30,085 nt of DNA from IMG/VR virus record IMGVR_UViG_3300043446_001349, positions 1 through 30,085 of that record; one strand, 5' to 3'. This DNA is from a virus. The notes beneath the pieces are model-generated. The model did not search any database. It worked only from the letters and a program-made list of their open reading frames with translations, and had not been told where the DNA came from. A program made the translations under genes and the position numbers. Below, piece after piece: positions 1-30,085 of the stretch (positions are counted from its first letter, which is position 1; the number at the start of each line of letters is the position of its first letter).

Positions 1-127
1 TGCCAATGCTGAACGTGGCCGGGGCCGCGTCATCATTCACGGTGGCGGTGTGAACGGCCGCCGCGCCGCGGGCGCGTGACTTCATGCGCTCCACTTCGCC
101 CGCGATTTCGTCCACGCGTTCATCAAC
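1..127. repeat. Terminal direct repeat, left copy (assembly overlap of a circular genome)
   Basis: Bases 1-127 are identical to 29959-30085. The repeat lies inside the major capsid gene and its reading frame continues across the junction, so the two copies are one genomic segment seen twice. A length of exactly 127 matches a common assembler k-mer. Circular permutation from headful packaging would also yield a closed contig. A true 127-bp terminal repeat is less likely because it would duplicate part of the capsid gene. Confidence 0.95.
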
Positions 128-304
128 TACGTTGATTTCACGCACGGGTTTTGCCTTGTGCGCTTCCATCACGTCAACGGTGTTGCCGTTGTGTTTGATC
201 ACGATGTTGTTTGACTTCACAAACGCATCAACCGCGGCCGCGTCATCGGACGCGCCCTTGTACCCTTCGGCCTGAACAGCCTTCACAATCATGTTCCAAT
301 TCAT
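1..304 (-). CDS. Major capsid protein, N-terminal part (continues at 30085)
   Basis: This is the first part of the HK97-type major capsid gene; the rest is at 28847-29958, and the closed circle gives 471 residues. The ATG at 304 follows a GAGGG ribosome-binding site eight bases upstream. The protein begins MNWNMIVKAVQAEGYK and residues 1-100 are charged, helical and coiled-coil prone, ending in an Ala-rich stretch. In HK97-like phages this position is the delta domain, which guides assembly and is removed by the prohead protease; that role is inferred here. The gene lies directly downstream of the protease gene, which ends at 392, with a hairpin in the gap. Confidence 0.9.
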   Translation of the reverse strand, partial: MNWNMIVKAVQAEGYKGASDDAAAVDAFVKSNNIVIKHNGNTVDVMEAHKAKPVREINVVDERVDEIAGEVERMKSRARGAAAVHTATVNDDAAPATFSIG

Positions 305-344
305 GTTTGCAACCCTCAACACAATTCGTTTGCGCCGGGTTGCG

Positions 345-372
345 GTTGCCGTCGGCACATGCGGACGGCAAC
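345..372 (-). promoter_or_regulatory. Perfect hairpin between protease and capsid genes
   Basis: Arms 345-353 and 364-372 are perfect 9-bp complements around a 10-nt loop. On the minus strand the hairpin lies downstream of the protease stop and 41 bases upstream of the capsid ATG. No T-tract follows, so it is not a canonical terminator. An mRNA-stability, attenuation or processing element that raises capsid over protease expression is a guess. Confidence 0.45.
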
Positions 373-391
373 GGGTATCGGGGCGAACAAC

Positions 392-1009
392 TCAAATGAT
401 AATTACCGTTTTCCCCGGTGCAACGTCCGCGGCCGCCGGTGTGAAATCCGATTGACACGCGCCGTTCATCGGCATGGCCGTATAGGAAACTTCCAACAAC
501 CGCCATTGGCGGTGAATCATCCGCGCATCCGGGAACGCCTTTTGTTCATCGGGCGTGGGTGGCCCGTAATCCACCGCCTCAAATCCGATGGATTGGCCGA
601 TGTTCCCGGCCCGCGCCAACGCCTCAATTTGATTCCGCAACGGATTCCCGGGATTGTTCACCAACACCGATTCAACGATCACGCCGGACGTGTCCACAAT
701 CATGTTGCGCAGTTTGCCCACCGCGCTCATGGCGTTGTATTCGTGATCAACAAACAACGTGCGGTTTTGCTTGAAATATTCCGCGTTCATTCCACGCGGC
801 AAAACCACATCACCTTCCAAATCGACCGTTGGCCGGGTGGCATAGGCGCGGATTTGCACGGGTTTGTCATCGGGTGTTGGAACCACAAACCCGCCCATGT
901 CCGCGGTGGCCTTCATAAACAAACGGCCGGATTTGAACGCCCGGTAGTGTTTCCGCGCCAACCGTTCAAACGCCGCGGCCGCAAATTCGTTCATTGCCTT
1001 GTTCATCAT
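392..1009 (-). CDS. Prohead maturation protease (HK97/U35-like)
   Basis: A 205-residue product resembling the Caudovirus prohead serine protease family, which trims the capsid N-terminus and scaffold inside the prohead. The landmarks are in family order: FVDHEYN near residue 88 with the likely catalytic His, GQSIGFEAVDY near 138-148 with the likely nucleophile Ser, and LLEVSYTAMPMN near 171-182, matching the usual LxEVSxVxxPxNP strand. Length is typical. The start is ATGATG at 1009/1006, overlapping the portal stop as ATGA, with GAGGGCGA just upstream. It sits between portal and capsid, the standard position. Confidence 0.88.
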   Translation of the reverse strand: MMNKAMNEFAAAAFERLARKHYRAFKSGRLFMKATADMGGFVVPTPDDKPVQIRAYATRPTVDLEGDVVLPRGMNAEYFKQNRTLFVDHEYNAMSAVGKLRNMIVDTSGVIVESVLVNNPGNPLRNQIEALARAGNIGQSIGFEAVDYGPPTPDEQKAFPDARMIHRQWRLLEVSYTAMPMNGACQSDFTPAAADVAPGKTVIII

Positions 1010-4000
1010 TCGCCCTCATCAATTCGCGTGGTTCCACACCGGCATTGCGGGTGGATGTCCGCCGCCACCATCACGTCCATTGTCATGGTATATGTCACGC
1101 CATCGGTTCCGTTGATCACCTCACCCGCACGGAAGAAAGGTTCGCCCGCGGGCGTGACCTTTCCGCGCAATGCGTTGTCCGCGCCTTGGCACAACCCACA
1201 CGGATTGCCCGAAATATTCCACGACTTGCCCCGTATGCCAACCTCAACAGATTGTTGAAGCGCACCATGTTGCACGGCCCGCGGCGTTTCGGTGTTGGCA
1301 ATCACGCGGGAACGTGTCAATGACATTTCATCAACGCGGTCCAACAATCGTTGTTGGATTTCGTTGCGTGTTTCGCCCGCCTCAATCCCGCGGGAAATTT
1401 CAGTTTGCAATTGGTTCCGCATCGTGTCGGTGACACCACGAACCAAATTGAAATTGTACCGTTCCACATATTGCCGGGCCGCGTCCGATTGCAACGGTTG
1501 AATGTCCGTCAATCGCATTGATTCCAACGTGTTCCGTGCGCCCGTGTTGAACGCCGCTTCAACGCCAACCTTCAACGCGTCCGCCAATTGTTGCCGTGAC
1601 AAATCATCAACACGCACCACCATGTCCGGCCCCAAATTGCGGACCGTTTCCGCCAATTGGGTTTCAACCCACACCCGGATTGCATCACGGATGGCGTTCC
1701 CAACCTCATCATCCGTGCGCGGCAATTCCGCCTTGGTCACGCATCCGCACGCCGGGCCGTTCCATTCCCACCGTTCAACGGATTTTGGTTCGGGCTTGCA
1801 TGCATCCGATTCCATCATGTGACCAATCAACGGACGCAACAACCGCGCCAATTCATCCAATTCCGATGGTGTCAATTCGGAAGGCGGTTTCATCTTCCCA
1901 TGTTCGCCCGTTTCGTTTTCGGGTTGTGTTGCCCATTCCGCTCTTTCTTGAGTTTGATTCCCTTTCGATTCCGCATCGTCAATCAGCGCGGCCATTTCGT
2001 TTGCCCAATCGCGGCCCGCGTCACCGCCCCACAATTCCCATGCAATGCGCCCGGCGGACGGGAACCCCGGTTCACCCTCATTGAACCCTTCCGCCTGTCC
2101 ATCAACCGCGTGGCGTGCGAAATACGAAACCATCCGCCCGATGGTGTCCGGTGACAACGTGCGCCCGTTCATCAAATCACGCGCCCGCGCCACGCCAACC
2201 GCCGTGCCGCCGCGCCCGTATTCTTCGCGCCATTGCAAACCCAACCGCGCCGATTCGCGCACCGCGTCCGGCGGTGTCAAATCGGGAACCGCCTTCATTT
2301 CGTCATGGTTCCCGCCGCACGCACGCCGCACACGCGCCTTGGTTTGTTCAATCGGTTCCGGCGTGAATCGCCGCAACGGATCAAACACCGCATCCAACAC
2401 CATCGGGTCAACCGTTGGGAACGCCGCGCCCGCGATGGCCCGCGCCGATTCCATCGGCAATTCACCATTGGCCACCGATGTTGCCAATCCCGCCAACGCT
2501 TCAACCTGCGCACCGTTCAACGCGGTGGCCGCCACGTCAACACCACCCGCCGCGGCCGCAATCGTCGCATCAACCGCGGGCGTTTGCATGTCCGATTCCG
2601 TATCGTTCACGATACCGTTTTGGGCCGTGGGCGCGGCCAATTCAGATTCCTCAACGTCAACCGATTCCGCATCAGCGGCCATCGGCAATTCGGATTCCTC
2701 AACGTCAACGGATGCCGAATCCGCGCCTTCCGCGTCCGGCAATTCCGATTCCTCAACGTCTACCGAATCCGCCTTGGTGCGCGGTGGCAAATACAAAACG
2801 CGCCGGTATTCATCTTCCGAAACCACGCCCGCGGCAAACGCCGCGCCCATTATTTGCGCCTCAATTTGTTGATCTTCAATGTCCGGGTTTTCGTATCCGA
2901 ACCACATGTCACCGGGTTGTTCACCAAACATCGGCAACAAGAAAACCGTCAAATCTTCCGCCACGCGCCTCATGCGTTTGTAACACGAACGCATCAACAA
3001 ACGTTCACCGATTTTTGCTCCGGCCAAATTCGCATCATTCAATTTCCAAATTGCTTCCGGGATTCCCGCGGCGCGATATATCGCCTTTTCAGCCTGCTCA
3101 ATTCCCGTGATATATCCCATTTCGTGCGCCTTCGCGGATGCCTGAACCATTTCGGCATCACGAATAATCAGCGCACGGCCCGCGGCAAACGGCCCGGATT
3201 TAGCCCGCAATGCCGCTTCCGCTTGTTTCATTTGCGCATCGGTATACGTTGACGGAACCGAAAGAATGAACCCGGGTTGGCCCGCGTTTTTCCAACGTTG
3301 CACTTCCGTTGTCAACGCCGCGTTTTCCGCATCGGCGTATTGCTCCACTGAAGACAACCACGAAACCCCATCCCACGGCCGGAACGGATCCCGTTGGTAC
3401 GGGCTGAAAATCACTTGTTCCGCGGGAACCGTGATGATGCCGGACGTTTCGCGCCCGTACCGGTATCCCTCAATGAATGATTCACGGGAAAGGATTGGTT
3501 GCGTGAATTGCGGATGCAAAATATACAAACCCGCGGGACCGTCCGCCGTTGGTTCGCCCGTCCACACATAGCATTTGCCCGCGGTTTCACGGTAGAAATA
3601 CAACATGGTCAAGAAATCGGACGCGGTTGTGACGGGATCAGGGTCCGCCAACAATTGCAACGCGGGGTGGTCCACAACCTCTTCGATGCGGTCCGCGGAT
3701 TCAGCCATTGACGCGGCCTTGGCCGTGACACGAAACCCACCCGCGGATTTGCCGCGCAAAAATTCGGATTGCCGCGCCGTGATCGGCCGCGCCGCTTTGA
3801 CCATGCGACCACCACCCGCCCGACGATACAAACGCAACGGTTGTGCCGCACATTCGGTGGCAATGATTGACGCGGCGTTGTAAATGCTCCCCGCCACGCC
3901 GCGTGCAACGCGGTTGAAATCAACTTGGTTGACAGCCGAAACGGATTGCGCCGCGTGTTCCTCACCGTATCGAATTGACGCGGCCGTGTACCCGGCATCG

Positions 4001-4050
4001 TTTTCGGTTGGTGGCCGCTTCCGCGCTTTTAGAAAATCAAACAATCCCAT
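1006..4050 (-). CDS. Portal protein fused to Mu gpF-like minor head protein
   Basis: An unusually long portal gene (1,014 residues). Residues 1-425 are an HK97-family portal, the dodecameric DNA channel of the capsid vertex. Residues 430-471 are an acidic linker with three copies of DVEESEL. Residues 495-565 form a helical extension (LNGAQVEALAGL) often seen behind portals. Residues 590-690 hold a domain with YGRGGTAVGVARARDLMNGR, LSPDTIGRMVSYFARH and IAWELWGGDAG, which I recognise from other phage head proteins but cannot name. Residues 770-1010 are a Mu gpF/SPP1 gp7-like head morphogenesis domain with SRVIANTETPRA, CGLC (951-954) and HPQCRC (1000-1005), a likely metal cluster. Normally portal and gpF are separate neighbouring genes. 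The ATG at 4050 follows GGGGTG. Confidence 0.9.
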   Translation of the reverse strand: MGLFDFLKARKRPPTENDAGYTAASIRYGEEHAAQSVSAVNQVDFNRVARGVAGSIYNAASIIATECAAQPLRLYRRAGGGRMVKAARPITARQSEFLRGKSAGGFRVTAKAASMAESADRIEEVVDHPALQLLADPDPVTTASDFLTMLYFYRETAGKCYVWTGEPTADGPAGLYILHPQFTQPILSRESFIEGYRYGRETSGIITVPAEQVIFSPYQRDPFRPWDGVSWLSSVEQYADAENAALTTEVQRWKNAGQPGFILSVPSTYTDAQMKQAEAALRAKSGPFAAGRALIIRDAEMVQASAKAHEMGYITGIEQAEKAIYRAAGIPEAIWKLNDANLAGAKIGERLLMRSCYKRMRRVAEDLTVFLLPMFGEQPGDMWFGYENPDIEDQQIEAQIMGAAFAAGVVSEDEYRRVLYLPPRTKADSVDVEESELPDAEGADSASVDVEESELPMAADAESVDVEESELAAPTAQNGIVNDTESDMQTPAVDATIAAAAGGVDVAATALNGAQVEALAGLATSVANGELPMESARAIAGAAFPTVDPMVLDAVFDPLRRFTPEPIEQTKARVRRACGGNHDEMKAVPDLTPPDAVRESARLGLQWREEYGRGGTAVGVARARDLMNGRTLSPDTIGRMVSYFARHAVDGQAEGFNEGEPGFPSAGRIAWELWGGDAGRDWANEMAALIDDAESKGNQTQERAEWATQPENETGEHGKMKPPSELTPSELDELARLLRPLIGHMMESDACKPEPKSVERWEWNGPACGCVTKAELPRTDDEVGNAIRDAIRVWVETQLAETVRNLGPDMVVRVDDLSRQQLADALKVGVEAAFNTGARNTLESMRLTDIQPLQSDAARQYVERYNFNLVRGVTDTMRNQLQTEISRGIEAGETRNEIQQRLLDRVDEMSLTRSRVIANTETPRAVQHGALQQSVEVGIRGKSWNISGNPCGLCQGADNALRGKVTPAGEPFFRAGEVINGTDGVTYTMTMDVMVAADIHPQCRCGTTRIDEGE

Positions 4051-4071
4051 GTTGTCACCCCGTCGGCGTTG

Positions 4072-5385
4072 TCACCATTCGACAACACCAATATATGTTC
4101 CACCCGTGGCGTTGCAATCCACGCCCATGACCACATAACGCAACGCGTCCATCCCGTGATTGTCGCGGTCCATTGGCATATCACGCACCGCACCATCCCG
4201 CCGCGTTGCCCATACATACGCATCGAATTCGTCCCGTGTCGATGTTGGCCGCCGCGATTGTTCCAACCTGCGATCACGTTCAACCAACGCGGACCGCAAC
4301 ACATACAACCCGGGCCGCCCGTTCGGACGCACGCGGATTCGTGAACGCACCGCATCCAATCCCGCATCAATATCCTTTTGGGCCGGAACCGTTTTCACAC
4401 CGTGACGGTGCAATGTTTCGCGGTCTTCGCGGTCATGGTCCGCCACCGTGAATTCGTATTGTTCATCACCGGACAACGCAACGATGGTGCGGGCGTGGTC
4501 CTCAACCAATCGGCCGGACATGTAAACTTCACGATACATCCACAACGATTCCCCATCGTCGGCAAACCACAAACACACGAACGGATCGTTGAACCCGAAA
4601 TCAATTGCACGGTATTTGCGCCACGCCTGCCAACCGTCCGGCAACGCATCGACAACATGCACGGCCGCATCAAATTCATCGTACACAACGCCTTCCGCGG
4701 AACACCATCGGCCATCCAACAACCGCGCCCTGCGGTGTCCCGTCAACGCCTCAACCGATTGCATGAACCGCCGCCCGTCTTCCGTCAACACACCATCACG
4801 CATGAAGCGTGGATTGTCGGCAATGCGGGTGACGATTCGACGAAACCAACCTTGTTCCGCACGCACGTTCAACCAATGCCGTTCCGCCGCCGGGTTGCAA
4901 TCGCAAACCAATTGTTGCCACGGCATGCGGCCGGACCGCAACGCACGCAACAATTGTTCAATGTCGTTTTCGGTACACTCCGTCGATTCAAACACCGTGA
5001 CCGTATCGTATTCCGCGGAATACGTTCGTTCGGGCCGGTCCAACCCCCCAACCACAACCACGGAACCGTTGGCGTATCGGTAGGTTTCGCGGTTTTGCCT
5101 ACGCACATTCCCGAACATGTGCATGTGTGCGCTTTGCACATCACGTTCCCACGTCACCAATACGGATTCGGACATTGACGCACGCGTTTTGCGGCAAATC
5201 AAATGACGCGAACCCGGGAACGCCCACGCCAAAGCGTTGACCCGTTCCAATTCGTTCCGGGTTTTGCCCGTCCCCGCCGGACCCTCCACCAACACCCGCG
5301 GGTCACGCGACAACCACAACGCCCGATGTGCGCCTTGTGGACGAAATCGCGGCCCGTCCGCGTCATTTGTCGCCATCGTCGCCAT
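4072..5385 (-). CDS. terL: Terminase large subunit
   Basis: The DNA-packaging motor: an ATPase that pumps DNA through the portal and a nuclease that cuts the concatemer. With the ATG at 5385 the product has 437 residues. The Walker A motif GPAGTGKT is at 35-42. The segment TVTVFESTE supplies the catalytic Glu near 133. CNPA at about 163-166 is followed by HWL, the coupling motif. The RNase H-like nuclease starts with AIDFGFNDP (Asp near 262), and further acidic residues lie in VADHD (about 316) and NHGMDALRY (about 413). The frame is open to a TTG at 5391; ATGs at 5385 and 5376 are both possible. It overlaps the end of the preceding small gene. Confidence 0.95.
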   Translation of the reverse strand: MATMATNDADGPRFRPQGAHRALWLSRDPRVLVEGPAGTGKTRNELERVNALAWAFPGSRHLICRKTRASMSESVLVTWERDVQSAHMHMFGNVRRQNRETYRYANGSVVVVGGLDRPERTYSAEYDTVTVFESTECTENDIEQLLRALRSGRMPWQQLVCDCNPAAERHWLNVRAEQGWFRRIVTRIADNPRFMRDGVLTEDGRRFMQSVEALTGHRRARLLDGRWCSAEGVVYDEFDAAVHVVDALPDGWQAWRKYRAIDFGFNDPFVCLWFADDGESLWMYREVYMSGRLVEDHARTIVALSGDEQYEFTVADHDREDRETLHRHGVKTVPAQKDIDAGLDAVRSRIRVRPNGRPGLYVLRSALVERDRRLEQSRRPTSTRDEFDAYVWATRRDGAVRDMPMDRDNHGMDALRYVVMGVDCNATGGTYIGVVEW

Positions 5386-5572
5386 CGTCAAAAGGTTCCG
5401 TTACCGTGTCCACAATCGCAATGAAGCGCAGTTTGTCCGACCGCGTGCGCCGATAAACCGCCCACCGCTTTCCGTGCGCCGCAACATACAACCGCACATC
5501 CGCGGGAAGGCGCACCATCAATCCATCAACGGGACCGCCCAACAATTCCATGTCCCGTGGTTCCGTCTTCAT
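5363..5572 (-). CDS. Hypothetical 69-residue protein upstream of terminase
   Basis: No recognised family. The N-terminal half, with MELLGGPVDGLMVRLPADV, resembles a short beta-strand domain seen in small phage proteins near terminase. The C-terminus is acidic (DDGDDGDK). Its ATG overlaps the stop of the preceding gene as ATGA at 5569-5572, and its 3' end overlaps the terminase start, so it is translationally coupled on both sides and almost certainly real. A packaging accessory role is inferred from position only. Confidence 0.65.
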   Translation of the reverse strand: MKTEPRDMELLGGPVDGLMVRLPADVRLYVAAHGKRWAVYRRTRSDKLRFIAIVDTVTEPFDDGDDGDK

Positions 5573-5910
5573 TTGTTGAACACGTCCGGTGGCAAACCCT
5601 CAATGAATTTGATTGGTGATGCGCCCGCGGTTCCCTGCGCCGGATCCGCCGCATCAGCACGCGCAATCCGATCCGCCACCGCAACGGTTTCCAAATTGTG
5701 CCGCAATGCCGCCAATGCCAATTTCACGCCCGCGGCCTGAATCCGCGCCGAATCCGACCGCATCAACCGTGCCACCACCACCGGGATTGCCGCGGACAAT
5801 TCCGGCGGAATCGGAATCCGCCGGGCGTGGAAATCGTCCAACATGCCAATCACCATTGCGACATTTGAACGGGTGTTTTTTCCATCGGCGATGTTGTCCG
5901 CCATGCCCAT
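5569..5910 (-). CDS. Hypothetical helical protein; small terminase candidate
   Basis: A 113-residue, mostly helical protein. The core (about residues 40-80) has MRSDSARIQAAGVKLALAAL, a repeat-like helix pair. I see no clear DNA-binding helix-turn-helix. Its place just before a small gene and the large terminase, plus the lack of any other small-terminase candidate, makes a TerS-like role plausible but unproven. The start at 5910 follows GGGGGTGATCA, a good ribosome-binding site, directly after the ParB-like gene's stop. Confidence 0.6.
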   Translation of the reverse strand: MGMADNIADGKNTRSNVAMVIGMLDDFHARRIPIPPELSAAIPVVVARLMRSDSARIQAAGVKLALAALRHNLETVAVADRIARADAADPAQGTAGASPIKFIEGLPPDVFNK

Positions 5911-5913
5911 TGA

Positions 5914-6606
5914 TCACCCCCGCCACATTTCACACACCCGCGCCAACGCGTTCCCATCAGCATCCGGGTTTTGCGAATCGTCCAACGCACCCAACCGCGT
6001 CGCGGAATCCAACGTGGCCCGGACCGTTGCCCATTGGTCACGGGTCAACCGCACCGAAAACCGTTCCAACCCGTCCGCGGGGTCCGCGCCTTCGTCCGCC
6101 GGTATTGCGTCACCCTCAATGCCCGCCAACAACGATTGCACATCCGCGGCATCGAATCCCGCCACCGCCGCGGTGTCCGCGCCCAAACCGTTGAGCGCAT
6201 CCAACAACGCTTCCGAATCCCATTCCGCCAATTCCGCGGTGCGGTTGTCGGCAATCGCAAACGCGGTGGCCGTGGTGTCCGATTCATCGACCACAACCGC
6301 GGCCATGTGCGACCACCCCAACGATTGCGCCGCGGTCAACCGACCGTTTCCTGCGCGTACCCGCAATCCACCGTCCGGCATGCGTTGGCACACAATCGGC
6401 ACCCGTTGACCAAACACCCGCAATGATGTTGCGATGGCCTCAATGTTTCGCGCCGAATGAAGGCGCACGTTTGCGGGATCCGGAACCAATGCCGCCAACG
6501 GTTGCAACATTCCGCGCAATTCTTCGGGACCGCACCATGCGCCGCCCCCCATGCCCCCGGGTTGAATCGCGTTTGTTTCGTGTGTTGCGTTGCTTCCCGT
6601 TGACAT
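5914..6606 (-). CDS. ParB/Srx-like nuclease-domain protein
   Basis: The N-terminal half matches the ParB N-terminal/sulfiredoxin-like fold: VPDPANVRLHSARNIEAI (about 41-58), SLRVFGQRVPIV (61-72), and the signature RAGNGRLTAAQSLGW (84-98), equivalent to the GxRRxxAA motif of ParB. ADNRTAELAEWD (119-130) is typical of phage and MTase-associated ParB-like proteins. In ParB this fold binds CTP; phage members beside terminase are often called ParB-like nucleases, with roles largely unknown. The start at 6606 follows GAGGGCAAAGGGCGA. The frame is also open to an ATG at 6672, but the extra 22 residues look non-coding-like. Product 230 residues. Confidence 0.82.
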   Translation of the reverse strand: MSTGSNATHETNAIQPGGMGGGAWCGPEELRGMLQPLAALVPDPANVRLHSARNIEAIATSLRVFGQRVPIVCQRMPDGGLRVRAGNGRLTAAQSLGWSHMAAVVVDESDTTATAFAIADNRTAELAEWDSEALLDALNGLGADTAAVAGFDAADVQSLLAGIEGDAIPADEGADPADGLERFSVRLTRDQWATVRATLDSATRLGALDDSQNPDADGNALARVCEMWRG

Positions 6607-6675
6607 TCGCCCTTTGCCCTCATATGAACCGTGCGTTTTGTGTTTGACAAACACGCAACACGCGGCGTTCATCGG

Positions 6676-6987
6676 TCATGGTATGTGCGCCAACTTGTTC
6701 CACAACGCGCCGACGATGGAAACCAACGCCGCACCAATGGCATACCACGCCCAATTCCTCACCGCGGAATAATCGTTGCGGATTTGCTCCACATGTTGTT
6801 CCACGTTTCGCATGCGCAATACCAATCCGCGTTCGGGTTCGGATTCGCCCGTGATGATGCGCCGCACGGTTTCAACGTCCGATGTGATGCGCCGTTGTTG
6901 ATCGGCCGCCACGCGTTGTGCGGTTTGAATTTCACTCAACGTGATTTGCATTTGCAAAACGGCCCGGCTCAAATCGGTTTCGTTCAT
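6676..6987 (-). CDS. Small coiled-coil protein with C-terminal membrane segment
   Basis: A 103-residue product: helical and heptad-rich to about residue 75 (QMQITLSEIQTAQRVAADQQ), then one membrane segment at about 80-98 (WAWYAIGAALVSIVGALW) and a short basic tail. This resembles the haemolysin XhlA-like or holin-associated proteins of many phages. The ATG at 6987 overlaps the stop of the 41-residue membrane peptide as ATGA, so the two are coupled. Holin or antiholin function is inferred from topology and neighbours. Confidence 0.72.
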   Translation of the reverse strand: MNETDLSRAVLQMQITLSEIQTAQRVAADQQRRITSDVETVRRIITGESEPERGLVLRMRNVEQHVEQIRNDYSAVRNWAWYAIGAALVSIVGALWNKLAHIP

Positions 6988-7109
6988 CGGTCCCCGCTCC
7001 AATCATCATGCGATAAACCGCGCCACAAATGCGCGATTTGAACCGCCGCGACAAACACGCAACACCCGGCAATCACCAACAACACGATGATTGTTGCGGG
7101 TGATTCCAT
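6984..7109 (-). CDS. 41-residue single-pass membrane peptide (holin candidate)
   Basis: A very short gene, MESPATIIVLLVIAGCCVFV at the N-terminus, with one membrane segment at about residues 5-26 and a polar C-terminus ending DDWSGDR. It is tied on both sides by translational coupling: its ATG overlaps the preceding TGA (TGATG at 7107-7111) and its stop overlaps the next ATG (ATGA at 6984-6987). The coupling is the main evidence that it is a gene. Size and topology suit a pinholin-like or auxiliary membrane peptide; function unproven. Confidence 0.7.
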   Translation of the reverse strand: MESPATIIVLLVIAGCCVFVAAVQIAHLWRGLSHDDWSGDR

Positions 7110-7840
7110 CACAATTGCGCCTTGTTGACCACGCGCACCGCGTCCGGTCCCATCCATTCGGCCAACAATTTGCCGTTGGCACGGAAGGCGGATGCCACCG
7201 CGGGATCCCGTTCCTTCAACACGTCGATTGCATCAACGATGCGGGTTGTGGCGGCCATGATGCTATTTGCATCGCGGCGGCCCTTCAATCCGAACAACAA
7301 ACCGCCCGCGCCGATCACCGCAGACGCAACCCCGCCCACGGGTCCGAACAATCCGCCAATTGATTCCGCCGTGCCAACGATGGCGGATGCCCATTCCGCC
7401 TTTTCGCGGATGGCCGCCAATGCGGATTCCACATCCGCGGCGCGTTGTTCCCCGGCCGCGGTCAACGCATCCAATTTGGCCTTGGTTTCATCAACGATGG
7501 CCGCAAAAGCCGCATCCGCTTCCGATTGGGTTTGTTCATGTTCCGCCGCCGCTGTCCGGAGTTTTGCCGCCGCGTCCGATTCGATTTGCGCGGCCGCCAA
7601 ATCAAATGCGCGTTTGGCCTTGGCCCGGGCGGTTGCCGCGATGCGTTCCGCCGCTTCCAATTCCCGTTTGATGTTGTTTTCGGTGTCCTGCGCCTTTTGT
7701 TCCGCGGCGCGGTGTTCGGCGGCCAATTCTTCCGCGGTGACGGAACGCCCGGAAATCGGTGATGTGGTTTTGAACAACCCGCATCCACCCAACGCCATGA
7801 CCATTGCCGCGATTGCGGCGCGTGTTGCAATATGCTTCAT
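7109..7840 (-). CDS. Coiled-coil lipoprotein (spanin-like candidate)
   Basis: A 243-residue product with a lipoprotein signal: basic MKHIATR, hydrophobic AAIAAMVMA, lipobox LGGC with the acylated Cys at 20. Residues 40-165 are Ala/Glu/Lys-rich coiled coil. Residues about 165-200 are a Gly-rich hydrophobic stretch (FGPVGGVASAVIGAGGLLFG) that could insert in a membrane, then basic KGRRD. A lipid anchor plus long coiled coil plus second hydrophobic segment is reminiscent of unimolecular spanins that bridge the inner and outer membranes, but no homology is claimed. The frame is open to 7885; the start at 7840 places the signal peptide at the terminus. First gene of the minus-strand arm. Confidence 0.72.
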   Translation of the reverse strand: MKHIATRAAIAAMVMALGGCGLFKTTSPISGRSVTAEELAAEHRAAEQKAQDTENNIKRELEAAERIAATARAKAKRAFDLAAAQIESDAAAKLRTAAAEHEQTQSEADAAFAAIVDETKAKLDALTAAGEQRAADVESALAAIREKAEWASAIVGTAESIGGLFGPVGGVASAVIGAGGLLFGLKGRRDANSIMAATTRIVDAIDVLKERDPAVASAFRANGKLLAEWMGPDAVRVVNKAQL

Positions 7841-7877
7841 TGCCTCAATATATCGTTGCACCAACGGTTTGCACCAT

Positions 7878-7966
7878 GTCGTCACGGTGTCGTCACGCTG
7901 TCGTCACGGTACAAGCGTGACGTTTGCGTGATGTGCGTCACGCTGTCGTCACGGTGTCGTCACGGT
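7878..7966. repeat. Iteron array 1: GTCACG boxes at 11-bp spacing
   Basis: GTCACG occurs at 7881, 7892 and 7903 (11-bp steps), then inverted as CGTGAC at 7916 and the variant CGTGAT at 7927 (11-bp step), then direct again at 7937, 7948 and 7959 (11-bp steps). The full repeat unit is gtcgtcacgGt or gtcgtcacgCt. A lone inverted CGTGAC follows at 7982. Boxes one helical turn apart present one DNA face to a protein, as in replication iterons, partition sites or cooperative operators. The array begins 38 bases upstream of the lipoprotein ATG, so it could also control the virion/lysis arm. Confidence 0.9.
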
Positions 7967-8043
7967 GATGTAATCACATTCCGTGACCCAATCGACAACG
8001 GAACACACATGCGACGATGTGCGCGGTTGACGGATTCCGGCAT

Positions 8044-8070
8044 GTGGCGTTTTTGACCTGCAAACGCCAC
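8044..8070. other. Perfect hairpin between the two iteron arrays
   Basis: Arms gtggcgttt (8044-8052) and aaacgccac (8062-8070) are perfect complements around a 9-base loop that contains TTGACC. It directly abuts iteron array 2 and has no T-tract, so a plain terminator is unlikely. It could be an origin hairpin, a binding site or the end of a short transcript. Confidence 0.6.
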
Positions 8071-8136
8071 CGCGTCACGCTGTCGTCACGCTGTCGTCAC
8101 GGTGTGTGCGTGACGTTTGCGTGACATGTGCGTGAC
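8071..8136. repeat. Iteron array 2: three direct plus three inverted GTCACG boxes
   Basis: Direct GTCACG boxes start at 8074, 8085 and 8096; inverted CGTGAC boxes start at 8109, 8120 and 8131. Spacing within each triplet is exactly 11 bp. The array is a large dyad of helically phased sites. With array 1 it makes 15 boxes (14 exact) in about 260 bp, with no room for a gene between. Confidence 0.9.
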
Positions 8137-8371
8137 CTAGAACAAGAATTGATGATGATGATGGCGTGCCGCGGGGAATGAAACCCCGGTCGCGGCATCC
8201 GCCGCACGTCCGGTGCGTTGAGGATTGCCACGCCACACCACACCACAACGGATGCGGCGTTGCCAATCGTTGCAAATCCGATTTGTTTCCTCCGTGGGCC
8301 GTGCCACGCCTCAACCGTGCCGCGGGTGGGGTTTGCCCCCGCCGTGCGTCCCGTGGAATTTGCGGGCGGTT

Positions 8372-8391
8372 TGTGGGCAATCTGTGGACAA
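8372..8391 (-). promoter_or_regulatory. Two DnaA-box-like 9-mers, 11 bp apart
   Basis: TGTGGGCAA (8372-8380) and TGTGGACAA (8383-8391) are read on the plus strand; their complements TTGCCCACA and TTGTCCACA differ at two and one positions from the bacterial DnaA box TTATCCACA. They are separated by exactly one helical turn. AT-richer sequence follows (attgtacgga). Because the phage also encodes a DnaA-domain-IV-like protein, these are plausible initiator sites. Chance matches cannot be excluded. Confidence 0.4.
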
Positions 8392-8463
8392 TTGTACGGA
8401 TTTGCCGAACCACACCCGAACGGATCAAACAATTTGCGGCCATTTGCTCAAATTCGTTGCGGA

Positions 8464-8505
8464 TTGTGTGTTGTGTGTTGTGTTCCGTTGCCGATATGGT
8501 ATCAT
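8464..8505 (+). promoter_or_regulatory. Candidate promoter of the plus-strand arm with 7-bp tandem repeat
   Basis: Three tandem 7-mers, ttgtgtg, ttgtgtg and ttgtgtt (8464-8484), lead into a possible -35 TTGTGT (8478-8483), a 16-base spacer and a -10 TATCAT (8500-8505). The first gene starts about 41 bases downstream with a strong ribosome-binding site. The match to the sigma-70 consensus is moderate and the host's consensus is unknown. The repeat may be an activator or repressor site overlapping the -35. Confidence 0.4.
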
Positions 8506-8546
8506 CATGAGGCGCAATGGTGCGCATCACAACGAAAGGGAACGCA

Positions 8547-8828
8547 ATGCAAACGAACAAATACAACGTGGCCGAAATCAACTATTTGTTTGGCATTTGG
8601 TCAAATCGACCCGATGGGGCGTTTTTGTGTGTCCGCGTCATCAAAACCGGTTTTGCATGCAATGTGTTTGCGAATCGTCGCGGGCACAATAAAGAATTGC
8701 AACACTGGATGATCGCCGCCGCAAAGGTTTTGAACGCTCATGGGTTGCCGAATCAATGGCGTAATGTGGTTTGTGACGATACCAAAACCAAAATCAATGA
8801 AGCATTGTTGGCAACTGTGCAATTTTGA
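8547..8828 (+). CDS. Hypothetical protein, first gene of the plus arm
   Basis: A 93-residue protein of unknown family. It starts MQTNKYNVAEINYLFGIW, is mixed alpha/beta, and has WMIAAAKVLNAHGL in the middle. No motif is recognised. The ATG at 8547 is six bases after ACGAAAGGG, an element shared by the next two genes and by later uncoupled starts. As the first gene after the promoter it could be an early host-takeover protein; that is position-based inference only. Confidence 0.65.
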   Translation: MQTNKYNVAEINYLFGIWSNRPDGAFLCVRVIKTGFACNVFANRRGHNKELQHWMIAAAKVLNAHGLPNQWRNVVCDDTKTKINEALLATVQF

Positions 8829-8853
8829 ACACCTCAACACGAAAGGGAACGCA

Positions 8854-9087
8854 ATGAAAGACGGAATCAAAATCGGAAACGCCATCACCATCACGCCAAA
8901 TGGCGCGGTTTGCCTCAACCTGAAACCCGGGTATTGCGCCACGGTTGATGCGGCGTGCATCACCGCCGCGGCCGCCGCGCTTCGCGCCTTGCCGCTGACG
9001 AAAGGCGGATACCACGCGGGCGACAAACGCCGCGCCCAAATTATCGACCGATTGACCGCCGCGGGAATTGCCACCGTTCAACATTGA
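8854..9087 (+). CDS. Hypothetical protein
   Basis: A 77-residue protein, unknown family. The N-terminal half is beta-rich (IKIGNAITITPNGAVCLNL); the C-terminal half is Ala-rich and helical with basic residues (GDKRRAQIIDRLTAAGI). The start at 8854 follows cacgaaagggaacgca, nearly identical to the leaders of the flanking genes. Gap to the previous stop is 25 bases. Confidence 0.65.
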   Translation: MKDGIKIGNAITITPNGAVCLNLKPGYCATVDAACITAAAAALRALPLTKGGYHAGDKRRAQIIDRLTAAGIATVQH

Positions 9088-9108
9088 TGCAACACGAAAG
9101 GGAACGCC

Positions 9109-9522
9109 ATGAAACGCCAAATGATGATTGCCACCGTTGCCGCGTGCCTCACCTGCGCCGCGGCGTTTGCCGGGCCGCGCCCGCCCGCGTTGACTGATTC
9201 GCTTTTGGATGCCATCCGCGCCGTGGAATCGGGCGGTGATGATTCCGCCGTTGGTGATGGTGGCCGCGCAATCGGCCCGTATCAAATTCACAAAGCATAT
9301 TGGGTTGATGCGTGCGCCGCGGACCCGTCCCTTCGCTCCGGAACCTATGCCGATTGTTTCGATGCCGTGTATGCACGCCGCGTTGTGGTGGCATATCTCA
9401 CCCGATACGGGCGCGGACGCACCGCGGACGAATTGGCCAGAATCCACAATGGCGGACCCCGTGGACACCTCAAATCCGCAACGTTGGCATATGCGGCCAA
9501 GGTTCGCGCCGCGATGGAATGA
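9109..9522 (+). CDS. Secreted lysozyme/transglycosylase-like endolysin
   Basis: A 137-residue peptidoglycan-degrading enzyme candidate. Residues 1-21 are a Sec signal peptide (basic MKRQ, hydrophobic core, cleavage after AFA). The mature part has LLDAIRAVESGG with the likely catalytic Glu40, GRAIGPYQIHKAYW (about 53-66), an ADCFD segment, and ARIHNGGPRGH near 110-120. The ESGG...GPYQI...HNGG order is that of SLT/i-type-lysozyme-like muramidases common in phages. Export by the host Sec system would make it a signal-peptide endolysin whose activity in the periplasm must be timed. It is transcribed in the early-type arm, away from the candidate holin and lipoprotein genes. Confidence 0.8.
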   Translation: MKRQMMIATVAACLTCAAAFAGPRPPALTDSLLDAIRAVESGGDDSAVGDGGRAIGPYQIHKAYWVDACAADPSLRSGTYADCFDAVYARRVVVAYLTRYGRGRTADELARIHNGGPRGHLKSATLAYAAKVRAAME

Positions 9523-9604
9523 CATTGGCGGGATTGGCCCGCGCCGGATCACACACGCAATGTGTGTGAAACGGCATGCGCCAAACGCATGGGAAAGGTT
9601 CGGA

Positions 9605-9868
9605 ATGGAAGACGAAACGAATTCGAAGGCGGTTGAGGTAGACGTTTTGGGACTCATCACACCGGGCGTGTTGTCGGACGTTGTGATGGTGACGCGGTGG
9701 CGCACGCCCGGCGCATCCGTGGAACAACAAACGCGGGAATCCCGCATTGGGCGTGCAATCATGGCATTGTTGTTGGCGCACTTGTACGTCAACGAAACCG
9801 AACGCCGCGACGCATTGCGCCGCGCCTTGCAAATTGTGGCGGCGTTGTCCGCGGATGGTGAACCATGA
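9605..9868 (+). CDS. Hypothetical helical protein preceding the exonuclease
   Basis: An 87-residue product. The first 40 residues are acidic and beta-prone (VDVLGLITPGVLSDVVMVT); the rest is helical and amphipathic (RESRIGRAIMALLLAHLYV, RRDALRRALQIVAAL). No family recognised. The ATG at 9605 follows GGGAAAGG by six bases. Its stop overlaps the exonuclease start as ATGA (9865-9868), so the two are co-translated; an accessory role in recombination is possible. Confidence 0.65.
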   Translation: MEDETNSKAVEVDVLGLITPGVLSDVVMVTRWRTPGASVEQQTRESRIGRAIMALLLAHLYVNETERRDALRRALQIVAALSADGEP

Positions 9869-10704
9869 AGCGCAATGGGCAATTGTTGGATTGCACCGAA
9901 TCGGAATACCGCGGCATTGTTGCCGCAAATTATTCCGTTCTCAAACACGCAAACCGTTCCGCCGCGCACATGCGTACCGCGATGGAACCGCGGGAACCGT
10001 CACCCGCAATGGTGTTGGGATCGTTGGTTGACCGTTGGTTGTTCAACGAATCGACATTGGCGGAACATTTCGTGCGCCTGCCGGATGGCATCGACCGCCG
10101 CACCAAGGCGGGGAAGGAAATGTGGGAACAATTCCAATCGTCAACACCGGCGGGTTGCACCGTCATTGATGGTGACACATGGGACCGCGCCGAAGCGATG
10201 GTTGCCCACATTCGCGCAAATAAAACCGCACGCGCAATGTTTGGCGGAAATCACTTCCAACAACCGATGGTGTGGATTGACCCGGATACGGGTGTGCGTT
10301 GCAAGGGTTTGTTGGATTCCGTGTTGGATGGCGTGACAATCACCGATTTGAAATCCACTCAAAATGCGGATTGGCGGGAATTCGCCCGCACCGCCGCGTC
10401 ATTTTCGTATCATGTTCAGGCGGCATTTTATTGCGACGGTTGGCGCGAATGTACCGGGGAAACGCTCCCGTACACGTTCGTTGTCGTTGAGTCATCCGCG
10501 CCGTGGGGTGTCGCCGTCTATCGGTTGGATGATGCCGCGATTGACGCGGGCCGCGCACGGTACAAAGCGGCGTTGCAAATGTATCGGGATTGCACGTTGG
10601 CGAAATGTTGGCCCGGATACCCGGAACAATTGCAAACGTTGGAATTGCCGAAATGGGCCTTGGGTGGTGTCCCGATTGGAACGGGTGGCGAACATCCGTT
10701 TTGA
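9865..10704 (+). CDS. RecE/exonuclease VIII-like PD-(D/E)XK nuclease
   Basis: A 279-residue nuclease that would resect double-stranded ends for the RecT-like annealing protein. The active-site motifs are in order: RCKGLLDSVL with Asp151, TDLKST with Asp161 and Lys163, and the helix SYHVQAAFYCDGW (181-193) with the conserved Gln/Tyr of the RecE/YqaJ-type fold. The N-terminal GSLVDRWLF (52-60) matches the motif-I helix but has Asp where many relatives have His. The product has only the nuclease domain, not the long N-terminal region of E. coli RecE. The start is ATGA-coupled to the preceding gene. Confidence 0.85.
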   Translation: MKRNGQLLDCTESEYRGIVAANYSVLKHANRSAAHMRTAMEPREPSPAMVLGSLVDRWLFNESTLAEHFVRLPDGIDRRTKAGKEMWEQFQSSTPAGCTVIDGDTWDRAEAMVAHIRANKTARAMFGGNHFQQPMVWIDPDTGVRCKGLLDSVLDGVTITDLKSTQNADWREFARTAASFSYHVQAAFYCDGWRECTGETLPYTFVVVESSAPWGVAVYRLDDAAIDAGRARYKAALQMYRDCTLAKCWPGYPEQLQTLELPKWALGGVPIGTGGEHPF

Positions 10705-10712
10705 TTGGGGGG

Positions 10713-10745
10713 ATGTGTGCGCATGTGGGAACGCATGCGCCACAT
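10713..10745 (+). promoter_or_regulatory. Hairpin between recE-like and recT-like genes
   Basis: Left arm atgtg-t-gcgcatg (10713-10725, the single t bulged) pairs with catgcgccacat (10734-10745): a 12-bp stem with one bulge and an 8-base loop. No T-tract follows. It lies 45 bases before the recT-like ATG and could act as an mRNA stabiliser or processing site that uncouples annealing-protein synthesis from nuclease synthesis. Confidence 0.5.
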
Positions 10746-10790
10746 TTGCGGTCAACCGCGTTGGTTGCCGCTGAACGAAAGGGAATTGCA

Positions 10791-11708
10791 ATGGCTGAAA
10801 ATGCGAAACGTGCGGGAGCGAAACCCGCGAAACCATCCGCCAACATGTTTGACGGAAACCCGGTGCAATCGCGCCCCGTTGTTGATGTGCCAACGGATGC
10901 CGATATTGAGCGTGTGTTGTCGGCATCGACCGATCAACCGCCAACGGATGCGCCCGCGCCTCAACCCATCATTGAAACAACCGCGGAATTTGCGTCACCT
11001 GCGCCGGTGATTGCAACGCAACCGCGTTCGTTGGTTGTGTCCAATGATGGAACCAATGTGTTGTCCGCTCCGGACACATCACCGCGCATCGTCAACGGGA
11101 ATGTTGTGTGCGCCTCAATGCGGGACGTGATGAACATGGCCCGCCACTACATTCGTGGCGGCATGGTTCCCCGCGGTTTGGATGGCCGCACCGTTGTTGA
11201 AACCGAATCACGCGTGGCAATCGCAATCGAATTCGGCATCAACCTTGGTTTGTCACCGCTTCAAGCATTGCAATCGGTGATGGTGACGAACGGCCGCCCA
11301 TGTTTGTGGGGTGATGCGCCGATGGCGTTGGTGTCTCAACACCCGGCATTTGAGGGTCACAAATGCGAATGGGAAAACCATGGGACGGAAGAATTGTGTT
11401 GCACGTTCACGGTTTATCGTCGCGTGAAGGGTCGATCAATTCCGAATCCGTGGACATACGGAATCCCTGATGCGAAACGCGCCGGGTTATGGGGGAAGGC
11501 GGGACCGTGGCAAACCGCGCCGAAACGAATGTTGATGATTCGCGCCCGTGCGTTTGCCCTGCGCGATGCGTTCCCGGATGCCCTGCGCGGCGCGGGAATT
11601 CATGAGGAAATGGACGATGTGACCATCACCGCCGCGGACAAAACCGCGGCCCTGCAATCCCGCATTGAATCGGGGGTGACGCGTGGCGTGGATCAAAATG
11701 CGGGTTGA
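10791..11708 (+). CDS. recT: RecT-like single-strand annealing protein
   Basis: A 305-residue protein. Residues 1-100 are a low-complexity, Pro/Ala-rich, probably disordered region. The core holds the RecT signature: GINLGLSPLQALQSVMVTNG (about 150), DAPMALVSQHPAFEG, a Trp-containing beta segment, then WQTAPKRMLMIRARAFALRD (about 250) and FPDALRGAG. These proteins coat single-stranded DNA and promote annealing, working with the adjacent exonuclease in phage recombination and concatemer formation. The ATG at 10791 has AACGAAAGGGAATTGCA directly upstream. The 3' end overlaps the next gene by 26 bases. Confidence 0.85.
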   Translation: MAENAKRAGAKPAKPSANMFDGNPVQSRPVVDVPTDADIERVLSASTDQPPTDAPAPQPIIETTAEFASPAPVIATQPRSLVVSNDGTNVLSAPDTSPRIVNGNVVCASMRDVMNMARHYIRGGMVPRGLDGRTVVETESRVAIAIEFGINLGLSPLQALQSVMVTNGRPCLWGDAPMALVSQHPAFEGHKCEWENHGTEELCCTFTVYRRVKGRSIPNPWTYGIPDAKRAGLWGKAGPWQTAPKRMLMIRARAFALRDAFPDALRGAGIHEEMDDVTITAADKTAALQSRIESGVTRGVDQNAG

Positions 11709-12285
11709 TTTGATCACCGCACCCAAAATCATTGCGATTGCAACCGCCTGCAAATGTCATCCATTGCATGCGGTGGGTGCGTGTTTCGCGTTGTGGGTGT
11801 TGGCCGATACTCATTCAACCGACGGAACCCTTCCCGGATATTCCGCGGATTGGTTGGATGCACATGTGGGCGTGGCGGGGTTTGCACCCGCCGCGGCCCG
11901 CGTGGGTTGGTTGTTGATTGAATCGTATGGTTTGCGTGTTCCGCGATTCGATGAACACAATTCGGAAACGGCCAAGGCGCGGGCGCAATCGGCGGTCCGA
12001 TCCAATCGCAAACGGACCACGGACAAAACCACCGCGGCCGCGCCTCAACCAACACCGGAATTGATGGCGTGGGCCAAGGCGCAATCCAAACGCCCCGATT
12101 GGGTGCCGGAATCGAAACCGTGGATTGATGCGGACACATGGTTGGAATTGGCGCGGGCCTCACCCAACATGACCGCGGACCAATTCAACCGAATCCTTGC
12201 AAACGCCCGCCGCGGGCGGAACACATTGGCAAACCCCGCGGGATTCATCATTGCCAAAATTCGTGAATTGAACGCCCGCGTTTGA
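11683..12285 (+). CDS. Replisome-organiser-like protein
   Basis: A 200-residue protein. The N-terminal 95 residues look like the winged-helix domain of phage replication-initiation proteins: MAWIKMRVDLITAPKIIAIA, then a helix with CFALWVLADTHSTDGTLPG and LLIESYGLRVPRF. A basic linker (KARAQSAVRSNRKRTTDK) follows, and the C-terminal helical part (LELARASPNMTADQFNRIL, AGFIIAKIREL) resembles DnaT/DnaD-type tails. Such proteins bind the origin and load the host helicase, which fits the absence of any phage helicase here. The GTG start at 11683 has GGGGGTG upstream and lies inside the recT-like gene. Confidence 0.7.
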   Translation: MAWIKMRVDLITAPKIIAIATACKCHPLHAVGACFALWVLADTHSTDGTLPGYSADWLDAHVGVAGFAPAAARVGWLLIESYGLRVPRFDEHNSETAKARAQSAVRSNRKRTTDKTTAAAPQPTPELMAWAKAQSKRPDWVPESKPWIDADTWLELARASPNMTADQFNRILANARRGRNTLANPAGFIIAKIRELNARV

Positions 12286-12305
12286 CGCGGGAAAGGATTG
12301 AAAGT

Positions 12306-12608
12306 ATGTTGACAACAACGGAAGGCGGAACAATGTGCGATGTCATCGCAAATGAGATTTTGGCGCGTGTGCTGTTGATCACCGGCTACGAACGTGCGGT
12401 GTTGCATGCCGACCGATCACCCGGCAACGTGCGTGCGCGTGGGCGCATCGTCGCCATGATGCGTGCGTGTGAACACCCGAAATGCGCTCAATTGTCATTG
12501 CGCCGAATTGGTGCGGTGTGCGGAATGGATGTGGCATCCGTTCGCAAGCGTATTGCCGCGGCGGATCCCGTGCGCCCGTGGTCATTCCGGGAAGGCGGTG
12601 CGGCATGA
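12306..12608 (+). CDS. DnaA domain IV-like DNA-binding protein
   Basis: A product of about 100 residues. The C-terminal half, RARGRIVAMMRACEHPKCAQ then LSLRRIGAVCGMDVASVRKR, matches the layout of the helix-turn-helix at the end of bacterial DnaA (R..I..L..., LSLxxIGxxxGxxxxSVxxxI). The DnaA ATPase is absent, so this would be a stand-alone domain that recognises DnaA-box-like DNA and could compete with host DnaA or act at the phage origin. Starts at 12306 (after GGGAAAGGATTG) or 12333 (after GGAAGGCGG) are both possible. The stop overlaps the next ATG as ATGA. Confidence 0.6.
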   Translation: MLTTTEGGTMCDVIANEILARVLLITGYERAVLHADRSPGNVRARGRIVAMMRACEHPKCAQLSLRRIGAVCGMDVASVRKRIAAADPVRPWSFREGGAA

Positions 12609-12964
12609 TGCCGGAACGGTTGGATTTGTTTTCAATCATTCACGCCCGCGCCGAACGGGATTTGGCAATGGCCCGCGCCGAAAATGCAATGGGGAACGCC
12701 GTGTTGAAAACGGCCGCGGCGGAAGCATTGCGGGCGATTGCACGCCGTCAACGCCTCATCACATCGGATGATGTTTGGGCGCATTTGGTGGCCGCGGGAT
12801 CGGCAACCGAAGGCAATCCGTCGGTCATGGGATGCGTGTTCAAAGAAGCACAACGGGCCGGGGTCATTGAACCAACGGAACATTTCCGCATTTCAATTCG
12901 TGTTTCCGCACATGCCCGCCCGGTGCGGGTGTGGCAATCTTTGATTGTTGAGGATAAACCATGA
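12605..12964 (+). CDS. Winged-helix-like phage protein
   Basis: A 119-residue product with an N-terminal helix rich in Ala/Arg/Glu (HARAERDLAMARAENAMGNA) and a C-terminal segment that reads like a winged helix: ITSDDVWAHLVAAG, a gap with NPSVMGCVFKEAQRAGVIEP, and a final strand HARPVRVWQSLIV. This pattern is common in small proteins of phage replication regions; no function is assigned in general. It starts at ATGATG (12605/12608), coupled to the DnaA-like gene, and its stop is coupled to the next gene. Confidence 0.65.
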   Translation: MMPERLDLFSIIHARAERDLAMARAENAMGNAVLKTAAAEALRAIARRQRLITSDDVWAHLVAAGSATEGNPSVMGCVFKEAQRAGVIEPTEHFRISIRVSAHARPVRVWQSLIVEDKP

Positions 12965-13161
12965 ACCATGATGATTCATTGCCGACAATGAAACAATTGT
13001 TGTTGGACAACCACGTTTTGCGTGACGAATTGGCCGCGTGGCGACGATGGTACAACCGGGTTTCATTGCCCGAAGAATTGACCGCACCCGTTGAATGGGC
13101 CTTCGTTGAATTGACGATGGAAAGTACGGACAAAAACATTTCATCCGAAATTGAGGATTGA
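12961..13161 (+). CDS. Small coiled-coil protein with AWRRW motif (copy 1)
   Basis: A 66-residue, mostly helical acidic protein. The segment LRDELAAWRRWYNRVSLPEE resembles the corresponding part of the next gene (SEIHAWRRWHRNFRVHELV), so the two may be tandem paralogues. ATGA-coupled to the preceding gene. Function unknown; a small regulatory or protein-binding role is possible. Confidence 0.6.
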   Translation: MNHDDSLPTMKQLLLDNHVLRDELAAWRRWYNRVSLPEELTAPVEWAFVELTMESTDKNISSEIED

Positions 13162-13164
13162 ACA

Positions 13165-13425
13165 ATGACCGATGAACAAACAATGACACCGGAACAAATG
13201 GCGGTTGAAATCCACAACATGCACCGGTTGATCCGCCAATTGGGAAGCGAAATCCACGCATGGCGGCGGTGGCATCGCAATTTCCGCGTGCATGAACTTG
13301 TTGGTGATGATGATGTGACGGAAGGCGACTATGCCGACGTGTTGCACGAACGTTCCCGTTCGGAATCGTTGTGCGTGGCCCTGCGCCGATTCCCGTTCAA
13401 ATTCTATCGGGATGGTGAAATATGA
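13165..13425 (+). CDS. Small coiled-coil protein with AWRRW motif (copy 2)
   Basis: An 86-residue product: an N-terminal helix with MTPEQMAVEIHNMHRLIRQL, then AWRRWHRNF, then an acidic loop and a basic C-terminal segment (CVALRRFPFKFYRD). It shares the AWRRW core and the preceding heptad-like helix with the neighbour upstream. The ATG at 13165 follows GAGGATTGAACA. The stop overlaps the next ATG as ATGA. Function unknown. Confidence 0.6.
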   Translation: MTDEQTMTPEQMAVEIHNMHRLIRQLGSEIHAWRRWHRNFRVHELVGDDDVTEGDYADVLHERSRSESLCVALRRFPFKFYRDGEI

Positions 13426-13619
13426 ACGAATCATCACACCTCAACAACATTCCCCGCGACACTTCCGCCTTGGTCGATATGGTCCGGGCCGCGGCCGAAT
13501 CAATCGACACGCCCGCGGGTGTGCATCCTGCCAACGTGGTTGAATTGTTCCGCGTTGCTCAACGATACGAAACCGCAATGGCCGCGGTGGATGCAATCGC
13601 ACGGATGCAACCCAAATGA
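13422..13619 (+). CDS. Hypothetical 65-residue helical protein
   Basis: Predicted as two or three helices (ALVDMVRAAAESID, VVELFRVAQRYETAMAAVDA). No family recognised. The gene is tied to both neighbours by ATGA overlaps, the main support for its being real. Confidence 0.55.
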   Translation: MNESSHLNNIPRDTSALVDMVRAAAESIDTPAGVHPANVVELFRVAQRYETAMAAVDAIARMQPK

Positions 13620-13924
13620 ATATCAATTGGGACACGTTGGAACGTTTGTGGAATGGTGAACGGATGCGCAACCTGCGTATCCTTCACCCGCGGGCCGCGT
13701 TGTTGGTGTTGCAAATCGCAATGGCCGGGTTGCGCAATCGTGTCCCCGAAGGCGGAATCATTCGTGACATCACCGTGCGTGTGCCAATTGGTGATTTGGT
13801 CCCCGCCGGGAAGACGCGCACCAACGCGGTGTCAGCCCTCAACCGCGCCCGCGCCACCGGGATCATTTCGTGGGAAACACGGTACAACGGGAACGGTTGC
13901 ATTTACACGGTGCATGTTGGATGA
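13616..13924 (+). CDS. Winged-helix-like DNA-binding candidate
   Basis: A 102-residue protein. LHPRAALLVLQIAMAGLRNR is followed by VRVPIGDLVPAGKTRTNAVS, ALNRARATGIISWETRY and a beta hairpin with GCIYTVHV; helix, turn, recognition helix and wing can be placed in that order. Possible regulator or replication accessory protein. ATGA-coupled on both sides. Confidence 0.6.
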   Translation: MNINWDTLERLWNGERMRNLRILHPRAALLVLQIAMAGLRNRVPEGGIIRDITVRVPIGDLVPAGKTRTNAVSALNRARATGIISWETRYNGNGCIYTVHVG

Positions 13925-14406
13925 AACATGACAATGAACAATTGAGGATTGAACAACGCAAAACCGCCACCGTGGTGGCGCGTGCGTGGGGAATCGGCCG
14001 ATTGGTTGAGGGTGCGGAATTTGCCCGCGTGGATTATGTGGGACACCTCACCGCCGATGGCCCGGCGGTTTGTGCCATCGAAATAAAAAACCCGACCAAG
14101 GCGCATCCGCGCCAAATGGTTGATTTGGAAAAGGCGCGGGCGGTGTTGGCGTGGGATGTGCGCCACAACCTACCCGCGGTGATTGTGTGGCGATGGCCAA
14201 CCCTGCGCGGCGGTTGGGAAATCCGTTGGACGCGGCCGCGCTTGTGGGAATGGAATTGGTTGACGCGGGAACCGTTGGGTTTCCACATGTCGATGTTCCA
14301 ACGTGCGGACCGCATCGGCACGAATGACATTGACCGGGTGGTGTGGATTCCATCCGAAACATTGCGGCCGTTGGCCGTCAATCCGATTGCAAACGAAAGG
14401 GAATGA
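13921..14406 (+). CDS. PD-(D/E)XK nuclease-like protein
   Basis: A 161-residue protein with a compact nuclease core: GRLVEGAEFARVDYVGHL supplies Asp38, CAIEIKNP supplies the E-x-K (Glu54, Lys56), and the following helix QMVDLEKARAVLAWDV carries the usual supporting residues. A beta strand AVIVWRW completes the fold. The size resembles VRR-NUC or resolvase-like phage nucleases. The C-terminal part is Trp-rich (WEIRWTRP, LWEWNW). A role in recombination or junction processing is inferred. ATGA-coupled to its neighbours, with an extra GAAAGGG before the next gene. Confidence 0.68.
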   Translation: MKHDNEQLRIEQRKTATVVARAWGIGRLVEGAEFARVDYVGHLTADGPAVCAIEIKNPTKAHPRQMVDLEKARAVLAWDVRHNLPAVIVWRWPTLRGGWEIRWTRPRLWEWNWLTREPLGFHMSMFQRADRIGTNDIDRVVWIPSETLRPLAVNPIANERE

Positions 14407-15419
14407 ATGTGGTTGTATGTACCAAATACATTTTGTCATTGTGTTCCGGAGTCGGCGGATTGGAACTTGGATTGGCAATTGCCACAAACGGAAGAATTCG
14501 CACGGTGTGTCACGTTGAACGGGAAGCATATGCGGCGGCAATATTGGCAACGCGAATGGAACAAGGGGAATTGGATCACGCGCCTATTTGGTCCGATGTT
14601 GCCACATTCGATGGCAAACCGTGGCGCGGAATTGTTCATGGAATCGTTGCGGGATACCCATGCCAACCATTCAGCACCGCCGGATTGCGACGTGGTGAAC
14701 ATGACCCGCGGCATATATGGCCGCGAATTGTGGGAATCATTGAAGACATCCAACCGGAATTCGTGTTTTTCGAAAATGTCTCCGGACACCTCACTTTGGG
14801 ATTCGATTCCGTCGCAAACGATTTGCAAAAAATGGGTTTCAACATTGCGGCGGGACTGTTCACTGCGTCGGAAGTCGGCGCGCCACATAGACGGGAAAGA
14901 CTCTTCATATTTGGGTTGGCCAACAACGCGTGTGTCAATGGCAAACGGCCCGTGGCGTGCGAAAAGCGGCAAGGATTTCCGACATCTAGAAACGATTGCT
15001 GTGGATTGGCCGACACCAGTCGCGGCAATGTCAACAAGTCCCGGGAAAAGATTTGGGTGCGACAACCTAGTCACGAAATCGGAACATTGGCCGACGCCAA
15101 GTGCGAACGATCACAAGGGCAGTGCTTCGCCAGGTCAACGGCGGGGACAATTGGACGAAGCGGCGGAACAAACCTGGGAATATTCCCACCAGGACCAAAA
15201 GATTTCACACGATGGAAAAAAATCATTTCCGAACGGCCCGACCTTGCGCCGGCGATTGAATCCGAAATTTGCGGAATGGTTGATGGGATGGCCAATCGGA
15301 CACACCGCCTTCGGGCAATTGGAAACGGCGTTGTGCCATTATGTGCCGCAAATGCATTCGTATCTTTGTGCGCGGCTTTGGACTCTACACGAATTGACCA
15401 ACGCAACGAAAGGGAATGA
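14403..15419 (+). CDS. C5-cytosine DNA methyltransferase
   Basis: A 338-residue enzyme that would transfer a methyl group from SAM to cytosine C5, probably to protect phage DNA. Motif I ILSLCSGVGGLELG (10-23), motif IV GYPCQPFS with nucleophile Cys87, motif VI FFENVSGHL with Glu124, motif VIII PHRRERLFIFG (161-171), a low-similarity target-recognition region (172-280) with LAN/LADT/LADA repeats, and a C-terminal CGMVDGMANRTHRLRAIGNG with motif X at 303-320. All motifs are in one frame, so the gene appears intact. Overlaps the preceding stop (ATGA) and has GAAAGGG upstream. The target sequence cannot be read. See the separate entry on the second frame. Confidence 0.9.
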   Translation: MNVVVCTKYILSLCSGVGGLELGLAIATNGRIRTVCHVEREAYAAAILATRMEQGELDHAPIWSDVATFDGKPWRGIVHGIVAGYPCQPFSTAGLRRGEHDPRHIWPRIVGIIEDIQPEFVFFENVSGHLTLGFDSVANDLQKMGFNIAAGLFTASEVGAPHRRERLFIFGLANNACVNGKRPVACEKRQGFPTSRNDCCGLADTSRGNVNKSREKIWVRQPSHEIGTLADAKCERSQGQCFARSTAGTIGRSGGTNLGIFPPGPKDFTRWKKIISERPDLAPAIESEICGMVDGMANRTHRLRAIGNGVVPLCAANAFVSLCAALDSTRIDQRNERE

Positions 15420-15432
15420 ACATGGCGGATGA
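14908..15432 (+). other. Second open frame inside the methyltransferase, resembling an alternative MTase C-terminus
   Basis: In the +1 frame, open for more than 1 kb, the DNA that reads LADT/LADA in the methyltransferase reads WPTT, WPTP and WPTP (at ttggcc-ac repeats near 14916, 15006 and 15087). The DNA for CGMVDGMANRTHRL reads LNPKFAEWLMGWPIGHT. Both WPTP repeats and LNPxFxEWLMGWPxGWT are recognisable endings of other phage C5 methyltransferases. Either the frame is dual-coding (+1 frameshift product), or it is a fossil of a family-wide frame switch. No obvious slippery site was identified. Confidence 0.5.
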
Positions 15433-15586
15433 TGATGCGTACAAGGCGTTTTCGGATGCGACCGTGCCAATGGTGGCGTGGGATGCACCTGCGCACGGGT
15501 TTTGGCCTTTCGACGATGGAACGTGTTGCGTGATTGTGTCCGTTTGGTTCAACGAATGGAACGAAATGCGGGTGCATCCCAAATGA
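15422..15586 (+). CDS. Hypothetical 54-residue acidic protein
   Basis: The product begins MADDDAYKAFSDATVP and is rich in Asp, Trp and Phe (HGFWPFDDGTCC, VWFNEWNE). The ATG at 15422 follows ACGAAAGGGAATGAAC, the genome's usual strong leader. The stop overlaps the next ATG as ATGA. Function unknown. Confidence 0.6.
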   Translation: MADDDAYKAFSDATVPMVAWDAPAHGFWPFDDGTCCVIVSVWFNEWNEMRVHPK

Positions 15587-15708
15587 ACCAATCAATTGCG
15601 GCGTGGGTCATCGTTGTTGCGTTTCCGGTTGCGTTCATCGTTGCGGACCTGCTCATGTTCGGGAAAGGCGGCAATGTATGTATGTGGTTCCGTTCCCGCC
15701 ATCGGTGA
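15583..15708 (+). CDS. 41-residue single-pass membrane peptide
   Basis: Starts MNQSIAAWVIVVAFPVAFIV; one membrane segment at about residues 5-25, then a basic tail ending WFRSRHR. The positive C-terminus predicts N-out/C-in topology. ATGA-coupled to the preceding gene; the 3' end overlaps the RusA start. It has the same length as the small membrane peptide at 6984-7109 but no clear sequence similarity. Function unknown. Confidence 0.58.
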   Translation: MNQSIAAWVIVVAFPVAFIVADLLMFGKGGNVCMWFRSRHR

Positions 15709-16079
15709 ACCAATATTGGCGTTCGGTTTCGATGGGCCGCCACGTCCGCGTGTTGATTTCACGCCGCGGGCGTTTGTACCGTGAAGGCGTGTTGGCCGCG
15801 TTGCGTGCGCATCATGTCACATGGTCCCCGTTGGAACAACGGTTGCGTGTGCGCCTCACACTAAACCCGCCGGACCGCCGCGTGCGTGATTTGGACAATT
15901 TCGCCAAGGCGTTGTTGGATGCGTTCACACATGCGCGGGTGTGGAATGATGATGCGTTGATTGATGAATTGACGATAATACGCGGACCCGTCATGTCACC
16001 AGGCCGGGCATGCGTTCAAATCGGAATCATTGATGCGCCAACGAAAACCGACATTCCGCCCGTTGATCACATTGGGTGA
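15678..16079 (+). CDS. rusA: RusA-like Holliday-junction resolvase
   Basis: A 133-residue product. The N-terminus MYVVPFPPSVNQYWR matches the RusA opening (PxPPSxNxxW). The active-site cluster is VRDLDNFAKALLDAF with Asp71, Asp73 and Asn74, followed by WNDDALIDEL with Asp91/Asp92, closely matching the three catalytic Asp of E. coli RusA. It would cut four-way junctions to resolve branched DNA before packaging. The start at 15678 follows GGGAAAGGCGG; the nearby ATG at 15674 is in another frame. Confidence 0.9.
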   Translation: MYVVPFPPSVNQYWRSVSMGRHVRVLISRRGRLYREGVLAALRAHHVTWSPLEQRLRVRLTLNPPDRRVRDLDNFAKALLDAFTHARVWNDDALIDELTIIRGPVMSPGRACVQIGIIDAPTKTDIPPVDHIG

Positions 16080-16284
16080 AGCGGCACGCATCATGGGAAT
16101 AAACCGAAACCTTGCCGGGCGGATTGAACGTGATGCCCTGCGCAAAATCCAAGAAAGGTTGCGGGATGCCATCCGCAATGATCCGAAATTGAAATGGCAA
16201 TACGGGCATGTGATTGGAAGGGAACCGAATGAACAAACGAATGAAAAAGGCGAATCTGAACCCGATGGTTTGGGAACCGATTGA
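16033..16284 (+). CDS. Sigma region 4-like small DNA-binding protein (copy 1)
   Basis: An 83-residue product. PLITLGEAARIMGINRNLAG then RIERDALRKIQERLRDAI reads like a sigma-70 region 4 helix-turn-helix (LTLxEIGxxLGxSRxxVxxIExxALxKL). It ends with a YGHVIGREP motif also found at the end of the next gene (YGHLIGEHK), so the two are tandem paralogues. It overlaps the RusA gene at its start and the next gene at its end. A role as a promoter-recognition or anti-sigma-like factor for phage transcription is a reasonable guess. Confidence 0.65.
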   Translation: MRQRKPTFRPLITLGEAARIMGINRNLAGRIERDALRKIQERLRDAIRNDPKLKWQYGHVIGREPNEQTNEKGESEPDGLGTD

Positions 16285-16456
16285 ACCACGAATGAGTTTG
16301 CGGGCCGTTGGCCGCCATTTGAAAATGAACGCAATGGATGTGCGATATTTGGAACGCCGTGCGTTCAAACACATTCGGGAAGAATTGGTGCGCGAAATCC
16401 TGAACACGCCCGTTTTGCGTGATGCGTATGGGCATTTGATTGGTGAACACAAATGA
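16229..16456 (+). CDS. Sigma region 4-like small DNA-binding protein (copy 2)
   Basis: A 75-residue product. MSLRAVGRHLKMNAMDVRYL followed by ERRAFKHIREELVREIL has the same helix-turn-helix layout as the gene before it, ending in YGHLIGEHK. The start at 16229 has GGAAGGGAACCGA upstream and lies 56 bases inside copy 1. The stop overlaps the next ATG as ATGA. Two divergent copies suggest different DNA sites or a heterodimer; untested. Confidence 0.65.
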   Translation: MNKRMKKANLNPMVWEPIEPRMSLRAVGRHLKMNAMDVRYLERRAFKHIREELVREILNTPVLRDAYGHLIGEHK

Positions 16457-16650
16457 ACGGATGCGAATATTGCCACGGGACCGGCCGCCGCATCATTTGC
16501 AAATCAATCCGCGGGCGCACGTTGACCGCGCCATGTGAAGTTTGCACCGCATTGTTGGAAAATGCGCGGCGTGCATTTGAACGCATGTTGAGGCGCAAAC
16601 AAACCGAAATCAATCGGCAATCAATCGGAAATCAATCGGAACCCAAATGA
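16453..16650 (+). CDS. Small zinc-finger-like protein
   Basis: A 65-residue product with two CxxC pairs, CEYCHGTGR at the N-terminus and CEVC at about residues 28-31, resembling half of a DnaJ-type zinc ribbon. The rest is a basic helix (ARRAFERMLRRKQTEINRQ). It could bind nucleic acid or a host protein. ATGA-coupled to both neighbours. Confidence 0.65.
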   Translation: MNGCEYCHGTGRRIICKSIRGRTLTAPCEVCTALLENARRAFERMLRRKQTEINRQSIGNQSEPK

Positions 16651-17747
16651 CACCACACGCATCCGGCAAATTGTGGACGATTCACCACGGGAATTGTTTG
16701 GACGTGATGCGCACCATGCCCGCGGAATCCGCTCACGCCATCGTCACCGACCCACCATACGGATTGGCGTTCATGGGAAAGAATTGGGACCGCGCCGTGC
16801 CGGGTCCGGAATTTTGGGTTGAGGCGTTGCGGGTTGCCAAACCCGGTGCGCACATGTTGGCCTTCGGTGGAACACGGTTGTTTCACCGTTTGGCGGTGGC
16901 CATTGAGGATGCCGGATGGGAAATCCGGGATTGCGTGATGTGGGTTCATGGGATGGGGTTCCCAAAATCACACAACATTGGGAAGGCGATTGATCGGGAA
17001 CGCGGTGCGGTGCGCGAACAAATCGGACCCAAACGCCGCGGTGCGCAAACCGAATCGACCGGACGATATGGTGCATGTGGTGATGGAATCGTTGACACAA
17101 TTCCCGCCACGGATGATGCCCGCAAATGGGATGGTTGGGGAACCGCGTTGAAACCATCATGGGAACCAATCATCATGGCACGGAAACCGTGCATTGGAAC
17201 CGTTGCCGAAAACGTGGTGGCCACGGGTTGCGGTGCAATCAATGTGGATGCGTGCCGCGTTCCGATGGGTGATGAATACAACCCTGATTTGGTGCATCGT
17301 CAACACCAATCCAATGGTGCAATCAAAGGCGCGTTTGGTGCGGCCGCGTTGATCGGGAAGGAAATCCCCATGTATAAACCCGGCGGCCGTTGGCCTGCAA
17401 ATTTGGTGCATGATGGTTCTAACGATGTCTTGCGATTGATGCCGGATGCGGGCGTTGGTTCCGCGGCCCGCTTCTTTTATTGCGCCAAGGCGAACAATTC
17501 CGAACGGTATGAAGGCGCGGCCGACAATGACCACCCCACAATCAAATCAATGGAATTGATGCGTTGGTGCGTGCGCCTCATCACCCCGCCGGATGGGGTT
17601 GTGTTGGACCCGTTCATGGGGTCCGGATCCACCGGCAAAGCGGCCGTGGCCGAAGGATTCCGTTTCGTTGGAATCGAATTGGAACAACGATATTGCGACA
17701 TTGCCGCGGGCCGGATCGAATCCGAACACAATTTGTTCAATGCGTGA
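16647..17747 (+). CDS. DPPY-type DNA methyltransferase (N6-adenine or N4-cytosine)
   Basis: A 366-residue amino-methyltransferase of the permuted (beta-like) order: motif IV AIVTDPPYGL (31-40) comes first and the SAM-binding motif I LDPFMGSGSTG (320-330) near the C-terminus, followed by FVGIELEQRYCDIAA. The DPPY tetrad suits N6-adenine methylation, but N4-cytosine cannot be excluded. The long central insert (about 105-300) is the likely target-recognition domain and contains WGTALKPSWEPIIMARKP, typical of phage members. There is no partner endonuclease, so it is an orphan enzyme, likely protective or regulatory. ATGA-coupled to the zinc-finger gene; the last gene of the plus arm. Confidence 0.9.
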   Translation: MTPHASGKLWTIHHGNCLDVMRTMPAESAHAIVTDPPYGLAFMGKNWDRAVPGPEFWVEALRVAKPGAHMLAFGGTRLFHRLAVAIEDAGWEIRDCVMWVHGMGFPKSHNIGKAIDRERGAVREQIGPKRRGAQTESTGRYGACGDGIVDTIPATDDARKWDGWGTALKPSWEPIIMARKPCIGTVAENVVATGCGAINVDACRVPMGDEYNPDLVHRQHQSNGAIKGAFGAAALIGKEIPMYKPGGRWPANLVHDGSNDVLRLMPDAGVGSAARFFYCAKANNSERYEGAADNDHPTIKSMELMRWCVRLITPPDGVVLDPFMGSGSTGKAAVAEGFRFVGIELEQRYCDIAAGRIESEHNLFNA

Positions 17748-18270
17748 CTTCCGCCCAATGCCCGCGTGGGCATAATTCGGACCGCACCCACAATTTGCCC
17801 GCGGGTTGAGGCGCGGCCCCGTCCACGGTGATCGTGACCAAACACCCGCACGTTGGCCCGCCTTTGCCCGTGGAACCGTTCCCGCAATACCCGGCCTGCA
17901 ATCCCGCCTTGGCGGTGTCCACCACGTCCAACGCCTCACAACGGACGCACCACCCGCACCGCGCCGCGGCCACGGGATCCGAAACCGCCCGTTTCGTCAC
18001 CATCGCAACAACGTATTTCCAACCGCCGCGGACCGCCGCCCACGTCCAACGGTTGTTCAATTCACCGCGCCGCGCCATGTCGATGATCCGGCCCATCCCA
18101 ATTTGAACCACGGTGTGTGCGTCCATGTTCACAATCCCGGTTGTTGCCGACATCCTGCGCATTTGCCGACCGATTGCGGTTGCGTTGACAATTCCGACGG
18201 GAACACCAATCCGTCCGGCAATGACGTTGGCCGATTGCCCGGACCGCGTGGCCCGCCTCCGCTTGGACAT
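17737..18270 (-). CDS. Hypothetical cysteine-containing protein, end of the virion arm
   Basis: A 177-residue product of unknown family: basic N-terminus, a central helix-rich part, and a C-terminal half with paired cysteines (RCGWCVRC, GYCGN, TCGC, ELCPRGH) that could bind metal. The ATG at 18270 makes it overlap the preceding gene by 142 bases in another frame. Internal ATGs at 18162 or 18153 would cut the overlap to 34 or 25 bases, so the true start is uncertain. Its 3' end overlaps the methyltransferase gene on the other strand by 11 bases. Confidence 0.6.
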   Translation of the reverse strand: MSKRRRATRSGQSANVIAGRIGVPVGIVNATAIGRQMRRMSATTGIVNMDAHTVVQIGMGRIIDMARRGELNNRWTWAAVRGGWKYVVAMVTKRAVSDPVAAARCGWCVRCEALDVVDTAKAGLQAGYCGNGSTGKGGPTCGCLVTITVDGAAPQPAGKLWVRSELCPRGHWAEVTH

Positions 18271-19358
18271 TCCAACCGTTCACATCCCGTGGTGTTGAGG
18301 ATATCAACGTTGTATTGTCCGGAATATACGGTTTCAAATACCCGTTCACCGTCACCGGCAATCGTCGCACAACCGCACGCGCCCACGAATTCGCGCCTTC
18401 TCTCAACTAAATTGAACGAACCGGAAAGCCTTCCGTATGCTCCGGACCATTGGCGGAATATTTCGGCCGTGATGGGATCGGCCGGATTCCCGTTGCAACC
18501 ACGCACCGTTTGTGTTTCCGTTCCTGCACATGACGGAATCCCGAATGACGGATATTCACCCAACGAAAACGGCAACGCGTTTGTATCAACGTTGGAATCC
18601 GATGTGGTCACAATTCGCGGGTTGATCGGTTCAACGCTTCCCGGGCAACCTTCATTGAATCGGTATCCATCATTCACATACAACTTGGATTCTGAATCAA
18701 ACCGCCGGACCCCGTTGAACGTGAATGGGCATTTGTTGAAAAACGCTTCATATTGAATTTGCGTGCGTTGTTCACGGATCAACGGTTGCGAATCACCGAA
18801 ACAACATTGTTCACCCGTCACCGGGTCGATGCGTGCGAAAAACGCACCATCGGCAACGCCCCATTGTTTCGCAACCACCGTGTATGTGTATTTGAGGCGA
18901 TATGCCGAACCCAACACAACACATTCAAATTGGTTCGGACGATCACACAACGGAAGCGCACCATAAATGCAACAATCATCCGGGCAATCCCGGCATGGTC
19001 CGCCGTTGCGGATTTCGCGGCATGATGCGCCGTTGCATCCGTCATCGGGTCCGAATTGAATGATGTATTGAATTCCGGCCTGTTCCAATTCGCGCAATGT
19101 CCGGCGTTCACCCGTGCGTTGGAAACAAACGGGTTTCCCCGTGCGCGAATCAACGCCCAATTGGATGGAATCGCATGGTTGGCGTGACTCACCAAACACA
19201 TAATCCGCCACCCAAAAGCACGGTTCACCGTCGCAACATTCACAAAATCGATATGCAAATTCCGAATCACAACAACACGATGTCCCCGCATCGGTGTTGA
19301 ACAACCGCTTTCCGGATGCAACCAAACGTTTGTTTGTCTTCAACAAACGATTTGGCAT
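18129..19358 (-). CDS. Cysteine-rich virion-associated protein
   Basis: A 409-residue protein with about 29 cysteines (around 7%), often in pairs: SCCCDSEF, CECCDGEPC, CRDCPDDCC, EQCCFG, GACGC, KCAGC. No family recognised. The density suggests disulphide- or metal-stabilised small domains, as in exposed adhesins. It is in the tail-fibre position, three bases after a beta-helix-like gene, so host-surface contact is a fair inference. There is no signal peptide. Disulphides would have to form outside the cytoplasm or after lysis. Confidence 0.65.
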   Translation of the reverse strand: MPNRLLKTNKRLVASGKRLFNTDAGTSCCCDSEFAYRFCECCDGEPCFWVADYVFGESRQPCDSIQLGVDSRTGKPVCFQRTGERRTLRELEQAGIQYIIQFGPDDGCNGASCREIRNGGPCRDCPDDCCIYGALPLCDRPNQFECVVLGSAYRLKYTYTVVAKQWGVADGAFFARIDPVTGEQCCFGDSQPLIREQRTQIQYEAFFNKCPFTFNGVRRFDSESKLYVNDGYRFNEGCPGSVEPINPRIVTTSDSNVDTNALPFSLGEYPSFGIPSCAGTETQTVRGCNGNPADPITAEIFRQWSGAYGRLSGSFNLVERRREFVGACGCATIAGDGERVFETVYSGQYNVDILNTTGCERLECPSGGGPRGPGNRPTSLPDGLVFPSELSTQPQSVGKCAGCRQQPGL

Positions 19359-19361
19359 GCG

Positions 19362-20225
19362 TCAAATTGGCCCGATGTTGGGATCTTTTCGATATGAATT
19401 GGTCAACGTCAACGGTGCGCCATTGGGCCGCACGGTGAATGTTGCCCCGAATTGCCGAATGTATGTGGTGATCGTTGTATCGACACGCAAACGCGATGGG
19501 TCAAACGTGCCGCCGAAATGGTTGTATGTTGTGATCACGTTGTTTCCGTGTGCCAACAACACCACGGTTCCACCATATTGATTGATTGTGGTCGTTGCCG
19601 CACCTGCGGAATACACGTTGATTGTCAACGTTCCACCGTACACGTTTATCGTTGTGAACGGACGCGCAATAGTCACCGAACCACCATACACATTCAATGC
19701 GGTTCCCGCGCTGTTGGTTGGTGATTTCGCAATGATGTTGGCCGTGCCGCCCATCACCGCAACATTCGTGACCGTGGCCGCACCGGTTGTTTGGAAAATG
19801 CCACGTTGAACGCGCACATATGCCGCGGTTCCATCGGTCAACAATGTTCGGCCGGGTCCATCCTGCATCAAATTGTTGATGCCGTTGGTGTCACCTTTGA
19901 TGAACAACGTTCCGGTTCCGTTGTGTTCGACACGGCCTTCGGTGTTGTCCGAACGCCATTCCGCGGATGAACCGTCGGACGCTTCCGTGATCAATGGGGA
20001 AGACGCATCACCAACGTTGCCCGAATACGATTCGGCAAGAATCAAATACCGGATGCCCGTTGACGTGGACGCGGATTGGTCCAACCCGGCGGAAATAGAC
20101 GCACCGCCACCCGGCACAATCAATTCCGCATCATTGACAAATCCGGAACCCGCGACATCGGCAATCGTTCGCCATGAACCCGCCGCGAATGTTGTTGCTC
20201 CGTCCGTCAAATACTCAATTGCCAT
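19362..20225 (-). CDS. Beta-helix-like tail fibre/adhesin protein
   Basis: A 287-residue protein that is almost all beta. Residues about 150-270 have short repeats such as ALNVYGGSVTIA, TINVYGGTLTIN, TINQYGGTVVLL and TYNHFGGTFD, the ladder expected for a right-handed beta-helix. The N-terminal part could be the tail-binding domain. The ATG at 20225 follows GGGAGGCCG. It is flanked by a lectin-like gene and the Cys-rich gene, supporting a receptor-binding assembly. Confidence 0.65.
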   Translation of the reverse strand: MAIEYLTDGATTFAAGSWRTIADVAGSGFVNDAELIVPGGGASISAGLDQSASTSTGIRYLILAESYSGNVGDASSPLITEASDGSSAEWRSDNTEGRVEHNGTGTLFIKGDTNGINNLMQDGPGRTLLTDGTAAYVRVQRGIFQTTGAATVTNVAVMGGTANIIAKSPTNSAGTALNVYGGSVTIARPFTTINVYGGTLTINVYSAGAATTTINQYGGTVVLLAHGNNVITTYNHFGGTFDPSRLRVDTTITTYIRQFGATFTVRPNGAPLTLTNSYRKDPNIGPI

Positions 20226-20277
20226 TTTTCGGCCTCCCGGTATAAACCTGCACGTTCAATATATCCGCACCCTTCCG

Positions 20278-20460
20278 TCATGCACTCAATATGTCGGATG
20301 ACAACAAATCAATTGCGCCTTCGTTCATTGGATCAATTGCCCGATATTTCGCATCCCACGCCGCCGGGTCCGCCCAAAATTCCTCAACATACGGTTCCGA
20401 TATCGCGTCAACCAATGACGGATTGCGGATGCACGCGATTATCCAAACTACATCCATCAT
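20278..20460 (-). CDS. Hypothetical 60-residue protein between tail genes
   Basis: Begins MMDVVWIIACIRNPSLVD; mixed hydrophobic and acidic, with a Trp/Ala segment (FWADPAAWDAKYRAID). Coupled to the preceding gene by ATGA at 20457-20460 with GGGGAACG just upstream, which supports translation. A small virion or fibre-assembly (chaperone) role is possible; unknown. Confidence 0.55.
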   Translation of the reverse strand: MMDVVWIIACIRNPSLVDAISEPYVEEFWADPAAWDAKYRAIDPMNEGAIDLLSSDILSA

Positions 20461-21158
20461 CGTTCCCCTTGAATGTTTGCCACGAAATATGTGTAATCAA
20501 CGCACAATTGGCGTGCGGTTGTTCCCGCGGATTTGATGATTGAATAGCCAAACCCCGTGGCGCGGGTGGATGTTGTTGGCCCTGTTGTGTGTGTCGCAAC
20601 AATTGTTCCATCAATCGTGAACACTACTTTTGTTCCCGACGATGCAACTTCGATTCGGAAAATGGAATACGGTTCACCGTTCGTCAATCCAACCGCGGCC
20701 ACCGTTGTATTTGTTGCGGTTTCAACCGAATTGGTTCGGGTGACACATTGCCATTTTCCTGAATTCGTTCCGTGTGTGTATCTGAAATAGTGTCCGTCCG
20801 TTGCATCACCCGTGGCGGAATCCATGAACCCAAACCGCACCGTATACGCTTCCGTTGCGGTTGACAGATTGGCCAAACCTGCGCGTGATTCAAATGTGTA
20901 CCGCGTTGACCCGAACCAAAGACCATCAACATGCGACAACGTGGCAACGCGTCCGGTGGATGTGGTCCCCGTTGACCATGTGAGGACACCAATTGATTTG
21001 TCCGAAATCACCGAACCGCTTTGCGCAATGCTACCGCCGGATGATGTCAAACCCGCCCACGTCAATGTTGAGGAAAAGTGATCATCGAACAACACGGCCG
21101 CGGTGCGCCGCGTTGAACCGGGCGTGGCATCGTTCGGAATTTTCGCAACAAAACTCAC
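20457..21158 (-). CDS. Concanavalin-like (lectin-fold) tail protein
   Basis: A 233-residue beta-rich protein. The arrangement of aromatic and small-polar strands (LFDDHFSSTLTWAGL, YTVRFGFMDSATGD, GKWQCVTRT, PYSIFRIEVASSGTKVVFTI, GFGYSIIKS) resembles the LamG/concanavalin A-like sandwich used in phage fibres to bind glycans. The start is GTG at 21158, overlapping the preceding stop as GTGA. Domain assignment is by pattern only. Confidence 0.6.
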   Translation of the reverse strand: MSFVAKIPNDATPGSTRRTAAVLFDDHFSSTLTWAGLTSSGGSIAQSGSVISDKSIGVLTWSTGTTSTGRVATLSHVDGLWFGSTRYTFESRAGLANLSTATEAYTVRFGFMDSATGDATDGHYFRYTHGTNSGKWQCVTRTNSVETATNTTVAAVGLTNGEPYSIFRIEVASSGTKVVFTIDGTIVATHTTGPTTSTRATGFGYSIIKSAGTTARQLCVDYTYFVANIQGER

Positions 21159-21514
21159 ACGATCACCTCCGCGCCAATGTCGGACCGCCGCGTGTGTACC
21201 GTCACATCAACACGACATTCCGAACCCGGCGTTGTTGTGACCTCACACCGAACATATCGTCCAACGTGCGCCGTCAACCCCGTTGTGCGGTCCGCGGATG
21301 TGAAACGCAAATTGGTTGTGTAATCGACCCACGGACCGGTCAACGAATTGGCATAGTGAATATGAACCACCGCCGTTGACCATGAACCCGTCACCAATTC
21401 GATGATGGCGACAAACACATCATCATTGCCCATATCCCAAACAACCAACTTTTCGTTGCTATCGCGCATGCACCCGGCGCGGTTCAAATCGCAACCTACA
21501 AATGCGTAATCCAT
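21155..21514 (-). CDS. Small beta-rich tail-associated protein
   Basis: A 119-residue protein, mostly beta strands (WSTAVVHIHYANSLTGPW, LTAHVGRYVRCEVTTTPG) like a single fibronectin-III or carbohydrate-binding-type domain. Tightly packed: the ATG shares one base with the preceding stop (TGATG at 21512-21516) and its stop is coupled to the next gene (GTGA). A structural tail protein is likely from position. Confidence 0.6.
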   Translation of the reverse strand: MDYAFVGCDLNRAGCMRDSNEKLVVWDMGNDDVFVAIIELVTGSWSTAVVHIHYANSLTGPWVDYTTNLRFTSADRTTGLTAHVGRYVRCEVTTTPGSECRVDVTVHTRRSDIGAEVIV

Positions 21515-21954
21515 CAGATTTCCCCCCCGCCCGGTGCGGGCGTGATCGATCCACCACCCGCGCCCGTGTCACCCGTTGCCGGACCCGTTGGCAACGGCGG
21601 AACACCGCCAATCGGTTCCACCAACGTTGTGCCGCCCGGTAGGGTTGACGTGGAACCACACCCGCCCAATGCGGGCGGTTCCACAAAATGCCAATGAATT
21701 TTGCGTGACACCATCACGCCAACAACGCCGCACCCGCGCAGTTTGTCCGCGTCAATCTCAATATCACCGTACCATAAACGGATTTGTGGGCGTTGCATTG
21801 GATATGTCACAAGGTTGGGCGTTCCTGCAATTCGCGCCGCAATATCATACGAAACCGATTCCGCCGGATAAAAACCCGAATCATTGCGCACGCCACGAAT
21901 GTTGATGATTTGGCCCGCAATCAATTGGGGGTTGTTGTCAATCGTCTTTTTCAT
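21514..21954 (-). CDS. Tail-tip protein with Gly/Pro-rich tail
   Basis: A 146-residue product. Residues 1-95 are a beta domain (IAGQIINIRGVRND, QIRLWYGDIEIDA, SRKIHWHFVEPP); the last 50 are Gly/Pro/Thr-rich low complexity (GGVPPLPTGPATGDTGAGGG), probably flexible. The ATG at 21954 overlaps the preceding stop as ATGA; an upstream in-frame codon at 21984 is not preferred. No family recognised. Confidence 0.6.
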   Translation of the reverse strand: MKKTIDNNPQLIAGQIINIRGVRNDSGFYPAESVSYDIAARIAGTPNLVTYPMQRPQIRLWYGDIEIDADKLRGCGVVGVMVSRKIHWHFVEPPALGGCGSTSTLPGGTTLVEPIGGVPPLPTGPATGDTGAGGGSITPAPGGGEI

Positions 21955-22847
21955 AGCGCGATCATTCCCGGCAATCCACGCCATCCGTCCGGGTCAACGA
22001 AGAATTCGGACCATTCAATGCACCGCGGCGAAATGGAAGGGTTTTGGTTTGCGATCAAATCAAGACGGTAGTACGGACGGCGGACCAACACACCGCCGGT
22101 TTCGTCGCGGTCCGCGCCGGGCCTCAACGGAACATACGCAACTTCCGGGTTCGCATCCATCGCATTGATTGGCGCGGCGGATTCTATGAACACGGTTGTT
22201 CCGTCATTCGGCATGTATGTGCCGCGGTCCCATTCCCATGTGTATGTGATAACAAACCGCGTTTGGTCTTTTCCGTCCTGCTGAACATCCGCACCGATGA
22301 AATGGTACAACGTTCCTTGGATCAAATGGATGTTGTCTTCTTGTTCCGCGATGATGTCCAATTCCCGCGTTTGATCCGTGAAGAATTCCACGCGCAATGT
22401 GCGACGGATTCGCCGTTCTGTAACGGCCCGTTCACCGGCTCCCCACACAAACGTTGATTGTTCCAATTCATCGGTCCCGGTGATGGTGATTTCCTGCCAA
22501 CACCATGGGACAGAAACTTCCGCCTTCACACGTTCCCAACCGAAAAACGGCCGCACGTTGATTGTTGATGGATCGTTGAACCGCGTTCCGCCTTTGAACG
22601 TGGAATATGTTGCGGTCACGATGTAGTGTGATTGACCGCCGCGCCCGTCAATGTCGATGCGATCCAACACCAACTTGGGATCGGGTGCGCCCGGGAATTG
22701 TTTGTGGTCCGGCAATTCCTCAAACGCCACACGCGCCGAATGTTCATTGGCCGCGTTCAACACAATAAACGTGCGGGTTGCCGCGGATGTTCCGTTCACG
22801 TCACGCGTGAACCGTCGCCCGTCGATCTTTTCGGTGATGGTTGCCAT
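21951..22847 (-). CDS. Tail protein downstream of the tape measure (Dit/baseplate-hub candidate)
   Basis: A 298-residue beta-rich protein, unknown by sequence, with an N-terminal domain (KIDGRRFTRDVNGTSAATRT) and aromatic segments (PWCWQEITITG, FVITYTWEWDRG). It is the first gene after the tape measure, where siphophages encode the distal tail protein or hub. Its ATG and the tape-measure TAA share one base (TAATG at 22845-22849), so the two are coupled. Confidence 0.6.
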   Translation of the reverse strand: MATITEKIDGRRFTRDVNGTSAATRTFIVLNAANEHSARVAFEELPDHKQFPGAPDPKLVLDRIDIDGRGGQSHYIVTATYSTFKGGTRFNDPSTINVRPFFGWERVKAEVSVPWCWQEITITGTDELEQSTFVWGAGERAVTERRIRRTLRVEFFTDQTRELDIIAEQEDNIHLIQGTLYHFIGADVQQDGKDQTRFVITYTWEWDRGTYMPNDGTTVFIESAAPINAMDANPEVAYVPLRPGADRDETGGVLVRRPYYRLDLIANQNPSISPRCIEWSEFFVDPDGWRGLPGMIAL

Positions 22848-24610
22848 TATCGGGAATCCCCGGTTTTTTGTATCAACACTTCCAACAACGAACCCAACCG
22901 ATTGATTCCAACTTCAACATTGCCGGTGTTGAACAATGAATTGATTTCACCGCGCATTTGCGCAAATTGTTCGTTGATGGTGCGTTGGAATTCCGCGGCG
23001 GAACGTGCCTGCGCCGCACGCTTTTCCGCTTCTTCCGTGTCGATGTTGCGCATCGTGATCGTGTGTTGTTGATCCAACAACGCCAATTTGTTTTGCAATT
23101 CGGTTTTTATCAACGCGTCTTTTTCGTTTGCAATGTCGCGTTCAACCTTTGACCGCGCCGATTTGTATTCGGATTCCGCACGCAACCGCGGGTCATCAAT
23201 CATCGAAATTGCCGCGGCTTCGTTTTGGTCTTTGATGTTTTGCAAACGATCCGCGGACAATTCCGCTTCGTGTTGGTCTTTCGTTTGTTTGGCCAAATTT
23301 TCCGCGTCAAGTTTGGCCTGCGCTTCCGTTTGAATCTTGTTCAACTCAACGGCCTGCAAATCATAAAGCGCGGTCAATTGGTCTTCCAACGCGGCGCGAA
23401 CCGAATCCGATTGTTCCTTGTCGATTTGCTCAATGACCGCTTTTCGTTTGGCCAAATATTCCGCGTTCAATTTCGCGGCCGGGTCCGCCTCAACTTCCGC
23501 TTGCATCCGTTCCGTGGCCGTGCGCACCGCGTCCGCCCGCGCCTCAATTTGTGCTTCCTTGTTGCGTTGTCCAACGTTGTTGATCAATTCAAGGTTTTGT
23601 TTCAAACGTTCCTGAATTGCGTTGCGTTCCTCAATCAACGAATCTTTCGTAACACCTTTCAAAAGGTTATATGCACCGTCGATGGCCGTTGAATAGGTTT
23701 CGACGTTCAACGGATCGACCGGCGACGTGTCCGAAAATTCCGACATCAACGCCAATTGGCCGTTGATTTCATCCAATCGTTTTCGGAATTCTTCCGCCCG
23801 TTGTTGCGGTTCATTCGTCAACACCGAATCCGTGAATTCCCGCGCACGTTCTCCACCGGTCTTCAGTTGGCCGATGATGCCTTCCCGGATGGCCTGCCCC
23901 AATGCGTACGCATCCAACGCCACTTGTTTGAAAATCGCCAATTTGCCGAACGTGGCAAAAAGTTTGGTGGCTTCTTTCATGTCGCCGGACAATTCTTGGA
24001 TAAACCCGCCCGGCCCGCTGATTTCTTCGCCGTTCGCGCCGATTTCACGCACCGCGTTTGCGGTGCGACGTGTTTGATCGGTCAATGCGGATTCCGCGTT
24101 GGCCGCCGCTTTCTTTTGTTGATTGATTTCAACATGCGTGGCCAAATCCTTTTTGCGCATGTTATACAACGCTTGTTGGTATCGGTCTTCTTCCGATATT
24201 GCCTCAACCGCCAATTCGGATGTTTGTTTGCGTTGGTTGTAATCTTCGCGCCCCAACGAACGGTTTTCTTCCATCCGTTGAACGTGTTCGGACAAATCGC
24301 GCTTGCGCATGTCAAACAATGCTTGCGCGTATCGTTGTTCCTCAGATATTGCCTCAACCGCAACATTGCCCGCGTTGGCGGTTGCGTCCGCCAAACGGTT
24401 CCGTTCCTCAACTTGTGCTTTTACTGCCCACAAATCCGCGGACGGGTCCGCCGCGCCACCGCCCGCGGTGTTTGCGGCCTGCTCAATTGTTGCCGCTTGC
24501 GCTTCAACGTTTGCTTTGGCCGCGGCCATGCCCGCATCCAATTTGGACGTGTCCACGCCCAATTCAATGTTGGCCTTGCCGATGGATTCACCACCGCCAC
24601 CCGTTGCCAT
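22847..24610 (-). CDS. Tail tape measure protein
   Basis: A 587-residue, highly helical protein. The N-terminus IELGVDTSKLDAGMAAAKAN is the common tape-measure opening. It contains a duplicated segment: VEAISEEQRYAQALFDMRKR (about 85) and VEAISEEDRYQQALYNMRKK (about 134). A hydrophobic patch at about 205-250 (KLAIFKQVALDAYALGQAI) is followed by long coiled coil rich in Glu/Lys/Ala. At about 1.5 angstrom per residue the length predicts a tail near 90 nm, which is short. The start at 24610 follows AAAGGCGGG. No lysozyme domain seen. Confidence 0.85.
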   Translation of the reverse strand: MATGGGGESIGKANIELGVDTSKLDAGMAAAKANVEAQAATIEQAANTAGGGAADPSADLWAVKAQVEERNRLADATANAGNVAVEAISEEQRYAQALFDMRKRDLSEHVQRMEENRSLGREDYNQRKQTSELAVEAISEEDRYQQALYNMRKKDLATHVEINQQKKAAANAESALTDQTRRTANAVREIGANGEEISGPGGFIQELSGDMKEATKLFATFGKLAIFKQVALDAYALGQAIREGIIGQLKTGGERAREFTDSVLTNEPQQRAEEFRKRLDEINGQLALMSEFSDTSPVDPLNVETYSTAIDGAYNLLKGVTKDSLIEERNAIQERLKQNLELINNVGQRNKEAQIEARADAVRTATERMQAEVEADPAAKLNAEYLAKRKAVIEQIDKEQSDSVRAALEDQLTALYDLQAVELNKIQTEAQAKLDAENLAKQTKDQHEAELSADRLQNIKDQNEAAAISMIDDPRLRAESEYKSARSKVERDIANEKDALIKTELQNKLALLDQQHTITMRNIDTEEAEKRAAQARSAAEFQRTINEQFAQMRGEINSLFNTGNVEVGINRLGSLLEVLIQKTGDSR

Positions 24611-24621
24611 GTTGCCCGCCT

Positions 24622-25500
24622 TTACGTCACGGTGAACGTTGTCGCGTCATTCAATCGCAATTGGCCCGAAACCTTCACGGGATTCCCGGGTGAAACCTCA
24701 ATTGACAACGATTTGAGAAACGCCGCGGCCGTGTACGCATGCGTTGTCGCACCAACAAACGTGTTGAACACAACCGTGACATCCGGCACACCATCGGCGT
24801 TGGTGTCCCAATCGGGCGTTCCGATTGCGCCCGTGGTTGCACGAATCAACGGTGGCAACGTGGAACCCACGGTTTCGGTCAATGAACCGGTCCCGCGGAA
24901 CGTATACGCCAAGGCTTGTTTGTCCGCCTTTCGGATTGGGTTTGACACCTGCGTGACAAACGCCGCTCCACTCAACGCCGGATCATTCGCGCCATCTTCC
25001 GTGATTTTGAACGTTGCGGTTGCCGCGGTTGCGTGCAATGCCGATGGAAGGCGATACGTTGCCGTTGTGTTGTCATTGACCGCATGCGCCGTGTACGAAC
25101 CGGACCATTCGTATACACCATTCGGCATGTATCGTTTGGCGGTTGGTGCGGTGGCGTTGAACGCGGTGATTTCGATTTCGCCGAAATCAATATCCAACTT
25201 CCAATCCTGCACATATTGCGCATAACCCAACGATGAACCCCATGTGACCAAACCGGAATTGCCGGTGCGCGGTGCGGTCTTCGGATAATGCCCCGAAAAC
25301 GACATTGTGCCGCTTTGCAATCCCATCATGCGTTCAACACCATTGCCCGAACCGGACAATTCGGTGATGTCGAATTCATCATTTTGGATGGCAAACGTCA
25401 CATCCTGAATCTTCAACGCGGTTGACAACAACCGGGACAAATCCGTTGACGATGTGACGGAAGACAATGTGGCGGTTGACCCGGTAATGATGTACGGCAT
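24622..25500 (-). CDS. Major tail (tube) protein
   Basis: A 292-residue beta-rich protein, Thr/Ser/Ala-rich, starting MPYIITGSTATLSSVTSSTD. Features include a beta core (DVTFAIQNDEFDITELSG, WKLDIDFGEIEITAFNAT) and a final domain with SIEVSPGNPVKVSGQLRL, consistent with tail-tube subunits that polymerise around the tape measure. It sits between the tail terminator and the tape measure. The intergenic gap to the tape measure is 11 bases, so the usual frameshifted chaperone pair is missing here. Ribosome-binding site GAGAAAGGA. Confidence 0.75.
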   Translation of the reverse strand: MPYIITGSTATLSSVTSSTDLSRLLSTALKIQDVTFAIQNDEFDITELSGSGNGVERMMGLQSGTMSFSGHYPKTAPRTGNSGLVTWGSSLGYAQYVQDWKLDIDFGEIEITAFNATAPTAKRYMPNGVYEWSGSYTAHAVNDNTTATYRLPSALHATAATATFKITEDGANDPALSGAAFVTQVSNPIRKADKQALAYTFRGTGSLTETVGSTLPPLIRATTGAIGTPDWDTNADGVPDVTVVFNTFVGATTHAYTAAAFLKSLSIEVSPGNPVKVSGQLRLNDATTFTVT

Positions 25501-25513
25501 TTCGTATCCTTTC

Positions 25514-26014
25514 TCAAACGTTCACGGCCTGATTTCCTACCCGGCCCGCAAACGTCAACGTGGCCGTGTTCACCTGCAACGATTCACCGGGCGAAATGTC
25601 GGAACCTATCAACGTCCACCGTTCCGATGTTGCACCCTGCACGTTTGTTGTTCCGACCGAAGGCAATGCCAACAAATGATTGTGAAACCCATACGTCGGC
25701 GTTGATCGGTTGCCGGATGCGATCATGGCATCCCCAATCAACCGATCAATCAACACTTCAATCCGATCCAATCCGCGTGCGTCCTCATCATAAATGGAAA
25801 ACGTCAAATTGCACGCACCCTCAATGCCCGTGAAATTGTTGTCCGCGTTCCATGTGATCCCGTACACAATGAACGGATATACCAACGTTGACGGATTCCC
25901 GCGGTTGAACGCTACACCGCCCGCGCACGCCGCGGTCCATGCACCGCCGGAATACAACGTGGAATCCGCCTGAATCCGTGACAAGACCGCCCGCGCCACA
26001 ACTGCTCCGTTCAT
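25514..26014 (-). CDS. Tail terminator/completion protein candidate
   Basis: A 166-residue protein: N-terminal helix MNGAVVARAVLSRIQADSTL followed by a beta core with YPFIVYGITW and a C-terminal strand pair (ATLTFAGRVG). This pattern resembles the DUF3168/gpU-like tail completion family that caps the tube. The ATG at 26014 is ATGA-coupled to the HK97 gp10-like gene; the frame extends further upstream but that part lies over the previous gene. Confidence 0.65.
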   Translation of the reverse strand: MNGAVVARAVLSRIQADSTLYSGGAWTAACAGGVAFNRGNPSTLVYPFIVYGITWNADNNFTGIEGACNLTFSIYDEDARGLDRIEVLIDRLIGDAMIASGNRSTPTYGFHNHLLALPSVGTTNVQGATSERWTLIGSDISPGESLQVNTATLTFAGRVGNQAVNV

Positions 26015-26676
26015 GCGACACCCCGCACCGTGATTGAAAACCCGCTTTCTTTGATGCCTTCGCGCACACCGCGCACGAACGCGGATTGCAATGCGGCATT
26101 GTTCCGGGACCACGCCAACGCCGGAGCCATGAACGGACGTTTGGGCATGCGCACGAATTTCTTCAACACGAATACCGGCACATCGGCAATTTTCCGCGTG
26201 ACGCGTTTTCCTGCGGCATTGGTGACGTATTGCGTGGATTTGACCTTTTCGACACCCACGGCCATCAAATTGCCCTTCCGTGATTTGAAGATACGGAACG
26301 GCCCGATTTGCCGCAAACCCAATGTGGCCGATTTCAAATTCAATTCCCGCGCTTGGTCATTCACCGCAACGCGCAAATATTGTTTGTTCACCGGGCGGAT
26401 TGTCATCCCGAATTCATGAACCGCACCGTATTTGATGGATGAACCGACACGCGCCACAATCGGTGAACGCATTTGGTATGTGATGGAATCACGCAACGCC
26501 CCCAAATGTTTCGCGGGTGGCGTTCCAACGGGTGACGTTCCGTATTTGCCAACGGCCGGGAATGATTCCTGCACATGCCGCACCACGCGTTCCGCCATGC
26601 GTTGAACGCCAACCGTTGCCGCCCGTTTCGTGGCTTGGATGAACGGTTGCCATTGTGCGAAATCAAACCGCGGCAT
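26011..26676 (-). CDS. HK97 gp10-like neck/virion morphogenesis protein
   Basis: A 221-residue protein with the features of the HK97 gp10/phage virion-morphogenesis family: basic N-terminal helix (QATKRAATVGVQRMAERVVR), GTSPVGTPPAKHLGALRDSI, SSIKYGAVHEFGMTIRP, and the C-terminal RPFMAPALAWSRNN. The family joins the head to the tail. Its order before the tail terminator is standard. It is longer than many relatives because of a basic insert (about 120-180). Confidence 0.75.
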   Translation of the reverse strand: MPRFDFAQWQPFIQATKRAATVGVQRMAERVVRHVQESFPAVGKYGTSPVGTPPAKHLGALRDSITYQMRSPIVARVGSSIKYGAVHEFGMTIRPVNKQYLRVAVNDQARELNLKSATLGLRQIGPFRIFKSRKGNLMAVGVEKVKSTQYVTNAAGKRVTRKIADVPVFVLKKFVRMPKRPFMAPALAWSRNNAALQSAFVRGVREGIKESGFSITVRGVA

Positions 26677-26680
26677 TGGT

Positions 26681-27055
26681 TTACACTTCCCGAAACGCGT
26701 TCAATTGGAACACAACACCATTGGAACACAAATCCAACGGTTCCCCATCGACCTGATAAACCACCGAATCAACCGTCACCGTTGCAATGTGGTTCACAAT
26801 CGTTGACGTGACAACGCCCGTGGTTGTTTGCGGCCCCAAATAAATCGTGAACAACGTTCGGCCCGTTTCGCGTTTATAAATCGACGCGTCCGATGATGAA
26901 TTTGGTTGGACGCAACACGCCACCGTGTACGTTGTTGAATTGGTCAATTCATACGCACCCGATGTTTCCTGTCCGGCGGTGCGTGTTTGAATCGTTGCGG
27001 TTTGCCGAAGAAACCATGTCGGAACCGGCATGGATGATGGTGGCAACATCGGCAT
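26681..27055 (-). CDS. Head-tail stopper/joining protein candidate
   Basis: A 124-residue beta-barrel-like protein with VPTWFLRQTATIQTRTAGQE near the N-terminus and VVNHIATVTVDSVVYQVDGE, the alternating strands of the SPP1 gp16/HK97 gp9-type stopper. Position between the connector and gp10-like genes supports this. The ATG at 27055 is one base after the preceding stop. Confidence 0.6.
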   Translation of the reverse strand: MPMLPPSSMPVPTWFLRQTATIQTRTAGQETSGAYELTNSTTYTVACCVQPNSSSDASIYKRETGRTLFTIYLGPQTTTGVVTSTIVNHIATVTVDSVVYQVDGEPLDLCSNGVVFQLNAFREV

Positions 27056-27056
27056 G

Positions 27057-27674
27057 TCACAACACCCCCGCGCCGCGGAAGGTTTGCATCAATGACATTT
27101 GGGCCTTGGCCGCTTCATCCGGCGTGGCATATGTCACCGACCACCCGCCCAACGATTGCGAACGCAACCCGCGGTCCATGCGAACGGATGCGTACAAACC
27201 GTCCACCATGCGTTTGATTGCGCCTTTGACATCCGCCGCGGGCGCGGCCGACACATAAACAACACGCACGCGGTTCCACCGCGGCGACCATTGCCACGTT
27301 GACAAAACTTCCCGGTCCGAATCCGCGTCACGAATCACGCGGCCGTTTTGCGTTCCGTTGTATGTGACCAACCCGAACCGCAAATCAACCCGGTAGGTTG
27401 TGGAATCGACCGCATCACCCAACGTGTTATCATCGTTGATTGGCGTGATTGATGTGATGGATGTGATTGGGAATTCCCGTAATCCAATCTCACCTGAATC
27501 CGTTTCATAATCTTCCGTTCGGGTGGCCGATTCAAACCCGTTCGACAAATCGCGGTTGCACATGCGCCGCAATGCGGCATGGGCTTCGTCCAAAATATCC
27601 TGCAAACGGGTATCGTCAGCGGTTCCCGTGATTCCCGCATGCGTCTTGTATTCGGTCAACGTGACAATGGCCAA
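27057..27674 (-). CDS. Head-tail connector (HK97 gp6-like)
   Basis: A 205-residue protein with the opening of the gp6-like family: VTLTEYKTHAGITGTADDTR, LQDILDEAHAALRRMCNRDL, then a beta part (YRVDLRFGLVTYNG, WNRVRVVYVSA) and a helical C-terminus (GAIKRMVDGLYASVRMDRG). The family forms the ring docking to the portal. The start codon appears to be TTG (27672-27674) with GGGGGTG four bases upstream, unusual beside the mostly ATG starts. Confidence 0.72.
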   Translation of the reverse strand: MAIVTLTEYKTHAGITGTADDTRLQDILDEAHAALRRMCNRDLSNGFESATRTEDYETDSGEIGLREFPITSITSITPINDDNTLGDAVDSTTYRVDLRFGLVTYNGTQNGRVIRDADSDREVLSTWQWSPRWNRVRVVYVSAAPAADVKGAIKRMVDGLYASVRMDRGLRSQSLGGWSVTYATPDEAAKAQMSLMQTFRGAGVL

Positions 27675-27688
27675 CGTTCACCCCCGGT

Positions 27689-28309
27689 TCAAATGACAAC
27701 GGCATATGCCATCGGTGGCGCGGAAATGAATCCCGCTTCCAATTCCACCGCACCCGCGCCCGTGACGGATGCGGATGTGACCGTAAACGCAAACAACCAT
27801 TTGCAACCGCGCAAATCCAACCCGGATGCAACGGCGGAATTGTTCCCGGCGTAATCGCCCGCAATTGCACCGTACTTATATGTTCCGTCACGCAAATCAT
27901 TTGTTGGGTCAAGTGCGCACGAATATGCGCCGGTTGTTGCACCTGAATAACCTATTGACAAATCCAAACGAATGAACCGCATGGTTCCGTCATCGGCAAA
28001 AGCGCCCGTGCTTTCCGTGTATCCGGACTCCGGACCATAAACACCATAAACCGCCATTATGGGACTTGTTGATGCAAGGGAAATGGCCGTGGCATATCGC
28101 GCACGCAACAACACGCGGCATGCGGTTGGTGGAACGCGCACCGGGCGCACATTCGTATCCGAATACGTCGCGGGCCTCAACAACACCGAATCCGCGGGTT
28201 TTGCCGCCTTCAAATCGGTGTGAATGATTGCCCATTCCGTTTGGGCATATGCCGAATATTGAACGCCACCGCCCGAAATATCCTGCCCAACACGTTTGCC
28301 CGCGCCCAT
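27689..28309 (-). CDS. Hypothetical virion protein between decoration and connector genes
   Basis: A 206-residue, beta-rich protein with small residues (RYATAISLASTSPIMAVYGV, DLSIGYSGATTGAYSCAL, GAGAVELEAGFI). No family recognised. The ATG at 28309 follows AAAGGGG with a seven-base spacer; an in-frame TTG at 28315 is less likely. A hairpin separates it from the upstream gene. A head-decoration or minor structural role is inferred from position. Confidence 0.6.
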   Translation of the reverse strand: MGAGKRVGQDISGGGVQYSAYAQTEWAIIHTDLKAAKPADSVLLRPATYSDTNVRPVRVPPTACRVLLRARYATAISLASTSPIMAVYGVYGPESGYTESTGAFADDGTMRFIRLDLSIGYSGATTGAYSCALDPTNDLRDGTYKYGAIAGDYAGNNSAVASGLDLRGCKWLFAFTVTSASVTGAGAVELEAGFISAPPMAYAVVI

Positions 28310-28357
28310 GTGCAACCCCTTTGGTGTGCGCCCTCAATCAATCATCCGACAAACCCG

Positions 28358-28380
28358 GGCCGCGGATTTTCACCGCGGCC
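28358..28380 (-). terminator. GC-rich hairpin downstream of the decoration gene (weak terminator or processing site)
   Basis: Arms ggccgcgg (28358-28365) and ccgcggcc (28373-28380) are perfect 8-bp complements with a seven-base loop. The hairpin is 27 bases past the stop of the minus-strand gene ending at 28407 and before the next gene. Only GGGTTTG follows on the minus strand, so any termination would be partial. A partial stop after capsid and decoration genes would favour the high-copy proteins. Confidence 0.45.
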
Positions 28381-28406
28381 ACGGGTACGAAAGGGAAAGC
28401 ATCAAA

Positions 28407-28823
28407 TCACACAATCAACTGTTCATCAACGCCGCGTTCGGTTGCGGACGTGGGCGTGACTTCGGTACGGCTCAGGATGCCGATTGCCGAAATCAACGTA
28501 GCACCCGCACCCGCGGTGGCAACGATGGAAATGTACCGCTTGCGCTTGCGCAAATCCACGAACGCCACCAACACGTCATTGTCACCGCCCGCGGCCGTTG
28601 GCGCGGTGAACGCACCACCGGTGAAATCGGCTTCACCGGATGCGGATGCGTCCGATTCCTGCAATTTGAGCGCGGTCATGTTCGCATTTACGTTGCCCAT
28701 TTGCACAATCACCGTGAGATAGTCAAAACCAAGGGTATCAATTTCCGTATCCGTCACGGTTGTTCCGTTTGCATCAATCGGAACAATCATCTTTTGAAAT
28801 TTGTAATTTTGTGGGTGAATCAT
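28407..28823 (-). CDS. Probable capsid decoration/head-associated protein
   Basis: A 138-residue protein immediately downstream of the major capsid gene. MIHPQNYKFQKMIVPIDANG opens it, then a beta core with YLTVIVQMGNVNANMTALKL, DFTGGAFTAP and RKRYISIVATAGAG. I recognise this type as a frequent neighbour of phage capsid genes but not its experimentally proven role; decoration or head stabilisation is inferred. Strong Shine-Dalgarno AAAGGAAG upstream of the ATG at 28823. Confidence 0.65.
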   Translation of the reverse strand: MIHPQNYKFQKMIVPIDANGTTVTDTEIDTLGFDYLTVIVQMGNVNANMTALKLQESDASASGEADFTGGAFTAPTAAGGDNDVLVAFVDLRKRKRYISIVATAGAGATLISAIGILSRTEVTPTSATERGVDEQLIV

Positions 28824-28846
28824 TGCGAATTCTTCCTTTCCTGAAA

Positions 28847-30085
28847 TTACGATGTGGCCAAACAAACAACCGCGCCGGGGACGCGGGACGCGGCCGTGGC
28901 GGACGCATTGCCCACATCGTGAACGGTGACACCGAAACGATTCACGCCGCGGAACGCGGTGGTGTCGGATGCGAAACCAACGGATGCATCCGTGGCAATT
29001 TGCATGCCGCCGCCAACTTGCGTGGCCTTGGCCGCCAAATTGAACGCACCATACAACGCACAAATGGTGGTTCCCGCGGAAATGCGCGGCATGACCTGAG
29101 AGAACACAACCGGTGCGCCCAAGAAAATCGGTTGGCGGATTCCGTTTGCAATCTCAATGGACGTGACACCGCCCGCGGCCAACGCCAAACGCGCCATCAC
29201 GTTCCAATAAAATTCCTTATGGACAACCCACACCGGGTTTGCCGAATCAACGTAGGAAGGCGCACGGCCCACCACCGCTTCGAAATCGGCCAACGTCAAC
29301 GTGCCGAACGTTGAACCACTACCAACAACGTATCCGGCAATATTTGCAACCGTTCCGGAAAGGCTTGAAATCTTGGAACGGAATCCGGTGTGACCGCCGT
29401 ACGTTGACGTTCCATCACCGTTGAAAACCGCTTCATCTTCCTTGTCCGCCATTGCGTACGCGTGTTCACGCGCCACGAAATCGGCAAACGAAATGGCCGA
29501 ATCATTCAACAATTCGTTGGACACGTAGGTAAGTGCGGTCATCTTGTTGGCTGTGACCTGAACCAAATTGGTGGTGGGGTTTGATTCCGTGATGGAACCA
29601 CCTTCACCCGGCCAATAAACCGTCACGCCACCGGTGCGGCGTGGCATTTGCACAACGTCCGATCCAACGGTCATCACGTCCAACACCTGCCGGGCCGCGC
29701 CGCGGGTTTCGCGCAAATCAATCAGTTGCGGCACGAAAATGTCCGGGATGGTTGAACCACCAAGGGTGGCCGTGGTTCCGATGTTGGCCTTGGCCACAAT
29801 CGCCCGATCCTCCGCGGTGGCAACCTGCGGAATCACCGCGCATTTCACCCACGCGCCGAACAATTCCGCCTCATCCGCGGAACCAAATGCGGTGCGCTTC
29901 GGTCCGGCGTAATCGCGGCCGGATTTCGCTTCACGATCATACTTTTTGCGGGTGGCGTTGCCAATGCTGAACGTGGCCGGGGCCGCGTCATCATTCACGG
30001 TGGCGGTGTGAACGGCCGCCGCGCCGCGGGCGCGTGACTTCATGCGCTCCACTTCGCCCGCGATTTCGTCCACGCGTTCATCAAC
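28847..30085 (-). CDS. Major capsid protein, main part (N-terminus at 1-304)
   Basis: HK97-fold major capsid protein. In the closed circle the gene runs from 304 through the junction to 28847 (471 residues); the last 127 bases here duplicate 1-127. Recognisable HK97-family segments: TVGSDVVQMPRRTGGVTVYW, an E-loop-like GGSITESNPTTNLVQVT, LTYVSNELLNDSAISFADFV, EDEAVFNGDGTSTYGGHTGF, VWVVHKEFYWNVMARLAL, LGAPVVFSQVMP and a C-terminal FRGVNRFGVTVHDVG. About 420 copies would form a T=7 shell if HK97-like. It follows the protease gene and precedes the decoration gene. Confidence 0.93.
   Translation of the reverse strand, partial: VDERVDEIAGEVERMKSRARGAAAVHTATVNDDAAPATFSIGNATRKKYDREAKSGRDYAGPKRTAFGSADEAELFGAWVKCAVIPQVATAEDRAIVAKANIGTTATLGGSTIPDIFVPQLIDLRETRGAARQVLDVMTVGSDVVQMPRRTGGVTVYWPGEGGSITESNPTTNLVQVTANKMTALTYVSNELLNDSAISFADFVAREHAYAMADKEDEAVFNGDGTSTYGGHTGFRSKISSLSGTVANIAGYVVGSGSTFGTLTLADFEAVVGRAPSYVDSANPVWVVHKEFYWNVMARLALAAGGVTSIEIANGIRQPIFLGAPVVFSQVMPRISAGTTICALYGAFNLAAKATQVGGGMQIATDASVGFASDTTAFRGVNRFGVTVHDVGNASATAASRVPGAVVCLATS
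29959..30085. repeat. Terminal direct repeat, right copy
   Basis: Identical to 1-127; see the left copy. The reading frame of the capsid gene runs through both copies without a break, which fixes the circular join. Confidence 0.95.

Follow-up and report, generated by a model that had tools for sequence, protein, structure and literature searches.

A phage C5-cytosine methyltransferase probably divided between two fully overlapping genes

The stretch of DNA analysed here (the window), an IMG/VR virus record of 30 kb (30,085 nucleotides), comes from a tailed phage with portal, terminase and capsid genes and a RecT-like protein. It contains two plus-strand genes that overlap completely in different reading frames and that, with a probability that we put at about 0.87, encode the two chains of a single C5-cytosine methyltransferase. 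The frame-0 gene, alpha (14403..15419, with its ATG at 14403 and its stop at 15417–15419), would provide the catalytic core, motifs I–VIII, together with the C-terminal motif X helix, and the +1-frame gene, beta (14407..15432, 341 aa, beginning MWLYVPN and with its stop at 15430–15432), would provide the target-recognition half, consisting of WPTP units, and motif IX. Each subunit would have its own ATG, the second 4 nt after the first and both served by one ribosome-binding region, and the chains would then assemble into one enzyme. The part of alpha that lies over the WPTP region would be mostly a disordered spacer, and the part of beta that lies over motifs I–VIII mainly a leader held open so that the ribosome can reach the functional half. 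At the level of sequence we can demonstrate that both frames are open and constrained, along with their motif content, starts and breadth; we infer the assembly, activity and target site of the alpha/beta enzyme.

Alpha is recognisable as a C5-cytosine methyltransferase by the catalytic PC motif GYPCQPFS and the ENV motif FFENVSG in its core. It matches phrog_363 and also Pfam PF00145 (E=5.7e-32), the latter over residues 30–204 of the longer ORF, covering only motifs I–VIII. The match between its profile and M.HhaI is restricted to the same motifs, and comparison with the structures of M.HhaI and M.HaeIII gives a match only over some 170–180 residues. An IX-like xLMGx motif is absent from alpha in 73 of 74 homologues. 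Motif X, ending in HRLRAIGNGVVP, is present in the alpha frame at 15297..15338 (plus strand), where it overlaps motif IX of beta by 10 nt. In the AlphaFold model of alpha pLDDT exceeds 90 over most of residues 11–170, the chain is disordered from about 186 to 255 and ordered again from about 298 to 338; the disordered stretch overlies the WPTP region of beta, and order returns at motif X.

The beta ORF extends 13 nt beyond the alpha stop, in agreement with the preliminary description of this DNA, which held that the +1 frame is open for more than 1 kb and runs past the methyltransferase stop; the interval given there, 14908–15432, does take in the C-terminal half of the overlap, but not the whole of it, which starts at 14407. 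The peptides quoted for the two frames are present where they were placed. Beta carries the WPTP units and RLNPKFAEWLMGWPIGHT, corresponding to the target-recognition half and motif IX of C5 enzymes. The units span 14917..15099 on the plus strand, with WPTT at 14917 and WPTP at 15007 and 15088, and the same DNA gives LADT (15006–15017), LADA (15087–15098) and their neighbours in the alpha frame, which goes on to HRLRAIGNGVVP ending at 15338; a recurring DNA word, TTGGCCGACRCC, is read as LAD(T/A) in one frame and as WPT(P) in the other. Motif IX of beta, LNPKFAEWLMGWPIGHT, lies at about 15256..15306 (plus strand), and like the WPTP units it was placed by alignment to the Moonbeam profile discussed below. 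Taken alone, beta matches phrog_1008, 'DNA methyltransferase' (E=1.4e-27), and tblastn of the +1-frame translation found matches in 55 phage genomes. The suggestion that two endings treated as separate families, phrog_363 for alpha and phrog_1008 for beta, are two frames of the same DNA is correct. Beta belongs to no Pfam or NCBIfam family, and a PDB sequence search with its profile returned no meaningful match and no solved relative.

The openness of the +1 frame exceeds what alpha would impose on it. When synonymous codons were shuffled, preserving the alpha protein and codon usage, the longest +1 run averaged 118 codons and the observed 336 was reached in 0 of 5000 shuffles; in the same test nothing unusual was seen in the +2 frame or in the +1 frames of ten other genes of the window. 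Homologous loci were collected in two sets, one made up of matches to a DNA pattern encoding WLMGWPxGWT in the +1 frame plus other fetched loci, the other chosen by alpha N-terminal peptides only. Over 111 loci the +1 frame has 71 stops against 499 expected, and the +2 frame 1562 against 1369 expected. Region-wise counts on loci pre-filtered for an open beta were dropped as circular, and the loci selected by the alpha N-terminus were used instead: over codons 1–160 these have 7 +1 stops against 119 expected in IMG/VR viral contigs, and for bacterial genomes the figures are 2 against 80. The same test on eighty canonical single-chain C5 methyltransferases gives no such depletion (443 against 436), and in single-chain enzymes of the Moonbeam and Babsiella types it is slight or none (111 against 120 and 145 against 161).

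The two genes begin at a tandem start, ATGAATG (14403..14409, plus strand), made up of the alpha ATG at 14403, a TGA at 14404–14406 and the beta ATG at 14407. In 133 of 245 homologues the beta ATG lies exactly 4 nt past a start codon of alpha, typically as RTGAATGAGYTGG. In Paenibacillus phages beta begins within alpha and both are annotated, as in Paenibacillus phage Diva, where one of the frames is listed as 'g49 internal gene'. The +1 frame is kept open through its first half, something that independent initiation needs and a downstream frameshift does not; we infer from sequence that both chains are expressed separately. The preliminary description had proposed a +1 frameshift that makes two enzymes from one gene. 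With a programmed +1 ribosomal frameshift close to where motif VIII ends, the alpha core would be joined to the C-terminal half of beta as a second, longer form of the enzyme; both frames are open at the boundary, and a chain of I–VIII, WPTP units and IX would mirror the order of the single-chain Moonbeam enzymes. We consider this improbable, however, as the product in the window would lack motif X, the avoidance of +1 stops over codons 1–160 is of no use to it, beta has a conserved start of its own, and at the boundary there is no alpha stop and, judged by eye only, no evident shift site. Two parts of one enzyme also fit better than two alternative enzymes because neither frame, by its motif content, holds a complete one, alpha being without motif IX and beta without the catalytic core.

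The AlphaFold model of beta on its own is of low confidence (pLDDT 59.5, pTM 0.25), and the putative role of beta in target recognition is therefore argued from homology. The best local alignment of the beta profile to one canonical single-chain C5 family (L006 type) sets IX against IX but is not significant (E=0.26–0.53), and comparison with a profile of Moonbeam methyltransferases was used in its place. Here beta columns 168–303, from the WPTP units to motif IX, align with residues 212–329 of the single-chain Moonbeam methyltransferase (E=1.8e-11), a region between motifs VIII and X. The order in that single chain is I–VIII, LLPTPSAADG/LSTPQARDYKG, RLHPAFPEWMMGWPAGWV and DQLRIIGNGVVP, so that WLMGWP sits at the position of motif IX. 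This homology of the C-terminal half of beta to the VIII–X region of single-chain methyltransferases, a region that alpha is without, together with the shift of motif X itself into beta in some lineages, makes it most doubtful that beta is an overprinted protein of unrelated function (for example anti-restriction or regulatory) and not a methyltransferase subunit, even if its want of a Pfam or NCBIfam methyltransferase match and its weakly but detectably conserved N-terminal half would suit such a protein.

Constraint was scored with profiles built from homologues of less than 60% alpha identity. The beta of the window scores 307.5 bits against 175.1 +/- 14.3 for alpha-synonymous shuffles, and its alpha 386.9 bits against 166.6 +/- 16.2 for beta-synonymous shuffles; each half of beta and the final 40% of alpha outscore every shuffle, and 12 of 12 loci tested agree. 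Each frame holds sequence information that the other does not imply, and with the stop depletion given above these scores bear out the expectation that both frames are constrained across homologues. In the N-terminal half of beta the shuffle profile scores reveal conservation that is weak but detectable. Substitutions counted across 35 close pairs are distributed over alpha codon positions 1/2/3 as.24/.11/.65 and.21/.15/.64 within codons 1–110 and as.31/.16/.53 in codons 111–160, then as.60/.22/.18 in the WPTP region,.67/.18/.15 in motif IX (67% thus falling on alpha position 1, which is the beta wobble position) and.26/.15/.58 from motif X to the end; ordinary neighbouring genes, as a control, give.21/.14/.65. 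The position free to vary is the alpha wobble over motifs I–VIII and X and the beta wobble over the WPTP region and IX, and the dominant frame therefore switches twice, with alpha dominant over I–VIII, beta over WPTP/IX and alpha once more over X. Only weak selection on beta amino acids is seen in the first half of beta, which may have little function beyond staying open, because substitutions there are distributed over the codon positions much as in ordinary single-frame genes.

The overlapping arrangement is found across several classes of alpha, of the window, LFAGAGGG, epsilon15 and Paenibacillus types, and hundreds of phage and bacterial genomes have the same hidden second gene. Among 128 loci with the beta motif, the alpha frame contains motif X in 120 and, further upstream, a methyltransferase core in 109; many of the rest are truncated contigs or variants that escape the search pattern. 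Motif X is in the beta frame at four loci (L020, L025, L037 and L115), and at L020 and L025 alpha ends just after motif VIII with both IX and X in beta, so the parts must work together. Similarly, in Mycobacterium phage Steamy alpha holds I–VIII and beta the recognition region, IX and X. Among 32 Moonbeam-type methyltransferases IX and X are in frame 0 in 25, in +1 in three and in +2 in two. Three arrangements thus coexist: a single chain; alpha with I–VIII and beta with recognition region, IX and X; and alpha with X fully overlapping a beta with IX. The earlier proposal that lineages swap frames by indels is upheld by the Moonbeam types and by the four loci with motif X in beta, but not in the form of one working frame at a time with the other a decaying relic, which we regard as very improbable in spite of the swaps among Moonbeam relatives and in L020/L025: both frames are stop-free, open and conserved together in more than 200 divergent loci (245 of 257), a decaying frame would gain stops as the +2 frame does, and the profile-shuffle and stop-count tests largely refute such a reading. 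An artefact of base composition or codon usage, for which one might point to the many long alternative ORFs of the window, is refuted by synonymous shuffles that keep codon usage and protein and never reproduce the open frame, and by the canonical C5 methyltransferases, which show no +1 stop depletion in the same test.

A search of IMG/VR for in-frame (I/L/M)VAWPTP fusions matched 84 stretches, and among those at L375–L454 there was no methyltransferase with core and WPTP in one frame. One locus with the core and WLMGWP in one frame (L063) was left out, since a one-base indel seems to have disrupted both genes there.

Turning to the origin of the split enzyme, a single-chain ancestor would have undergone a frameshift after motif VIII and, in the order that we propose, subsequently a compensating shift between IX and X. 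In closely related mycobacteriophages (L467–L498 and L499:1001-2091) the methyltransferase is one gene or two in different frames (73/74 in Poenanya, 77/76 in Steamy), and therefore indels exchange frames within one family. We also lean, with distinctly less assurance than for the two-chain enzyme itself, towards a large and old class of phage C5 methyltransferases that exists only as fully overlapping two-frame pairs, which would have arisen by frameshifts flanking the recognition half of a single-chain ancestor and been locked by co-translation from tandem starts, with motif X (and possibly recognition modules) mobile between frames and beta as an unrecognised family in hundreds of genomes. 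In single-chain Moonbeam/Babsiella genes the +1 frame just past motif VIII contains LPTP-type units (L464 at about 2089–2622 and L466 at about 2329–2832), annotated in Babsiella as gp55, 'DNA methylase domain protein'; these may be remnants, or else belong to a short overlapping gene that is still in use. A three-part enzyme is possible at another locus (L067:5853-7379), where alpha ends after VIII, several W(P/A)T(P/A) units are present in beta, and motif X is encoded by an ORF of its own, 91 codons long and in the alpha frame.

The principle of a split enzyme is already known, because it has precedents in M.EcoHK31I and M.AquI (PMC3404938). The former, from E. coli and specific for YGGCCR, consists of two polypeptides, the larger with motifs I–VIII and X and the smaller alone with IX, its predicted recognition domain being placed in the large subunit; the latter is a two-polypeptide C5 methyltransferase split near the recognition region, before IX–X (PMC3404938, summarising for M.EcoHK31I Lee, Kam and Shaw 1995). 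The window resembles M.EcoHK31I in having a large subunit with I–VIII and X and without IX, which is in the other subunit, and differs from it in that the recognition-type WPTP region is in beta, not in the large subunit. The small gene of M.EcoHK31I is reportedly inside the large one in another frame, and its product is said to be short (about 176 aa) with an internal start; on that account the window shares with it a beta in another frame of the alpha gene (14407–15432 against 14403–15419), but has a beta as long as alpha, at 341 aa, that starts 4 nt after it. L020, L025 and Steamy are M.AquI-like, with I–VIII in alpha and WPTP/LPTP, IX and X in beta; unlike in M.AquI, motif X of the window remains in alpha and the genes overlap completely. 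The single-chain Moonbeam/Babsiella-type methyltransferases of mycobacteriophages have the parts of the window in the order I–VIII, LPTP units, EWMMGWPxGW (IX) and GNG (X), but all in one frame. What is new, given the 1995 precedent for the principle, is the complete overlap, the pairing of start codons in tandem, the occurrence in phages and prophages alike, the codon-level frame switch and the mis-annotation, none of which was found in the open literature searched, which includes few subscription journals. The ShiLan-domain HNH endonuclease, encoded out of frame in a phage methylase gene (PMC11855218), is likewise a protein concealed within the gene of another. As an identity for beta it does not fit, ShiLan being an inserted homing endonuclease and not part of a methyltransferase.

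Annotation pipelines usually miss or mislabel the second gene. Only the beta frame is annotated, with alpha omitted, at L462:1846-2784, L002:2490-3656, L001:2565-3680 and L293:2995-4086, in the public records of Klebsiella phage PIN1, Acidovorax phage Alfacinha3, Synechococcus phage Ssp-JY39 and a Sphingomonas plasmid; in PIN1 and Alfacinha3 the CDS labelled methyltransferase is the beta frame, without a catalytic core. Many 'DNA methyltransferase' annotations in phages would accordingly denote one of two subunits, sometimes in the wrong frame. If the two-subunit reading is true, clones expressed alone or codon-optimised would be inactive, because recoding alpha destroys beta. The loci also make up a long, well-replicated set of same-strand overlapping genes in which the switch of dominant frame can be measured along the gene, and the fixation of a split enzyme in two frames is now open to study because single-chain, AquI-like and EcoHK31I-like forms survive.

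Of the neighbouring genes, a RusA resolvase gene lies directly downstream of the alpha/beta pair. The ORF upstream (13921..14406, plus strand, 161 aa) is of unknown family, with no match in PHROG or Pfam; it is in the same frame as beta, and its stop, the TGA at 14404–14406, shares nucleotides with the alpha start and is followed at once by the beta ATG. Its AIEIKNPT..KA.PRQ stretch resembles, by eye only, the core of a PD-(D/E)XK nuclease, and for this reason it is conceivable as a restriction partner. At 16647–17747, 1.2 kb downstream, the window encodes another DNA methyltransferase, this one of N4/N6 type (PF01555).
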